From: Bradyrhizobium barranii subsp. apii
GTDB lineage: Bacteria > Pseudomonadota > Alphaproteobacteria > Rhizobiales > Xanthobacteraceae
NCBI RefSeq assembly: GCF_011516635.5
Contig: NZ_CP096255.1
Coordinates: 2,726,501-2,790,500 of the forward strand
Direction of reading: 5' to 3'
Length of the DNA: 64,000 nucleotides
Below, piece after piece: positions 1 through 64,000 of this stretch. A model generated the notes under the pieces. It did not search any database and was not told where the DNA came from. It saw only the letters and a list, made by a program, of their open reading frames with translations. Every line of letters begins with the position of its first letter. Within the stretch, counting starts at the first letter, position 1. Made by a program: the position numbers and the translations under genes.

Positions 1-132
1 TTCGAGCTGCCGCTTGGTATGCCCGAGCTTATGGAATTCGGGGAGCGCGAAGGCATCAGGGAAGGCATGCCATGGACGGCGGAGCAATGGCGCAAGCTAT
101 TTTGGTTTATGGGCATCGATCCACTGGAATAG
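1..132 (+). CDS. C-terminal end of a CDS that begins before the window
   Basis: The first frame is open from base 1 to a TAG at 130-132 and gives 43 residues ending in KLFWFMGIDPLE. The composition (Glu, Trp and Met rich, no low-complexity run) looks like real protein, and a start is not needed because the gene enters from the left. I do not recognise the family. The short tail has no motif from which a function could be inferred. Confidence 0.45.
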   Translation, partial: FELPLGMPELMEFGEREGIREGMPWTAEQWRKLFWFMGIDPLE

Positions 133-138
133 GCGAGC

Positions 139-456
139 GTGCGAGTTTTTGAGCTTACTGCCGGAGCAGCGGCACAAGCAAAATTTATGGACACTACCTT
201 TGGCTCGGTTTGGCATGATTACGGGTGCAGCGATGATCGTCAGAACGTCATTGAGACTTGTCAAAGGATCGGCTTGAACGGATCAGAGGCAACAAGGCTC
301 TTCGCAGGGCGGGCCGAAGAAGCATGCATCGCAATGGATAAGACCGACGTGTGGCGGGCGGTGCTAGCTTTGGCTGAACGATACCAACCACCGGCCGAAT
401 GCCGGGCAACAGGGTTGTTTCGATCGTTCAAAATGCATTGCGGGCCTTTTGAGTAA
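139..456 (+). CDS. Possible small hypothetical protein (105 aa)
   Basis: A GTG-started frame begins seven bases after the preceding stop and stays open for 105 codons. The residues after about position 35 look alpha-helical and protein-like (DRQNVIETC, AVLALAERY). No motif is recognised and no clear ribosome binding site is visible. It could be a real partner of the upstream partial gene or a chance frame in GC-rich DNA. I lean only weakly to real. The stretch from 457 to 601 holds nothing I can identify. Confidence 0.3.
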   Translation: MRVFELTAGAAAQAKFMDTTFGSVWHDYGCSDDRQNVIETCQRIGLNGSEATRLFAGRAEEACIAMDKTDVWRAVLALAERYQPPAECRATGLFRSFKMHCGPFE

Positions 457-601
457 GAGGCATCCCCCAGCCAATCCCACTAGCAACTGCTGTCTGCTCT
501 TGGCGGCCTTGAACTGAAGCCGGCTCGAAGGCGAAGCGGACAGAGGTTTCGCGCAAATGTGATAGCCGCGATTTGACCCTTAGTTGGCGAGGCAATTCCG
601 C

Positions 602-1768
602 TTAATCTTCAGGCGGCCACGGTTCCGGCAGTTCAAGGATGTCGGCGAGCCGCGTCCCTTCTACGGGTGCGAACTCGCCTTCCTCGTTCAACTTCCAGCC
701 CGGAAGTGGGAGTACTTCGTCCGGTAACGGGTGCGCCGCCCAAGGGTGTCGCATGATGAGTGGCTGCCATCGATCCTCTCGCAAGTCCCAGAGGTGCGGG
801 CGCGGCAGAAGAATGGCGGCGCTCACGTTCGGATGGCGAGGACTGTCGGGACGGCCCCAGTAGCCGTTGTTGCGTCTCTTGTCTTCCGTCTCAATGGCTC
901 CATCAGCAAAGGTACGGAACTCAGTGTAAACCGTGCCGTGAACGGCTTCGATAAAGTTGTCGGCGTTAGAGTCCCCTCCTGCTAGCTCGCCCTTGCAGTC
1001 GACGACAACGACGACATAGGGGTGAGCAAAGTCTCCGTATCGACTTCCTTTCTTTTTAAGCGCTGCGCGGATTTCCTCCTCCGCCTGCACCTGACGAGCG
1101 TCACCCATCGCGCTCCCGATCGAACGCTTGACGGGGATGTCCTTTTTAAAACCACCGACCAAGGTGAGTTCGATCTGCCAGTCGTCAGCCACGAACGTCT
1201 TGGCAGGCATGATTTCTGGGTCTTCCTGGGCGTTCTCGGCCGACCACTTCTCGATCTCTGCACATAGATTGTTCAGGTTCGGACTGCTGGCTCCGCGAGC
1301 AATCGCATCATAGCTCAATCTGAACCCGGCGGGCAGCTTGACTTTGTCGATCGCGTTGTAGATCGCCGCTTCGCGATTACTCATTCCAACAGCTTCGAGC
1401 GTTGGGCCGAACGTCGTGACCTCAACATAGGCGACGGGAGCGCCGTCTTGGGTTTTCACCAAAAAATCCGGCTTGCGGGTCGGATGCGGGCAGTCGGGGT
1501 GAATTTCGATCTGATAACCAAGCTTCGACAACGCGGCGTGGAGCGTCAATTCAGCGAGCGCAGCTTGATAGTGGGCGCTGTCGCTATCCTTCATTCGGGC
1601 GACCATCTCGGCCTGCTCTGCTTCCGGTAGCCCCGCGATCCAGCCGTTGACCAACTGGCGGTAGGTTTCCATCGAATGCCAAGCGCACGAATCGTAAAAC
1701 GCGAAGTCGGCTTCGCCCTGCTTTTTCGGTTCCTGCCGTGTTCGCTCCTTGTCTTCGAACAGCTTCAT
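602..1768 (-). CDS. Hypothetical protein with a PD-(D/E)XK-like nuclease core
   Basis: This 388-residue protein is read from the ATG at 1768; an in-frame TTG at 1786 is an alternative start. Residues about 70-120 have the order expected of a restriction-endonuclease-like fold: an acidic helix (AELTLHAAL, E73), a strand with KPDFLV (D101), and a strand with AYVEVTT (E116). The usual lysine of ExK is replaced by threonine, so either activity is altered or the lysine comes from elsewhere. Residues 220-250 have a VVVVVDCKG strand. No transmembrane segment is seen. It is divergent from the next gene and lies beside a helicase-nuclease pair, which suits a DNA-processing or defence role; that role is inference. 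The fold assignment rests on motif order only. Confidence 0.65.
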   Translation of the reverse strand: MKLFEDKERTRQEPKKQGEADFAFYDSCAWHSMETYRQLVNGWIAGLPEAEQAEMVARMKDSDSAHYQAALAELTLHAALSKLGYQIEIHPDCPHPTRKPDFLVKTQDGAPVAYVEVTTFGPTLEAVGMSNREAAIYNAIDKVKLPAGFRLSYDAIARGASSPNLNNLCAEIEKWSAENAQEDPEIMPAKTFVADDWQIELTLVGGFKKDIPVKRSIGSAMGDARQVQAEEEIRAALKKKGSRYGDFAHPYVVVVVDCKGELAGGDSNADNFIEAVHGTVYTEFRTFADGAIETEDKRRNNGYWGRPDSPRHPNVSAAILLPRPHLWDLREDRWQPLIMRHPWAAHPLPDEVLPLPGWKLNEEGEFAPVEGTRLADILELPEPWPPED

Positions 1769-2288
1769 GATCAGACCGTTTTCCAAGCTGGGCGTTCATC
1801 ATATTAAGATGCCGAATAGCCAAAAGCAGTGGGAAGAAAGCACTTGCGCCAGACGTCTTCGTGCGTCTTTGGCAGTACGGACAGATGCCTCCACAACTCG
1901 AAAACGTCTCGCAAAGTGCTTTGCTGTTTCGTCCGGATGAAACCGGACGGCAGTGCTGCAGGCAATCTTCATGAAAACCGGGCTATCCGGTCTCGATAAA
2001 CCGCCGCAACCCGGCTGTATCGTAAGGAATAAGGACGCCGGGGCAAGGAGCGCTGCCACCCCAGAGACCTACAGCAAGGTCGCGGACCAGTGTTCTCTCT
2101 CGGAGTCCGACCCCGGACGACCAAAGATCACGGGACAATTCACGCTCATTCTTGAAAAGACGGGCGAACGGCTCTAGATTCGACTCGCGCCGCCTTCGTC
2201 GGCTAGGCCGCTGCCCTGGCAAAGGACTCTTGGTCCAACGACTACTCCATCACCCAGCTCTCGCGACCGATTCCCCATCATTCGGCCG
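1769..2288. other. Divergent intergenic region, 520 bp
   Basis: This stretch separates two divergently transcribed genes, so promoters for both should lie here. The frames in it are short and mutually overlapping with no recognisable protein. I see no clear hairpin, repeat or operator. Confidence 0.4.
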
Positions 2289-3443
2289 ATGAGACGAGCA
2301 GCGCGTCTTGACCCGGCCGAGATGAAGGACGCTCGCATGTTCTCGACGCTCGAAGGGGCGAAGAAATTCGCTAAGAATCTCAAATCATTATTCGACGACA
2401 GCGGGATCATTTTTCCGCTTAATCGCTGCCAGAAAGCCGCTGCGATCGCAGGCGGCTTTCGAGATTGGCACGACCTCAGCAGATCATTGGCAGGGTCGGA
2501 TCGACCTGTCGATCCTGGCGCATTTCGCCGCAGGCTGATCGCGTTTTTGCCCCAGCCGTGCTGGATACCCGCATTGTTTTGGTTGGATGAGGGGAAATTG
2601 GAGACAACGGGCGGCGACGGACTCTCGCACAACTACTACCGTGCCGTCGTGCCCTACGTCCTTTCGTCCTCTGTCATTCACCGAAGCAGGTCCGCTCTGC
2701 TTCGGCCTGGCTCCGGTCCGGGACAGCGGTTGCGGGAATCAATGGTCGTCTCTCTCCTACTCGGAGGAAAAGGCAGCAAGAAATTGATCCCGCAGCTCGA
2801 GCCAGACACCTTGGCGTTCGTCGTTTCCGGCGACACGGCAAGTCTTTTCGGCGTCGATGCAGAACATCCTCGATTCGAGAAGGATTTCGCCGCTCTCGTG
2901 GCGGCCGGCATATTCGAATGCGAAGATGGCATCCTGCGGGTCCTGCCTGCGGACAAGGACGAGGTCGCTGCGCACGCGGCGAGAGGGTTCACCGACCGCG
3001 CACAGTATTTTGCTGGCGTCGGAGGCGACGAGGCGATCGAAGCGCTCGCCGTGGCGCTCTCCGCAGCCGGAGTCGAGCAGGCTACGCATGTAGCGGAAGC
3101 CATCGTCGGCGAAGTTTCGGAGACACACGTCATCCCGTCGGCGCCAATTCTCGAACTATTGTCCAAGCTCGCAGAAGATGGACAACTGGTTGCCGTTGCC
3201 CGGGCTTGGCGCGTGTTTGCTATGATCCATCCAAAGAGCGCCAAGTTAGTGCACGACTCGGTGCCCGCGAAGATCTTGTCGCTCTATCTTGCCCGAAACC
3301 GTGGGATCGATGTCGATAGGACGGTCGGGTGGATGTCGACGAAATCAGAATGGGCAGAAGCGGTGAAGGCCGCCTTGAACGATCCTGCGCGCTTCAAAAA
3401 GACCGTCGACGAGATGGCTGACGCGATAGCGGTGACGGGTTAG
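2289..3443 (+). CDS. Hypothetical protein (384 aa), function unknown
   Basis: The open frame runs from an ATG at 2289. In-frame ATGs at 2322 and 2337 (before FSTLEGAKKFAKNLK) are also plausible starts, and no strong ribosome binding site decides between them. Residues about 25-60 contain a helical segment followed by CQKAAAIAGGFRDWHDL, a pattern also seen at the N-termini of some uncharacterised bacterial accessory proteins. The C-terminal half is Ala-rich and helical. No catalytic motif, signal peptide or membrane segment is visible. It ends 84 bases before the AddB-like gene on the same strand and may belong to that transcription unit. The family is not recognised. Confidence 0.7.
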   Translation: MRRAARLDPAEMKDARMFSTLEGAKKFAKNLKSLFDDSGIIFPLNRCQKAAAIAGGFRDWHDLSRSLAGSDRPVDPGAFRRRLIAFLPQPCWIPALFWLDEGKLETTGGDGLSHNYYRAVVPYVLSSSVIHRSRSALLRPGSGPGQRLRESMVVSLLLGGKGSKKLIPQLEPDTLAFVVSGDTASLFGVDAEHPRFEKDFAALVAAGIFECEDGILRVLPADKDEVAAHAARGFTDRAQYFAGVGGDEAIEALAVALSAAGVEQATHVAEAIVGEVSETHVIPSAPILELLSKLAEDGQLVAVARAWRVFAMIHPKSAKLVHDSVPAKILSLYLARNRGIDVDRTVGWMSTKSEWAEAVKAALNDPARFKKTVDEMADAIAVTG

Positions 3444-3527
3444 ACGGCGGGAATGCGTCGCCTTTAAGATTCGCGATTCCGGCAGCGATCGGGTATCGCT
3501 GCCTTCAGTCCGGCGATAGGGCGCGAT

Positions 3528-6134
3528 ATGCTAATTCATACTGTAGTCGTCGATGGGCCTTTAGCGCTGCGAATGCGGCGCCTCGATGCGGCTCGAGAAG
3601 GGGCCACTGGTCGGCAGGTCATGACGCTGCCGCTTCTCGCCGCGCGCCTTGCCGGCGGCTTTGTGTCACCAGCCTCGCAAGAGGTCTTGTATCTGGCAAT
3701 AAGGCAGGCGCTCGAGGCGGGCGGATACGAGGACATTGGCAAGGTTTCCGAACTGCCGGGGATGCCCGCGGCTGCGCCGCTCCGAGACTGGTGGAACATG
3801 GATGCGCCGGCTTCTTTTCCCGATAATGCCCGGCTAAGGGACTTTGTGTTGCTCGAACGCCGCGTCCGAGACGAACTGCCGTCTGGAATGCTTACGCCTC
3901 CCGATTTGGTCAAAGCTGCTCTGGCGCGAATTCGTTTCGCTCCAAAAGTACTCGGCGCCGTCACTATTCAAGACGTCCCCAACATCCAGGCCGTTTGGCA
4001 TCCACTCGTCCAGGCGCTCTGCGATGTCGTGCCAGTACGATGGATTGCATCGAAGCACAGTCGTCGCGACTGGTTCTCTGGGGACGCCCAAACGCGCCCA
4101 TCGGGCACAGCATTGCTTGGCTCCGCAGATCTCTGTGCCGATCCGCGTAACGAAGTGCGGGAATCACTGCGCTGGGCGCGCGCGCTTGTGGCGGACGGAA
4201 AAGCCGCTCCCCACGAGGTCGCCATTTCGGCCGCCTCGCCTTCGGCTTGGGACGATGCGTTTCTGGTTCTATCGCGCGAAGCAGGGATGCCCGTGCATTT
4301 CACGCACGGCATTCCGGCGCTAGCGACCCGTGAAGGGCAGGCCTGCGCTGCACTCGCGGACATCCTGCTACGCGGGCTGTCTCAGGAACGTGTTAGGCTC
4401 CTATTTGCCAGGCTGCCGCGCAGCCCAGCCAAAGAAAATCTGCCCAGCGACTGGGCCAAAGGCTTGCGGCGAAGCGCGGCGCTGACCAGTCCGACGCTTT
4501 GGCGGCATGCTTTGGAGCAGACTCGAGACGAGCGGGCGAATGGTGACCTTGCGGAACGGGCATTGTTGCCGATTCTCGAAGACTTGGCCGGCGGGATTGC
4601 GTCGGCAGAAGGAGTAGGGCGGCGTCTTTTGATGGGGCCGGCGCTGAGCCTGTGGCGGGATGCTTTGCGCATGGCCCCCCCACAGGCAATTGAGCTCTCC
4701 TTGCAGGCTCTGCGCGTTGCCGACGGACGCGACCCGGGAAATTCTATCGCGTGGGGATCTGCCCGTCATGTGGCGGCGGCGCCGCGCGCATATGTTCGCC
4801 TCATCGGGCTCGATGCGAACGCATGGCCGAGACGGTCGAGCGAGAGCCCATTGCTGCCGCAGCACCTGATAGGGCAATTGCAACTTCCGTCCGCTGAAGC
4901 AGCCGAAAGTGACCAGACGATGCATGACATCATCGTCGGCCAATCGGCCAACTACACGCTGTCACGCGCCTACAGGAGTGCGACTGGATCGCTGCAAGCA
5001 GCCAGCACGTTGTGGCCGAAAAAAGAAGAGCGCGTGGTCGGGCGGAGCGCGATACCCTCTCACGCCTTCAGCGAAAGCGATCGTCTCTACGCCCGGCCCG
5101 TCGACGCGGGCAAAGACCCCCAAGTGCGGGCAAGTCGTGCCTGTTGGCGCGCGTGGTGGGATGGTGAGCAACACACCGCTCATGACGGGAAGGTTCGTGC
5201 CGACCACCCGCTGGTTGTCGATGCCCTTGTGGAAGTTCAATCCACGACCTCTCTCCATCGTCTTCTATGCGATCCGTTGGGATTCGTCTGGGAATATGCC
5301 CTTCACTGGCGCGAGCCGAATCTAGACTCTCAACCCCTCGCGCTCGATCACCGAGCGTTCGGCGAACTCGTTCACGCTCTCATCGGGGGCGTGTTGCGCA
5401 ATGGCGCACCCAAAAATATCGATGAGATTAGCCTTGCACTCGATCGAGAGGTAGCCCGCCTCAACGAAAGTTGGCCGATCACCAGAGCCGTTCCACCCGG
5501 CCTTCTCTGGCGTCATACACTGGAGATGGCACGCGAACGAGCACTGCGAGGTCTCGGAGATGCACTAGGCGAACCGCGCGGTAGGAGCTGGACAGAGCTT
5601 TCCTTTGGCGAGCCTAGTGACGGACCTCATCCGTGGACCACGCTCTCGCCGGTCCCCATCGGAAAGACCGGAGTTGTCTTCCGTGGACGGATTGATCGCC
5701 TTGACGAAGACGCGGCACGCGGCGCGGCAGTCGTCACGGATTACAAAGTCGGCATGGCGCCCGAGCGGAAGAAGCCAGTCGTGTTTGATCGCGGCGCCGA
5801 ACTCCAGCGGGTCTTCTACGGCCTCGCCGTACGATTCCTCCTTTCTGATGTTCGGAGCGTCAGCTCACAGCTAACGTATCTAAAGCACGACCCCGCGCGG
5901 ACGTTAAGCCTTGCCAATGAGGAGCTTGAGAAGGCCATTGATCTTGCGGCCGCATTCACGGCGGCCGGCGTTCACCTGCAACGAAATGGGCAGATTGCGC
6001 CGGGGCCAGCGCCTGTATTCTTCGATCCGCTTGCTGTCGCCCTACCTGCGGACCTCGATTCTTACCGTCGCGTAAAGCGTCGTTTATTTGCTCAGGCGAA
6101 CAGTGCACTAGACAAACTTTGGAGTAGCCCGTGA
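3528..6134 (+). CDS. AddB-like PD-(D/E)XK nuclease
   Basis: The protein has 868 residues. Its C-terminal third carries the RecB/AddB-type nuclease signature in order: FGELVHALI near residue 610, GRIDRLDED near 720, VVTDYKVG with the DYK near 738, and QRVFYG (Q760, Y764). The N-terminal two thirds resemble an inactivated SF1 helicase scaffold: the start reads VVVDGPLALRMRR where a Walker A would be expected, without GKT. I see no set of four cysteines for an Fe-S staple. The stop overlaps the start of the next gene (GTGA at 6131-6134), so the two are almost certainly co-translated. By analogy with AddAB this is the partner nuclease of a break-processing complex. Whether it serves repair or defence cannot be read from the sequence. 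Confidence 0.85.
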   Translation: MLIHTVVVDGPLALRMRRLDAAREGATGRQVMTLPLLAARLAGGFVSPASQEVLYLAIRQALEAGGYEDIGKVSELPGMPAAAPLRDWWNMDAPASFPDNARLRDFVLLERRVRDELPSGMLTPPDLVKAALARIRFAPKVLGAVTIQDVPNIQAVWHPLVQALCDVVPVRWIASKHSRRDWFSGDAQTRPSGTALLGSADLCADPRNEVRESLRWARALVADGKAAPHEVAISAASPSAWDDAFLVLSREAGMPVHFTHGIPALATREGQACAALADILLRGLSQERVRLLFARLPRSPAKENLPSDWAKGLRRSAALTSPTLWRHALEQTRDERANGDLAERALLPILEDLAGGIASAEGVGRRLLMGPALSLWRDALRMAPPQAIELSLQALRVADGRDPGNSIAWGSARHVAAAPRAYVRLIGLDANAWPRRSSESPLLPQHLIGQLQLPSAEAAESDQTMHDIIVGQSANYTLSRAYRSATGSLQAASTLWPKKEERVVGRSAIPSHAFSESDRLYARPVDAGKDPQVRASRACWRAWWDGEQHTAHDGKVRADHPLVVDALVEVQSTTSLHRLLCDPLGFVWEYALHWREPNLDSQPLALDHRAFGELVHALIGGVLRNGAPKNIDEISLALDREVARLNESWPITRAVPPGLLWRHTLEMARERALRGLGDALGEPRGRSWTELSFGEPSDGPHPWTTLSPVPIGKTGVVFRGRIDRLDEDAARGAAVVTDYKVGMAPERKKPVVFDRGAELQRVFYGLAVRFLLSDVRSVSSQLTYLKHDPARTLSLANEELEKAIDLAAAFTAAGVHLQRNGQIAPGPAPVFFDPLAVALPADLDSYRRVKRRLFAQANSALDKLWSSP

Positions 6135-9100
6135 GCGTGCCTGACCTGGATGCCCGCCGACGCGCGCTCACTGATTGTGAGACTAACATGCTGGTCGAAG
6201 CTGCGGCTGGCACTGGCAAAACGTCGTTGATGGCCGCGCGCGTCGCGATGATGATAGCAAGTGGGATCGATCCTTCCAGGATCGCAGCGATTACCTTTAC
6301 CGAACCTGCAGCGAGCGAGCTCGAGGCGCGGATACGCTGGACCGTTGAGGAGCTTCGCCACGGACGGCTGCCGCCGGCACTCGCTGGGATTCTCTCGCTG
6401 CCATTAGGTCCAGCAGAGCGCACGCATCTGGACGAGGCGGCGCCACGCGTCGGAGAAATCACTGCCACTACGATCCACGGCTTTTGCCAAGGCATTATTC
6501 GTGCGCACCGGATCGACGCTGGCCTTGATCCTGGTTCACGCGTCGTTGACGAAACCGTTGCCGATGCCCTTTTTGATGAAGTGCTTGCGAACTGGCTGAA
6601 GGAGGTGCTGACCGGGAACGACGAACAGGACGGTCCGATTTCTGTTCTTGCAAAGGACGACCCTCTGGGGGTGGTCAAGCGTGTGCGCGAGATTGCCATC
6701 CTCCGGCGAGACTATCGCAGCGCGACCGTGCCCGCGCCGGATTTCTCGACTCGTCCGGACCGGACCTTCGCAGACGCCGTCACTGCGTTTTCCCGCTGGC
6801 ATGCCGCCGGACCAGGAGAGACGTGGACTGCGGGCCTCATCGCTGATCTTGAGCGTCTGTCTGCGTTCTTCGCGGGCGATCACGCGAGTGCTGGCTTTTC
6901 CGCGTTGTGGCGGCTGACCCAGCCGCCCCGTATCAGCATGATGCGGCAGAGAAGTATCGACTTGCTGCCCTATGACAGGATGCGCGCTTGGAAGCAGAGT
7001 CTTGGCGAGGCGGATGGACGGCGTCGCGCAGATGAAGCGGTCGAACACTTCGAGACGGTTCGCGAAGCCTATCGAGCGATGATTGGCTGCATTGCCCAAA
7101 GCCTAGCGCATAAACTCGCTGCGCACCTGAACGGGGTAATCGAGGCTTACGATCTGCGTAAACGCCAGGCGGCCGTCCTCGACTTCGATGACTTGCTTCG
7201 GCAAGCGCGAGCGCTTGTTTGCGAGAATCCCGACATTCGCGCCTGGCTTGGTAGCCGGTATCCCTACCTTCTCGTCGATGAATTCCAGGATACGGACCCC
7301 GTGCAGGCGGAGATCGTATTCTGCATAGCCGCGCAATCGCAGCCCTCGACTTGGAGCAGTGCAGTCTTGCGCCCCGGGGCGCTGTTCCTGGTGGGAGATC
7401 CCAAACAGGCGATCTATCGCTTTCGCGGCGCTGACGTAGAGTCTTACGCGCTCGCGAAGTCTACGATTGCGGAATCCCAAAACGGCTGCCTGCTTGCTAT
7501 TATCGCGAACTTTAGATCCCGACCCGAGGTCATCGCGCACGTCAACCACGTGTTTCAGGACGTCCTTGCAAAGGCGGGACAACCGGGCTTCGTACCGCTC
7601 GCTCCGACGCTTACGCTGCCGCCGCTGCCGTTCAGTGCAGCAGCGAAGCTCACAATCGACGTTCCGCGTGACGCGAGCGCCGAGGACCAGCGCGAAGCGG
7701 AAGCGGCAGCCGTTGCCAAGCTGTGCGCGCGCCTGATTGGCGCCTTGAAAATCCACGGTCCTGACGGAACGGAACGATACTTGCGCGCAGGCGATATAGC
7801 GCTGCTTGCTCCGACGCACACCGATCTTTGGCGTTACGAACGCGCCCTAGAGGCGCAACGCATCGCGGTCGCCTCCCAGGCAGGCCACGCGCTGTTTCGG
7901 CGCCAAGAGCTTCAGGACATCCTCGTCCTGGTCCGTGCGCTGGCCGACCCGCTCGATACTCTGGCTTTTGGCGCGCTCATGCGAGGTCCCGTCGTCGGAC
8001 TCACCGACGAAGACCTTCTTGATATTACGGCGGCACTCTCGCCCGACCAAGATGGGCGCCGGCGCTTCCAGTTGCGGACCTCAGCGGACGAGGTAATCAA
8101 CCCCCTCGCAAAGGATGTTCTGTTAAAGCTCCAGGCGCTGCATCGACTTGCCGCCGAACTCACGCCGATGCAGCTCGTCGCCTTCGCAATCGAGCGCCTG
8201 AACCTGAGAGTGATCATGGCAGCTCGGCACAGCCAGCGCAACGCGCGCGCGCGCGCCAACCTTGACGCCATCGTCGAACTCGCCAGACCCTACAATGTTG
8301 CCGGGCTGCGTGCGTTCGCGCTCGATCTCCAGCGCGGATGGCAGAGCAAGCGCCGGCATCCGGAAGGGAGGGGCGACGCGTCCGAAGACTCGGTGGAGAT
8401 CGTCACCATGCATAGCGCCAAGGGTCTCGAATGGCCTGTGGTCATCACCGTGAATTCGTCGACCCAGTTCAAACCTCAAGATCAGTTCGTCTACAGGCAG
8501 TCAGACAATACGATTCACTGGATCGTTGGAGGTATCGAGCCGCCGGCACTTGTCGCTGCCCGTGAGGAGGAGGAGTTTCGCGAGGCGCGGCAGCGCGAGC
8601 GGCTTTGGTACGTCGCAACGACGCGTGCCCGAGACCTCTTGGTGATTCCTGATCTGCCTGGCGCTCCCTCACGGTCCTGGTCACGGGTGATGGATCTGGG
8701 GCAAAAGCGACTTTCCGAGATCCGAGCTGACGTGCTGCCCGAGCCAATCGTAACCGCTCCGCAGCCCTTCGCAAACGATCAGACGGTGGCGGTCTTTGCT
8801 GCCGAAGGCGAGCGACTGGCCGCCGCTTCGCCGCCGATCGCATGGGACCGTCCGAGCGACCGCGATGCTGATCGGAGCGCCGACCTTGTTGATGCGTTCG
8901 TAGTTGATGCGGGGGCCGTTGTGACGGCACGGATTGTAGGAGCGGGCGCCCTCCGGGGCACGATCCTGCACAAGCTCATGGAAGAGCTTCTCACCGGCGA
9001 ACTTGAGCACTTTCGTGAAGAGGCCATCCATCGCGCGACCGAATTGCTTGCTCAACTGCAATCCGATGACCCGACGGATGCTGCAAAGCCCGACGCGGTC

Positions 9101-9412
9101 GAGATGGCCGAAACGGCGCTGCGCACATTAGCCCTGCCGGAGCTCGCGCCCTTCCTAGCGAAACTGGTGCCAGAAGTTCCGCTCTGGGCGGCAAATCCGC
9201 CGTGTTTTCTTGCGGGGCGTGCGGATGCTGCCGCAATTGAGGGAGAGCGCATCGCACTCGTTGTCGACTGGAAGTCTGACGTGAATCCTGCGGCGACGAC
9301 ACACAGTGCGCATGTGGCGCAACTGCGCGACTATCTGCGCGTCACGGGTGCCGAGCGGGGCGCTATCGTCTATATGTCGGCCGCGCAAGTGTCTTGGGTC
9401 GAACGGCCGTAA
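6131..9412 (+). CDS. UvrD/AddA-like superfamily 1 helicase with C-terminal nuclease domain
   Basis: The protein has 1093 residues and a GTG start overlapping the upstream stop. Helicase motifs appear in order: Walker A AAAGTGKT at 24-31, ITFTEPAA as motif Ia, VDEFQDTD near 382, GDPKQAIYRFRG near 422, VTMHSAKGLEWP near 757 and YVATTRAR near 826. The C-terminus has a RecB-like nuclease core: GRADAA, then VVDWKSD near 1044, then QLRDYL. This is the architecture of AddA/RecB-type helicase-nucleases, which unwind and resect double-strand ends in an ATP-dependent way. With the preceding AddB-like protein it should form a heterodimeric helicase-nuclease. The divergent partner and the accessory-region setting suggest a mobile or defence version rather than the housekeeping addAB; that is inference. 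Confidence 0.9.
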   Translation: MSVPDLDARRRALTDCETNMLVEAAAGTGKTSLMAARVAMMIASGIDPSRIAAITFTEPAASELEARIRWTVEELRHGRLPPALAGILSLPLGPAERTHLDEAAPRVGEITATTIHGFCQGIIRAHRIDAGLDPGSRVVDETVADALFDEVLANWLKEVLTGNDEQDGPISVLAKDDPLGVVKRVREIAILRRDYRSATVPAPDFSTRPDRTFADAVTAFSRWHAAGPGETWTAGLIADLERLSAFFAGDHASAGFSALWRLTQPPRISMMRQRSIDLLPYDRMRAWKQSLGEADGRRRADEAVEHFETVREAYRAMIGCIAQSLAHKLAAHLNGVIEAYDLRKRQAAVLDFDDLLRQARALVCENPDIRAWLGSRYPYLLVDEFQDTDPVQAEIVFCIAAQSQPSTWSSAVLRPGALFLVGDPKQAIYRFRGADVESYALAKSTIAESQNGCLLAIIANFRSRPEVIAHVNHVFQDVLAKAGQPGFVPLAPTLTLPPLPFSAAAKLTIDVPRDASAEDQREAEAAAVAKLCARLIGALKIHGPDGTERYLRAGDIALLAPTHTDLWRYERALEAQRIAVASQAGHALFRRQELQDILVLVRALADPLDTLAFGALMRGPVVGLTDEDLLDITAALSPDQDGRRRFQLRTSADEVINPLAKDVLLKLQALHRLAAELTPMQLVAFAIERLNLRVIMAARHSQRNARARANLDAIVELARPYNVAGLRAFALDLQRGWQSKRRHPEGRGDASEDSVEIVTMHSAKGLEWPVVITVNSSTQFKPQDQFVYRQSDNTIHWIVGGIEPPALVAAREEEEFREARQRERLWYVATTRARDLLVIPDLPGAPSRSWSRVMDLGQKRLSEIRADVLPEPIVTAPQPFANDQTVAVFAAEGERLAAASPPIAWDRPSDRDADRSADLVDAFVVDAGAVVTARIVGAGALRGTILHKLMEELLTGELEHFREEAIHRATELLAQLQSDDPTDAAKPDAVEMAETALRTLALPELAPFLAKLVPEVPLWAANPPCFLAGRADAAAIEGERIALVVDWKSDVNPAATTHSAHVAQLRDYLRVTGAERGAIVYMSAAQVSWVERP

Positions 9413-9418
9413 CCCGCC

Positions 9419-9781
9419 TTACCAGGGTGAGTTGAGGATTGGCGTTGGCGAGCATACCGAGACCCGGCACGATCCACGGCCCATCGCGACGTAGAGATTG
9501 CGTGCGTTGAGAGCGCCGGCATTGAGAACGACCGAGATGTCTGCTTCAAGACCTTTCAGTATCAGGGTGCTTCCGACGGAACGCTTGGCGAGCGGCCGGC
9601 CGATGAGCCGCGAATATTCTCGGATCGTCACCGTCGCCTCTCGAAACGATGGTCCCTCCGGTGAGGCTGCAAGTGGCAGAGCGCGCTGTGCTGCTGCCAG
9701 AACTGCAGGACGGTGTCCGTCGAATATGCGTCGACGAATGTTGGCGAACACCGCCGCCCTATCAAAAATCTCAACTGCTGC
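9419..9781 (-). pseudogene. C-terminal remnant of a UvrD-like helicase
   Basis: The frame is open from an in-frame stop at 9782-9784 down to 9419 and ends in a recognisable SF1 C-terminal segment: STLILKGLEADISVVLN followed by NLYVAMGRGS, equivalent to motifs V and VI (LKGLE and YVAMTRGS in related helicases). Everything upstream, including Walker A and B, is missing, so this is a fragment of about 120 residues. It converges on the helicase gene ending at 9412 with a seven-base gap. It is a different lineage from both the intact helicase and the truncated one near 14-15 kb. Bases 9782-9948 hold no recognisable gene. Confidence 0.6.
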
Positions 9782-9948
9782 TCATGCCTCCTTCCATCGC
9801 TGCCTAAAGTGCGTCGTCTCCGACACGCTGATTGCCCGTTTGCTTGCGCGGGCTGTCGCGCATGTGAGAAGGCAATCTCCGCGATCGGCGCAGTTGAACG
9901 TTATTCGAACGGGGGCGCTCCACGCGAGGCGGACCAGCGCAAGCGGAC

Positions 9949-11151
9949 TCAGAGCTCCGCATCATAGAGCTCATGCGCGAACATGCGGATCTCGTTCGAC
10001 GCAGCATCGCCCAGCGCTGTGAGATAATGCAGAAATTCATTAGGATTGTTCATCGAGAAAATGTGCGCGCGGTAGTTCAGCTTGGAACGGAGCCGGCCTT
10101 GCCGTAACAAGGACGCGCATTGCCGATCGACGAACATGGCGTCGACATAGGGCGCATAGGTCGCGATCGCGGTAAAGTCGTTGAGGATGCCCGCACTCAA
10201 TTTTGGGCTTTGCCCGGAGGAGACGCGCCAGCCGAGTGCAGCCATGAGATAGGCGAATATTTTGTGCGCCGGTTGCTGCTCGTTGCCTTTCCAATCAAGG
10301 AAGGTAGACACGTCCTTGCCGGGCACAGCTCGCTTGGCGAATAGGGCCGCTAGCTCCTTGTACCTGTTTTGCAGGCCGAAGCTCATATCTAGCACGCTGG
10401 ATGGATCGTCGGATGCAAAAGCCGTATAGCTTCGCTTCACTTCCTCCTGGAGCGCATAGCGCATGGCGGGGCCGTAGCTTGTGAGTTCGTGCTTCAAGAT
10501 CTGGTCAAAGGTCGCTCGGTTCTTCACCCAGCCTTCCGCCAGCTGTTTCAGGCTGTCCTCAGCCGTTGCCTTGCTCTTCCGCAAGCCCGGCGCGAACATC
10601 GAAAAATCGGAGTTCACTCCGATGTGATAGATCGGTAGCCAAACATTGCGATCGCCGGACAACACGTCGTCCACGTTGAAGGAAAGGGAAGGTGGTTCTT
10701 CTCCGTGGAGATAGGCCTCGGCAAAGATCCACTCCTGCAGCCGGGCGATGCTGTCGCTGTTCTCGAATCGCGTCACTCCGCTGAACATCTCGTGCGCGAG
10801 ACGTAGTTCCTCCGGCGAATGGAAAACAATCGTCTCGTCGGAATGAAGGTTCGAGAAGGGAAAGATGACCTGTTGCCTCAAATACGCGCGGTTGGCGAAC
10901 GCGTAGCAGTCTTGCCAGAATTGTTCACTAGGTGCGCCGGCGCGCCGTGTCCTTGTTTTGATCTTGTAGAGCTCACTGACGGCGAACTGGTCGAGGTAGA
11001 CAACGCGCTTGTCCAGATCAGGAAGAATCTCTCCGTGCGAGTAGCGGCATTCTGCACAGCGCTTCTCCGCTACGGTGCCGCCGACGGAAAGCGTGCCAAA
11101 CGCTTCTGCTTTGCATTTCGGGCATTTTCGATATGGCGGCAATTCAAACAT
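9949..11151 (-). CDS. Zinc-ribbon plus PIN-like nuclease domain protein
   Basis: The protein has 400 residues. The N-terminus carries four cysteines in two pairs (C10/C13 and C32/C35), a zinc ribbon. Directly after it is RVVYLDQFAVSELYK with D54, the first acidic position of a PIN-like strand. Near residue 350 comes TYAPYVDAMFVDRQC, which matches the late acidic motif of PIN-like RNases and toxins. The middle is helical with no membrane segment. It lies 53 bp downstream of the E1 gene on the same strand, so it may be the last gene of the ubiquitin-like operon. PIN-like proteins cut RNA. A role as effector or toxin of the conjugation system is attractive but unproven; it could also be an independent gene. 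Confidence 0.6.
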   Translation of the reverse strand: MFELPPYRKCPKCKAEAFGTLSVGGTVAEKRCAECRYSHGEILPDLDKRVVYLDQFAVSELYKIKTRTRRAGAPSEQFWQDCYAFANRAYLRQQVIFPFSNLHSDETIVFHSPEELRLAHEMFSGVTRFENSDSIARLQEWIFAEAYLHGEEPPSLSFNVDDVLSGDRNVWLPIYHIGVNSDFSMFAPGLRKSKATAEDSLKQLAEGWVKNRATFDQILKHELTSYGPAMRYALQEEVKRSYTAFASDDPSSVLDMSFGLQNRYKELAALFAKRAVPGKDVSTFLDWKGNEQQPAHKIFAYLMAALGWRVSSGQSPKLSAGILNDFTAIATYAPYVDAMFVDRQCASLLRQGRLRSKLNYRAHIFSMNNPNEFLHYLTALGDAASNEIRMFAHELYDAEL

Positions 11152-11204
11152 GCGACGGTGCCAGGATCAAAAGCATCAATATAGTAGGAAAAGGCGTATG
11201 TCCG

Positions 11205-12569
11205 TCACGCGGCTGCTGCGACACTGCCGGGATTGAAAGCCTGCAGCGTGGGTCCCTCGATCGCAGTGAAATCTCGTGGATCACGCAGGTGAATAGATAC
11301 GAGTTCGTAGGATTGTCCGCCCACACAGAGCCTCACAAGTTCACTGATGGCGAGCGCTGCGGCCACTGAACCGACAAACGGAGCGCCGATCGAGCGGCCA
11401 GCAAGCCTTATCGTCCCGCAGCGATCACCCGACTCCTCCAACATTGCGCGATAGGCAGGGAGGGTGATGTCCGCATCTGATGCTCCAGCCTGAGACCACA
11501 CCTCTCGGGCGGGTCTGGACGACGGAAATGTATGCAGGTCGATCCCGAGGAAATCCTGCGGCCCTCGCCCCAGACCTGTTTCGATAACCCGGCCGAATCC
11601 CACGTCCTCGATCGCTTGCCGTGCAAGTGCCTTGTCCACGCCGATCAATGCTAGGCTGGGGTCCCGAGGCCCGACCACAAAATTGGGCGCAAAGTCTCGC
11701 TCGACAATTGAGGTCTCGAAGCCTCGGGCTTCAGCCCATTTTGCCATGGCACGAGTCTTCTTTGTGCGAAGCATGATGCGTGTGGTCAGCATAGACGTGC
11801 TCAGATTTGAAGGTGCGACAACATCAGTGTCTTGTAGGACCACGCGCAGGGCCTTGTGACCGTAGGGTAGAAGCCCGAGCGTCCAAAGGTAGGCCTGCCC
11901 GAGGTTACCCATACCCACCATCCAAATATCGGATGGAAGTCGATCCAGCGAAGGTCCGCTTGCTCCCGTCAGCCAGTCACGACGCAGGTCCCAAAGATCG
12001 AGTCCTACAGCTCGGCGGCAAGCGATCGGCGTACCGCCGCGCGCACGTTGGAACAACTCAGCAACACCCAGTGATCCCGCTAAAACTCCGGCCGGTGTGA
12101 ACACACCCGTTTCAGCAAGGCGCAGTCCGCTACTTGCCGGCACGACCCCACCGCACCAGTCTGCAAATGTGATGCGCAACGCAAGGGGCTCGAGGTCGGC
12201 GCTGCCAATGGTCCCTATCACCAGCGTTGGCAGATCCTTGCGGACATCATTCGCTACGCGCCCGCCCAAGCCCGCAACCGCGCTCTCGATGCTGTCGAAG
12301 CCCGGGATCAAAACCAATAGGCCGCCTCGCGCCCCGACGACGCTGACGCCGCCGAGAAATGCACGTGCTCCGGAATTCACGGCAGTTAGCAGGGCGGCTT
12401 GCAATACCACGCTGTCCGCGATGTCTGGCCGCACGACGATTTGCATGCGATACCCGGTGAAGATGCGTTCGGCTTCCTCGATGGTGGAAGCCTCGCCGGT
12501 GTCGAGTGCGATCTTGACTAGACGGTTGAGCCCATCAGCCATCGCTTCGAGTTCAGTCATGCCGTTCAT
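11205..12569 (-). CDS. E1-like ThiF-family adenylyltransferase
   Basis: The protein has 454 residues when read from the ATG at 12569, one base after the JAB stop, with GGAG just upstream. Residues about 215-300 form the nucleotide-binding Rossmann core: VGMGNLGQAY (GxGxxG at 219-224), then QDTDVVAPSNLSTS (the DxD and Asn positions of ThiF/E1 proteins). Near the C-terminus, DRCGTIRLAGRS with C384 followed by GAPFVGSVAAALAISE matches the catalytic-cysteine region of bacterial E1-like proteins. The first 210 residues are a separate alpha/beta domain. Family knowledge: such enzymes adenylate the C-terminal carboxylate of a ubiquitin-like protein and pass it to an E2. No CxxC zinc pairs are seen. 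The E2, JAB and Ubl neighbours make the assignment strong. Confidence 0.9.
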   Translation of the reverse strand: MNGMTELEAMADGLNRLVKIALDTGEASTIEEAERIFTGYRMQIVVRPDIADSVVLQAALLTAVNSGARAFLGGVSVVGARGGLLVLIPGFDSIESAVAGLGGRVANDVRKDLPTLVIGTIGSADLEPLALRITFADWCGGVVPASSGLRLAETGVFTPAGVLAGSLGVAELFQRARGGTPIACRRAVGLDLWDLRRDWLTGASGPSLDRLPSDIWMVGMGNLGQAYLWTLGLLPYGHKALRVVLQDTDVVAPSNLSTSMLTTRIMLRTKKTRAMAKWAEARGFETSIVERDFAPNFVVGPRDPSLALIGVDKALARQAIEDVGFGRVIETGLGRGPQDFLGIDLHTFPSSRPAREVWSQAGASDADITLPAYRAMLEESGDRCGTIRLAGRSIGAPFVGSVAAALAISELVRLCVGGQSYELVSIHLRDPRDFTAIEGPTLQAFNPGSVAAAA

Positions 12570-12570
12570 G

Positions 12571-13035
12571 TTATTCTCCAATCTTGAGGGTCGAACCGCG
12601 GCAGCCGCCGCGAGGCTGCCAACGATGATCACCCAGATATTCGTAAACCCCGACGCTCCATCGTCGGATAGGCGGCTTGGCCATGCGAGGCAGAATGATC
12701 GCTATGTGACCGGGGCGCGCAATCATCGGATTTTGGCGATCGGAGCTGCTTTGGTCGGCTCCAAGCGGATGAACGTGCGCGTCGGCTATGACCGTCATTT
12801 CCAGCTCTGAGCATCTGTCCCACAGCCTTGAGAAGGCGTCGGCGTGCAAAATGCAGACGCCCGAATCGTATGCGGCGCGATCGAGCTCGTCGTAGTAGAG
12901 GAGCTTCAAAGCTCGACGCTCACCTTCTGTACGATGACCAAGGAGAAATGCTCCGGACTCGTGTCGATTCTCCGTTTTGCGATGAAGCTCAAATGTGAGT
13001 TCGTTCCACAGGGGGCGTGCGATATGCAGAGTCAT
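12571..13035 (-). CDS. JAB/JAMM-type deubiquitinase-like metalloprotease
   Basis: The protein has 154 residues. The zinc-metalloprotease signature is complete: HESGAFLLG with the upstream glutamate E26, then ADAHVHP (H87, H89) and SSSD with D99, in the HxHP...S..D arrangement. The length is typical of standalone prokaryotic JAB domains. In ubiquitin-like operons this enzyme trims the Ubl precursor or removes Ubl from targets. It starts two bases after the E2 stop (one-base spacer) and stops one base before the E1 ATG, so translation is probably coupled. No other domain is fused. The assignment is firm; the substrate is inferred from the neighbouring Ubl. Confidence 0.9.
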   Translation of the reverse strand: MTLHIARPLWNELTFELHRKTENRHESGAFLLGHRTEGERRALKLLYYDELDRAAYDSGVCILHADAFSRLWDRCSELEMTVIADAHVHPLGADQSSSDRQNPMIARPGHIAIILPRMAKPPIRRWSVGVYEYLGDHRWQPRGGCRGSTLKIGE

Positions 13036-13036
13036 G

Positions 13037-13504
13037 TCAAGCCGCGTGCCCCAAATAGTCGCCGGAATTGAGCAAGTCGTGAACGATGCGCAGGTAGTGC
13101 ACGATGCCGACCGACGGATCCCAAATCAGGCTGGGATGTTCGCCGTACCAGTTTGCATGGCCCTCGATGGATTGACGGTCGCACGGGAGGTAAAGACACG
13201 ATCCGTTCTTCCATCCTGGATTGAAGGCCAACGGAATGCGGCTCCTTCCTTTGGGCCATTGATTGTTGGCCAAGGGCGCATCACGAGCGATGTCCCAAGG
13301 CCGTGCCGTTGGCGGCGTTCGCGGGTAGCCGCAACATTCAAAGCGAAGGCCGTATTCTACGCCGTCCGCGGCCCGTACGCCGAAGACAGCGTACGGCCAA
13401 TTTACGGCGACCAGGCGCCATCTTCCTGACGAGGCGCCGAGCAGGAAGCTTCCGCTCGCGAGATGCGCGCGGAAGACATTTTCGTCCGGTGCTGCGACCG
13501 CCAT
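13037..13504 (-). CDS. Prokaryotic E2-like ubiquitin-conjugating protein
   Basis: The protein has 155 residues and starts four bases after the Ubl stop. The core has the pattern of bacterial E2-like proteins: [14 protein letters not shown] (a proline-rich strand and loop), then [15 protein letters not shown] with candidate catalytic cysteine C108 in LPCDR (C103 is nearby), then [15 protein letters not shown] and a C-terminal helix ending [16 protein letters not shown]. The Gly-Tyr-Pro strand, cysteine-bearing loop and W..P segment are in the order found in UBC folds. Family knowledge: the E2 accepts Ubl as a thioester from E1 and hands it to a target. No E3 candidate is seen, as in several bacterial systems. 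Confidence 0.85.
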
Positions 13505-13507
13505 GCG

Positions 13508-14023
13508 TCAGCCCTCCACCCGCTTCCGCGGCACAAGATCGAGCTCAACAGAACACGCCTTGCCACTAGTGAGAGCACCGATATGCACGTCTCGGTCAGG
13601 ACGCTTTTGGGTGCCGCGGATTTCCAGCACATGTTCCGCAGCGTCGCGCGGGGAAAGGCCGAACTTTCGTCGCGCCGCCCAGTGATGGACCCGCCCGATC
13701 GTGGCGCTCGGCGGGAATTTGCGCTTGGCGACTTCCCCGTTGAACCGCACCGATACCTCGACATGACGGCATCGCGTCACGTGGAGCTTGAGCGGGATGA
13801 GGATCGCGTCCTCATCGGTGCAGAGGGGGAGCAGCTCCTCCACGATGGTCTCCAGACCGAGCGGCGCGTGCGCGTCCTCGACGAAGACCAGGAGTTCCTC
13901 GGGATTGCCGAGAGAAGGCTCAAAGTTCGCAAGAAGCTCGGCGATCGAGTGGATCGGAGCCGCCTGGCCGACCAGGATCTCGGCAATCTCTCCACCCTGG
14001 ATAAACACGTCGATTGACTTCAT
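13508..14023 (-). CDS. Ubiquitin-like protein with two beta-grasp-like domains
   Basis: The protein has 171 residues, with an ATG at 14023 preceded by AAAGGGA. The C-terminal half (residues 88-171) reads as a beta-grasp domain: EVSVRFNG, then a helix with WAARRKFGL, then HVLEIRGT, then the strand VELDLVP, ending in RKRVEG. The single terminal glycine is already exposed, as expected of a mature Ubl tail. The first 85 residues show a second, more divergent beta-grasp-like pattern (VFIQGG, SIAELL, LLVFVED, PLKLHV), so this looks like a tandem Ubl. It heads a four-gene run with 1-3 base spacers (Ubl, E2, JAB, E1). The first domain could instead be a specialised targeting module. The assignment comes from motifs and operon context. 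Confidence 0.8.
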   Translation of the reverse strand: MKSIDVFIQGGEIAEILVGQAAPIHSIAELLANFEPSLGNPEELLVFVEDAHAPLGLETIVEELLPLCTDEDAILIPLKLHVTRCRHVEVSVRFNGEVAKRKFPPSATIGRVHHWAARRKFGLSPRDAAEHVLEIRGTQKRPDRDVHIGALTSGKACSVELDLVPRKRVEG

Positions 14024-14115
14024 TGTATGTCCCTTTGTTTCGCGCCGCCCGGCGATCGGAACAGCTGCTCAAAGGGTAAGTCGCGGCGTATTGGAAAAAC
14101 CGGAAGTCGGGACGG

Positions 14116-15096
14116 TCAGTCTGGGACCGCGCTGCAAATGAAATAATGAGGGCAGCGCGGGCAGTCGTCAGACGGCTTAGCGGGGTAGGCTCCTTGGCCC
14201 AAGCCCAACATTGCAGCGGACGCTCGCTCCAATCGGTCGGGCATAACGCCATCCAGCTTAACAGGCATTTCATCGTCGGTGGACAGATAGCGAATCCGGA
14301 AGCTGCCCTTTCCACCGAGCGTTTGTTCCGAGGCTTCCAGCATCAGAGCATGCAGCAGCCGCTGGTCAGGCGTCGATGGCGCTCGCCCCGTTCGCAACCG
14401 TCGGACGATTAGATTGCGGCCGGTCTGTTCGATCTCATCGATTTCCAACCGTACCGAATGCCCACCAATGTTGACGGACACGGTTTCCGCGATGCGCATT
14501 CCCGCGCGCGGCCTATGCCGTTCGCGCTCAAGCATCTGCTCGGCCGAGGTCCGATAAACCAGTTCCAGCGGATTTCCCACGGGACCAGTCTCGGCCCAGC
14601 GCGCGTCGAACTCTGCCTTGATCTGTGCGGAATCAACCGCGCCGGTTTGCTGCGAGAGCCAGCGCAGCACTCGATAGACAGTGCGGTGAAAATGGACGAA
14701 GCCGTTGTCTTGGCGCGACCGGCTCACGATCTGCTTTCGCGAGCGGTAGTTTATGGCGAGCGCCTTTCGCTTGGCGTTCGGGTAATCTTTCTCGAAGTTG
14801 GTGGTGTTTGTCGGCGCGGCGCCGCGGAACCGGTAGATCGACTGCCGCGCATCTCCTACGACCCAAAGGGTCTTGCCTTCGCCTGCCAGCTCTTTCAGGA
14901 GCAACGCACTGGCGCGGTTTACATCCTGATATTCGTCGACCAGGATGTGCAGATATTGACCCCGGACTTCATCGCGAATCTCCGGATGGTTCCGAAGGAT
15001 TTCGATCGGGCGGTTGATCAGGTCTGCAAAGTCAACAATACCCTCTGCGCGCAGGCGATCCTCATAGTGACGGTATTCGCCGAGGTGAGGGACACC
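14116..15096 (-). pseudogene. Truncated and internally deleted UvrD-like helicase
   Basis: The frame is open from a TAG at 15097-15099 to 14116. It starts mid-protein (LRAEGIVDFADL), keeps ILVDEYQDVNRAS (Walker B) and VVGDARQSIYRFRGA, then NYRSRKQIV. At about 14735 it jumps to a C-terminal region with DNGFVHFHRTVYR. The N-terminal Walker A and the central motifs IV-VI are absent, so ATPase activity is not possible. The C-terminus has CPRCPHYFIC, a cysteine cluster like those of helicase-nuclease C-termini. It sits 92 bp upstream of the Ubl gene on the same strand and probably once headed that operon. The 5' break near 15090 abuts unrelated sequence. Confidence 0.75.
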
Positions 15097-15310
15097 CTAA
15101 CGGCCGAGTACGCCCCTCTATTAGGAGACTTCAGTTTCGGCTCGAAGACCGACTTACCCCTCGCTATTTCGGATTCGCTAGCTTATGCAATTTTCAGACT
15201 TTCGGCGGGCTATTCAATCCATCCAACCGAGCCGAATGCCGCCGTGGTAGGACCCGCCGACCCTCCATACTACGTATCAAAGATCCCGCTGTCGCGAACG
15301 CTGATCGACG

Positions 15311-16739
15311 GGGGATGTCCCGGGTTCTGTTGAATTTCTGAAGAGGTCGGCGTTGCCCACCTTGAGCCGGTAGGCTCGGGGTGCTGATTCCACAAAGGAG
15401 AGCAACGCCATGACGAGAGATATCACACCGGCTGGTTGGCCGGCGACCGGGGCTGTGGAGAAATCATTTGCGGAAGTGCGAGCGAGCTTCGATCGGTTCT
15501 GCCTTGCGGCAGGAATCGAGGCGCTCGGCACGATGATGGAGGCGGATGTGACAGCGGCCTGCGGGCCGCGCCACGGTCGTGATGCGGCGCGGCGGGCGCA
15601 CCGTTGGGGCCGAACGCGGGGGCGGATCGGTTTCCACGGCGGCAAGATCGAGGTCGGTCGCCCGCGGGTCCGGGGCATGGACGGCCGCGAGGTCACGATC
15701 CCGAGCTGGGAAACGGCGGCGCAGGAGGACTGGCTCGGTCGCTGGGCGATGAACCTGATGCTGATCAATGTGTCGACGCGCCGGTTCGGCCGCGCCGTCC
15801 GGCTGCCCGAGGGTGACGTGCCGGCACCGCCCGGATCGGGGATTTCGAAGTCGGCGGCCTCGCGGAGGTTCGTGGCTCTGTCGGCGGCGCGGCTGGCCGA
15901 CTTCATGGCTGCCGATCTGTCCGCGCTCGACCTTCTGGTGGTCCAAATCGACGGGCTGCATCTCGACGACGATCTCGTGCTGGTGGCCGCGATCGGGGTT
16001 GACGGCGAAGGCAACAAGCATCCGCTGGCGCTGGTGGAAGGGGCGACCGAGAATGCAGCAACGGTTCAGGCCCTGCTGGACAACCTGGTCTCGCGCGGGC
16101 TCGACCCGACGGTGCCAAGACTGTTCATCGCCGACGGCGCGAAGGCGTTGTCGAAGGCGATCCGCCGCACCTTCGGTTCGGCCGCTGCGATCCAGCGCTG
16201 CCAGATCCACAAGGCGCGCAACATCATGGAACGCCTGCCGAAAGAGCATCATGCGGCCACCCGCCGGGTGCTGCGCCAGGCCTGGGAGCTCGATGACGCC
16301 GACAAGGCTGAAAAATTGATCCGCAATCTCGCGCGTCGACTCGACCAGCAATGGCCCGGCGTTGCGGCCAGTATCCTCGAAGGCCTCGACGAAATCCTGA
16401 CTGTCGTCCGGTTGAAGTTGCCGAAGGAGCTTCGCCGATCGCTCGCCTGTACCAATATCGCCGAGAACATGATGGGCACCATTCGCCGCGTCACGCGCAA
16501 CGTTAAACGCTGGCGGGATGCCGGTATGGCCTTGCGATGGGTCGCGGCCGGTATGATCGAGGCCAACAAGGGCTTCCGACGATTGAAGGCGCATAAGCAA
16601 TTGTCGGTTCTGCGTGCGGCCCTTCAAGCTCACCACGATCGCATGACAATCAAGTCCGTTGCCCACGTCACGAGGGCTGCGTAATATTCATTCCGGCAAC
16701 GTCGACCCGACGTAGTTCAACAGCGATCGGGACATCCCC
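15311..16739 (+). mobile_element. Complete IS256-family insertion sequence (1429 bp)
   Basis: The terminal inverted repeats begin GGGGATGTCCCG at 15311 and, read from the other strand, at 16739. They share 'ctgttgaa' about 17 bases in. An 8-bp direct repeat, gatcgacg, flanks the element (15303-15310 and 16740-16747), the size expected for the IS256 family. A second, nearly identical copy starts at 63625 in the same orientation. Confidence 0.93.
15410..16684 (+). CDS. IS256-family transposase
   Basis: The protein has 424 residues and fills the element. It has the DDE order of mutator-like/IS256 transposases: VVQIDGLHLDDD near residue 180, RLFIADGAKAL near 240, the CQIHKARNIMERLP segment, and an acidic residue in CTNIAENMMG near 350. 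Length and motif spacing match the family. The start ATG lies 99 bases inside the left inverted repeat. It appears intact, so the element may still be active; the second copy at the window end supports recent movement. A long frame on the opposite strand is a shadow of this gene. Confidence 0.93.
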   Translation: MTRDITPAGWPATGAVEKSFAEVRASFDRFCLAAGIEALGTMMEADVTAACGPRHGRDAARRAHRWGRTRGRIGFHGGKIEVGRPRVRGMDGREVTIPSWETAAQEDWLGRWAMNLMLINVSTRRFGRAVRLPEGDVPAPPGSGISKSAASRRFVALSAARLADFMAADLSALDLLVVQIDGLHLDDDLVLVAAIGVDGEGNKHPLALVEGATENAATVQALLDNLVSRGLDPTVPRLFIADGAKALSKAIRRTFGSAAAIQRCQIHKARNIMERLPKEHHAATRRVLRQAWELDDADKAEKLIRNLARRLDQQWPGVAASILEGLDEILTVVRLKLPKELRRSLACTNIAENMMGTIRRVTRNVKRWRDAGMALRWVAAGMIEANKGFRRLKAHKQLSVLRAALQAHHDRMTIKSVAHVTRAA

Positions 16740-16797
16740 GATCGACGAGAACACCCTGGCTAGGCTGCGCGATGAGCTTTGCATCCAGCTTCGCTAA

Positions 16798-16933
16798 CCG
16801 CTTTGCGGGTCCGAAAATGAGCTAAGTGAAAGTGCCGATGCCACAGTACTAAAGGCTCTCTTGGGCGCGGAGCGGCGACCCGCGCGCAGCAGGCAATCTC
16901 ATTATTTCTCGACGATCGAGATTTGGAGGATCG
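16798..16933. other. Short intergenic remnant between two disrupted genes
   Basis: This lies between two convergent IS-interrupted genes, the small unknown gene on the plus strand and the 354-residue protein gene on the minus strand. I see no hairpin, repeat or open frame of note. Confidence 0.3.
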
Positions 16934-17076
16934 TTAGCGCTCAGCTTCAAAACTGGTCCGCCGTAAAAAATCCCCGGTGCTGACATTCCATAATCGGCTT
17001 TTCGAGAGGATGAGCCGGCGAGCTAGACTCTGCACGTTAAACACCTCATACGGGCCTAAGAGTCTGTCCGGAAAGA

Positions 17077-17448
17077 TTACCTTGGATTGCATAGCTTTCG
17101 CAGCATGAGTCGGATGGAGGCCAGCTTGAGAAAGGCGAGCGCCCTGTGATTGAAGCATTCCCAATCTTTGGACAGTCTTCGGCATCGCCCGAGCCAGGCA
17201 AAGGTACGCTCGACGATCCAGCGTTTGGGCAAGACGACGAAACGGTGAGCCTGATCGGAGCGTTTGACGATTTCGAGGTTCACGCGCTTCAGAGCGCTAC
17301 GCAGCCCCTTCTGGAAATGTGGCCCTTGATATCCGCCGTCGGCGTAGAGCTTCAGAAGAAAGGGATAGAGGCCGAACAACGTTGCCATCAGGAGCACGCC
17401 GCCGTCGCGATCCTGGATGTCCGCCGCATGCACGATGGCGTGCATCAA
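17077..17448 (-). pseudogene. IS5 transposase orfB portion of the disrupted copy
   Basis: This encodes the C-terminal half of the IS5 transposase with YADGGYQG (second Asp) and IVERTFAWLGRC (Glu), identical in sequence to the intact copies. It is separated from its N-terminal part at 20213-20509 by the 2.6-kb IS66, so no full transposase can be made from this copy. Confidence 0.85.
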
Positions 17449-17697
17449 GAGGCCTTGCGTGTCGACGAGAATGTGCCGCTTCTTGCCCTTGATCTTCTTG
17501 CCCGCGTCGTAGCCATGGAGATCATGAGGCCCCCTTTTTCAGCGCTTTTCACGCTCTGGCTATCGATGATGGCGGCGGTGGGAGAAGCCTCGCGCTCGGC
17601 CCTTTCGCGACATTCGTAAGCGCGAATTTCTCCGCACCTTTTGCTTTTGAGTGCCCTGATGCATGAGGTGTCCACCAAAATAAGTGGACACCTTGTG

Positions 17698-18171
17698 ATG
17701 AGCGACGATGATCAGAAACTGCGGGTCAGGCTTGTTGGCCGGAACGGTCGGCGGCGCTACGAGGCAGCATCGAAAGAGCGTCTTGTCACGGCCTGTCTTG
17801 AGCCTGGGGTTTCGGTATCGAGGCTTGCACTCGAATATGGGGTCAACGCGAACCTCCTTCGGAAATGGATCAAGAAGCACACCGCGACCAGGTCGCTGCC
17901 GCCGTCCTCACGCCCGGCGTTCATCCCGGTTCAGCTTGAGGGGTCCGCCGATCGGGCCTTGTCGCGGCAAGGCAGCGTGGCGGCGGTGGAGTTGCCGTCG
18001 ACTTGCGATGAAGTGCGAGGGTCGGAACCCAAGGGAGCGCCAGCTTTTTGTTCTCCCGCCAAAGTGAGCGTGTCCTTGCCGAACGGCGTGAAACTCGCAC
18101 TGGAATGCGGCGATGTGGATGCCTTGACGGCGATCATCGGAGCCCTTGGCCATGTTCAGACTGGGCGGTGA
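17698..18171 (+). CDS. tnpA: IS66 accessory protein TnpA
   Basis: The protein has 157 residues, read from the ATG at 17698 (MSDDDQK) rather than the upstream TTG. Residues 20-60 form a helix-turn-helix of the transposase-8/IS66 OrfA type (YEAASKERLV, VSVSRLALEYGVNANLLRKW). The C-terminus is the short beta segment common to IS66 OrfA proteins. It overlaps tnpB by 20 bases. Family knowledge: IS66 needs TnpA and TnpB together with the TnpC transposase. Confidence 0.88.
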   Translation: MSDDDQKLRVRLVGRNGRRRYEAASKERLVTACLEPGVSVSRLALEYGVNANLLRKWIKKHTATRSLPPSSRPAFIPVQLEGSADRALSRQGSVAAVELPSTCDEVRGSEPKGAPAFCSPAKVSVSLPNGVKLALECGDVDALTAIIGALGHVQTGR

Positions 18172-18505
18172 CCTGCAGGTCTATCTGCACCGTGAGCCGA
18201 TCGACTTCCGGGCTGGCATCAACAGCCTTGCGGTTCTGGTCCAGGAGACGATGGCACTCGATCCGTTCGCTCCGGCGGTTTTTGCGTTTTGCAATCGCCG
18301 TTGCGACCGGATGAAGCTGCTGTTCTTCGATCGGTCCGGCTTTGTGCTGGTCCTGAAGCGGCTGACCGAGGACAAGTTCCGATGGCCGCGCCGCCAAGAG
18401 GCGGTTGTCACGCTGACGACCGAGCAATTGCATTGGATTCTTGACGGCATCGATATCGATGCGATGGTCCGCCATCCGGTGCGGCAATATCAGGTTGCCG
18501 GCTGA
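18152..18505 (+). CDS. tnpB: IS66 accessory protein TnpB
   Basis: The protein has 117 residues from the ATG at 18152. It is the typical IS66 Orf2 sequence: LQVYLHREPIDFRAG, a central FAFCNRRCDRMKLLFFDRSGF and a C-terminal LTTEQLHWILDGID. The length is that of the family. The same family recurs at 53601-53954 in the second IS66, where the cores are similar but not identical. It is translated from within tnpA. Confidence 0.92.
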   Translation: MFRLGGDLQVYLHREPIDFRAGINSLAVLVQETMALDPFAPAVFAFCNRRCDRMKLLFFDRSGFVLVLKRLTEDKFRWPRRQEAVVTLTTEQLHWILDGIDIDAMVRHPVRQYQVAG

Positions 18506-18557
18506 GCTCTCGAGTTGAGCGGTTGACGCGTCGGTACGGTTCAGATTCAAGAATCCG

Positions 18558-20129
18558 ATGAATCGAACCGGCGATCCGAGTGTTGAGGTGCTGTTGGCGC
18601 GCATTGCTGCGCTGCAGGCGGAGAACTGTCAGCTCACGGAGCGCGTCGTCAAGCTCGAGGAAGAACTGGCGCTGGCACGCCTGCATCGTTTTGCGCCGCG
18701 CAGCGAAAAGCACGTCGATCGTCTCTTCAATGAAGCCGAGCAGGCCGCCGATGAGGATGACGCCGGCAGTGAAACGAACGATATCGCGGAACTTCCGGAC
18801 ACGGGCTTGCCATCCGTCGAAAGCGCGCCGGGAAAGAAGCGCGGCCGCAGGCCGCTGCCGGCGAACCTGCCGCGCGAGCGCGTCGAGTATGACCTGCTCG
18901 ACGATCAGAAGGCGTGTCCTTGCTGCCGTGGCCAGATGCATCGCATGGGCGAGGCTGTCACCGAGCAACTCCATATCGAGGTGAAGGCGAAGGTTTTACA
19001 GAATGTGCGCTTCAAATATGCGTGTCGCCATTGCGATCGCACCGGGATCAACGCACCTGTCGTGACCGCGCCGATGCCGACGCAGCCCTTGCCGGGCAGC
19101 GTTGCCACGGCCTCAACGCTGGCGTTTGCGCTGGTTCATAAATATGTCGATGGGACGCCGCTCTACCGCCTGGCGCAGGCCTTCGGACGCGCTGGAGTTC
19201 CTGTCAGCCGTGGCGCTTTGGGCCACTGGGTGATCGGCTCGAGCGAGAAGCATCTGCATCGCATCTACGACGCCCTGAAGCTGCGGCTCAGATCACAACC
19301 TCTCATCCATGGCGACGAGACGACGGTTCAGGTCCTCAAGGAGAAGGACAAAGAGGCCACCAGCACATCATACATGTGGGCTTATCGCAGCGGCAGGGAC
19401 AGTCGCGAGCCGATCGTTCTTCTGGATTATCAGCAGGGCCGCGGTCAAATCCACCCGCAGACCTTCCTTGGCGATTACCGCGGCATCGTGATGAGTGACG
19501 GCTATACCGCATGGCGCACGCTGGAAGGGGCCACCCACATTGGATGCATGGCCCACTCCCGGCGGCGCTTTGTCGATGCCCTCAGGGCGAGGAAGAAGGG
19601 CGGCGGTCCGCCTGAGCAGGCGCTGCGGTTCTTCGACCAGCTCTACCGGGTTGAAAGGCAGGCGCGGGACGGAATACCGGAGAAGGGTAAAACACAGGCC
19701 GACTGCATTCGCCGCTTCCGCCAGCAACATAGTGTCCCCATCCTCAATGCTCTCAAGGTATGGCTCGATGACATGGCCCCGAAGGTCTTGCCTGACAGCA
19801 AGCTCGGCGACGCCGTATCCTACACCCGAAACCAATGGGAATATTTGACGCGCTACACCGGGGACGGCAGCATGCCGGTCGACAACAATCTTCTGGAGCG
19901 CGACATCAGGGTTTTTGCAACTGGCAGGAAGAGTTGGTTGTTCAGCGATACCGTGGACGGAGCCAAGGCCAGTGCCGTCGTCTACAGCCTGATGCTGACC
20001 TGCCGCGCCTCACGTGTCGAGCCGTTAGCATGGTTGCGCCACGTCCTCACCGAATTGCCTCAGCGCGCCGGCAACGCCGATATTACCGACCTGCTGCCCT
20101 TCAACTTCCACAAAACCGCCACTGCCTGA
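18558..20129 (+). CDS. tnpC: IS66-family transposase TnpC
   Basis: The protein has 523 residues. It has an N-terminal coiled coil (LQAENCQLTERVVKLEEEL), then a zinc-finger-like CPCCRGQMHRMGE and CRHC, then the DDE domain with [20 protein letters not shown] and the final NNLLERDIR. The last residues (ITDLLPFNFH) are those of IS66 transposases. The length is full, no frameshift is seen and all family landmarks are present, so the element is probably functional. Confidence 0.94.
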   Translation: MNRTGDPSVEVLLARIAALQAENCQLTERVVKLEEELALARLHRFAPRSEKHVDRLFNEAEQAADEDDAGSETNDIAELPDTGLPSVESAPGKKRGRRPLPANLPRERVEYDLLDDQKACPCCRGQMHRMGEAVTEQLHIEVKAKVLQNVRFKYACRHCDRTGINAPVVTAPMPTQPLPGSVATASTLAFALVHKYVDGTPLYRLAQAFGRAGVPVSRGALGHWVIGSSEKHLHRIYDALKLRLRSQPLIHGDETTVQVLKEKDKEATSTSYMWAYRSGRDSREPIVLLDYQQGRGQIHPQTFLGDYRGIVMSDGYTAWRTLEGATHIGCMAHSRRRFVDALRARKKGGGPPEQALRFFDQLYRVERQARDGIPEKGKTQADCIRRFRQQHSVPILNALKVWLDDMAPKVLPDSKLGDAVSYTRNQWEYLTRYTGDGSMPVDNNLLERDIRVFATGRKSWLFSDTVDGAKASAVVYSLMLTCRASRVEPLAWLRHVLTELPQRAGNADITDLLPFNFHKTATA

Positions 20130-20212
20130 ACGGCCCGGTATCGCCCGATACGAGGGCAATCCATCAAAAACGCCGCGTCAACGTGCGGGGAAAATCGCGC
20201 TTGCCGACATTC

Positions 20213-20509
20213 GACATAGAGGGCGTGATGAATTTTATCGAGCGTGCCGTTCCAGCTCCACAGATCGAAGTAGCCATACAGCGTCGAGCGCGGCGGCAGG
20301 TCCTTGGGGATCGCGCGCCACTGGCAACCTGTGCTCAGGATGTACATCAGCCCGTTGGCAATCTCGCGCAGGTCCACCGTACGCTTGTTGCCGCCGCGCT
20401 TGGCCGGCGGGATGCGAGGCGCGATCAGCGCCCACTCCTCGTCGGTCAAGTCGCTCGGATAGCGCAGGCAGCTGCGGTCGTAGCGTGCACGGTTCTCGGT
20501 AGTCCACAT
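20213..20509 (-). pseudogene. IS5 transposase orfA 5' portion of the disrupted copy
   Basis: This encodes the N-terminal segment MWTTENRARYDRS to LDKIHHALYVECR, cut by the IS66 insertion at the point where intact copies continue RERAEREASP. It carries the DLTDEEWALIAP start typical of IS5-family orfA. Confidence 0.85.
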
Positions 20510-21584
20510 TGGCGGCGCGTCCCCATCGAATCAGGCCGCTCACCTTGAATCACAACCGATTCATTCGACTCAACATGTTTTGGAACAGACACTAAGAATG
20601 CTGAAACTTCACTGAAACCGTGTGCCGTCATGAAATTTCGAATGAAGCTGCTGAAGTGGAGTGCTTCAGGTATACTCAATTCCACATCACGAACGACTTG
20701 ACCGTCGCTATACGGAGCCGGCGCCCCAAGTGTTGGTTTGATGCTTTCTTCCAGTATGGATTTATCACCCCTTACGATCCAATTCATCTTTTGACCAACG
20801 TCTATCCCCTCATTCTGTAGCCTCTCTTGCACATCTTTTAGCACAGCGGGGTTCCAGTCGCCGGCCAGAAACCGCGCTTTGGTAGCGCTTGATTTCACTT
20901 GAAGCTTAAGTTCTTCAATCGCTGAGAAAGCAAGGTTTATTGCTATCGAGGTGCTAACGTGGCTCGAGTAGAGTTCGGAATGCTTGTCAAAAATCTGTCC
21001 GTACCTTGGATGGGTTGACCACCACGTGATGCTTTCCGTTTCGAGGCTTCTCGATAGTTTGTGGATTGCATACACAAAAGCTTTGTCGGGCCACGCTGTT
21101 GCCGCCAACGCCACCGCAAGTGGGAAATCGAAGCTGTGGCTGAATTGCTCGAAGAAGCCACGACTTCGAAACACGTCGCGGAAAACGCCCAATTGCTCAG
21201 TTGGGTTTTCAGGCAGTTCAAAGGCTCTACGGAGCGTAGTCTCTCGCATAGGAATCCCTTCGATGATGTTGCTAGCCGCGCAGATGAGGCCAACAACATT
21301 GTTGGCCGTCGTCTCGTCCGCGTCGATCACCATCAATTGACCGGCAATAGAGTCCTCCGGCGGCGTGATGCGCGCAGCAGGATGCGAGATCTCCGTCAAT
21401 CCACTTTTGTGAAACCAAAATCGTTCCGACGGATCGGGAATGAAGCGAATTGTGCTTCCAGTAGCGGAGCGCAACGAGTCGATCGCTTGGACGTGAGTCG
21501 GATCGAACACAAGGAAAGTACAGTACGATGTCATTCTAGTTTGGTCCGATTAAGATCAGGGGCCATGGAACGGATTGAGAAGGC

Positions 21585-22808
21585 TCACCCCGCGTCCCCC
21601 TTCAGTGGTTGGTAGTAGATGGCATCAAGCATGGCGACACGGATGTCCCACAGCTCCATTTCCCAGCCCGTCGGCCGCGACGCGTTGTACCACGGCGCCT
21701 GTTGGATAGGCTCGATCACCCGCTCCCAGTAGTTTTCGAGCTTGATGGTGGTGCGCGCAAACGCAAGTGCATCGGCGAGACCTGCCATGTTGCCACCATT
21801 CACGCAGACGAAGAAGTCGGGGCGTTTCATCGCGAGGAGCCGGGTTGCTGGAGCAAGTCGCGCGGTGCGCGACGACTGCGAGAACGCAGCCGTGAATGTT
21901 GCGACGTAATCGTTGAACTGCGCCTCGGTAACATTCCCACGCTTTGGAATTGCATCGAGGGCTGCAGCTAGCGTCAAGTTCTCTCGGCCAATCAGCTTGG
22001 CAAAGGTGCCCGCGCCGCCCATCGTACCGAACCAGCCCCAATCTAGATCGTTGAGGCCTGCACCCTCAGCTTCTACATGGCCAAGGACGCCTGCGACGCC
22101 CTTTGCTTCGGCTGTTGATAGGTCGGCGAACGAAGGAGTCTTTGCAAAGAGTTGTTGGATCGCGCGTACCAGTTTCAAACGCTTCTTGTAGTCATGAAAT
22201 AGGTCCTGCCGGGCCTGCTTGGCAAATTCCTTCCATGACATAATGGCGAGGGGCGAATTGAAGCGTTTCCAGTGCCGTCTTTCGCCCGGCAGCACTGGAT
22301 TGTTGGGCCTCGGTGAGCCGCCAGCGGCCCTAGATTGTCGGCGATAGCTGTCGGCCAACGGTTGGGCGATTGGAAGGCACAATGGCTTGTACCGATCGAG
22401 CTGGTTCCTGATTTGCTCGAAAAAGGAATCTTCAGCCGCACCTCTAACGTGCACGCCTGCCTCGAGGTTCGGTCCGAGGCCTCCCTTCGTGAAGTTAGCG
22501 CTGCCGACGATTGCTTCGGCATTGGTGCCCGTCTGGAAATAGAAGATCTTGGGGTGGAAGCAACCAGGCCGATTCCTGGCCACGAAGGCATTCGGAATAT
22601 CAACTAGGCGATCAATGAGATCAGGATCTGTCGCGGAAAAATCGACACCTGGAAGGACGAATTCAAATTTAGCTCTGTTCGCGAGAAGTGTGTCCGCTAC
22701 CGACATGATGCCGCCCCAGGCAACAGCGATAGAAATACGATTATGCTTCTGGATGAGCGCCGAGAGCCGGCGCGCAGTCGATTTCGCGTCCAACAGTGAT
22801 ACTTGCAT
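21585..22808 (-). CDS. Phospholipase D-like (HKD) domain protein
   Basis: The protein has 407 residues from the ATG at 22808; an in-frame GTG at 22862 would add 18 residues. The N-terminal third contains one PLD-type motif: CFHPKIFYF (His and Lys), then AIVGSANFTKGGLGPNLEAGV (the GSxN part). Residues after about 130 form a separate helical domain with LFAKTPSFADLS and RLLAMKRPDFFVCVN. One HKD half-site suggests dimerisation for activity. PLD-like proteins of this kind act as nucleases or phosphodiesterases and are frequent in defence-type loci. It is followed 50 bases later by the IS-disrupted unknown gene, so the module is likely inactive here. Substrate unknown. Confidence 0.8.
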   Translation of the reverse strand: MQVSLLDAKSTARRLSALIQKHNRISIAVAWGGIMSVADTLLANRAKFEFVLPGVDFSATDPDLIDRLVDIPNAFVARNRPGCFHPKIFYFQTGTNAEAIVGSANFTKGGLGPNLEAGVHVRGAAEDSFFEQIRNQLDRYKPLCLPIAQPLADSYRRQSRAAGGSPRPNNPVLPGERRHWKRFNSPLAIMSWKEFAKQARQDLFHDYKKRLKLVRAIQQLFAKTPSFADLSTAEAKGVAGVLGHVEAEGAGLNDLDWGWFGTMGGAGTFAKLIGRENLTLAAALDAIPKRGNVTEAQFNDYVATFTAAFSQSSRTARLAPATRLLAMKRPDFFVCVNGGNMAGLADALAFARTTIKLENYWERVIEPIQQAPWYNASRPTGWEMELWDIRVAMLDAIYYQPLKGDAG

Positions 22809-22980
22809 GCCCCACGTTGCCCCTTGGTCTATTTGATATGACCCATCTTGGAAATTTCGCACAAGCGAGTACTCGCCTCATGGTGGCTGGTATCTTCGCG
22901 TTGATTGTTAATGCCAAGGGAATCGCATACAGGTAAGAAAGGCTGGCTGGCTATCTCGACTCGGTCAAGGAGACTTGAGA

Positions 22981-24291
22981 ATGGGTGAGCTTTTAGCCAA
23001 GCGGTCCGGCGTGGCCATGTCCCACGAGACCGTTCCTGTCGCTGGCGTCGCACGGGGGCGGCGTAAGTTTTCCTTGTTGTTTCTTTTGCCGAGCCGGTTT
23101 CTTTCGCTGGCTTTGCTGTTCTTGCTTGGAGCCAGCGGCCTTGTTTTGATTGGGTATGCTGCGGCCTGGATCATGCCAGGCTTGGTGGATTCGGCAGACC
23201 AACGAGCTTCGCACCGAGCCTCACTTCATTCGGATCATACGGCGCTGACGACGCATGTGGTGCGAGTGTTCCCGACGCCAAAGACGCTTATCTATCGAGA
23301 TCGAAACGGCAGTGTCTATCGCGCACTCGTCGACGAGACCGAACTTGATCGTTTCGTGAATGACACGCTCGCTTATCTCAAAATTGAACGCGCGAAGACT
23401 TTGGCCGAGCTACACGAGAACGTCGATGTTCTACTCTCGAATGCTTTTTCCGACAGACAGGACAGCATTGCGCGCTATGCCGATTGGTATTTTGGATGGG
23501 GGCAGTCCTACTATCTGCTTAAAGAGGCGAGCGTCGGTGCCTTGAAAGGCCTTGGCCCCAATAACGTCCAAGGGTTTGCCGAAGGAGCCCGAAACGAGGT
23601 CGCGGCATATCTTATTCGTAATTATCAGGACCACGTCCTCAAGCCTGACTTGCGCGAACCAGTCATCGAAGCTGGCGTTGCTCAGATTTTTGCCAAGGCC
23701 CACCAGCACTACTTGCAGACGCTGACGTCGCTGGACGACCGGCTGCAAACGTTTCTGAGCCAGTACACGCGGCATCTGGAAGTCGTCGACCCGCTTCAAA
23801 AGCCTGATCTCTCGATCGACTGGGACGCTCAGAAGTGGAAGGTGTCGCGCTACTCAGCAGAAAACGAAGCGTTCCAGGCGGTCATTCGAGGAACCGGCGG
23901 CATTGTTATCTCTGGGTTGATCGCTCGAGCGGTCGGACCCGCGGTCGAGCGCGCTCTAGCTCAGAGTTTCATGGAGATTGCTGGCCGAGCCGTTGCGAGC
24001 ATGCAGCCCGAAATCTACGGCGCCGTCGCCGGATCATTTGCCGAACCCGGAGTTGGGACAGCCATCGGCTGGGCCGTCGGAGCCGGCGGTGGCGTTCTAT
24101 TCGATTATGCGATCAATCGCGCGCGCGAACATCTCGGTCGGGCAGAGTTTGAGCAAGCCAGCAGAGACGCGTTGGAGGCGACAACCGGAGAATTGTCGCG
24201 CGCACTTCAACGTGATCTGTCTCAAGCTGTTGATGTATGGTTCGATGATACGAGAGCAATTGTCGCCGAGCAGAAGTTGCGCAAAAAGTAA
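22981..24291 (+). CDS. Predicted membrane-anchored protein, function unknown
   Basis: The protein has 436 residues from the ATG at 22981, with AAGGAG upstream. Residues about 30-65 are a strongly hydrophobic span (FLSLALLFLLGASGLVLIGY) after a basic N-terminus, so it is an inner-membrane protein with a large domain beyond the span. Residues about 340-380 are Gly/Ala-rich and hydrophobic (AVAGSFAEPGVGTAIGWAVG), able to form a second membrane hairpin. The rest is helical. It is divergent from the PLD-like gene. The helical body with a Gly-rich hairpin recalls pore-forming effectors, but no family is recognised and that is speculation. Confidence 0.7.
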   Translation: MGELLAKRSGVAMSHETVPVAGVARGRRKFSLLFLLPSRFLSLALLFLLGASGLVLIGYAAAWIMPGLVDSADQRASHRASLHSDHTALTTHVVRVFPTPKTLIYRDRNGSVYRALVDETELDRFVNDTLAYLKIERAKTLAELHENVDVLLSNAFSDRQDSIARYADWYFGWGQSYYLLKEASVGALKGLGPNNVQGFAEGARNEVAAYLIRNYQDHVLKPDLREPVIEAGVAQIFAKAHQHYLQTLTSLDDRLQTFLSQYTRHLEVVDPLQKPDLSIDWDAQKWKVSRYSAENEAFQAVIRGTGGIVISGLIARAVGPAVERALAQSFMEIAGRAVASMQPEIYGAVAGSFAEPGVGTAIGWAVGAGGGVLFDYAINRAREHLGRAEFEQASRDALEATTGELSRALQRDLSQAVDVWFDDTRAIVAEQKLRKK

Positions 24292-24426
24292 TGCCTTTGG
24301 CGATTGCGCGTGCGAAATGGTTTCATATTCAGCCGAGCTGGCCCAGCCACGCCTGCATCGCTGGCGGTCGTTTGTACTAGGTGACCGGTACCTGGTCTTC
24401 TTTGACGCCACGGGCGACGATCCTTA

Positions 24427-25362
24427 GAGTCTGTCCGGAAAGATTACCTTGGATTGCATAGCTTTCGCAGCATGAGTCGGATGGAGGCCAGCTTGAGAAA
24501 GGCGAGCGCCCTGTGATTGAAGCATTCCCAATCTTTGGACAGTCTTCGGCATCGCCCGAGCCAGGCAAAGGTACGCTCGACGATCCAGCGTTTGGGCAAG
24601 ACGACGAAACGGTGAGCCTGATCGGAGCGTTTGACGATTTCGAGGTTCACGCGCTTCAGAGCGCTACGCAGCCCCTTCTGGAAATGTGGCCCTTGATATC
24701 CGCCGTCGGCGTAGAGCTTCAGAAGAAAGGGATAGAGGCCGAACAACGTTGCCATCAGGAGCACGCCGCCGTCGCGATCCTGGATGTCCGCCGCATGCAC
24801 GATGGCGTGCATCAAGAGGCCTTGCGTGTCGACGAGAATGTGCCGCTTCTTGCCCTTGATCTTCTTGCCCGCGTCGTAGCCATGGAGATCATGAGGCCCC
24901 CTTTTTCAGCGCTTTTCACGCTCTGGCTATCGATGATGGCGGCGGTGGGAGAAGCCTCGCGCTCGGCCCTTTCGCGACATTCGACATAGAGGGCGTGATG
25001 AATTTTATCGAGCGTGCCGTTCCAGCTCCACAGATCGAAGTAGCCATACAGCGTCGAGCGCGGCGGCAGGTCCTTGGGGATCGCGCGCCACTGGCAACCT
25101 GTGCTCAGGATGTACATCAGCCCGTTGGCAATCTCGCGCAGGTCCACCGTACGCTTGTTGCCGCCGCGCTTGGCCGGCGGGATGCGAGGCGCGATCAGCG
25201 CCCACTCCTCGTCGGTCAAGTCGCTCGGATAGCGCAGGCGGCTGCGGTCGTAGCGTGCACGGTTCTCGGTAGTCCACATTGGCGGCGCGTCCCCATCGAA
25301 TCAGGCCGCTCACCTTGAATCACAACCGATTCATTCGACTCAACATGTTTTGGAACAGACAC
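24427..25362 (-). mobile_element. IS5-family element, intact copy (936 bp)
   Basis: The ends are gagtctgtccgg at 24427 and gtgtctgttcca read from 25362, with TTA duplicated on both sides (24424-24426 and 25363-25365). The length equals that of the copies at 29154 and 33149, and the sequences match wherever I compared them. It interrupts the YedK gene. Confidence 0.94.
24444..25279 (-). CDS. IS5-family transposase, orfA/orfB joined by frameshift
   Basis: Two frames overlap: orfA (24812-25279, 155 aa, start MWTTENRARYDRS, with AIIDSQSVKSAEKGG) and orfB (24444-24815, 123 aa, with YADGGYQG and IVERTFAWLGRC). The run GAAAAAGGGGG after SVKSA is a slippery site. Shifting there by one base yields the normal continuation HGYDAGKKIKGKKRHILVD before MHAIVHAAD. 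DDE acids fall in IIDSQ, YADGG and VERTF. This arrangement is typical of IS5-family members that make a fused transposase by programmed frameshifting. Confidence 0.9.
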
Positions 25363-26053
25363 TTAGTGATCCGTCCGGCAGGGGCCGCTGCAGCTTCAGG
25401 GCGTTGTCCGGAGGAGCGGTCATCCAGGTCTCGACTTCCTCCGGCGTTGTCAGGATGACCGGCATCGCTTTGGGGTGGATGGCGCCAACTTCGGCGTTCG
25501 GCTCCGTCGTGAGGAACGCGTAGAGGTCGTTGGTGGTCTCGCCTTCCTTGACCTTCCGGACCGACGTCCAGTTGGTCCAGATGCCTGCGAAGCAGGCGAG
25601 GGGGCGGGTCTCGTCGAGCGCGAACCAAATGTCGCCGCCTTCGGCATTGTTGAACTCGCTAAAGGAGTTGAACGGCACCACGCAGCGGTTCGCCGTTTCC
25701 AGCCATCGCGTCCAGTGCTTGCTCTTCACATTGCGGATGTTTGTCGTGCCGCCGTCCGGCTCCAGCCGCAGCAATTCCTTGAAATCGACCGACTTGCCCT
25801 TGGCCTGGAGCTTCTCGGCCCGCTTCTTCGTGGCGTCCATCAGCGCCTTCGACGACGACGGCATCCCCCACCGCGCCGTGGCGAGCTCGCGGCCCCCGGC
25901 TCCGTTGCGCGCGATCGGCGCCTGGTAGTCCGGAAACACACCGGGCATGGGTGCCAGATTGCCGACGTATCGGTTCACGACGCGAAACAGCGCGCTGATC
26001 GCCGCCTGGTTTGTCGTGATCGAATAGAGATTGCAGATGTGGACGGCCCCCAC

Positions 26054-26301
26054 TTGTCAGGATGTTAGCAGACTTCTGACCTGATCGCTTGCTATCAGAT
26101 GTCCGGCCTGTTTGCGCGGACAAGGTCCGCTGGCCGAGATGGTGTTCGCTACGCACGCTCCAAGCACATAGGCGACATCGATGATGCCAGTGTAATCTAC
26201 GGAAGCTCGCGCGTATCGACCGATCGGTCCTTCCATCTACTGCGTCCTGCAAGTTCGTGGGCTATCCGCTGAGCAACCTCGCTCGCGGCGCCGATTTCAG
26301 A
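26054..26301. other. Region between YedK remnant and IS110, no gene seen
   Basis: This stretch includes the promoter side of the YedK remnant and probably the 3' non-coding end of the IS110. No frame in it looks like protein. Confidence 0.3.
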
Positions 26302-27330
26302 TCAGATAGGCATAGCGGCTACCGGCCGGTTGTACACTCCGCCCGATATCATCAAGCGCCAAGCGATGCGGGCGAACTTGTTAGCCAACGCCACCGCGAC
26401 CAACTTCGGCGGTTTTCGCTCCAGCAGCGAAGCGAGCCAGGGTGTGGGCTTATGACGACCCTTTCGGATATGCCTCAGCAGCGCGGTCGCACCGACGATT
26501 AACGTCGATCGTCGCGCTGAATCTCCGGCCTTTGTGATGCCGCCATGTCTTTGCCGGCCTCCAGTTGAATGATCCTTGGGCGTCAGTCCGAGCCAAGCCG
26601 CAAAGTCACGGCCTGATCTGAATGTCTCTGGCGGCGGTGCCTTCATGCTTAGCATGGAAGACCCAATCGGACCGACGCCGGGAATCGTCGCAATACGCCT
26701 GCTGACGTCATCCTCGCGGTGCCACATCATCAGCTTGGCCTCAATCTTTGCCAGACGAGCTTGGACCGCGGCATACTCTTCCGCCTGAAGGCGAAAGAGG
26801 TCTCGCGCCATTTCCGGCAAGCTGTCATCCTCGAGCACCCGCTTGATGAGTGCCGTGACGTTCTGCCGGCCGGCGGGGCCGACGATGCCAAACTCAGCTG
26901 CATAGCTCCTAAAAGCATTGGAGAGCTGCGACTTCACGCTGACCAAGCGTTCCCGCACGGTCATCAACATGCAGGCCGCTTGCCGTTCCTTCGACTTCAC
27001 CGGTACAAACCGCATACTCGGCCGGGTGACCGCCTCGCACAATGCCTCGGCGTCGGCCGCGTCGTTCTTACCGCGCTTTACGTAAGCCTTCACGTACTGA
27101 GGTGGGATCAGCTTCACCTCGTGACCGAACGACTGCAGCAGGCGCGCCCAATGATGCGAGCTGCCGCAGGACTCGATGGCGACGAGAACCGGTGGAAGCC
27201 GCTCGAAGTAGCGGATCATCTCGGCTCGCCGGAACTGGCGACGGACAACCACCACCTCGTTCTCGTCAACACCGTGAAGCTGGAAAACCGACTTAGAAGT
27301 ATCCATGCCGATGCGAACAGGAAGATTCAT
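26302..27330 (-). CDS. IS110-family transposase
   Basis: The protein has 342 residues. The N-terminus has the RuvC-like DEDD domain: RIGMDTSKSVFQLHG (Asp), VAIESCGSSHHWA (Glu) and KRGKNDAADAEAL (the two Asp). The C-terminal transposase-20 domain has IPGVGPIGSSML and the catalytic serine region ARRSTLIVGATAL. The length is standard. A relative with the same start motif lies at 35463. IS110-type elements carry their guiding bridge RNA in a flanking non-coding end, but the element borders are not clear here. The gene appears intact. Confidence 0.92.
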   Translation of the reverse strand: MNLPVRIGMDTSKSVFQLHGVDENEVVVVRRQFRRAEMIRYFERLPPVLVAIESCGSSHHWARLLQSFGHEVKLIPPQYVKAYVKRGKNDAADAEALCEAVTRPSMRFVPVKSKERQAACMLMTVRERLVSVKSQLSNAFRSYAAEFGIVGPAGRQNVTALIKRVLEDDSLPEMARDLFRLQAEEYAAVQARLAKIEAKLMMWHREDDVSRRIATIPGVGPIGSSMLSMKAPPPETFRSGRDFAAWLGLTPKDHSTGGRQRHGGITKAGDSARRSTLIVGATALLRHIRKGRHKPTPWLASLLERKPPKLVAVALANKFARIAWRLMISGGVYNRPVAAMPI

Positions 27331-27412
27331 CAGACTTTCCTCTCATCTAGCTGTGACGCCGAGAGCGCCATAGAACCGTGGGGATGAGAGGCCGTCCACA
27401 CCAGCACATCAG

Positions 27413-27862
27413 TCAGGCTTCGGTTCGAGGGTGGCGAGGCTGCCAAGCCAATTGTAGCAGAGTCGCGGATGGACGCCGGCCGGCCTTGGCGCATTTGCGG
27501 CAGCGTAGCCGGCTTGCGAGATCATGCACGAAGGTAGTCGGCGGGTGCTTCATCGCCGCGAGGTCGACGTCGCTCGGCGTCTTGCAGCGCGTGCACCTGA
27601 TCTCGAGCCAAGGGAAGCCACCGTTCACGGCCTGGTCGATGGTGGGCGACGGATCGATCGGTTCGCCGTCTGACCACATGCGTTCGTTCCAGCTTTCGCA
27701 AAGCAGCCTGTCAGCTTGCTGGATTATCGCCTCGCCCTTGGCCCGCATCTCCACCGATTGGGCGGCCAGGATATTGGCCATCGCCCGTGCCTTGCCGAGC
27801 TCCTTTGCCAGAGCCTTGCGATCACCGCCCGACAAGGGCGTGGGGTGATACTTCGGGGCCAT
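27413..27862 (-). CDS. Small zinc-ribbon protein, unknown function
   Basis: The protein has 149 residues. Residues 1-60 are helical (KALAKELGKARAMANIL). The C-terminal half has IRCTRCKTPSDVDL and LRCRKCAKAG, two CxxC pairs forming a zinc ribbon. It directly follows the serine-recombinase fragment on the same strand, as if it were its downstream partner. The role is unknown; DNA binding is a reasonable guess from the ribbon. Confidence 0.7.
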   Translation of the reverse strand: MAPKYHPTPLSGGDRKALAKELGKARAMANILAAQSVEMRAKGEAIIQQADRLLCESWNERMWSDGEPIDPSPTIDQAVNGGFPWLEIRCTRCKTPSDVDLAAMKHPPTTFVHDLASRLRCRKCAKAGRRPSATLLQLAWQPRHPRTEA

Positions 27863-27879
27863 CCAGATATCCAGGCGCT

Positions 27880-28302
27880 AAGAGATCGGATCGGCAAGCT
27901 GCCATCGTTCTTGAAGATCTCGGCGCAATACACGACGCGAACGCCGTTCATCTTGCACAGGAACTCGTAGTAGGCGCTCTCGTCGGTGTCCTGAAAGCGT
28001 CCCCACCGGCTGACGTCATAGACGAGGATCTGATCGAAGTCGGCCTCGCCCGATTGGACGTCTTCGATCAGCTCGATAAGACCGGGCCGGCCTTTGATCC
28101 GCAGGCCGCTCCGGCCTTGATCCTCATAGGTCCGGACGACCGTGAGGCCGTTAGCTGCCGCATAAGCGGCAATGGCCGCGCGCTGGTTCTCGATCGAATA
28201 GCGCTGAAGCTCTCTCGACATCCGGACATATTGCGCGGCACGCTGCGTCCGCAGGCGCCTAGCCAGGTTCGTCCCCTTGCGCACGACCAATTCGTTGGCC
28301 AT
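27880..28302 (-). pseudogene. N-terminal fragment of a serine recombinase
   Basis: The frame starts MANELVVRKG and carries the resolvase catalytic core: AAQYVRMSRELQRYS (with the serine), TYEDQGRSGLRIKGRPGL and ILVYDVSRWGRF. It follows the family as far as AEIFKNDGSLP and then loses similarity and runs into an unrelated Trp/Arg-rich tail that overlaps the zinc-ribbon gene in another frame. The DNA-binding recombinase domain is missing, so it cannot act alone. A deletion near 27890 probably removed it. Confidence 0.8.
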
Positions 28303-28556
28303 GACCCGCTCGCCTCAGAGCAGTACCTTGGTGGGATTACACCGCTAAGTCTCAGGTATTGCAAGTGAAAGGTAGCGCAGGTACCTCGTGAGCGCTCGTC
28401 ACGATTTTCCAAGACCGCAATCCAGGTTGCGATACTGCGCCGTCGAAGGATGAAGAGAACGCCGAATATCCGCAACGGGGTCATTCGCGACTAGGCAAGC
28501 CGGCAGCGAGTCCAGTGACGTCCGCTGCGTCGCCGAAAGTGCCAATTCAGTCCTAG

Positions 28557-28778
28557 TTAGCCGATCTTGGTTCGCAGCGCATACGCGTGAAGCCCGCCGT
28601 CTCTCTGTGCATCGCTTGTATTCTGTGCGTGCGCTGCGGCTTGGTTGACCGCCGCGCGGCTGTGCCGGTCTTCAGGCGCGAGCTCCATGACGGCTCTGTG
28701 TAGTTCAGCCGGGATCGTCAGCGTACTTTCCCGTGGCTTGTCGGCCCATTGCCAAAAGCGATCGAATGCATCCATCAC
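28557..28778 (-). CDS. Small conserved protein next to DNA ligase
   Basis: The protein has 73 residues: MMDAFDRFWQWADKP, then STLTIPAELHRAVMELAPEDR. The start overlaps the ligase stop by four bases (ATGA), so it was translationally coupled to the ligase. No catalytic motif is visible. With its promoter side cut off by the composite insertion in the ligase gene, expression is doubtful. I do not recognise a named family. Confidence 0.65.
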   Translation of the reverse strand: MMDAFDRFWQWADKPRESTLTIPAELHRAVMELAPEDRHSRAAVNQAAAHAQNTSDAQRDGGLHAYALRTKIG

Positions 28779-29153
28779 AGGTCCTCCCGCAGGCCCCGGA
28801 AAAACGGGTGCCTGACCTTTCCCTCGGCCGACTTCGCGCGATACTCGATCTCGGCCAGAAGCTTGGGTTCAACCCAGATGCCCTTGTGGTTGATGCGCTT
28901 GGCATAGGGCTGGGTCTTTCGGATCAGGGGTTTAAGCCGCTTCTGCAGATCGGCGGCCGAGACCTTGTCGAAGCCGTGGTCGACTTTGCCAGCGTAGACC
29001 AGATCGTCGCCCTTGCGCCGGCCCACATAGAGCCCGTCCCACTTCGTGCCATCGAGTGCGAAACCGGCAATGGTCAGCGTCTCCCGCTGCACGCAGGTCT
29101 TCTTGACCCAGTCGTTCGTGCGTCCCTTCGGATAGGCACTGTCCCGTACCTTA
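28775..29153 (-). pseudogene. ATP-dependent DNA ligase (LigD type), 3' part
   Basis: The frame carries the ligase C-terminal OB fold: GRTNDWVKKTC, then GFALDGTKWDGLYVG, KRINHKGIWVEPKLLAEIEY and the tail RHPFFRGLREDL. Joined to the 5' part at 34085-34629 across the insertion (TTA duplication at 29151-29153 and 34085-34087), it reads GLEGVVSKVRDSAYPKG without a break, so the pair is one gene split by 4.9 kb. The C-terminal domain is needed for nick engagement, so the gene is inactive as it stands. This kind of ligase works with Ku in non-homologous end joining. Confidence 0.9.
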
Positions 29154-30089
29154 GTGTCTGTTCCAAAACATGTTGAGTCGAATGAATCGGTTGTGATTCA
29201 AGGTGAGCGGCCTGATTCGATGGGGACGCGCCGCCAATGTGGACTACCGAGAACCGTGCACGCTACGACCGCAGCCGCCTGCGCTATCCGAGCGACTTGA
29301 CCGACGAGGAGTGGGCGCTGATCGCGCCTCGCATCCCGCCGGCCAAGCGCGGCGGCAACAAGCGTACGGTGGACCTGCGCGAGATTGCCAACGGGCTGAT
29401 GTACATCCTGAGCACAGGTTGCCAGTGGCGCGCGATCCCCAAGGACCTGCCGCCGCGCTCGACGCTGTATGGCTACTTCGATCTGTGGAGCTGGAACGGC
29501 ACGCTCGATAAAATTCATCACGCCCTCTATGTCGAATGTCGCGAAAGGGCCGAGCGCGAGGCTTCTCCCACCGCCGCCATCATCGATAGCCAGAGCGTGA
29601 AAAGCGCTGAAAAAGGGGGCCTCATGATCTCCATGGCTACGACGCGGGCAAGAAGATCAAGGGCAAGAAGCGGCACATTCTCGTCGACACGCAAGGCCTC
29701 TTGATGCACGCCATCGTGCATGCGGCGGACATCCAGGATCGCGACGGCGGCGTGCTCCTGATGGCAACGTTGTTCGGCCTCTATCCCTTTCTTCTGAAGC
29801 TCTACGCCGACGGCGGATATCAAGGGCCACATTTCCAGAAGGGGCTGCGTAGCGCTCTGAAGCGCGTGAACCTCGAAATCGTCAAACGCTCCGATCAGGC
29901 TCACCGTTTCGTCGTCTTGCCCAAACGCTGGATCGTCGAGCGTACCTTTGCCTGGCTCGGGCGATGCCGAAGACTGTCCAAAGATTGGGAATGCTTCAAT
30001 CACAGGGCGCTCGCCTTTCTCAAGCTGGCCTCCATCCGACTCATGCTGCGAAAGCTATGCAATCCAAGGTAATCTTTCCGGACAGACTC
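29154..30089 (+). mobile_element. IS5-family element, left copy of the composite (936 bp)
   Basis: The ends are gtgtctgttcca and gagtctgtccgg (reverse), with TTA on both sides. It is in inverted orientation to the copy at 24427 and of the same length. I saw no difference between them in the coding part. Confidence 0.94.
29237..30072 (+). CDS. IS5-family transposase, orfA/orfB joined by frameshift
   Basis: orfA is 29237-29704 and orfB 29701-30072, linked by the GAAAAAGGGGG slippery run near 29610. The protein is identical to that of the copy at 24444. Asp in IIDSQ, Asp in YADGG and Glu in VERTF form the DDE set. Confidence 0.9.
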
Positions 30090-30093
30090 TTAG

Positions 30094-31615
30094 TCTTACT
30101 GCGTCACAAACGGTGGTCTGTGAAATGGGCGAACTTGATTGCACAACAAGGACATCTCGACAACGTTCGGACCAGCCCTTGTTCGAGTCGCCGTCGCATC
30201 GTCGTGATCGAATTTGGAATGTGACGTTGGGTCCGTAGCGGCAGAACCGCGGGGTCTGTAATCCGCGGAAACGCGAGCGAGCGGGATCGGCCGGGCGCGC
30301 CGAGCGCCTGAGGGGGGAAACGCCTCCCGCTCGGAGATCAGGAATCCGAAGGCTGCAATGCACATCGTTGCGTGATGATGAAAGCCGCGCCAGCCGCGTC
30401 CCTCGAAGTGGCCAAGCCCGACCTCCTGCTTGAGTTCCTGATAGTCGCGTTCGATGCGCCAGCGCAATTTAGCCGTCTCTACGAGAGTCCGGAATGCCAC
30501 ATCCTCCGGCAATGTCGAGAGCCAGTATTTGGTAGGCTGGTCCTCGCCTTTCGGCCATTCGATCAGCAACCATTCCTCCAACCGCTGGGTGGTTTGCCAA
30601 TAATCACGGTGCGCGGCACGGACCCGCACGCGGGCAAAGCGCGAGCTCAGCTTTTCGTTCGTTCCTTGCCGCCACGTGATGGTGCGCCAAGCTTTGGCCG
30701 GCAGGCCGATCGCGAGCGCTTTAACGGCGGCCGGCCGACGCTGACGGTTGCGGCGCATCAGTTTCGGGGGACGGCCGCGGCCCGACCATGGCTTCGGCGG
30801 CAAGGGACCGGTGCCGGGCGCCCATACCGTTGTGCTCGACAGAAGACCCGCCACATAGGTCAATCCCAGCGCCGTGATCTCCGTGCGCAGATCGCTGTTG
30901 TTGCCATAGCCCGCGTCCATCAGCACGACACCACGCGGAAGGCCGGTCGCACAGGCCCACCGCAACTGCTCCAGCGCGATCTCCGGCTTGGTCCGGAAGC
31001 CGACTTCGGCAGGAATGCCCACCTTGCGCCGCCGATCGCAATCCTCAGTCCATTCCTTCGGAAGATAAAGGCGGTAGGCAACAGGCAGGCTGGCGTGGTG
31101 ATTGGCAATCGATAATGACACCGCCACCTGGCAATTATCCTGCTTGCCGAGCTGCCCGCAATATTGCCGTGCAACTCCAACCGAATGTCGCCCCTGCTTG
31201 GGAAATCCGGTGTCATCGATGATCCAAGCTTCGATCGGGCCCTGGCGTTCGATCGCCGGCAGGACCATCTCTCGTACCTTGCCCAGCACCTTCTCATCCG
31301 ACCAGGCGCCGCTGCCGACGAAATGCAGCAGCGATTGATGTTGGGCGGCCGTCCGTTCCGGAGCCGTCATCGCCGCCATTGGCTCCACGCTCTTACGACC
31401 GCCACAGGCCATGAGGCCGACGCAATAGTCGCGCAGCGGTGCCTTCCGATCAGCATGACCGATGACGCTGGCAAGCCCTTCCAAATACGTCGCAAATCGC
31501 ATCTCACTGGTCTTGGTGCCACGCCCGCTCATGTAGCCTCCTCGGCTGATGGTCCATGCTTCAACCATCGCTGATTCCGGCCGGATAAAGCCTGCGGTTT
31601 TGTGACTCAGTCGTT
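30094..31615 (-). mobile_element. IS701-family element A (1522 bp)
   Basis: The left end is tcttactgcgtcacaaac after TTAG (30090-30093). The right end, read inward, is aacgactgagtcacaaaa before CTAG (31616-31619). The shared actg.gtcacaaa core marks the inverted repeats. The YTAR-type tetranucleotides at the borders suit the family. Confidence 0.8.
30096..31532 (-). CDS. IS701-family transposase (element A)
   Basis: The protein has 478 residues from the ATG at 31532 (MSGRGTKTSEMRF); longer upstream starts would lie outside the element. IS701/IS4-type landmarks are IEAWIIDDTGFPKQGRHSVG (first Asp), GVVLMDAGYGNNSD (second Asp) and RWRIERDYQELKQEVGL (Glu with the Y-R/K-E signature). The stop codon lies within the terminal repeat and the tail after RPRGSAAT is longer than in element B, which suggests loss of the original stop. 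It is similar to but clearly distinct from element B. Confidence 0.9.
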   Translation of the reverse strand: MSGRGTKTSEMRFATYLEGLASVIGHADRKAPLRDYCVGLMACGGRKSVEPMAAMTAPERTAAQHQSLLHFVGSGAWSDEKVLGKVREMVLPAIERQGPIEAWIIDDTGFPKQGRHSVGVARQYCGQLGKQDNCQVAVSLSIANHHASLPVAYRLYLPKEWTEDCDRRRKVGIPAEVGFRTKPEIALEQLRWACATGLPRGVVLMDAGYGNNSDLRTEITALGLTYVAGLLSSTTVWAPGTGPLPPKPWSGRGRPPKLMRRNRQRRPAAVKALAIGLPAKAWRTITWRQGTNEKLSSRFARVRVRAAHRDYWQTTQRLEEWLLIEWPKGEDQPTKYWLSTLPEDVAFRTLVETAKLRWRIERDYQELKQEVGLGHFEGRGWRGFHHHATMCIAAFGFLISEREAFPPSGARRARPIPLARVSADYRPRGSAATDPTSHSKFDHDDATATRTRAGPNVVEMSLLCNQVRPFHRPPFVTQ

Positions 31616-31619
31616 CTAG

Positions 31620-33145
31620 TCTTACTGAGTCAGAGTGTCGCGGCCCTTGTCGACAGGAATCATATATTTGAGAAGACTCACTTTTCGTCATGCGGGGGCT
31701 GAGATGAGTCTGACAAAATCGGGAGACGTAGCGTCGCGGTTTTCGGCATATATTGAGGGCCTTGCGAGTGTGATCGGCCATGCAGGACGCGCCAAACCGC
31801 TGCGCGACTACTGTACCGGGCTGATGATGCCATGCGATCGCAAGAGCGTCGAGCCGATGGCGGCAATCACGGCACCTGAGCGGACAGCAGCGCAACATCA
31901 GTCGTTGTTGCATTTAGTCGGTCAAGGTGACTGGTCGGATCAGCAGGTGTTGGCCAAGGTCCGTGAGTTAGTGCTGCCGGGCATCGAACGCTGCGGGCCG
32001 ATCGAAGCGTGGATCATTGATGATACGGGCTTTCCCAAGAAGGGGCGGCATTCAGTCGGCGTTGCGCGGCAATATTGCGGCCAGTTGGGCAAGCAAGACA
32101 ATTGTCAGGTGGCCGTATCTCTTTCGCTTGCGAACCATCATGCGAGCTTGCCGGTGGCCTATCGGCTCTATCTCCCAAAGGAGTGGGTGACGGACCGTAC
32201 ACGTCGGCGCAAAGCCGGAGTCCCCAAGGAAATCACCTTCAAGACCAAGCCGGCAATTGCACTTGATCATTTGCGCTGGGCCTGTGCGGTGGGCTTGCCG
32301 CGCGGCGTGGTCCTGATGGACGCCGGCTACGGCACCGACACCGCTCTGCGTGGGAGTATTACCGAACTGGGCCTGAGCTACGTGGCCGGCATCTTGCCAC
32401 AAACCTCGGTATGGGCGCCCGGAACCGGACCGCGGCCGCCGAAGGCATGGTCGGGGAACGGACGACCTCCGAAACTGCTACGGCGTGACAGCAAACACCG
32501 ACCGATTTCGGTCAAGAAGCTTGCGATCGGTCTGCCAGCACATGCTTGGCACAAGATCACGTGGCGTGAGGGTACGGCAGAACCGTTGTCTTCGCGGTTT
32601 GCCCGTGTGCGCGTCCGTCCGGCACATCGAGATTACTGGCTCGCCGAAAGCCGGCCCGAGGAATGGCTGCTGATCGAGTGGCCAGAGGGCGAGGCAGCAC
32701 CAACCAAATATTGGTTTTCAACGCTTGCAGCCAACATTGGATTTCGTCAGCTGGTCGATATTGCCAAGCTGCGCTGGCGCATCGAGCGCGACTACCACGA
32801 ACTCAAACAGGAGGTTGGCCTTGGTCACTTCGAGGGACGAAGCTGGCGTGGCTTCCACCACCACGCAACATTGTGCATTGCCGCCTACGGTTTTCTAGTC
32901 TCCGAGCGAGAGACGATTCCCCCCTCAGAAGCAGCCTCCACCAAAATCTTCAAGGAAGCTGCTATTCCCGCAACCTATCGGCCGAGGGGATCCGCCATTG
33001 CGGCCTGAACGACACGTTCCGAATTCGATTGCGACCGTCCGACGAAGATTGAGCGCTGCGCTCGTCGTCACACTATCTCGATGCCCTTGTTGCATCAGGG
33101 CACTCTCAAGTCAAAGTGGCTATCGAAATTTATGACGCAGTAAGA
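31620..33145 (+). mobile_element. IS701-family element B (1526 bp)
   Basis: The left end is tcttactgagtcagag after CTAG. The right end is tgacgcagtaaga before TTAG (33146-33149), an inverted match. It is head-to-head with element A and shares the CTAG tetranucleotide with it. Confidence 0.8.
31704..33008 (+). CDS. IS701-family transposase (element B)
   Basis: The protein has 434 residues from the ATG at 31704 (MSLTKSGDVASRF). It has the same landmarks as element A: AWIIDDTGFPKKGRH, VVLMDAGYGTDTALRG and RWRIERDYHELKQEVGL. It ends YRPRGSAIAA, the usual C-terminus. It appears intact. Divergence from A through much of the protein (for example ITFKTKPAIALDHL versus VGFRTKPEIALEQL) shows these are two related elements rather than a recent duplication. 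Confidence 0.92.
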   Translation: MSLTKSGDVASRFSAYIEGLASVIGHAGRAKPLRDYCTGLMMPCDRKSVEPMAAITAPERTAAQHQSLLHLVGQGDWSDQQVLAKVRELVLPGIERCGPIEAWIIDDTGFPKKGRHSVGVARQYCGQLGKQDNCQVAVSLSLANHHASLPVAYRLYLPKEWVTDRTRRRKAGVPKEITFKTKPAIALDHLRWACAVGLPRGVVLMDAGYGTDTALRGSITELGLSYVAGILPQTSVWAPGTGPRPPKAWSGNGRPPKLLRRDSKHRPISVKKLAIGLPAHAWHKITWREGTAEPLSSRFARVRVRPAHRDYWLAESRPEEWLLIEWPEGEAAPTKYWFSTLAANIGFRQLVDIAKLRWRIERDYHELKQEVGLGHFEGRSWRGFHHHATLCIAAYGFLVSERETIPPSEAASTKIFKEAAIPATYRPRGSAIAA

Positions 33146-33148
33146 TTA

Positions 33149-34084
33149 GTGTCTGTTCCAAAACATGTTGAGTCGAATGAATCGGTTGTGATTCAAGGTG
33201 AGCGGCCTGATTCGATGGGGACGCGCCGCCAATGTGGACTACCGAGAACCGTGCACGCTACGACCGCAGCCGCCTGCGCTATCCGAGCGACTTGACCGAC
33301 GAGGAGTGGGCGCTGATCGCGCCTCGCATCCCGCCGGCCAAGCGCGGCGGCAACAAGCGTACGGTGGACCTGCGCGAGATTGCCAACGGGCTGATGTACA
33401 TCCTGAGCACAGGTTGCCAGTGGCGCGCGATCCCCAAGGACCTGCCGCCGCGCTCGACGCTGTATGGCTACTTCGATCTGTGGAGCTGGAACGGCACGCT
33501 CGATAAAATTCATCACGCCCTCTATGTCGAATGTCGCGAAAGGGCCGAGCGCGAGGCTTCTCCCACCGCCGCCATCATCGATAGCCAGAGCGTGAAAAGC
33601 GCTGAAAAAGGGGGCCTCATGATCTCCATGGCTACGACGCGGGCAAGAAGATCAAGGGCAAGAAGCGGCACATTCTCGTCGACACGCAAGGCCTCTTGAT
33701 GCACGCCATCGTGCATGCGGCGGACATCCAGGATCGCGACGGCGGCGTGCTCCTGATGGCAACGTTGTTCGGCCTCTATCCCTTTCTTCTGAAGCTCTAC
33801 GCCGACGGCGGATATCAAGGGCCACATTTCCAGAAGGGGCTGCGTAGCGCTCTGAAGCGCGTGAACCTCGAAATCGTCAAACGCTCCGATCAGGCTCACC
33901 GTTTCGTCGTCTTGCCCAAACGCTGGATCGTCGAGCGTACCTTTGCCTGGCTCGGGCGATGCCGAAGACTGTCCAAAGATTGGGAATGCTTCAATCACAG
34001 GGCGCTCGCCTTTCTCAAGCTGGCCTCCATCCGACTCATGCTGCGAAAGCTATGCAATCCAAGGTAATCTTTCCGGACAGACTC
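33149..34084 (+). mobile_element. IS5-family element, right copy of the composite (936 bp)
   Basis: The ends and length are the same as the copy at 29154, with TTA at 33146-33148 and 34085-34087. The orientation is the same as the left copy, so the two form direct repeats able to recombine and delete the cargo. Confidence 0.94.
33232..34067 (+). CDS. IS5-family transposase, orfA/orfB joined by frameshift
   Basis: orfA is 33232-33699 and orfB 33696-34067, with the same slippery run and DDE residues as the other intact copies. I saw no difference in the translated sequence. Confidence 0.9.
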
Positions 34085-34629
34085 TTAGAGACCACGCCTT
34101 CGAGGCCGATCTTGCAGGCGTGCGCGAACATCTCGCGGCCGTTTATCTCGAAACTTTCGCTGAACTGGATGTCGGTGCCATTCAGGATCTTCTTGAGTTC
34201 GGCCTTGCGCTGAAACAGCGGTAGTTTCCGAATATCGCGACCGTTCAGATAGATTAGATCGAAGGCCACAAGCACGATGCTCTTCGACTTGCCCTTGAGT
34301 TCGTTCTGCAGGACCGAGAAATCGGTCGTGCCGTCGGCGGCCGGTACCACGATTTCGCCGTCCACCACGGCCGAGGTCGCCTTGATCCGCCAGGCGTCAT
34401 GGGCAACCTTCTTGAAACGATGCGTCCAATCGTGGCCGCGGCGCGTGAAGATCGTCGCCGCCTCATTGGCCAGGTGGACCTGAACACGGTAGCCGTCGAA
34501 TTTGATTTCGTGGATCCAGCGGGCCCCTGACGGCACCTTGTCGATCGCGGATGCCAGGGCGGGCTCGACGAAGCCGGGCAGGGGCGCCTTGAGGCCGATC
34601 GCCTCGGGCCTTTTACGCTGAAACGCCAC
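34085..34629 (-). pseudogene. ATP-dependent DNA ligase (LigD type), 5' part
   Basis: The start is a GTG at 34629 (VAFQRKRPEAIGLKAPLPGF). The nucleotidyltransferase motif I is clear: WIHEIKFDGYRVQVHL, with the adenylated lysine in EIKFDGYR. It is followed by VVDGEIVV, VAFDLIYLNG and the motif IV-like GLEGVVSK. The frame is cut at 34085 by the IS5 composite; the rest is at 28775-29153. Restored, the gene encodes about 305 residues, a standalone ligase domain without primase or phosphoesterase parts. It was transcribed toward the small gene at 28557. Confidence 0.9.
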
Positions 34630-34733
34630 TGAAGGACTCCACGCTACAGCCGATTCAAATTGGCACAGTTCGAATCGTTCCGGAACCTCAGAATCCCATT
34701 CGCGTTGCTTGGATGTCATAACAGGAGGCACCC

Positions 34734-34916
34734 ATGGCGGTAGCGAAGAAGATGGCGCGCGGACGAAAACAGGACCGGGCGCGGGTGGCCGGCGGGCAGA
34801 ACTACGAAGTGCAGTACGAGGCAACGAAGACCAGAAAGTCGGCATCAGCCGTGAAAAAGGCCGTCAAAAAGGTCGGCAATGCGCGCAAGCGCGTGGAGAA
34901 GAAGCTGGGCCGTTGA
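34734..34916 (+). CDS. DUF3606-family small basic protein
   Basis: The protein has 60 residues and a strong AGGAGG seven bases before the ATG. It is very Lys/Arg rich. The core DRARVAGGQNYEVQYEATK followed by AVKKAVKKVGNARKRVEKKLG matches the DUF3606 pattern (DR.R....YEV.YW..., then A...VG.....V...L). Such small proteins are common in rhizobia and have no known function. The basic charge would allow DNA binding. It is divergent from the ligase gene. Confidence 0.75.
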   Translation: MAVAKKMARGRKQDRARVAGGQNYEVQYEATKTRKSASAVKKAVKKVGNARKRVEKKLGR

Positions 34917-34956
34917 AGTGGGAAGGCCGGGCTGGCTTGAGGCTCGGCTCGGCCTT

Positions 34957-35220
34957 CTAGTCCGGGGGACATTCAGGGCAGGTATCACCAATCGAGTTCA
35001 GCACGTCACGAACCTCGGCCGCCGCTGCATCACGGGAGACGCCTGCTGGCGGGTCGCCACGGGCGATATCAAAGGCCCGCTCCCGTGCATGCGGATCGGC
35101 GCGATCCTGCATCCAACCGTGTTCTTCGCACTCGCGGATGGCGCCAGCCTCCTGGAGCACGTGGATCGCCCATCCGCGCAGCGTCCGTATCGTTGGTCTT
35201 CGTTCGCGCGTCATCAGCAT
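34957..35220 (-). CDS. Small conserved protein, paralogue of the one at 57082
   Basis: The protein has 87 residues: MLMTRERRPTIRTLRGWAI, then EHGWMQDRADPHARERAFDIAR, and a C-terminal IGDTCPECPPD with a CxxC pair. A close relative is encoded at 57082-57354, and both sit beside remnants of repair genes (ligase and YedK). Function is unknown. Conservation of two copies in one window shows it is a real protein. Confidence 0.75.
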   Translation of the reverse strand: MLMTRERRPTIRTLRGWAIHVLQEAGAIRECEEHGWMQDRADPHARERAFDIARGDPPAGVSRDAAAAEVRDVLNSIGDTCPECPPD

Positions 35221-35462
35221 TGAGATAGCTCCTGATACGACGAATCCTTATGTCCGTCATTCGTTCCCCCGTTAGCACAGGGCCGGGATTCGCAATGACG
35301 AGCGAGCAAGGCTTGGTGCAATGCGACCACGAACTGTCCGCTTCTCGTTTGGGCGCGTGCGGCTTCGCCGCACCGGGCTCTCGTGTTGGGGTGGACGGCC
35401 CCCTTCCGCCACACTGCATGGCAAGAAGAGGTCGTCGCTGACCTCAAACGAAGGAGCCGCCC

Positions 35463-36503
35463 GTGGAAACGATTGTTCGCATCGGTCTGGATACGTCGAA
35501 GAGTGTGTTTCAGCTGCATGGCGTTGACGAGACGGAGCAGCCGATTCTACGGCGTAAGTTGAGACGTGGGCAGGTTTTGGAGTTCTTCAGTCGTTTGCCG
35601 CCTGCACTTGTCGCGCTGGAGGCTTGCGGGGCATCGCACTATTGGGCGCGGGAACTGCAATCGCTCGGGCACGAGGTGGCGATGATTCCGCCGCAATATG
35701 TCAAACCGTACGTGCAGCGCGGGAAATTCGACGCTGCGGACGCCGAGGCAATTTGCGAGGCGGCAAGCCGGCCGAAACTGCGCAAGAACTTTGTGCCTAT
35801 CAAGAGCCCCGAGCAGCAGGGCGCACAGATGCTCGCGCGTGTGCGCAACCAGTTCATAGGCAGGCGGACCCAACTTGCCAATTCTATCCGCGGCTACGCC
35901 GCTGAATTCGGCTTTACCGCGCCTAAGGGACTTTCGCGGCTTCCGCAATTGCTGATCGATATCAAGGCCGATGCAACAGTCCCCGACTTGGCGAAGGAGT
36001 TGGTGGACGCCTTGGCGGCAGAACTGGCGCGCGTCGACGACCAGATCGCCACGCTCGACAAGAAGCTTATGCAACTCCACCGGAGTAACGAGATGAGCCG
36101 ACGGCTGGCGGCTATCCCGGGCGTTGGTCCGATCGGTGCGACGCTGCTTTCAATCAAGGTCGTGGATGCTCGCGGGTTCAAGTCGGCAAGAAACTTTGCC
36201 GCCTGGCTCGGCCTGACCCCAAAGAATCACTCGACCGCCGGGAAGAACAGGCTCGGCGTGATTACACGCGCCGGCGACGGCATGTTGCGAACCGTTTTGG
36301 TGGCTGGCGCGACGGCCGTGATCGCAGATATGCGCCGACGGGAAACTCGGTCCTGGCCCTGGCTGAAAGACATCATCGCACGCAAGCCGCCGAAGCTCGT
36401 GGCCATAGCGTTGGCAAACAAGCTGGCGCGGATTGCCTGGAAACTGATGGTCAGTGGTGAGCGGTATCGACCTGCAAGCAGCGTTATGCCGATGCCAACA
36501 TAG
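35463..36503 (+). CDS. IS110-family transposase
   Basis: The protein has 346 residues with RIGLDTSKSVFQLHG, LVALEACGASHYWA and QRGKFDAADAEAI at the N-terminus (DEDD) and IPGVGPIGATLLSI in the C-terminal domain. It is a relative of the transposase at 26302 but distinct. It appears intact, with full length. The GTG at 35463 is preceded by AAGGAG. Borders of the element were not defined. Confidence 0.92.
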   Translation: METIVRIGLDTSKSVFQLHGVDETEQPILRRKLRRGQVLEFFSRLPPALVALEACGASHYWARELQSLGHEVAMIPPQYVKPYVQRGKFDAADAEAICEAASRPKLRKNFVPIKSPEQQGAQMLARVRNQFIGRRTQLANSIRGYAAEFGFTAPKGLSRLPQLLIDIKADATVPDLAKELVDALAAELARVDDQIATLDKKLMQLHRSNEMSRRLAAIPGVGPIGATLLSIKVVDARGFKSARNFAAWLGLTPKNHSTAGKNRLGVITRAGDGMLRTVLVAGATAVIADMRRRETRSWPWLKDIIARKPPKLVAIALANKLARIAWKLMVSGERYRPASSVMPMPT

Positions 36504-37315
36504 CCTTGAACGAAACGTAGAGCTTGGCGGCCAGACCGGCAGGTTTGACGCCGAGGGCGGAACTTGCAGGACAGGAAGAGGTGGTACGTTCGGCGCAAGC
36601 CGGTCAGTGAAATGCTCCGCTCGGTTTACCGGCAGAAAATGCCGCTCTCGTGTTTGGATCTCACTGTCCGCGAAGCCCATCTTGGCCGGTGGTCGCAAGA
36701 CCCGAAAACAGGCCGGACATATGAGCGCAAGCGATCCGAGCATGCTGCCAGAGCCGTTCTTGCAAGTCGGGGGCCGTCCACATATGAACCGAGCGCGTTG
36801 CGTCTCGGCCATTCGGCTTCGATCCCTCACGCAAGCAGATATAATGTGTCGCTCGCCGGAGGCACTCGCACGAAGGGCTGCCGCTGCGCGGCACCGCTAT
36901 CACTGCCCGTCGCGCGGGTGCCTTGTTAACCGGTCTCGCGACTGCACTCGGTCCCGGGTCCCGCCGCGTTCCGCGTCGGCGCTATGCTGACCCTCCTGCG
37001 GGTGCCCCTTTTGATTTTCTCACTCTTGCTCTTGTTTTCGATCTCTTGTTTTGGCCTGCGCTGACTTGCTCAACGTTCTAACGCTTGAGACCTAATGGGC
37101 GCTGCCCCTCGCGCGCGCCAGGGTAAAGCGCCGGCTGGCGCCGGCGCCGACCCGAGCGGTCTCCCCGGTCTTCCGTGCTTTCGAGGGCGTCACCTTCTCG
37201 AACGGCTGACATGCGCTCGTGCAGACCCGCGTCTATCGAGCGGCCCTTGCGGGCGGGCGATCCCTCCGCTCGGGTCGCCCTGGCGCTTGCTACCCCCGGT
37301 CTCGCCGACGGGCAG
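36504..37315. other. Non-coding stretch between IS110 and the ParB-like gene
   Basis: This is about 0.8 kb. The first half probably includes the 3' end of the IS110. From about 36990 the strand is pyrimidine-rich (ttttgattttctcactc) and then very GC-rich. Frames here are overlapping and unconvincing. It is a plausible promoter or leader region for the ParB-like gene. Confidence 0.35.
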
Positions 37316-37345
37316 GGGTGCAGGCGCGTGGTGCGCGCTGCACCC
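37316..37345. promoter_or_regulatory. Inverted repeat upstream of the ParB-like gene
   Basis: gggtgcag at 37316-37323 is repeated in reverse as ctgcaccc at 37338-37345, with a GC-rich 14-base centre. It ends 24 bases before the ATG at 37370, a position suitable for an operator or a leader hairpin. No function can be proved from sequence. Confidence 0.4.
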
Positions 37346-37369
37346 ATGGAAGCAAAAGGAAGAATGATC

Positions 37370-39382
37370 ATGTCGGCCAAATCAGTTGAAATCATTCCCG
37401 CGAGCGGGACGGAGACTTTGATTCCGCTCAATAAGCTCAAGAAGTCCCCGAACAATGCGCGCAAGACGCCGCACAGCGAGACGGCGATCGAGGGCTATGC
37501 GGCGAGCATCGCCGCCAAGGGCATCCTGCAAAATCTGGTGGTTGAGCCCGAGCTGGACGGAGAGGGGACGGCCACGGGGTTCTATCTCGTGACCATCGGT
37601 GAGGGCAGGCGGCTCGCCCAGCTTTTGCGGGTCAAGCGGAAGGAGATCAAGAAGACCGAGCCGATCCGCTGCATCATCGACACCGCGAATGACCCCCACG
37701 AAATCAGCCTGGACGAGAACGTCACCCGCGAGAACATGCATCCCGCCGATCAGTTCGAGGCGTTCAGGAGGCTTGCGGAGGAGCGTGGCTTCGGCGCGGA
37801 GGAGATCGCCGCGCGCTTCGGGGTGACGCCGCATGTGGTGCGGCAGCGCCTGCGGTTGGGTGCGGTTTCGCCAAAATTGATCGAGCTCTATCGCGATGGC
37901 GAACTGATCTTGGAGCAGTTGATGGCTTTTGCCATCACTGACGATCAGGCTCGGCAAGAAGGCGTCTATGAGCGTCTGTCCTACGACCGTGATGCCAGCA
38001 CGATCCGGCGTCTGCTCACCGAAACCCATGTCGCTGCAACCGATCGCCGCGCGGGGTTTGTCGGGCTCGAGGCCTATATCGAGGCAGGCGGTACGATCCT
38101 GCGCGACCTCTTTACCGAGGATCGCGGCGGCTATCTGGAAGACGTGGCGCTGCTCGATCTCTTGGTGACAGCACGGCTTGGCCGGGAGGCGGACGCCTTA
38201 CGGGCAGCCGAGGGATGGAAGTGGACGGAGCCCCATCTCGACTTCCCGCACGCCCACGGCATGCGCCGTGCCTACCCGCATCCGGTCGACCTTTCCGCGG
38301 ACGATCAGATCGCCCTTCAAGCCGTTCAATCCGAGTTCGATCGGCTGACCGAAGCGCATCAAACGGCTGAGGAACTGCCTGATGAGGTGGACGCGCGGTT
38401 CGGCGAGTTGGAGAACCAAATCGAGCAGTTAGAGGCGAAACGGCAGGCCTACGATCCCGGTGACGTCGCGCGCGGCGGCGCGTTCGTGATCCTCAATCAC
38501 GACGGCACCATCAGGATCGAACGCGGGTTTATCCGCCCCGAGGATGAGAACCCTCATGCCGAAACCGAGCAGGAAGGCGACGCCCAGGCACCGGACGAGG
38601 AGGGTGAAGGAGGCGATCAAACCACGCGCGATGGTAAAGGAGAGGAGGGAGAAAACGAGGAGGAAGAGGAGGAACGGAGGCTGTCTGACACGCTCGTTCG
38701 CGACCTCTCCGCGTATCGCACCTTGGGGCTGCGCCTCAATCTGAGTGAGCAGCCAGACGTCGCCATCGTGGCGGCCACCCATGCGCTCGCCGCGCAAATC
38801 TTCTATATCGGGGCCAATGCCCATGTGGTTGGCGTTCAACCGGTCAAGACGGATTTGGCCACGCATGCGGTCGGAATCGAGGACGCTCCGGCCGGCAAAG
38901 CTTGGTCGGATCGCCATGCCAATTGGGCCAGGCAGATGCCGCGCGACACGGCTCAGCTGTGGGAATTCGTGGTCGAACTTGATCACGAAAGTCGCATGGC
39001 GCTGTTCGCGCATTGCACGGCGTTGACGGTCAATGCGGTCAAATTGCCATTTGACCTCAGGCCGCGCGCGTTGGCGACGGCCGGCCGTTTGGCCGAGGCC
39101 GTCGCCCTCGACATGACCGGATATTGGCGGCCGACGGTGCAGAGTTATCTCGGCCGGGTCACCAAGGCGGGCATCCTTGAGGCCGTCCGCGAAGGCGTCA
39201 GCGAGGAGGCCGCCGAACGTATCTCGGGAATGAAAAAGGTCGAGATGGCAGCTGCCGCGGAGCAACTATTGGCGGTGACCGACTGGTTGCCGCCGTTGCT
39301 CCGCACGGCCAAGACGGAGGATCAGGTCGGTGCGCCAGACAAGGCGCAGCGTAATGATTTCTGTTCGCAGGCAGCGGAGTAA
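37370..39382 (+). CDS. ParB/RepB/Spo0J-family protein (670 aa)
   Basis: The start is the ATG at 37370 (MSAKSVEIIPASG), nine bases after AAAAGGA; earlier in-frame starts lie in non-coding-like sequence. Residues 15-110 form the ParB N-terminal domain (IPLNKLKKSPNNARK, GYAASIAAKGILQNLVV, GEGRRLAQLL, ENVTRENMHPADQFEAF). Residues 120-150 form the helix-turn-helix (FGVTPHVVRQRLRLGAVSP). A long acidic linker (EEGENEEEEEERR) near residue 425 precedes a C-terminal domain of unknown function. The size is well above chromosomal ParB (about 300 aa) and matches the plasmid/ICE class. No ParA is beside it, so a role in segregation is uncertain and transcriptional control is possible. Confidence 0.88.
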   Translation: MSAKSVEIIPASGTETLIPLNKLKKSPNNARKTPHSETAIEGYAASIAAKGILQNLVVEPELDGEGTATGFYLVTIGEGRRLAQLLRVKRKEIKKTEPIRCIIDTANDPHEISLDENVTRENMHPADQFEAFRRLAEERGFGAEEIAARFGVTPHVVRQRLRLGAVSPKLIELYRDGELILEQLMAFAITDDQARQEGVYERLSYDRDASTIRRLLTETHVAATDRRAGFVGLEAYIEAGGTILRDLFTEDRGGYLEDVALLDLLVTARLGREADALRAAEGWKWTEPHLDFPHAHGMRRAYPHPVDLSADDQIALQAVQSEFDRLTEAHQTAEELPDEVDARFGELENQIEQLEAKRQAYDPGDVARGGAFVILNHDGTIRIERGFIRPEDENPHAETEQEGDAQAPDEEGEGGDQTTRDGKGEEGENEEEEEERRLSDTLVRDLSAYRTLGLRLNLSEQPDVAIVAATHALAAQIFYIGANAHVVGVQPVKTDLATHAVGIEDAPAGKAWSDRHANWARQMPRDTAQLWEFVVELDHESRMALFAHCTALTVNAVKLPFDLRPRALATAGRLAEAVALDMTGYWRPTVQSYLGRVTKAGILEAVREGVSEEAAERISGMKKVEMAAAAEQLLAVTDWLPPLLRTAKTEDQVGAPDKAQRNDFCSQAAE

Positions 39383-39460
39383 GAGATGAGCCGGGGTCGC
39401 AAGGACGGCCCCGGCGCTCATTAAATTCCGGCCGCGCACCTGATGGCGCGCGGCCGTTTC
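39383..39460 (+). terminator. Two hairpins after the ParB-like gene
   Basis: gccgggg/ccccggc (39391-39417) and ggccgcgc/gcgcggcc (39430-39454) form GC-rich hairpins just after the stop, the second followed by a short gtttc. They have no long T run, so they are weak candidates for an intrinsic terminator. Confidence 0.4.
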
Positions 39461-40089
39461 AAGCAAAGTGAAGCGAGCGATTATTCACGCCAGCCCGTCT
39501 CCGCAGGCAGGCCGCGATCCCCCTGGTCTGCGCGGCTGGCAGCGGCCGGTGAGGCTGTGCCGCACCTCCCTTTCGTAGCGGGGAGGCGATCAGGTCGGGG
39601 CACTGATCGTATCCAGATCTAGCGTATTCAAAGCGCAATCGCGCGAACAATCCTGGCCGGCGCGGGGCTTCCCGATGCGCAAATGCAATCGAGCTTGCTG
39701 GTTTGTCCGGTGTATCGTGCTCGCGATTGATCCGCAGACGTCGGCTTTTCTCTGATCGATCCCGCCGTTTTCCAATGCTGTGGCGGGCGGTGGCAGCCAT
39801 GGTCATCGCCGTCAGTTAGGTCATGGGCTCGCGTCCAACGCACCCTCGAATGGCTGATCAGGCCCGAGGGACGGCAAGAGCCTCGATCGCCTTCCCGCAA
39901 CAGCTCACGTCTGCTTTTTTCCCCTGCCGCCAAGCGGCGGCATTCCTCGCGCAAGACAAAAAAGCAGGCTTTCGCCGTCCTCCGCTGCGCTGCGGGCCTG
40001 GTGGCTGCGGGCCGATCGCTCCCCGGGCCAAGGATCGCCATCGAGGCTGCGATGGGCGCGGCCCGAGCAACAGACAGACGGAGATGACC
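39461..40089 (+). promoter_or_regulatory. Leader region of a DUF736 gene with conserved hairpin
   Basis: No gene is seen. From about 39915 to 40080 lies a leader that recurs before the other DUF736 genes: a pyrimidine run, then cctgccgccaagcggcgg (a stem-loop), then attcctcgcgc, then gccgtcctccgctgcgctgcgg, and the start codon about 90 bases further. The same order is seen on the minus strand at 40740-40850 and at 44620-44745. Confidence 0.5.
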
Positions 40090-40236
40090 ATGGCGACCAT
40101 CGGCACTTTTACTGCTTCGGACAACGGCTACACCGGCTCGATCAAGACGCTGACGCTGAACATCAAGGCGAAGTTCGCTGCCTCCGAGAAGGACAACGAC
40201 AAGGCTCCCGACTACCGCATTTTTGCAGGAGCGACC
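40090..40236 (+). pseudogene. DUF736 gene, 5' part, cut by the 10.2-kb insertion
   Basis: The reading frame starts MATIGTFTASDNGYTGSI and runs to KAPDYRIFAGAT, then stops matching the family at 40237. The missing part ([17 protein letters not shown] and onward) is at 50413-50577. Joined, the frame is continuous and of normal length (about 103 residues). DUF736 proteins are small beta-rich proteins of rhizobial plasmids and islands with unknown function. Confidence 0.88.
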
Positions 40237-40328
40237 GATTATGCGGAGCGTGGCGTTATGCGGAGTGGCGTGATTTGAGCGCAGGTTTTTCGGCGCGTTT
40301 TGGATGGCGGCGCTCCGCATAATATCGT
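40237..40328. repeat. Palindromic end repeat, left copy
   Basis: The copy starts gattatgcggagcg, continues ttatgcggagtgg and ends gctccgcataatatcg. It is related to the reverse complement of 47664-47753, with matching ends and a variable middle. Inverted ttatgcggag/ctccgcataa arms are the sort of site a tyrosine recombinase could bind. Confidence 0.65.
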
Positions 40329-40334
40329 TGAGGA

Positions 40335-40372
40335 GAGCCGCGGCGCCTCGCGCGAGGCGAGACGCCGCAAGC
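40335..40372 (-). terminator. GC-rich hairpin downstream of the minus-strand DUF736 gene
   Basis: Nested arms gcggcg...cgccgc and gcctcgc/gcgaggc form a stem just after the stop of the gene at 40379. No T run is seen, so strength is uncertain. Confidence 0.4.
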
Positions 40373-40378
40373 CGAGGG

Positions 40379-40675
40379 TCAGCGCGACCAGACGAGCGCG
40401 TAGCCGTCATCGACCGCGACGAAGTTGGCGTAGATCGGCGCCGGGAAGGACGGGTCGTCGAGCTTCACCGAGTGATAGACGGTGTTCTCTTTCGAGGTCC
40501 GCTGCCACGCGGCGCCTATCTCAACGTTGCCGGCCGTCACGCGCAGGTCCGGCGCCTTCTCGTTACCGGAGGGTTCGGTCGGAAGGAAGCGTACCTTAAT
40601 GTTGAGCAAAAGCGTCTTGATGGTGCCGGTGTACGAGCCATCTTCGGCGCGGGTGAAGGTGCCAATCTGAGCCAT
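40379..40675 (-). CDS. DUF736-family protein
   Basis: The protein has 98 residues and the full family pattern: [71 protein letters not shown] and the end ALVWSR. It is an intact paralogue of the genes at 40090 and 44786 but diverged in the middle. Its leader on the minus strand contains the recurring ccgccaagcggcgg hairpin. Function is unknown; the family is typical of conjugative or symbiotic regions in Rhizobiales. Confidence 0.9.
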   Translation of the reverse strand: MAQIGTFTRAEDGSYTGTIKTLLLNIKVRFLPTEPSGNEKAPDLRVTAGNVEIGAAWQRTSKENTVYHSVKLDDPSFPAPIYANFVAVDDGYALVWSR

Positions 40676-41154
40676 GGTGATCTCCTGTTGCTGTTTCCAA
40701 GCCCGCGACCATCGCGGCCTTGATGGCGATCTGTGAGCGCCGCAACGACCGCCCCGCAGCCTTGGCCCGCAGCGTCAGCGGAGGATGGCGGGCTGAGCGA
40801 TCTTGTTGCCTCGCGAGGAATGCCGCCGCTTGGCGGCAGGGGAAGAAGATCGCGAACGAGCCATTGCGGGTAAAGGTCGGCGAGCGCAGCGAGCGTATTG
40901 TGGCGCGTGATCCGCCAGCAAAAGGCCGGTATGGACGTGAGCCCAAGCAGCTTCACAGGAGAGCATCGGCTCACAGGCATCACCAAGGCCAATGACGGCG
41001 TCACCGCACTAACCAGATTCACGCGCAACAAGAGCGTCCTTCTCCGGTTCCAAGATCGAACGGGAGAAGGCTCAACTTGCTGATGTGGCCGGCACGATCG
41101 TGCTGCCGCACCGAACGGACCGACGGCGCGTCACCGTAGCATGATAATGAAGCC
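40676..41154. other. Leader of the DUF736 gene and end of the RIT element, no gene
   Basis: The left part (40676-40850) is the recurring DUF736 leader in minus orientation. The right part is the 3' flank of the recombinase trio. Frames here are shadows. Confidence 0.45.
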
Positions 41155-42165
41155 TCACGTCGTGTCGGACGTAGATGCGTTCTCCAACAAAGAGGCGATC
41201 AATGCATCCGGCGCCCTGAACCGACCGCGGCGCAGCTCCGGCGGAACGACCGCTTCCACTGCCTCGAGCCTTTCCGAGGGATCCATGCGGAGATAGACCT
41301 CGGTTGTGCGGATATCGGCATGCCCAAGCCACAGCGCCACCTTCCGGATATCGTGCGTCGCCTGCAGCATGATCACCGCGCAGCTATGCCGAAGCTGGTG
41401 CGGAGAGATCGAACGACTGCGCAAGGACGGGCACGCCTCGGCCGCCGCACGAACGTGCTTGTCGAGCACGTACTCGAAGCCCGCACGGGTCATCGGCTCA
41501 TCCTGTGCGTTGACGAACAGCTCCGGCACGCGGACTGCTCCCCTGACGCTCAACCAGGCGCGAAGGTCGCGCGCGGTGTCCTTCCAGAGTGGGAGGCAGC
41601 GTTCCTTGCGGCCCTTGCCCCGGATCGTCACGCTCGCTCCGTGCTGGAGCGACAGGTTTTCGGTCAGAACGCCGACCAGCTCGGAGACCCGCAAGCCCCC
41701 GGCAAAGCAGAGGTGCATCATCGCCCGGTCGCGCACGCCGGATCGTGTCGCAAGATCGGGGGCGTTGAGGATCGCGCGAACCTCCTCCATCGTCAGATGG
41801 CGGATGAGCTTCTGGTCGTGGCGCTTGACCGGGATGGCATGGACGCGACCGATCTGCTCAAGGGCGGAGGGCACCCGGTGCTCCACATAGCGCATGAACG
41901 TCTTGATGGCGGCGAGCCGCAGGTTGCGCGTGGCGGCGCCATTGCCGCGCTCCTGTTCGATGTGGGCCAGGAAGGCGACGATCAGCGGCGCGTCCAGGTC
42001 TTCGATCGTCAGCCGTGACGGACGCGTGCCGAGCCGTTTCGCGGCGAAGTCGAACAGCAGCTTGAAGCTGAACGCGTAGGTCTCGCAGCTTTCCGGACTG
42101 TAGCCGCGCTGGCGGGGCATGTAGTCGCGCAGGAAGCCTGTGATGAGAGGGGCGAGCTTCGTCAT
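41155..42165 (-). CDS. Tyrosine recombinase, third gene of the RIT trio
   Basis: The protein has 336 residues from the ATG at 42165 (MTKLAPLITGFLRDY), overlapping the stop of the preceding gene. The N-terminal SAM-like core-binding domain has YSPESCETYAFSFKLLF. Catalytic residues are GGLRVSELVGV (Arg), SPHQLRHSCAV (His-x-x-Arg), LGHADIRTTEVYL (His and Tyr). The full set is present, so it may be active. A longer upstream frame beyond 42165 is a shadow of the neighbour. Confidence 0.9.
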   Translation of the reverse strand: MTKLAPLITGFLRDYMPRQRGYSPESCETYAFSFKLLFDFAAKRLGTRPSRLTIEDLDAPLIVAFLAHIEQERGNGAATRNLRLAAIKTFMRYVEHRVPSALEQIGRVHAIPVKRHDQKLIRHLTMEEVRAILNAPDLATRSGVRDRAMMHLCFAGGLRVSELVGVLTENLSLQHGASVTIRGKGRKERCLPLWKDTARDLRAWLSVRGAVRVPELFVNAQDEPMTRAGFEYVLDKHVRAAAEACPSLRSRSISPHQLRHSCAVIMLQATHDIRKVALWLGHADIRTTEVYLRMDPSERLEAVEAVVPPELRRGRFRAPDALIASLLENASTSDTT

Positions 42166-43082
42166 GCCACGCTCCCTCCAACCAGCATTTCCGCTGCCGA
42201 GGCGATATCCGCCATCATCTCCGGCGTCGCCTGGAGGTACCAGTAGGTGTTCTGGATATCGGCATGGCCGAGATAGGTCGACAGAGCGACGAAGTGCCGG
42301 GCGACCGCGCCACGCTCGACACCGCATTGTTCGAGCACGCGAGTTGCGAAGGTATGGCGCAGATCGTGGATGCGAGGCTGCTGGCTTCGCTCCGGTGCAA
42401 TTCCCGCTCGCCGCAAGACGCAGCGGAATGTGTAATTCACCGTCGTCGAGTACAGCGCCCTGTGCCGGACGGATGGGAACAGCCAGTCGCTTGCGCCGGC
42501 GCGTTGGCGGCGGGCCTCGAGATAGCGGGCGAGCGCCTCGATGACCGTCGGATGCAGCGGCACGAGCCGGCTCTTGCGGAACTTGGTCTCGCGGATGTGC
42601 AGCACACCATCGGGCCCAATGTCATCAAGCTTGAGCGCAATGGCCTCCGAGATGCGCAGTCCCGTGGCGGCGATCAGCCCGAACAGCATGACGTAGAGCT
42701 GGTGACGCAGGGGATTGGGCTTCTGACGTCGGAGCCTGCCGGCGGCCTCGAGGATGCGGGCGATCTCGTCCGCGGTATAGATATAGGGAATCGGTCGCGT
42801 TTGCCGGTTCCGCGCGAAGTCGGCGCGCGGGATCTCATGCCGAGGATCTTCGGCATGCAGGAAGCGCGCGAACAGGATCAGGTCCGTCAGGCGCCGTTCG
42901 CGTGCGCCCGGCGTCCGGGCGACCGTCGGCAACCAGGCGAGAACGGATGCGGTGCGGATATGCGCTTCGTCCCGCCCGGCGGCGAAGCGCGCGAAGGCAC
43001 GAAGACACCGCTCGGCCTTGACCAGCTTGTAACCGAGCGTGCGGCGAAGGGTGATGTAGCGGTCAGCGTCCTCGCTCAACAT
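42162..43082 (-). CDS. Tyrosine recombinase, second gene of the RIT trio
   Basis: The protein has 306 residues (MLSEDADRYITLRRTLGYK). Catalytic positions are ATGLRISEAIAL (Arg), KFRKSRLVPLH (Lys), IHDLRHTFATR (HxxR) and YLGHADIQNTYWYL (His and Tyr). It overlaps the first gene's stop by seven bases and the third gene's start by four, so all three are probably co-translated. Family knowledge: the three RIT proteins act together; the division of labour is not established. Confidence 0.9.
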   Translation of the reverse strand: MLSEDADRYITLRRTLGYKLVKAERCLRAFARFAAGRDEAHIRTASVLAWLPTVARTPGARERRLTDLILFARFLHAEDPRHEIPRADFARNRQTRPIPYIYTADEIARILEAAGRLRRQKPNPLRHQLYVMLFGLIAATGLRISEAIALKLDDIGPDGVLHIRETKFRKSRLVPLHPTVIEALARYLEARRQRAGASDWLFPSVRHRALYSTTVNYTFRCVLRRAGIAPERSQQPRIHDLRHTFATRVLEQCGVERGAVARHFVALSTYLGHADIQNTYWYLQATPEMMADIASAAEMLVGGSVA

Positions 43083-44287
43083 GGTAGCCTCCCGCCCCAG
43101 GGCTGCGCAATCTCCGACAAGAGGCCGATATCCACCTTGGCATAGAGCGCTGTGACCGATGGGGAGCGGTGCCGCAGCACGGCGCCGACACCGGCAAGGC
43201 TGGCGCCGTTGCGCAGCATGGTCGTCGCGGCGGAGTGGCGCAGAACATGAGCCCCACGATGGATGCTTTTGACGCCAGCCCTATCGAGGGCACGGCGCAC
43301 GATGCATTTCACGGCGATGCGGCTGAGCGGCCTGACGGGCGCAGCACTCGTCAGGAAGACCCGCGTTGTCGCGACGCGCGGCCGTGCCCGCTCGATATAG
43401 GCGAGGATGGCATCGCCAATCTCCTGAGTCAGTGGCAGGCGCTCCTCGCGCCGAGCCTTGCCGGCAAGGGTTATCCTGCCAGCCACCCAGTCGATCTCAC
43501 CGAAGGCCAGATTAGCGACTTCGCTTGCCCTGAGGCCCAAGCGGGCAAGGAGCAGAATGACGGCCCGATCGCGCAGCCGATCCTCGCCGTCACAAGCGGC
43601 AAGAAGGCGGCCGATGTCGGCTTGCCCGAGGAAGCGTGGCGTCGTCGCCAACTGCCAGTTCGCGAAGCTCGGAACAGCCTGTTCCCGGCCGACCGGGCAC
43701 TGCCCTGTCGCCACAAGATATTTGAGGTAGGCGCGCGTGGCGACGGTGATGCCTTGCGCCCGTCCGCGTCCGTGCGGCTTCGCGCGATCGAGCACGAAGC
43801 CGCGGATCGCGGCGGCTGTGTACGGGGCCGGATCGGTGCCGAGCGACGCCAGCAGGTCGACCAGGATCGCCTGATAGGTGTCGAGCGTGGAGTCCTTGAC
43901 GCCGCGCTGCTCCCGCATCCAGCGACGGAAGGCGGCCAGTGCCGGCCAGCTCTCCTCCAGCGACGGCCGCCGCTCCGGCGGCAGCACGTTCGTCTCACGC
44001 AGATAGGCGATGAACAGCGCGGCGGCGCCCTGTGGCGCACGAGTTGTCTTGCTACCCCGGAACACCGACGCCGATGCGGCGAAGCCGGCGGCGAGCGTTT
44101 CGATCTCGAAGCCGGACGCGCGGACCCAATCGGCCCACAGCGCGAGCAGGCGCGCCACCTCTGTTACTGTCGCCGGTGTGTATTTCCGCAGCGAGAGCCA
44201 GTCCTTGAAGTCATCGACATGCGGTTGCAGCCAGTTGATCCGGACATCAACGCTTCGGCGATGTCTGCGCTTTCGTTTTGTCACCAC
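43076..44287 (-). CDS. Tyrosine recombinase, first gene of the RIT trio
   Basis: The protein has 403 residues with a basic N-terminus (MVTKRKRRHRRSVDV) and an extra N-terminal domain before the core-binding domain, which makes it the largest of the trio. Catalytic positions are LGLRASEVANL (Arg), GKARREERLPL (Lys), AHVLRHSAATT (HxxR) and LRHRSPSVTALY (His and Tyr). It is intact. Confidence 0.9.
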   Translation of the reverse strand: MVTKRKRRHRRSVDVRINWLQPHVDDFKDWLSLRKYTPATVTEVARLLALWADWVRASGFEIETLAAGFAASASVFRGSKTTRAPQGAAALFIAYLRETNVLPPERRPSLEESWPALAAFRRWMREQRGVKDSTLDTYQAILVDLLASLGTDPAPYTAAAIRGFVLDRAKPHGRGRAQGITVATRAYLKYLVATGQCPVGREQAVPSFANWQLATTPRFLGQADIGRLLAACDGEDRLRDRAVILLLARLGLRASEVANLAFGEIDWVAGRITLAGKARREERLPLTQEIGDAILAYIERARPRVATTRVFLTSAAPVRPLSRIAVKCIVRRALDRAGVKSIHRGAHVLRHSAATTMLRNGASLAGVGAVLRHRSPSVTALYAKVDIGLLSEIAQPWGGRLPC

Positions 44288-44785
44288 GTTTTCCTTCGAG
44301 TTGCTTGTTCACGCCGGGAGCGCCCGGCGCGTCGAGCAAACCGAAGGTTTCGATCCCATTCCATGCGATAGGCGTTTTGCCCACTGGATCCGAATCCGAC
44401 ATGTCCGTGGAGACCCGTCGGGCGCGGCGTGTGTCGTTGGGTCGGAGCATGCTGGCCGTAATGCCGGAGGGTTGACGCGCCGGCGGCGCCGAACGTGCTG
44501 AAGAGGCGCCGACCGCCAGCGTCGTTCTCTGCCGACAATGCCGGCGAAGCCCCCGATGCGGCCTCTCTTGGGGCTGGTCTGGCGCCGCTCCAGACTTGGC
44601 CTGCAACGGCTCCGCCGACCTTCTTCCCCTGCGGCCACGCCGCATTCCTCGCGCAACAACAAGCTCGGCTGCCGCCGTCCTCCGCTGACGCTGCGGCCCG
44701 AGGGTGCAGACGTCCGGTCCATCGCCTCACGACCGCCATCGAGGCTGCATCGGGCGGCTTCGGGGAACTCTCAGGAGATACGACA
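44288..44785 (+). promoter_or_regulatory. RIT 5' flank and leader of the next DUF736 gene
   Basis: No gene is seen in these 498 bases. The first 300 bases are the promoter side of the RIT genes. From about 44620 the recurring DUF736 leader appears (ttcttcccctgcggccac, attcctcgcgc, then gccgtcctccgctgacgctg). Confidence 0.45.
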
Positions 44786-45085
44786 ATGGCTCAGATCGGC
44801 ACCTTCACCCGCGACGACAACGGCGCCTTCGCCGGCACGATCAAGACCCTCACCCTCAACGTCAAGGCCACCATCAAACCCTGCGACCGCGACAACGACA
44901 AGGCGCCCGACTATCGCGTCACCGCCAACGGTGTCGAGTTCGGCGCCGGCTGGAGCAGGACCGCCCGTGAGACTGGTGCCGAGTACCTCTCGCTCAAGCT
45001 CGACGATCCGTCCTTCACGGCTCCGGTCTACGCCTCCCTAGTTCAGGGTGACAAGGGCGAGCACAAGCTCATCTGGTCGCGATGA
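44786..45085 (+). CDS. DUF736-family protein
   Basis: The protein has 99 residues: MAQIGTFTRDDNGAFAGTIKT, NVKATIKPCDRDNDKAPDYR, VEFGAGWSRTARETGAEYLS, KLDDPSFTAPVYASL and the end HKLIWSR. It is the most typical family member in the window. AGGAG lies 13 bases before the ATG. Convergent with the primase-helicase gene, from which it is separated by a hairpin. Confidence 0.92.
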   Translation: MAQIGTFTRDDNGAFAGTIKTLTLNVKATIKPCDRDNDKAPDYRVTANGVEFGAGWSRTARETGAEYLSLKLDDPSFTAPVYASLVQGDKGEHKLIWSR

Positions 45086-45095
45086 CTGGCCCAAC

Positions 45096-45120
45096 GGCGC
45101 TCCGCTCTCAGCGGGGCGCC
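45096..45120. terminator. Hairpin between convergent genes
   Basis: ggcgctccgct and agcggggcgcc pair with one G-T wobble around a three-base loop. It lies between the DUF736 stop and the stop of the primase-helicase gene and could serve both directions. No T run is seen. Confidence 0.5.
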
Positions 45121-45121
45121 A

Positions 45122-47560
45122 CTACTCGATCACGTAGCCCAGCGCGCGATAACCCGCTCGTCGCTTCGCTCCCATCCGGGCCAGAACCGGGACGGTATTA
45201 TCGACATAGTCGACGACCAAAACATCTTTCTTGCCATCATGCTGGCGATGCAGGCGGCCGACATACTGTGCCAATGTTCCCTTCCAGGCGATCGGCATCG
45301 TCAGGAACAGCGTGTCGAGTCGAGCGTCATCGAAGCCTTCACCAATGTAGCGGCCTGTTGCGAGTATCAGACGCTCATCATCATCAGGGACATTCAACAC
45401 CGTGTTGGCTGTTTTGCGATCCTTCGCGGACATGCCGCCACGCAGCACCACGAGATTTTTCACGAATGGCGAGAATCTCTGACGAAGATATTCGAGATGG
45501 TCTTTTCGTTCTGTCAGAACGATGGGCGAACGCTTGGCTTCAAGCGATTTCAATACATCATCAAAGATCAGGTCATTCCGGCCACTGTCCTGCGCCAGGG
45601 CTGCATAGATCGCCGGCATTGACGGGCGTTCGGCCAACGCCAAGGACGGCGGCAATTCAAATTTCGTCGAGCGATCGCGGGCGCGGTGACGAATGCCACG
45701 TTCGGCAGCCTGAACTCTTGCATCGACCCGATGGCGAACAGGGCCGCATTGCATGAAGATGATGGGATGATGCCCGTCCTTTCGGGCAACGGTCGCGGAC
45801 AGGCCGACGACGTATCGCGCCTTTGACCGCCGAGCGACAAGCTCAAAGCTTGCAGCGGACAGATGATGGCATTCGTCGACAATCAGATGACCGTAATCAG
45901 CAACGATATCAGCGACCTCTCCATTGCGGACGAGGCTCTGGATGAGCGCCACATCGATGACGCCGGTCGGCTTTCTTTTTCCACCCCCGATAACGCCGAT
46001 CTGTTTCGGATCGATGTTCAAAAAGGAACTCAGGCGCTCCACCCATTGAGTGAGTAGTTCCCGGCGATGAACGAGAACCAGTGCGTTGCGGGCGCGATGT
46101 GCGATGAGTGCGGCTGCGACAACCGTCTTGCCGAAGGCCGTCGTGGCGGCGAGCACGCCGCTGTCGTGGGCAACGAGAGCATCGAAAGCCCGGGATTGTG
46201 GCCCTCGCAGTCCGCCCTGGAATGAGACGCCGGCAGGCAGCGCCGTTCCATCTTCGCGATGATCGTCCAAAATGGCGACCGCCCCGTGACTCTTGATGAG
46301 TTCGACAGTTTCGTCGAAGCAGCCGCGAGGCAGAGCTACATGTCGAGGATGGAGCTCGGCGCACGAGACGATTCGAGGCTTGCCGAATGTCGGCAAACGC
46401 ATTGCTTGCGCGCGATAGAATTCCGGGTTCTGGAACGCTGCCAAGCGAACGAACTGCGCAATCAGGGCCGGCGGAAGTTCTGTCCTGTCGATGTAGATCT
46501 GATCAGCGACCACGATCCTGATCTGCTGTGGTATCGCAGCATTGATACGCCGTGGCTCACTACGGCGTGACGGCGACATCTTCCACGGCTCGTCAGCATG
46601 TTCGTCATCGACCGGCATCCGGACGCCCAACACCCGTCCTGACAGTTCCGCCTCGTTGGCGATCCCGAAGGCCGCATCAGCTGATAATCTTGGGAGAGAA
46701 GACAGATACGCCCATTGGTCGTCGTAAGGTCGCAGATCTCTGTCGACAAAAACGCTGTTGCCAACTTCGCGAGCTTTTCGTTGGAGGGGAAGTGCAATCA
46801 GATTGCCGAAGCCACCAAGTGGCATCGTATCCTGGTTGGGAAAGAACCGATCATAAGAGGAGAAGCCGATCTCGGGACGTTTCTCCATCGTCTCCGTGAT
46901 CAGGGCCGCCCCCATCTGGCGCGCGGTCCGCGCCGGGATCGGTTCGCCGAAGAATATCCAGACATGGCCGCCATTTCCCGATCGGGACCGCTCGAGAGCG
47001 GCAGCGATGCCTCTGCCGCGGCAGGTTTGCAGGAGCGCCCCGGCGTCCTCCGCCCACGCCTCCTTGTCGAAGTCTGCGGCGAGGAACCAGCATGTTTCGT
47101 CCTGGAGCAACGGGTATACACCGGCGACAAAGTCACCGGTGCGGGTATCGCCGCCACGAAGGTGCTTTTCGATGATGTCCTCGGAAGGAGGAATGAAAGC
47201 CTGATGCGGGCATTCCCCACATTTTACCTTCGGTTTCCCGCAGATTTCTTTCGCCCATTCGTTGGAACAGGCCGGCGAATAACCGGAGCGTCCAGCTTTT
47301 CTATTTTCCCATCGCACCGGGAAAACATCGGGCCGCCCGGCGAACAGGCGCCGGAACAACTCGATTTTCTCGATAGATGAGGAGTTGTTGGTAACAGAGG
47401 CATCGGCAAAAGCGTGCCGTTCGGCCGCGCGGCTACCGGAGATCAGCTTTTGCTCAAGCGCTTCCAATTCACGCTCAAGCTCCATCCGCTCTGCATTCAG
47501 ATCAGCTAACCGCCGTCGAATGCGTGCGATTTCCCCCGAAGCTTCATTCTTGTCGACCAA
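45122..47560 (-). CDS. TOTE-type primase-helicase (AEP primase domain plus SF2 helicase)
   Basis: The protein has 812 residues from a TTG start. It opens with a coiled coil (residues 8-42), then a cysteine cluster (C98, C107, C114, C117). Residues about 140-330 are an archaeo-eukaryotic-type primase domain: CWFLAADFDKEAW (D163, D165), RSRSGNGGHVWIFF (H199), with GFGNLIALPLQ after it. From about 450 comes an SF2 helicase: AATTAFGKTVVAAAL, IVDECHHLSAASF, GLSATVARKDG, GRYIGEGFDDARLD and YVGRLHRQHDGK. This architecture matches the TOTE conflict-system primase-helicases. All catalytic motifs are present. It lies within the 10.2-kb insert, so it is likely cargo. Its role in defence or mobile-element replication is inference. 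Confidence 0.85.
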   Translation of the reverse strand: MVDKNEASGEIARIRRRLADLNAERMELERELEALEQKLISGSRAAERHAFADASVTNNSSSIEKIELFRRLFAGRPDVFPVRWENRKAGRSGYSPACSNEWAKEICGKPKVKCGECPHQAFIPPSEDIIEKHLRGGDTRTGDFVAGVYPLLQDETCWFLAADFDKEAWAEDAGALLQTCRGRGIAAALERSRSGNGGHVWIFFGEPIPARTARQMGAALITETMEKRPEIGFSSYDRFFPNQDTMPLGGFGNLIALPLQRKAREVGNSVFVDRDLRPYDDQWAYLSSLPRLSADAAFGIANEAELSGRVLGVRMPVDDEHADEPWKMSPSRRSEPRRINAAIPQQIRIVVADQIYIDRTELPPALIAQFVRLAAFQNPEFYRAQAMRLPTFGKPRIVSCAELHPRHVALPRGCFDETVELIKSHGAVAILDDHREDGTALPAGVSFQGGLRGPQSRAFDALVAHDSGVLAATTAFGKTVVAAALIAHRARNALVLVHRRELLTQWVERLSSFLNIDPKQIGVIGGGKRKPTGVIDVALIQSLVRNGEVADIVADYGHLIVDECHHLSAASFELVARRSKARYVVGLSATVARKDGHHPIIFMQCGPVRHRVDARVQAAERGIRHRARDRSTKFELPPSLALAERPSMPAIYAALAQDSGRNDLIFDDVLKSLEAKRSPIVLTERKDHLEYLRQRFSPFVKNLVVLRGGMSAKDRKTANTVLNVPDDDERLILATGRYIGEGFDDARLDTLFLTMPIAWKGTLAQYVGRLHRQHDGKKDVLVVDYVDNTVPVLARMGAKRRAGYRALGYVIE

Positions 47561-47940
47561 CTTTGTAGCCTACGCCTAAATGTTCATGTCGCGCGCAAAC
47601 ATAGACCAAAGACGACCTCCGTTTAAGGCGGACTATGCGTCACGACGGCCCAAGGTGTTCGACATTATGCGGAGCAAAATCCACCAAAACCGGCGGAAAT
47701 CCAGCCTCACAGGCCAACACTCCGCATAATGCCGCTCTACGCATAATCGGTCTTGGACGAACCCGCTCCGCGGGAGGGTATCCGCGTTGAGCGTGGGGTA
47801 TCCCCCTTGAAGCCAGCCCGTGTCTCTGACCCCGACACCACCCGTACAGCGACGTAATCCATTCCATTTCAGACGCGCTTGCCCTTGGCAAGATGGTGTT
47901 GCTGCCCGCGCGCAGCGTCCCCCTTGCCAAGGAGTTCGCT
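47561..47940. other. Non-coding region with a palindromic repeat before the recombinase
   Basis: This stretch holds the second palindromic repeat and the promoter side of the recombinase. AAGGAG at about 47930 precedes the recombinase ATG. No other gene is visible. Confidence 0.5.
47664..47753. repeat. Palindromic end repeat, second copy (reverse of the left copy)
   Basis: The copy starts cgacattatgcggagc and ends gcctacgcataatcg-like (ctacgcataatcgg). Read in reverse it is related to 40237-40328 at both ends and around the internal ttatgcggagtg. The middle differs. It is the likely upstream end of the recombinase/IS91 unit. Confidence 0.6.
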
Positions 47941-48825
47941 ATGACCTCGCTTCGGTTACGCATGATGGAAGACATGCAGGTACGCAACCTGTCGCGACAC
48001 ACACAGGATTCGTATTTGCTGCAGGTTTCGCAGTTCGCCCGGCATTTCGCTAAATCGCCGGCTTTGCTAGGCCCGGAGGATATCCGAGCCTACCAGGTCT
48101 ATCTGACGAACGAGAAAAAGCTGGCGCCACGTTCGGTGCACGTGACCGTCGCAGCGCTTCGATTCCTCTACCGCGTCACGCTCGGCCTCGATTGGGATTT
48201 CGACCAGGTCATTCCGTGCCCAAAGGCGCCAAAGACACTGGCCGTCATTCTCAGCCCCGAGGAGGTGCTGCACTTCCTTGGCTGCATCGAGAGCTTCAAG
48301 CACCAGGCGATCCTGACGACATGCTATGCCGCCGGCCTGCGTATTTCCGAGGCGACCCGCCTGAAGCCTGAGGCCATCGATCGCCAGCGCATGGTGCTGC
48401 GCGTCGAACAAGGCAAGGGACAGAAGGACCGCTACGTCATGCTATCGGCCAGGTTGCTGGAGGTGCTGACGGACTATTGGCGCGCCGTGCGACCCACCGG
48501 GGGTTGGATGTTTCCCGGCGCCGTTACTGGAGAACCGATATCGACAAGCGCCGTGGATGCCACCTGCCGCAAGGCACATCGGGTGTCGAAACTCTCCAAG
48601 CCGGTGACGCCGCATTCGCTGCGGCACGCATTTGCGGTGCACCTGCTCGAAGCCGGAACCGATCTCCGCACCATCCAGCTCCTGCTCGGCCATCGCAGCC
48701 TGTCGACGACCGCCCAATATTTGCGGATCGCTACCAACAAGGTCTGCGCGGCGACGAGCCCGCTTGAACTGCTGCCGCGCCCAATCCCCAAGGCTTCCTC
48801 GCCGCCAACGCCCGAACATTTCTGA
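47941..48825 (+). CDS. Tyrosine recombinase paired with an IS91-type transposase
   Basis: The protein has 294 residues from the ATG at 47941 (MTSLRLRMMEDMQVRNLS); a GTG further upstream is less likely because the ATG has AAGGAG. Catalytic residues are AAGLRISEATRL (Arg), GKGQKDRYVML (Lys), TPHSLRHAFAV (HxxR) and LGHRSLSTTAQYL (His and Tyr). It ends 11 bases before the IS91 gene, so the pair is an operon. Such pairs are known among IS91-like elements of Proteobacteria; the recombinase may resolve or circularise the rolling-circle intermediate. Confidence 0.9.
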   Translation: MTSLRLRMMEDMQVRNLSRHTQDSYLLQVSQFARHFAKSPALLGPEDIRAYQVYLTNEKKLAPRSVHVTVAALRFLYRVTLGLDWDFDQVIPCPKAPKTLAVILSPEEVLHFLGCIESFKHQAILTTCYAAGLRISEATRLKPEAIDRQRMVLRVEQGKGQKDRYVMLSARLLEVLTDYWRAVRPTGGWMFPGAVTGEPISTSAVDATCRKAHRVSKLSKPVTPHSLRHAFAVHLLEAGTDLRTIQLLLGHRSLSTTAQYLRIATNKVCAATSPLELLPRPIPKASSPPTPEHF

Positions 48826-48836
48826 CGGCCAACCTC

Positions 48837-50042
48837 ATGGGCCGCTCAAGTCCGGAGGTCGCGGATATATTCCGTCGCTACGGTGCTGCCTGGCGAGAGC
48901 AGCACCGGGCCTCGCTATCGACCGAACGACGCGCAGCGATGACTGCCATCGAGCGCTGCCGAACGTCGGCGCTCGGAGGGCATGTCGAACAGTGTGACCG
49001 CTGTAGTGAACGACGGATCGCGTACAACAGCTGCCGTTCCCGCAGTTGCCCCAAGTGCCAGTGGCTCGCCCGAGCGGAATGGATCGAGGCTCGGCGGGAA
49101 GAGCTTCTCGATACGCAGTACTTCCATGTCGTCTTCACCGTTCCCGACGAGATCGCCGCGATTGCCTTCCAGAATGCCAGCACGGTCTACAAGATCCTGT
49201 TCCACGCAGCCGCCGAGACTTTGCGCACCATTGCTGCCGATCGGCGACATCTCGGCGCGGAGATCGGGTTTTTCGCGGTGCTTCACACCTGGGGTCAGAA
49301 TCTCAGCCATCATCCCCATCTCCACTGCGTCGTGCCCGGCGGCGGGCTGTCGCCTGACGGGAGCCGCTGGATCGCGTGTCGTCCCGGCTTCTTCCTACCA
49401 GTCGCCGTGCTCTCCCGACTCTTCCGGCGATTGTTTCTCGAAGGCCTGCAAAGAGCATTCGATGCCGGTGAGTTGCGATTCTTTTCGTCATTGGAACGGC
49501 TGCACGATCCCGTCGCATTCCGGCGCTATCTGGATCCCGCCCGCCAGGTCAACTGGGTGGTCTATGCCAAGCCACCCTTCGCGGGCGCTGAGCAGGTTCT
49601 GGAATATGTCGGACGCTATACACACCGGGTGGCAATCGCCAACAACCGGATCGTCGATATCGAGGATGGCAAGGTACGCTTCCGGTGGAAGGACTATCGC
49701 AACGAGAACCGGCAAAAGGTGATGACGCTCGACGCCGGGGAGTTCATCCGGCGTTTCCTCGTCCATGTCTTGCCCGAGGGATTTCAGCGCATCCGTTATT
49801 ACGGTTTCATGGGCAACCGCTACCGCAAGCAAAAGCTCGCCCGCTGCCGCGAACTGCTCGGAATGCAGCAGTCCGATACGCCGGTAAAACCGAAGGAAGG
49901 GCGCGATTATCGCGACAAGGTCGAGGAGCTGACCGGAGTTTCCCTGCGAGAATGTCCCTTTTGCCGTCAAGGGCAGATGGTGTGCATCGAGGTGCTCGCG
50001 CCCGTTGCGTCACACGACCCACCTCTTATGGACACTTCATGA
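48837..50042 (+). CDS. IS91-family rolling-circle transposase
   Basis: The protein has 401 residues. The N-terminus has the zinc-finger pattern CDRCSERRIAYNSCRSRSC with KC following. The HUH motif is HHPHLHCVVPGGG near residue 160 and the tyrosine motif is LEYVGRYTHRVA near 255. A C-terminal cysteine pair (CPFCRQG) is also seen. Family knowledge: IS91 transposes by a one-ended rolling-circle process that can carry adjacent DNA. It appears intact. This fits its location at the right end of a 10.2-kb insert. Confidence 0.93.
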   Translation: MGRSSPEVADIFRRYGAAWREQHRASLSTERRAAMTAIERCRTSALGGHVEQCDRCSERRIAYNSCRSRSCPKCQWLARAEWIEARREELLDTQYFHVVFTVPDEIAAIAFQNASTVYKILFHAAAETLRTIAADRRHLGAEIGFFAVLHTWGQNLSHHPHLHCVVPGGGLSPDGSRWIACRPGFFLPVAVLSRLFRRLFLEGLQRAFDAGELRFFSSLERLHDPVAFRRYLDPARQVNWVVYAKPPFAGAEQVLEYVGRYTHRVAIANNRIVDIEDGKVRFRWKDYRNENRQKVMTLDAGEFIRRFLVHVLPEGFQRIRYYGFMGNRYRKQKLARCRELLGMQQSDTPVKPKEGRDYRDKVEELTGVSLRECPFCRQGQMVCIEVLAPVASHDPPLMDTS

Positions 50043-50412
50043 CGGTCGGGCTTTTCAACTCATTGATCATCGTGCTTTCCGTCTGCCAAGGCAGACAGCA
50101 GGCGTCCTATTGTCACGCCTCCGACATCGAGCCCTCCAGGCGCTGGCGTCGCCGGTCCTTTCGTCCGGGAGACCATATCTCGATTAGAATGTTTCGCATC
50201 AAGACCGCATCCAGCATGTCCCCGAAGCCCCGGCGACGGCGCTGTCCATCGGGAAGCAGCATCCAATTTCCATAGCGGCAGCTGCGCGCTAGGCGGCTTC
50301 GTCCAACACGTTTTTAGATTACCGGCGCACTCGCAGCTGCGCACTTTGAAGTTTCGGTACCGCGCCGCCAATCTAAAAACGCTCTCTATTATGTCGTGCA
50401 CCACATAATGTC
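50043..50412. other. Right end of the insert, non-coding
   Basis: Bases 50285-50412 contain an inverted pair, cgtttttagattaccggcg and the reverse theme gccaatctaaaaacg, and finish with ctattatgtcgtgcaccacataatgtcg. The last part resembles the outer arm (cataatgtcg) of the two palindromic repeats. It is the probable terminus (ori or ter) of the IS91-like unit. Confidence 0.5.
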
Positions 50413-50577
50413 GAATTCGGCGCCGCCTGGAAGAAGACGGTTCGCGACAGCGACCGCGAATATCTCTCGGTCAAACTCGACGATCCGAGTTTCCCGGCTC
50501 CGATCTACGCCTCGCTGGTCAAGGTCGAAGGCGAGGCGGATTTCACCCTGATCTGGTCGCGCCGCAGCGGCGACTGA
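50413..50577 (+). pseudogene. DUF736 gene, 3' part
   Basis: The frame [46 protein letters not shown] continues the 5' part at 40090-40236 exactly in frame. It has no start of its own and is followed by a strong terminator, so it is the natural end of a once intact gene. Confidence 0.88.
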
Positions 50578-50591
50578 CGCCAGGGATCATC

Positions 50592-50623
50592 GGCCCCGCC
50601 TCCTCGGAGGCGGGGCCTTTTTT
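50592..50623 (+). terminator. Strong intrinsic terminator after the split DUF736 gene
   Basis: ggccccgcctcc and ggaggcggggcc form a perfect 12-bp stem with a two-base spacer and are followed by six T. It lies 15 bases after the stop. Confidence 0.9.
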
Positions 50624-51240
50624 CGTTTTCTGTGCTGCTTTTAAGAGTAAGGAGAAGAGCATTTTCTGTCTCCAACGGGAGGCGCGCAGCCGCGGATTTG
50701 CGGGACGCCTCAAGCAAGATTCGAGGCGCTGAGTCGCAAATTTATCGAGCTTTGGATGAGCCTTTGTTGGACGGATCATGAGTTCAATCGCCATCTGCGC
50801 GGCCAACTAATAGCGCCGGATTCGACTTGATAGCCGGCACCAGGGCCACGCCTCGGATGCGAAACCGAGCCGCATTCCCGGTGAGATAATCGGCTCTGGA
50901 TCGCGGGAGACTCGAGAGGTAACGCATACGTCGAAGCGTTGCCCAGGCGCCGTTTGTGCGGGTGAACAGCGCTCTGCAGCAAGGCCTGTCTCCCTCGTCT
51001 GAAGGGCACGATTCCCTGCTTATGGCGCTGCGACCTATGGCAGCCGTCCCCCATCCGAAACCCTCGCACGCTCCTTTTTTCCCCGCCGGCAAGCCGGCTC
51101 CTCGCGGCCGCTTCGCTCCAAAAAAGGAGGGCGCTCGGGTGCGCCGCTGCGCTTCGCCCCAAGGGTTCGGATGCGGGCCGGCCGCCATGACGGTCTCGCC
51201 ATCGCAGGGCATCGGCCCTGCGGCAACGAGGAGACAGACC
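50624..51240 (+). promoter_or_regulatory. Non-coding region with a DUF736-type leader
   Basis: No gene is convincing here. From about 51060 a leader of the recurring type appears in diverged form (ttttttccccgccggcaagccggc, ctcctcgcggc, then ggagg and cgctgcgcttcgcccc). The next DUF736-like gene starts at 51241. Confidence 0.4.
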
Positions 51241-51564
51241 ATGACCGCGATCGGATTCGTCACCCGCACAACTTACGGCGGCTTCAGGGGCCAGCTCAAA
51301 TTCCTGCCCGTCCGCGCCGACATCGACATCGTGCCAAACCGCGATAAGTCAGGCGATGACCCGTCAGACTTCCGCATCTTCACCCAGGGGCTCGAGGTCG
51401 GATCCGGTCGGATTTTGACCGGCGAGAGCCCCGGATCGGACTACGTCAGCCTGTCACTCGCAGCACCTGGCCTTGGGGTCCGCAAGCTCTGCGCCAACCT
51501 TGGTCGAACGGTTGGCCTTTACGCTGACGGCAGCTTCTTTCTCATCTGGAATCCTATCGACTAG
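51241..51564 (+). CDS. Divergent DUF736-family protein
   Basis: The protein has 107 residues from the ATG at 51241 (GAGGAGA upstream): MTAIGFVTRTTYGGFRGQLK, then DPSDFRIFTQGLEVGSG, SDYVSLSLAAPGLG and the end FFLIWNPID. It follows the DUF736 layout (start strand, D.R.., Y.S..., LIW end) but lacks the LDDPSF signature. A hairpin terminator follows. A frame extending upstream to 50956 is leader sequence. Confidence 0.8.
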   Translation: MTAIGFVTRTTYGGFRGQLKFLPVRADIDIVPNRDKSGDDPSDFRIFTQGLEVGSGRILTGESPGSDYVSLSLAAPGLGVRKLCANLGRTVGLYADGSFFLIWNPID

Positions 51565-51574
51565 GTCAAATGCT

Positions 51575-51605
51575 GGGCTCCCGCGCATCGCGCGGGAGCC
51601 CTTCT
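51575..51605 (+). terminator. Intrinsic terminator after the DUF736-like gene
   Basis: gggctcccgcgc and gcgcgggagccc pair around a three-base loop, followed by ttctc. It lies 11 bases after the stop. Confidence 0.85.
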
Positions 51606-51995
51606 CATGTCCCGGAAATCAGGTTTTGAATATCACCGACTAGTGTGAGAACGCTCCCAACTGGGCGCGCGTAGAAGAACGAACGCGGCTTAACAGCCTG
51701 CGGGACATCCCATTACGATCGAAGAAACGCACTTGCACGGGGCCGAATTTTGCCTGGAGCGAAGGGTCGTTCAATGGCTCTTTCTCTTCGTTCCGATGCA
51801 GAAAATCGCTCCATCGCCATTGGAATTCGCGTCAATCTATGGACAGCTGAGAGGCTAAAACTGATGGCTTGGACACGTGCCGAGCGGTCGATTTTGCTGT
51901 GTGCCTCGTGGATCGGCAGATGGGTTGCGGCAAGATGAGGAAGGGTTAGCGAGTAGCAACGAGCAGAGGTATGCGTCCGGATCCTGCACATGAGC
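51606..51995. other. Non-coding flank before an IS66
   Basis: I see no convincing gene. A short plus-strand frame at 51750-51938 and a minus-strand frame at 51713 overlap each other and lack motifs. The left border of the IS66 probably lies near 51960-51995. Confidence 0.35.
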
Positions 51996-53531
51996 TCAGG
52001 CCTTGACAGGATGCTGAGCGTTCCAAGCCCACGGCAGCAGTTCGTCCAGACGGTTGATCGGATGTCCGTCGACCATTCGCTGCAGCACGTCACGCAGGTA
52101 TGCGTAAGGCTCGACGTCATTGAGTTTGCACGTCTCGATCAGCGAACAGAGGATTGCCCATCGTTCCCCGCCGCCGTCGCTACCGGCAAAGAGATGGTTC
52201 TTGCGGCCGAGCGCCACAGGTCGGATCGCCCGCTCGACGGGGTTCGTGTCGAGTTCGATGCGGCCGTCATGGAGGAAGCGGGTCAATCCATCCCAGCGCG
52301 ACAGCGCGTACCGGATCGCTTCGGCGAGATTGCCGCGGCCGGGCAGTTGCGGGAGCTGAACCTCGAGCCAAAGGCGAAGGCTGTCAATGATCGGCTTGGC
52401 GAGTGCGCGCCGCGTGGCCAGCCGATGCGCTGGCGATTGACCACGCACCTGCGCTTCGACGGCATAGAGGCTGGCGATGCGGCGCAGGGCCTCGTGCGCG
52501 ATGGGCGTGTCCTCGGCTTGCGCAACCTCGTAGAACCTGCGCCTGGTGTGCGCCCAACATGCGGCGAGAGTGATGTTTCCGGCGCCAGTCAGCCGCTCGA
52601 ATCCAGCGTAACCGTCGACGTGCAGAACGCCCCTAAAGTGCGTCAGATGCGCTGCCGGGCGCTCCGCTTTTCCGGTCGGGCGCGAACACATAAACCGCAG
52701 CTGGCGGCTCAGGCCCAGCCCAGCTCCGTTGATCGCGGGCATACACCCACAGCCGTCCGGTTTTGGTGCGCCCGCGGCCAGGATCGAGCACCGGGATTGG
52801 AGTGTCGTCGGCAAACAGGTGATCCGACGCGAACATGTGCTCGCACAGCCGATCGTGCAGAGCCGCAAACCACCAGCACGCGCCGCCGACCCATCCGGCC
52901 AATGTCGAGCGCTCCAGTTCGACGCCATGGCGGGCAAAAATCTGCGCCTGTCGATAGAGCGGTGTGTGGTCGCAGTATTTGCTGACCAGCACCTGCGCGA
53001 GCATGGCTGGCGTGGCCAAACCGCCGGCGATCGGTCGTTCGGGCGCCGGTGCCTGGGTGATCGTTCCGCAGCTGCGGCAGGCATATTTCGGGCGGCAGAC
53101 GCGCACCACGCGCAACTGCGCGGTACCCAGTCCAGCATCTCGCTGACACTCTCACCGATCGCATGCAGCGCGCCGCCGCAGCACGCACATTTCTCGCTAT
53201 CGACGTTGAGCACGACCTCTTCGCGGGGCAGATGATCCGGCAGTGGCTTGCGCTTCGGCCGCAGTTTCTGCGTCGGCGCAGACGCCTCCACCGAGGCTTG
53301 ATCTGCCTCGACAGCCGACAGATCGACGTCCAGGTCTTCCAGTCCAAGGGCGAGTTGATCGGCGTCGAGACGCTCGGAACGTCGTCCAAATTGTGCACGC
53401 TGAAGCTGTTTGATGATTGCCTGGAGACGCTGGATCTCGCTGTTCCGATGCGTGATGACCGAAGCAATGTCGCGCACCAGGCGATGCAGAAGCGCAGTAT
53501 CCGACGGCAGATTGTCGAGATCGAGCTGCAT
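51996..53531 (-). pseudogene. tnpC: IS66-family TnpC transposase with two compensating frameshifts
   Basis: The outer parts are in one frame (start MQLDLDNLPSD with a coiled coil; end FLHDGRIELDTNPVERAIRP). The middle is shifted: near 53129 a base is missing after EMLDWVP (the true continuation AQLRVVRVCRPKYACRSCG is in another frame), and near 52670 an extra A in a run of four restores the frame before AERPAAHLTHFRG. The shifted stretch of about 150 codons would be garbled (RSCAWCASAARN), so the transposase is inactive unless these are sequencing errors. The family is distinct from the IS66 at 17616. Confidence 0.85.
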
Positions 53532-53600
53532 GACCGATTCTACTCGGACACGCTGATTCGACGAAGCAACTTCGCTATATTCTATGCGTGTTTTTGCGAT

Positions 53601-53954
53601 TCAACCCGCGATGACCGGGCGCCAACGACGCTCGGGTGTGCGCCAATCGATGCCTTCGATCAGCATGGCAAGCTGCGCCGGGGACAGCGTCACCGTGCCG
53701 CCCGGATCGCTCATTCTCGGCCAGATGAAGCCGCCTTGGTCGAGCCTTTTGCTGAACAGACAAAGGCCGTTGCCGTCCCAGAACAGGATCTTAAGCGTGC
53801 TTGCCTTCTTGCCTCGGAAGGCAAACAGGTGGCCGGAGAATGGGTCCTTCTTGAGGTGTTCCTGAACGAGAGCGGCGAGGCCATCCAGGCCCTTCCGCAT
53901 GTCGGTATATCCCAAAGCCAAATGCACTTTCACGCCGGCCGGCACGATCATCAT
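53601..53954 (-). CDS. tnpB: IS66 accessory protein TnpB
   Basis: The protein has 117 residues: MMIVPAGVKVHLALGYTDMRKG, HLFAFRGKKASTLKILFWDGNG and the end LIEGIDWRTPERRW. It is the standard IS66 Orf2 protein. It overlaps the tnpA stop by four bases. Confidence 0.92.
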   Translation of the reverse strand: MMIVPAGVKVHLALGYTDMRKGLDGLAALVQEHLKKDPFSGHLFAFRGKKASTLKILFWDGNGLCLFSKRLDQGGFIWPRMSDPGGTVTLSPAQLAMLIEGIDWRTPERRWRPVIAG

Positions 53955-54826
53955 CGGGCAGTCTCCTGCTCAATGACGTGGCGACGGACTGCATCCGGAT
54001 CACTGCCGATCGGTGCGAAGACGCGACGCCCATCGTCCAATTCGACAACCGTCATGCCGTTAGGCGGCTGCAACAGATCGTTCAGGACGAGCGTTGCGGA
54101 TTGTGCGCCGGCGACCCTCACAGCCGCCAATTTCGCCGGCACTCGCTTGCTGAACCCGAACTGTACCCGCCACCGGAACAACATGCTCGTGACGATGCCG
54201 TGGCGCCGGCAAACCTCGGCAGCGGTGGCACCGGGGAACTCGGACTGGGTCACAATCGCGAGCTTTTCCTCCTCACTGAAGCGACGCCGGTTGGCGCGTT
54301 CGTCGCTCGGCGGATCGACGGCTGGTGCATCTGTCAAGCGGCTTCTTGCGCGAGACCCCTTAGCAGCGCTGCTAACACTAGTGCTTATTAGTGGGCGGGC
54401 ACTCGGATGAAGTTGCGTCCGCCAGTCGATTTCCACCTCATTGGCGTCGATCAGATCGCGCCACCGTTTCAGGCTGTGCTGCGATATGCCATGTGCCCGG
54501 GCATAGGCTTGCATGCTCAGTCCACACCACCTCATCGCTTCAACGTGCATTGTCCAGAACGCTTGGACGGCTCTGCAGCGCTGGTCCTTCGACACTGGAC
54601 TCCGCTTCTTGCGAAGCCGCTCCCGACGTTCCTCGCGACGCAATTCCGCACGTACTTTCAGCGTTTCGGCGTCAATCAGATGCCGCAGCCAGCGATCGAA
54701 TGTGCCGCCACTGAGACGATGCTGACGACAGTATTTGCGCTTGCTGAGACCGCTTCGCCGCCACGCCTCAACGTGTACCGACCAAAAAGAGCGACGCGCT
54801 TCGTTCTTGAAATATTCCGTACCCAC
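53951..54826 (-). CDS. tnpA: IS66 TnpA-type protein with additional N-terminal repeats
   Basis: The protein has 291 residues, longer than the usual 130-160. The N-terminal half holds two related helical units (SFWSVHVEAWRRSGLSKRKYCRQH and AFWTMHVEAMRWCGLSMQAYARAH). The C-terminal half is the normal helix-turn-helix OrfA (RRRFSEEEKLAIVTQ, AAEVCRRHGIVTSMLFRWR) and the short beta tail. The duplicated units are probably extra DNA-binding helices. It leads the tnpA-tnpB-tnpC order on the minus strand. Confidence 0.85.
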   Translation of the reverse strand: MGTEYFKNEARRSFWSVHVEAWRRSGLSKRKYCRQHRLSGGTFDRWLRHLIDAETLKVRAELRREERRERLRKKRSPVSKDQRCRAVQAFWTMHVEAMRWCGLSMQAYARAHGISQHSLKRWRDLIDANEVEIDWRTQLHPSARPLISTSVSSAAKGSRARSRLTDAPAVDPPSDERANRRRFSEEEKLAIVTQSEFPGATAAEVCRRHGIVTSMLFRWRVQFGFSKRVPAKLAAVRVAGAQSATLVLNDLLQPPNGMTVVELDDGRRVFAPIGSDPDAVRRHVIEQETAR

Positions 54827-54995
54827 CGGAGATCCTCCAATGCAGCAAGGAACCCGATATGGAACGACAACGCACTCTCGGAAAGTCGTTCAAATCGGGC
54901 TTCGAGATACCGGTGCACGGGGATAAGACGTCCGTGGCCGAATCCGGAGCCTGGTGCAACGATTTAGAGGGGCGTTGCCACAAGGGAGAGCTCCG

Positions 54996-56060
54996 ATGAA
55001 ACTGTACGTTGGATTGGACGTCGGCCTTGAAGAAACCAGCGTTTGCATCGTCGATAGCGAGGGTCTCACGATCCGCGAAGCTAAGGTCAGCACGGAGCCA
55101 GAGGCGATCCGCTGCGCTGTAGAGGGCTACGCGGATCGCCTCGATAGGGTGGGGGTCGAGGCGTCATCGCTCGGTATCTGGCTGTATCGCGAACTACAGC
55201 CGGCCGGGCTTCCAATCATTGTTGTGGAAGCGCGCCATATGCGCGTTTCGCTGTCGACAATGCGCAACAAAACCGACCGAAACGATGCGCGCGGCATCGC
55301 TCAGATGATGCGGTTGGGCTGGTACCGCGCCGTGCATGTCAAGAATATCGACATGCAAAAAATGCGCACGTTGTTGACCAACCGGAAGCTGCTCAAGCGC
55401 AAATTGATCGACCTCGAGAACCATGTTCGGGGCGCACTGCGGGCTTATGGATTGCTCGTCGGAGCGGTCGCGCGAGGTGCCTTTGAGGCCCGCATCCGCG
55501 AGCTGATCGAGCACAGCGACCCGATTTTTGTGATGTCTATCCAGGTCATGCTGGACGTGCGCCGGGCCCTCCTCGAGGGCTACGATCGGCTGCATCGCGT
55601 GCTCCTGCAGGTGGTCCAGCATGATCCTGTTTGCCGGCGTCTGATGACGGTTCCAGGCGTCGGTCCGGTCGTCGCCTTGTCATTCAAAGTCGGCGTTGAT
55701 GACCCTCATCGCTTTGCCCGATCCCGCACAGTGGGCGCGCATTTTGGCCTGACGCCGAAGCGCCACCAGTCCGGTACATCGATCGATTTTGAGGGGCGGA
55801 TCAGCAAACAGGGCGATATCTCCGTGCGGGAGGCGCTGTGTGAAGCGGCTGCAAGTCTGCTGCTACGGGTCAGAAAATGGTCGGCATTGCGAGCATGGGG
55901 CCTGCGGATCGCCAAGCGGTCGAGCATGCTGTGTGCGATTGCCGCGGTCGCGCGAAAGCTCGCGGGCATTCTCCACCGGATGTGGGTCAGCGAGACTGAT
56001 TTCCACGTTGGGTTCGGTGCCAAGATCACGCAGCGGCTGCGCCTAAGGCCGGCGCAGTAG
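54996..56060 (+). CDS. IS110-family transposase (third type in the window)
   Basis: The protein has 354 residues from the ATG at 54996 (MKLYVGLDVGLEETSV), with GGGAGAG upstream. DEDD residues are in YVGLDVG, VGVEASSLGIWLY and MRNKTDRNDARGIA; the C-terminal domain has VPGVGPVVALSFKVG and REALCEAAASLLL. It is not close to the two other IS110 genes. It is followed by a 397-bp tandem duplication that probably includes the element's 3' end. Confidence 0.92.
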   Translation: MKLYVGLDVGLEETSVCIVDSEGLTIREAKVSTEPEAIRCAVEGYADRLDRVGVEASSLGIWLYRELQPAGLPIIVVEARHMRVSLSTMRNKTDRNDARGIAQMMRLGWYRAVHVKNIDMQKMRTLLTNRKLLKRKLIDLENHVRGALRAYGLLVGAVARGAFEARIRELIEHSDPIFVMSIQVMLDVRRALLEGYDRLHRVLLQVVQHDPVCRRLMTVPGVGPVVALSFKVGVDDPHRFARSRTVGAHFGLTPKRHQSGTSIDFEGRISKQGDISVREALCEAAASLLLRVRKWSALRAWGLRIAKRSSMLCAIAAVARKLAGILHRMWVSETDFHVGFGAKITQRLRLRPAQ

Positions 56061-56838
56061 TAGCTACGTAGACGAGCACAGGGAAGCGCTGGGATTACTC
56101 CCAGCATGCTGAGGAGGGAACGGAATTAGGGATCCGCGCGCGCGGTGAGCGTCCCCTGGCGGGGCCGCGAAACGGGGAATGTCCGCTATCTCTTGCCTGC
56201 TGCCGTCCTTCGGGAACGAGAGCGCCAGACTGCTTGGACAGCCCTGTTTACGAACCTGATGAAGAGCATGCGACGGCCGAAGTGCTGAACGCGAAGGAAC
56301 GCATGGACCCCGCCTGGTGAATGCTGATCGCAGCGTTGCGGTAGCGCGTGCGCGTCGTCGATGCAGGGAGTCTGTCATGGCTGAAGTGCGAAGAGTCGCA
56401 GAAAAGCGTAGGAATGAGTTGACTTTGAACGCCCGATTAGGAAGGCCGGCGCAGTAGTAGCTACGTAGACGAGCACAGGGAGGCGCTGGGATTACTCCCA
56501 GCATGCTGAGGAGGGAACGGAATTAGGGATCCGCGCGCGCGGTGAGCGTCCCCTGGCGGGGCCGCGAAACGGGGAATGTCCGCTATCTCTTGCCTGCTGC
56601 CGTCCTTCGGGAACGAGAGCGCCAGACTGCTTGGACAGCCCTGTTTACGAACCTGATGAAGAGCATGCGACGGCCGAAGTGCTGAACGCGAAGGAACGCA
56701 TGGACCCCGCCTGGTGAATGCTGATCGCAGCGTTGCGGTAGCGCGTGCGCGTCGTCGATGCAGGGAGTCTGTCATGGCTGAAGTGCGAAGAGTCGCAGAA
56801 AAGCGTAGGAATGAGTTGACTTTGAACGCCCGATTAGG
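56045..56838. repeat. Tandem duplication, two units of 397 bp
   Basis: Unit one is 56045-56441 and unit two 56442-56838. Both start aaggccggcgcagtagtag and end with cccgattagg. I saw one difference (gggaagcgctgg versus gggaggcgctgg). The first unit begins inside the last codons of the IS110 gene. Each unit holds a GC-rich hairpin (gcgcgcgcgg region) and no gene I can support. Confidence 0.9.
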
Positions 56839-57081
56839 AAGGCAAGATAAAAGCACTGTCGCCGAGGGGTGGCTAAGTCATTGTCTGCACATCCAAGATC
56901 TGGCGCTCTCAGGATCCTCGCTGTCGCCACGTTCGACCTAACGCGATGGCGGCCTTGCGCAATTGCGTCTGCGTCTCCTCGGCCTCACAAATTGCCGGCA
57001 CGTTCAACGCCAGATGCGCCGCGGTTGAAGACCGTGCCGAACCGACGTGTCGCGGAGGTTTGCAGTCGGCTTGTCGCAACC

Positions 57082-57354
57082 TTAGACGATCTCCTCCGCC
57101 GGGCACTCCGGGCATGTATCGCCGATCGATTCCAAGACTTCGGCAATCGCAACCGCGGCGGCCTCCGGAGAATATCCTTCCGGTGGGTACTGTCGCGCTA
57201 CATCGAACGCACGCTCATGGGCGTGCGGGTCCCCGCGATCTCGCATCCAGCCGTGCTCCCCGCACTCGCTGATGGCTTCGGCCTCGTTGAGGACCGAAAT
57301 GGCCCAGCCGCGCAGCATGCGGATCGCAGGCCGTCTTTCCCTAGACATCAGCAT
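57082..57354 (-). CDS. Small conserved protein, paralogue of the one at 34957
   Basis: The protein has 90 residues: MLMSRERRPAIRMLRGWAI, then EHGWMRDRGDPHAHERAFDVAR, ending GDTCPECPAEE with a CxxC pair. It is closely related to the protein at 34957-35220. Beyond the starts the two loci share short upstream similarity (ttaacacagggc.gggattcg). Function unknown. Bases 56839-57081 hold no gene. Confidence 0.75.
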   Translation of the reverse strand: MLMSRERRPAIRMLRGWAISVLNEAEAISECGEHGWMRDRGDPHAHERAFDVARQYPPEGYSPEAAAVAIAEVLESIGDTCPECPAEEIV

Positions 57355-57478
57355 GAATTCGCTCCACCGAGACGAACCCTCGTCTCTCGCCCTCGTTCCG
57401 GCCGGTTAACACAGGGCAGGGATTCGAAATCGTCGGCACTGGATCTTGTCCACGTGTTCCGCCTTCTTTTGCACAACG

Positions 57479-57865
57479 CTAGGCTGCCGCCGGGTCTTCC
57501 TTCTCGCCGGTCGCCACGATCTTCAGCGCGCCGTCCGGGAGCGGCCGCTGCAGCACCTTTGCCTCGTCCCAAGGCGCGCGCATCCAGGTGTCGTGCTCCT
57601 CGGCCGTTGTGAGGATGACCGGCATCGCCTTCGGGTGGACGCGCTTCACTTCCGCATTGGCATCACAGGTCAGGAACCCAAAGACATCGGCCGTGACCTC
57701 GCCTTCCTTTGCCTTTCGCACAGACGTCCAGTTGGTCCAGATTCCGCCGAAGGCGAGCAGGGGGCGGCTCTCATCTGGGGAGAACCATACAGGGACCTTC
57801 TTTCCATCGATGGTGTCGTACTCGCTGAAGCTAGTGAATGGCACCAGGCAGCGATTGTCCGGCTC
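57479..57865 (-). pseudogene. SOS response-associated peptidase (YedK/HMCES), C-terminal remnant
   Basis: The frame contains [56 protein letters not shown] and the end [16 protein letters not shown]. The N-terminal third with the catalytic Cys2 is replaced by an IS66 remnant. It is related to, but not a copy of, the YedK gene at 24377-26053. Confidence 0.85.
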
Positions 57866-58748
57866 GAGACAACGGTTCAGGTCCTCAAGGAGAAGGACAA
57901 ACGGGCCACCAGCACATCGTACATGTGGGCTTATCGCAGCGGCAAGGGCAGCCACGAGCCGATCGTTCTTCTGGATTATCAGCCGGGCCGCGGCCAAATC
58001 CACCCGCAAGCCTTCCTCGGCGATTACCGTGGCATTGTAATGAGTGACGGCTATACCGCATGGCGCACGCTGGAAGGGGCCACCCACATTGGATGCATGG
58101 CCCACTCCCGGCGGCGCTTTGTCGATGCCCTCAAAGCCAGGAAGAAGGGCGGCGGTCCGCCCGAGCAAGCGCTGCGGTTCTTTGAACAGCTCTACCGGGT
58201 TGAAAGGCGGGCGTGGGACGGAATACCGGAGAAGGGTGAAACACAGGCCTACTGCATTCGCCGCTTCCGCCAGCAACATAGTGTCCCCATCCTCAATGCT
58301 CTCAAAGTATGGCTCGATGACATGGCCCCGAAGGTCTTGCCTGACAGCAAGCTCGGCGACGCCGTATCCTACACCCGAAACCAATGGGAATATCTGACGC
58401 GCTACACCGGGGACGGCAGCATGCCGATTGACAACAATCTTCTGGAGCGCGACATCAGGGTTTTTGCAACTGGCAGGAAGAGTTGGTTGTTCAGCGATAC
58501 CGTGGACGGAGCCAAGGCCAGTGCCGTCGTCTATAGCCTGATGCTGACCTGCCGCGCCTCACGTGTCGAGCCGTTAGCGTGGTTGCGCCACGTCCTCACC
58601 GAATTGCCTCAGCGCGCCGGCGACGCCGATATTACAGACCTGCTGCCCTTCAACTTCCACAAAGCCGCCACTGCCTGAACGGCTCGGTATCGCCCGATAC
58701 CAGGGCAATCCATCAAAACCGCCGGCGTGCGAAGAAAATCGCGCTTAC
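57866..58748 (+). mobile_element. IS66 remnant: 3' half of tnpC and right end
   Basis: The coding part 57866-58678 corresponds to the tnpC at 18558-20129 from [11 protein letters not shown] to the stop, with many substitutions (KRATS for [12 protein letters not shown] for GRDSREP). The element's right end, gtgcgaagaaaatcgcgctt, is at 58727-58746, a diverged form of the end at 20185-20204. The left half of the element is lost, so this is an old, inert remnant. Confidence 0.88.
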
Positions 58749-58751
58749 GCT

Positions 58752-59083
58752 CAATCGGCAGACGGGCCACCGCATCAAGTACATCAAGGTGGACCAGGAC
58801 ACGGGCGATGAGGTGTCCAACGAAGACATCGTCAAGGGCTATGAGCTGGAGAAGGGGCAGTTCATTGAAGTGACGAAGGAGGAGCTCGAAGAGATCGCGT
58901 TGGAATCGACCCGAACGATCGAAATCGATGAGTTCGTCGACAAGTCAGAGATCGATCCGCGCTACCTGATCCGACCCTACTACCTTCGTCCGGACGGCAA
59001 GGTCGGCCACGACGCCTTCGCGGTGATCCGCGAGACCATCCGCGAAATGAACAAGGTCGCCATCGGTCGTGTCGTATTTCGGA
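58752..59083 (+). pseudogene. ku: Ku protein (NHEJ), internal fragment
   Basis: The frame reads NRQTGHRIKYIKVDQDTGDE, then VKGYELEKGQFIEVT, ELEEIALESTRTIEIDEF and IRETIREMNKVAIGRVV, a textbook stretch of bacterial Ku. The N-terminus is cut by the IS66 remnant and the C-terminus by a deletion joining it to an unrelated ATPase gene near 59083. About 110 of some 280 residues survive, so it cannot form the DNA-binding ring. Confidence 0.92.
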
Positions 59084-61216
59084 TCTCCCCTGGAGCGCGA
59101 GCGCGCGTTTCAGGTGTTCGTTGACGCTCTTGTCGCCGCCTCGCGCAAGCAGCCGATCCTCGGGATCGTCGAGGACGTCCAGTGGATGGACCCGACCACC
59201 ATCGAACTGCTGGTACGCGTGATGGCTCGCTGTCCTGGCGAGCGGATCATGGTCCTGATCACGCATCGCGATGATTACAAGGCCGACTGGTTGCCAAGCA
59301 CGGCAATTAGACGGATCCCCCTCCGGAAGCTGGCAGCGCATGAATGCGAGCAGATGGTCGCAGCCGTCGCGGGCAGCGATTTCGTGCCGCGCCAGATTAC
59401 CAGCCAGATCGTGGAAAGGACCGACGGCGTGCCACTCTTTGTCGAGGAGTTCACGCGGGCCGTCGTCGATGCCGGTGCGGTCCCGCCGGCCGCCGAAAGC
59501 CCAGTGCCGAAGTTGCCGGAACCCCTGGTGCCGTCAAGTATTCACGATTCCCTGATGGAGCGCCTTGATCGTCTCGGTCCTGCCAAGCGCGTCGCCCAGA
59601 TCGCCTCCGTTTTCGGAAGGCGTTTCGACTATGAAGGCATTTTCAACGTGTTTCCGGATAAGAGCCAAACGCTGCCACAGGCGTTGCGAGCTCTCGAGAG
59701 AGCGGGGATCGTGTATCGCAGCAAGGAACCTCAAGGCGAGGTCTTCACGTTCAAACATGCGATGATACAGGAAGTCGCCTACTCCTCGTTGCTCATGGAG
59801 GAAAGGCGTGAACTCCATGCGCGCGTGGCATCGTGGCTGCTCCAGGAAGCCTCCATTGAAGAAAGCGGCCAGCCGGCGGTATTAGGCTATCATTATGCGC
59901 GCGCAGGCAACATTCCGGAGGCGATCGAGGCCTGGCTCCAGGCTGGAAAATCCGCGCTGCGCAGATCTGCCACCAAGGAAGCCGTGGCTCACCTTCGCGA
60001 AGGCCTCTCGCTGATATCCAAGATGCCGGCGTCGCCACGGCGCTTCGAGGCTGAAATCGGACTGCAATCCAATCTGGCGATGGCGTACACGGCCAACGCC
60101 GGATGGTCCGACCCGAACGTCTATGGCCCCTACAGTCGTGCACTCGAGCTTTGCGCGAGCCATGGCACCATTCGCGAGAAGGCGACGGTGCTGTGGGGAA
60201 GTACCATAGCCAAGCTGGTCAACTGCGAGCTCACCAAGGGCCTCGAACACGCGGAAAATTTCGTCCGGCGGGCAGAAGAGTGGCGCAACGACGAGGCCGC
60301 CCTCATGGCCTACACCGCCGCCGTGATCGCCAATTTCTTCCTCGGTCGTTTGCAGCAGGCGAGTGAGCTCGCGGCTCTGGTCAGCGCTCGCTACAATCCG
60401 CGCGAGCACGGCAAGCTGGTCCAGATCTATCAGCATGATCCATTAATTGTATCGCTCGTCTATTCCGGACACATTGAATGGCTGTTGGGCCGGCCCGGCC
60501 GGGCCAGAGAGTGCTGCGTGACGGCGCGGCAGCTTGCGAACGAGATCGGACATCCGTTCATGGTGGCTTTTGCCTCCATTCTCGGCGTCGCCGATCACTG
60601 GTATGAGGGTGACCTTGCGGAGAACCTTGCCAGCGTGAAGCGTGGTCTGAAGGTCGCTGACGAGTATGGCTATCCGATGTACCGGGTCATCGGTCCATTG
60701 TGGGCAACCGCAGCGTTGGCGGCACGAGGCCCCGCGCCGGACGCGCTCGAGAAGCTATGCGGCCTGCTCGATAAGCTGCCCGCCGAGAACCGGTGCATCC
60801 AGATGCCGCTCTATCGAATTCTGCTTGCCACGGAATTCGGACGGATCGGGCAGATGGGCAGGGCTCGAAACTTCGCTGCCTCGGCTGAGGCCCTGGTGAA
60901 GCAAACCGGCGAGCGCTGGGCAGCTCCCGAGATCTACCGGATCCACGGCTCGCTGCTGTGTCGCGATCCATCGCGGGACGACCGGGCCGCCATGCGCTTG
61001 TTCAAGCGCTCGCTTGCCACTGCCAGGAAGTTCGGGGCGGTCGGTTGGGAATTGCGCACGGCGATCAGCATCGCGCGCCTGGTCAGCGCAGGCGAGAGCG
61101 CATCCGGACGCACTGAGGCACGAGACCTGCTAATATCGACCCGGGCGAAATTCGCATCCGCGGAAACTTCCCGCGATCTGCGCGAGGCTGATGATCTGGT
61201 GAGAGTGTTGAACTAG
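59084..61216 (+). pseudogene. ATPase/TPR regulatory protein, N-terminally truncated
   Basis: The frame begins YFGSPLERERAFQVFVDALV and keeps the second half of an AAA-type STAND ATPase (LGIVEDVQWMDPTTIELL as Walker B, VLITHRDDY, TDGVPLFVEEFTRAVVDAG, SVFGRRFDY), followed by a long TPR-like helical region to EADDLVRVLN. The Walker A and whatever preceded it (often an adenylate cyclase domain in this family) are missing. The break coincides with the end of the ku fragment, so one deletion fused the two. About 710 residues remain. Confidence 0.85.
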
Positions 61217-61627
61217 TATTGGCGCCTGAGATTGGACCGTTGGAGCCGGTGATGCGCAGAGCCTGGAGGCCAAGATTCAGCCCAATCGCAGGACATAGCC
61301 TCGAACTTGGCGCCGACGCACAAAGTTAGCCGAATGAAGCGCCGCGCAATTCGAATCGAATTGCAAGGTTCGACTACCGATGGTACTCGCGCGCACTGAC
61401 AAAGTGATCGGCTGAGTGCGTATCTTGTTGCGCTGCATGAGTCCGGATGTGACCCTTCGCGGACCTGAACCGCGGATCCGGTGATGTCCGCTCACAGTGG
61501 CAGAGCAGACCATCTACCATGGACCCGCCGACTTCCGAGCTTGACCCGAAGGCGACGTTCGGCCGGCTACCGCAATGGTAGCCTTCGTGAGGATCAGGGC
61601 CATGGCTTCCCACAGCCGGGACAATCG
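61217..61627. other. Non-coding region carrying repeat unit 1
   Basis: No gene is seen. It holds the first copy of the 99-bp dispersed repeat. Confidence 0.45.
61453..61551 (+). repeat. Dispersed 99-bp repeat, copy 1
   Basis: It runs from cccttcgcggacctgaaccg to cttgacccgaag. A second copy at 62009-62107 is the same length with two mismatches. It includes the palindrome-like cgcggatccg. Confidence 0.85.
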
Positions 61628-61828
61628 TCAGAGCGCGACTGTTTCCTCGACCACATGGTTCAGCGGCGTCCCCTCCGCGGACAAGGTCATTCGCAGTTTG
61701 AGCTTGCCACTCTTCACCTCTCCGCTACGCACTAGGTTCTCAATTTCACGCTGCGATGTAACTCCGACATGCTTCAGAAATTTACGGATAGCCATATTGA
61801 AGCGGTCTTCATCGAACTCGGCGGTCAT
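61628..61828 (-). CDS. DUF6494-type small protein
   Basis: The protein has 66 residues: MTAEFDEDRFNMAIRKFLKHV, then GVTSQREIENLVRSGEVKSG and LKLRMTLSAEGTPLNHVV. The FNMAIRKFLK.VGVTSQREIE pattern is the signature of DUF6494, small proteins common in alphaproteobacteria with unknown function. The start is supported by GGGAGAA upstream on the minus strand. Confidence 0.75.
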   Translation of the reverse strand: MTAEFDEDRFNMAIRKFLKHVGVTSQREIENLVRSGEVKSGKLKLRMTLSAEGTPLNHVVEETVAL

Positions 61829-62219
61829 GGCTGTTCTCCCTGATCGGGCAGGCGAAGTCTAGCACGAGGCGTGCAATGACGAAACATCGAGGCCTCGCTC
61901 GCGTCGCCACCGACTTCCTCCTCAACCTGATTGCCTGCAACCTCGGCCCGAAGCTGAAGACTACACCTGGAAGCGAAATCTCACTTAGTGGAGTGCTTCC
62001 GCTTCTGGCCCTTCGCGGACCTGAACCGCGGATCCGGTGATGTCCGCTCACAGTGGCAGAGCAGACTATCTACCATGGACCCGCCGACTTCAGAGCTTGA
62101 CCCGAAGCTGACGATGGACAGTGCACCGGCTGAGGGCAGCTTTTGGGTGGTGGGTCGGTTTGATTATGGCAGCCGGACGGGCTGGAAACGGGGCGACTCC
62201 AAGCGCATATTGATAGGAC
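61829..62219. other. Non-coding region carrying repeat unit 2
   Basis: This is the promoter side of the DUF6494 gene and the second 99-bp repeat. No gene is supported. Confidence 0.4.
62009..62107 (+). repeat. Dispersed 99-bp repeat, copy 2
   Basis: This matches 61453-61551 with two differences (actatc for accatc and cagagc for ccgagc), in the same orientation. Confidence 0.85.
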
Positions 62220-62378
62220 ATGACGCGGAGCAACCCCGTGGCCTTGATCAGATGGGTGTTAGGCGCAGCCTTGGTTGGAATTACATTCGGTGGCTACCCC
62301 GCTAAATGGTGGTCCGCCTCCATTGCCGTCGCGCTCTGTGTCGCGGCTGCCTTTGCCCTTCACTTCGTCGCGCCCTAG
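62220..62378 (+). CDS. Small two-span membrane protein (52 aa)
   Basis: The ATG at 62220 is preceded by AGGA and the TAG is at 62376-62378. The peptide has two hydrophobic segments, IRWVLGAALVGITFGGYPA and WWSASIAVALCVAAAFALHF, split by a Lys/Trp turn. The composition and regular spans argue for a real inner-membrane microprotein, although short. No family is recognised. Confidence 0.55.
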   Translation: MTRSNPVALIRWVLGAALVGITFGGYPAKWWSASIAVALCVAAAFALHFVAP

Positions 62379-62544
62379 TCCCCGCAACAAACTTGTTTCA
62401 GTTGACTTGAGCCGGACGCCCGCTGTTAGAATTTGCAAGCATGCATTCCTGCCGCCTAGCCTGGCGAACTTCCTGTGCAAGACGCTGCCGAAGGTCGCCA
62501 CGGAGATGGCGCGGTGTGCGCTGACCTGCAATCTGACGCGCGAG

Positions 62545-62745
62545 CGCCGTCACATGAGGATGGAAGATCGCGATTTTTTTCCCGCGGCACTTAAGGTTCT
62601 CAAGCCTCAAGATTGGACTGAGATCGCTTCAACCGCAACGAGTCACAATGACCCGCTATTCAGCGACGTTGCCGAGGAGCGGTTTGACACACTGCGCGCA
62701 CATATTTTGCGGCTTGAGCAGGAGGCTGACGCGGAGCGTAAGTAA
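62545..62745 (+). pseudogene. Hemerythrin-like domain protein, C-terminal fragment
   Basis: The frame HMRMEDRDFFPAALKVLKPQDW, then DPLFSDVAEERFDTLRAHIL, resembles the last helices of hemerythrin-domain proteins (H..ME...FFPAA). The preceding sequence in this frame has no hemerythrin helices, so the N-terminal iron ligands are absent. It is a probable remnant, though a start at 62506 would allow a short protein. Confidence 0.5.
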
Positions 62746-62880
62746 TCGCTATGGCGTCGCGCAGTGCATTGTGCCGCGCGACGCTGAGCACGCTGAGGTC
62801 AAGCGCGCAAGGGACAGTTAGAATTGGGCTGTGCCTTTGCTACCGCGCTCACATACGCTTGTGGCCCGAAGCAGGAGGCT

Positions 62881-63159
62881 ATGATGCCGCTCCACACCGA
62901 AAATCTCGAATCGACCATGCGCTATGCATTGCTGACAACGCGTGCTATAGCGCTCTGTCCTTTCCATCCAGAAGTCATGATCCGCGTCGGAGACAGCGAC
63001 GCCGAAACCCATGCTTATTACCGCGCCAGAAGCATCACCCGGAGTGACGGCACGTGTTGGGAGCGTGAAGATCTCATGGAGGAGATTGTGCGCCAACTCA
63101 CGGATGCGGCCGACGGCGTGTGTCCTCGGTGTGCGCAGCTGGTTGCTTCCCATAACTGA
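62881..63159 (+). CDS. Small conserved-looking protein, unknown function
   Basis: The protein has 92 residues from the ATG at 62881, with GCAGGAGG upstream. It reads MMPLHTENLESTMRYALLTT, then CPFHPEVMIRVGDSDAETHAYYRA and WEREDLMEEIVRQLTDAADGVCPRC. A Cys/His-rich start and a CPRC end could bind a metal. Layout (short, Cys pair near the C-terminus) recalls the proteins at 34957 and 57082, but sequence similarity is not evident. Confidence 0.7.
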   Translation: MMPLHTENLESTMRYALLTTRAIALCPFHPEVMIRVGDSDAETHAYYRARSITRSDGTCWEREDLMEEIVRQLTDAADGVCPRCAQLVASHN

Positions 63160-63319
63160 CGGGCCGCGCCGTCAGGACACCGGAAAAGGAAAACCGAGGC
63201 AAGAAACCTTAGTGTTGGCTAAATGAGGGAGGAACTGCCCGACAAGCGAAGGCGTGTGCCCAGAGGAAGAAGCCGATGACCTGTTCGACTAACTTTCATG
63301 TCAAGACGCGAGGATCGGA

Positions 63320-63624
63320 CTAAATTACAAACGTCGTGCCAAGATTGAGGACCATCTTTACCATCCACTGGCCCTTGATCGTAAAGGTCATGGAGCTCGG
63401 GTTTGGTATCTCGAAATTAAAAAAGACGCTTCCGCTCTTATTAAACGCCGCGCCCGACAACGCATCAGGAAAAAATGACACGTTTTGCGTGACGTCACCT
63501 CGGTGGCCCTTGACGTCCTTCAATGACCATGGACCGCTGATGTAGCGCATAAGTTGCGAATCTAGTTGGAAGTCCGTGTCCGAAACACCGCTTCCAGAGA
63601 TTGGTCCGGAGCAACCTAAAAGTG
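63320..63624 (-). pseudogene. Unknown gene truncated at its 5' end by IS256
   Basis: The frame from 63624 down to 63320 reads LLGCSGPISGSGVSDTDFQL, LMRYISGPWSLKDVKGHRGD, FNKSGSVFFNFEIPNPSSM and ends LGTTFVI. It is beta-rich, as in secreted or surface domains, and the GCS may be the lipobox end of a signal sequence lost with the IS. The family is not recognised. Bases 63160-63319 hold nothing identifiable. Confidence 0.5.
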
Positions 63625-64000
63625 GGGGATGTCCCGGGTTCTGTTGAATTTCTGAAGAGGTCGGCGTTGCCCACCTTGAGCCGGTAGGCTCGGGGTGCTG
63701 ATTCCACAAAGGAGAGCAACGCCATGACGAGAGATATCACACCGGCTGGTTGGCCGGCGACCGGGGCTGTGGAGAAATCATTTGCGGAAGTGCGAGCGAG
63801 CTTCGATCGGTTCTGCCTTGCGGCAGGAATCGAGGCGCTCGGCACGATGATGGAGGCGGATGTGACAGCGGCCTGCGGGCCGCGCCACGGTCGTGATGCG
63901 GCGCGGCGGGCGCACCGTTGGGGCCGAACGCGGGGGCGGATCGGTTTCCACGGCGGCAAGATCGAGGTCGATCGCCCGCGGGTCCGGGGCATGGACGGCC
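63625..64000 (+). mobile_element. Second IS256-family copy, cut by the window end
   Basis: The left end GGGGATGTCCCGGGTTC is at 63625 and matches 15311 onward. I saw one substitution (gatcg for ggtcg near 63970). The orientation is the same as the first copy. Confidence 0.93.
63724..64000 (+). CDS. IS256-family transposase, N-terminal part
   Basis: The ATG at 63724 begins MTRDITPAGWPATGAVEKSF as in the copy at 15410 and the frame is open to the window end. One change (G to A near 63970) replaces Gly with Asp relative to the first copy. Confidence 0.9.
   Translation, partial: MTRDITPAGWPATGAVEKSFAEVRASFDRFCLAAGIEALGTMMEADVTAACGPRHGRDAARRAHRWGRTRGRIGFHGGKIEVDRPRVRGMDG

Follow-up and report, generated by a model that had tools for sequence, protein, structure and literature searches.

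A TOTE-type primase-helicase as the probable passenger of a RIT-type tyrosine-recombinase transposon in Bradyrhizobium barranii

RIT elements are widespread among mobile DNAs, and two sources on them (PMC3414803 and PMC10214605) leave open, in their available portions, how the ends of these elements are built, how targets are chosen and whether the elements are mobile. In the available text of the first (Van Houdt et al. 2012), RITs are described as around 3.5 kb in length, bearing at their ends one inverted repeat and no convincing further binding sites, and two identical RIT copies in Dinoroseobacter shibae are already listed; the available text of the second gives the length of the RIT terminal inverted repeats as 34 bp. 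DUF736 genes, which recur throughout the analysis below, are described on Mesorhizobium ICEs as 'often in duplicate' in the accessible part of PMC8627217. In the literature searched, no paper was found on the TOTE AEP family, nor any that joins RIT elements to a TOTE domain (the subscription paper Ricker 2013 lies outside that literature), and the available portions of a paper on polyvalent proteins (PMC5512222) and of one on Tn7-like cargo (PMC8649781) hold nothing on TOTE and nothing on such a primase, respectively. RIT elements and the TOTE domain are already known; what is new here is the passenger gene, together with the element's ends, its target and an intact copy of the target site.

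The DNA analysed (the 'window') is a stretch of 64,000 nucleotides from the genome of Bradyrhizobium barranii subsp. apii. At its centre of interest lies a single gene, whose product is laid out as follows:

45122-47560, minus strand: TOTE-type AEP primase and SF2 helicase gene (open reading frame of 812 codons, TTG start)
Protein layout: helix, residues 2-48; four-cysteine cluster, 98-117; AEP domain, 64-295; helicase, about 446-812

The initial annotation had described this protein as an AEP primase (with DxD and His) joined to an SF2 helicase (with DECH) and preceded by a Cys cluster, a description that proved correct, although it gave neither the strand nor the ends of the surrounding element and mentioned neither the disrupted target gene nor the further identical copies in this genome. 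The primase domain is supported by the Pfam profile AEP-TOTE (PF22548), which matches residues 64-295 with an E value of 1.6e-97 (326 bits, against a cut-off of 27), and the 7nqd primase is matched by residues 142-301 at 1.4e-14 in a PDB profile search. Residues 451-593 match the Pfam profiles ResIII (2.7e-21) and DEAD (5.6e-11), and the helicase is XPB/RadD-like, its PDB profile matches being mostly to XPB/RAD25 and RadD helicases. In an alignment of 39 sequences, all four cysteines (C98, C107, C114 and C117) are invariant, as are D163 and D165 (DFD), H199 and D237 in the primase and G477-K478-T479, D562, E563, H565, A589-T590, G768-R769 and H771-R772 in the helicase, with C564 and S588 almost so; we take the conserved primase and helicase positions to be, respectively, the AEP catalytic acids and histidine and the helicase motifs. 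For the coiled coil of the initial annotation, a single N-terminal helix (residues 2-48) is predicted in an AF2 model of mediocre quality (mean pLDDT 70, pTM 0.48); the best Foldseek matches of that model are XPB/TFIIH chains, and little was gained over the sequence searches.

Judged from codon comparisons, the gene is under strong purifying selection: whole-gene dN/dS values fall between 0.066 and 0.167 in 14 comparisons (13 distinct relatives, since L112 and L028 coincide in contig coordinates and are treated as a single locus), with 0.035-0.199 for the primase part and 0.041-0.133 for the helicase part. A pseudogene is ruled out by the whole-gene values and the open frame. A phage origin was likewise considered and rejected (1045 phage records matched, all at less than 60% identity and none covering 80% of the query; the 20 matches listed fall mainly in the helicase part), and scans of the window with Rfam and for tRNA genes found nothing. 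The PF22548 profile finds matches in 10 of 385 genomes sampled from the class, in 15 of 296 sampled from the family (13 over the cut-off) and in 19 of 398 sampled from the phylum (18 over the cut-off), all three lists including the present genome, and in one of 14 control genomes (Corynebacterium glutamicum).

The gene is enclosed by an element of 7.5 kb (40238-47747) that also holds a trio of RIT genes and two DUF736 genes:

40238-40323, no strand: element left end, with ATTATGCGGAG at 40238 (+), 40255 (+, one mismatch) and 40313 (-)
40379-40675, minus strand: second DUF736-like gene within the element (by tblastn; 57% identical to the first)
41155-42327, minus strand: RitC-like tyrosine recombinase, open reading frame of 390 aa (Pfam Phage_integrase)
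42162-43082, minus strand: RitB-like tyrosine recombinase, 306 aa (Pfam Phage_integrase)
43076-44287, minus strand: RitA-like tyrosine recombinase, 403 aa (Pfam Phage_integrase)
44786-45085, plus strand: first DUF736 gene within the element, tail to tail with TOTE (Pfam, on the longer open reading frame 44495-45085)
47664-47747, no strand: element right end, with repeats at 47664 (+), 47720 (-) and 47737 (-, one mismatch)

The three recombinase genes are adjacent and overlapping (the true start of RitC is probably an ATG near 42165), and inspection by eye finds HxLRH and a late tyrosine in each product. The ends of the element are complex and inverted, being built from 10-bp arms (TTATGCGGAG/CTCCGCATAA). 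With up to one mismatch, seven occurrences of the 11-mer ATTATGCGGAG are found in the window, where 0.82 would be expected, and six of them make up two mirror-image ends, a paired pattern expected 0.00 times in shuffled sequence. The right end is the left end inverted: the two agree in 67 of 90 aligned columns for the window element and in 79 of 89 for the related elements L011 and L012. The arrangement of three arms had no match in 2.04 Mb of reversed control sequence, and in real sequence it marks the ends of elements, the single exception being a match in L047 that adjoins a second RitA match. Of the 17 plasmid records whose RitC is at least 79% identical, eight recur among the 50 TOTE records listed.

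Taken as a whole, our main reading, to which we assign a probability of roughly 0.8, is that TOTE is an intact primase-helicase that travels as the passenger of a RIT-type tyrosine-recombinase transposon of about 7.5 kb. That the element moves is a conclusion read from identical copies, ends and target sites.

Immediately beyond the right end lies a further insertion:

47753-50387, plus strand: later insertion, a unit of Xer-like recombinase and IS91 transposase (ends approximate; 47753-50397 by BLAST, junction by eye at about 50387)
47893-48825, plus strand: Xer-like recombinase (profile match)
48837-50042, plus strand: IS91 transposase (profile match)

The initial annotation had regarded TOTE as mobile cargo within an insert bearing both IS91 and RIT genes. 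Profile searches find both the IS91 unit and the RIT trio to be real, and the gene appears to be mobile within a RIT element; the IS91 unit, however, stands outside the ends of that element, between its right end and the C-terminal half of the target gene, and is thus not the vehicle. Carriage by an IS91 unit through ISCR-like, one-ended transposition is a highly improbable explanation, even though such a unit adjoins the element in all three copies in this genome and at one locus of Mesorhizobium waimense (L066, about 17070-19690), where a unit of 73% DNA identity over 1948 bp occupies the same junction slot. Both copies on the plasmid C2 have the unit in reverse orientation with respect to the element, so that the constant orientation of an IS91/ISCR vehicle is lacking; the unit matches Bradyrhizobium plasmids at places free of the element (among the matches listed); the elements of five plasmids (L011-L015, the trio being partly lost in L015) have no IS91 within 5.5 kb of TOTE; and homology to hosts that lack a nearby IS91 (L011-L013 and L015) stops at 47748-47749, before the unit begins. 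Because the ends enclose TOTE and exclude IS91, and in view of L011-L015 and the reversal in the C2 copies, the RIT element alone is the vehicle of TOTE. The slot beyond the right end, the same reversal and the unit found in that slot in L066 indicate that IS91 is a later guest rather than a carrier, one that may favour the RIT junction.

A search for the gene beside other pairs of recombinase and IS91 genes, a check that the initial annotation had suggested, returned many RIT neighbours. Other than in this genome, L066 was the one locus where an IS91 gene lay no more than 5.5 kb from TOTE. In D. shibae (L016) a pair of tyrosine-recombinase and IS91 genes lies farther off, about 7 kb past TOTE, and in Rhizobium T136 an IS91 transposase falls within the matched block (among the matches listed). 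Two genera have a unit of IS91 and Xer-like genes in this position beside a RIT end, which suggests that such units might target the RIT junction.

The element of the window is situated between the two halves of a split DUF736 gene:

40090-40242, plus strand: target DUF736 gene, N-terminal half (sequence match)
50404-50562, plus strand: target DUF736 gene, C-terminal half (sequence match)

The elements L011-L015, on plasmids of Agrobacterium, Ochrobactrum, Rhizobium (two) and Bradyrhizobium, also split DUF736, in either orientation. Of the 44 rhizobial-type ends whose flank extends for 200 bp or more, 32 have a DUF736 match directly outside, a count that includes one locus twice (L113 is L037) as well as the TOTE-less L139 and L140, and from which one end of L019 is absent because of its short flank. 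The break falls at residues 47-50 (numbering of the L155 protein) in 31 of these 32, the remaining one (L019) matching residues 1-26 only. The 12 ends without such a match are those of L028 (2), L139 (2), L021, L033, L047, L110, L111, L175, the window and L066, the last two being right ends with the IS91 unit in between.

An intact site, GGCAGCGTCGAGCTGGG, is found on pAt4 of A. tumefaciens (L155). In the occupied site of Ochrobactrum (L012), one junction runs GGCAGCGTCGA-TTATGC and the opposite one GCATAA-TCAACG-20-bp palindrome-CGTCGAGCTAGG. Comparison of the two places the core CGTCGA on both sides of the insert; the right-hand 6 bp of L012 differ from the target core and are followed by the 20-bp palindrome. 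The core at the left end of the window element is GACCGA, CGTCGA being the cleanest case. At the sequence level, the element joins its target at a 6-bp core within DUF736 and in doing so splits that gene. By analogy, the L012 junction looks like a crossover of the Xer or Tn554 type with a 6-bp core, the properties of Xer sites being general background. The Tn554/SE side of the comparison is drawn from the available part of PMC10214605. Two further features of the target region may be recorded: a perfect or near-perfect palindrome of 20 bp (for example TTATGTGGAGCTCCACATAA) stands on the side of the DUF736 C-terminal half whatever the orientation of the element (window 50388-50409, L011-L015, L023 and L140), and a divergent DUF736 match (35% identity) lies past the insertion at 51241-51474, where the open reading frame is also DUF736 in Pfam.

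Three copies of TOTE are present in the genome, with proteins 100% identical, and RitA is identical at all three. Compared with the DNA of the window, one C2 copy is 100% identical across 7273 bp, and the other shows a single mismatch and a single gap across 7369 bp (99.97%). The two C2 copies have in common a near-identical stretch (9,903 bp at 100%, plus neighbouring blocks), and the left ends of both are cut by other insertions; they may represent one insertion that was duplicated later. This larger shared stretch and these damaged ends imply one or more moves between chromosome and plasmid, without requiring two. Identical copies could also come from recombination between replicons. Another genome of the species, G395, gave no match, three of its nine first-look candidates having been scored. 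Elsewhere in the B. barranii genome, a broken remnant of an element (L010 8184-9031; C1:3320183-3321030) holds the DUF736 N-terminal half followed by pieces of TOTE, and 52 places on C1 and C2, mostly frames of 320 aa, match RitA residues 233-388 at 45.9-46.2 bits and 30% identity; these represent an unrelated tyrosine recombinase with many copies on chromosome and plasmid.

In a second type of element, found mostly in Rhodobacterales and also at some Hyphomicrobiales loci, the RIT trio is more distant (38-53% identity) and stands tail to tail with TOTE. Strains of Dinoroseobacter, Pukyongiella, Sagittula and Gemmobacter, picked because TOTE was listed on two plasmids of each, have this 6.3-kb element on both plasmids at 99.98-100% identity, in flanks that are mostly 81-92% alike. 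The split gene is a strawberry-notch (sno) homologue in Pfam at the two loci tested, Pukyongiella L149 and D. shibae L016. Draft contigs L040, L049, L052 and L053, each 6.0-6.3 kb long, contain little besides the element and would fit collapsed repeats. In all four strains the paired copies (L016/L017, L149/L150, L151/L152 and L153/L154) are opposite in orientation relative to their matching flanks. Plasmids p5 and p6 of Sagittula share a second stretch, 3.8 kb at 100% identity, with another recombinase trio and no TOTE (L151 14485-18067, L152 3694-7276), so exchange between these plasmids is not confined to the TOTE element.

The recurrence of TOTE beside a RIT trio in elements of the rhizobial as well as of the second type, together with identical copies at several sites, raises the question of whether the gene belongs to the transposition machinery itself: the recombinases would make a copied-out circle, and the primase-helicase would unwind it and prime its second strand, so that the element would be replicative. 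The differing 6-bp core at the right end of L012 resembles the 6-bp footprint of Tn554 and SEs, and copy-out has been proposed for SEs in the accessible text of PMC10214605. Two RIT elements with the same ends do, however, lack the gene. L139 retains the ends, the RIT trio and the DUF736 pair, and is without a DUF736 match outside; L140, with an alpha/beta-hydrolase gene in the slot of TOTE, still sits in DUF736. Elsewhere TOTE accompanies Tni genes, whose mechanism is a different one. We therefore consider the machinery explanation unlikely, and a direct part of TOTE in transposition equally so. Since an element without TOTE occupies the same site, TOTE is unnecessary for targeting.

Conversely, TOTE occurs apart from the RIT trio. 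Loci L023, L028 and L030 are TOTE-only units with no RIT genes within the available flanks; L023 and L030 (the left end of the latter being unrecognised) sit in DUF736, and L028 is without a DUF736 match. No relative of RitA above 31% identity was found in the L028 genome (G490, a draft of about 140 contigs). At three further loci (Sphingobium L142, Paracoccus L058 and Mesorhizobium L090, with TniB in two frames in the last) TOTE follows TniA-TniB-TniQ genes; in L147 the Tni genes adjoin a decayed element in DUF736, and L055 has a piece of TniQ only. Assigned to vehicles, 129 loci, many with short flanks and some of them duplicates, comprise 35 with RIT, five with one Rit gene, six with Tni genes and 83 with none; the loci taken from genomes are limited to the best 80 out of at least 564. 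Among 35 well-flanked loci with open frames (L018-L097), the corresponding numbers within 5.5 kb are 13, 1, 3 and 18, the last including the TOTE-only L023 and L028. With 18 of 35 well-flanked relatives lacking RIT or Tni genes within that distance, TOTE is often found outside a recognisable vehicle. Genes for AbiEi/AbiEii toxin-antitoxin systems lie directly upstream of TOTE relatives outside RIT elements at L069 (8091-9934) and L079 (8657-9844, where AbiEii alone was profiled).

The same 18 loci, and the plasmid relatives in E. coli, Acinetobacter and Undibacterium that adjoin other genes, might be taken to mean that TOTE is a resident gene for plasmid replication or maintenance, beside which recombinases insert by chance. 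For the rhizobial clade this is disfavoured, since the repeats enclose TOTE, the host gene is broken at those repeats, and identical copies stand on differing backbones; we judge the explanation very unlikely. When vehicle labels are placed on a TOTE tree (a quick tree of 95 rows, inferred without a mixture model and with duplicates and short or distant rows left out), at least five changes are counted, a number that also uses the labels of L147 and L055. TOTE-less RIT elements, TOTE-only units, Tni neighbours and these changes together indicate a passenger that has changed vehicles.

The best reading is thus of TOTE as a selected passenger, whose primase-helicase would help the DNA that carries it. 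Strand exchange at the core would be carried out by the three Rit proteins, bound to the arms, in the manner of XerC/D- or Tn554-like recombinases. Less securely, the TOTE product might serve as a helper encoded by a single gene, opening DNA and priming it anew, whether in the restart of replication, in the priming of incoming single strands or in a contest with another mobile element, and through this activity a replicon carrying the gene would survive better. Among possible functions we place first, though only tentatively, that TOTE helps its carrier DNA to be unwound and primed again. The existence of TOTE-only units suggests that a single protein is enough, possibly aided by host factors. 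Quite unlikely is a reading of those units with RIT-type ends as satellite transposons, in which RIT recombinases acting in trans would copy out one strand and TOTE would unwind and prime it; if true, a single gene between two ends would constitute a split, replicative tyrosine-recombinase transposon. In any case, TOTE gains a natural minimal unit of one gene and two ends, and its independence from partner genes limits the functions that are possible. With the ends, the 6-bp core, the occupied and intact sites and the cargo variants in hand at base level, a transposition test can be designed directly.

How, then, does this locus stand beside the systems already described? The TOTE AEP family (PF22548) has the same primase domain, fused here to an SF2 helicase; the name of that family implies a conflict system, whereas the present member is known from sequence and neither a conflict partner nor such an activity was found for it, and the function in 'biological conflicts' offered in the initial annotation rests on the Pfam name. 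CRISPR-associated PrimPol (NF040561; 7nqd) belongs to the same AEP superfamily, and the PADLOC PrimPol model matches TOTE at 4e-88; unlike those proteins TOTE is fused to a helicase, and assignment to type A1 was rejected at 77.7 bits, below the NF040561 cut-off of 200. No CRISPR genes were seen among the window proteins examined. The likeness to RIT elements, as given in the available text of PMC3414803, lies in the three adjacent, overlapping tyrosine-recombinase genes, arranged in the same order, and in identical copies on several replicons. The present element differs from the RITs of that text in its length of 7.5 kb, its passenger genes, its ends of repeated arms, its fixed target and its intact comparison site, and its inverted ends are longer than the 34-bp repeats of the accessible part of PMC10214605. 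With Tn554, SEs and GInts, as described in that same portion, it shares several tyrosine recombinases, a fixed target and a 6-bp core, and it may share with them the 6 bp that differ at one end; no counterpart of their fourth, accessory gene (TnpC/Srap/GinD) was recognised in passing, and it is set apart from them by the 20-bp near-palindrome on the C-terminal side of its target.
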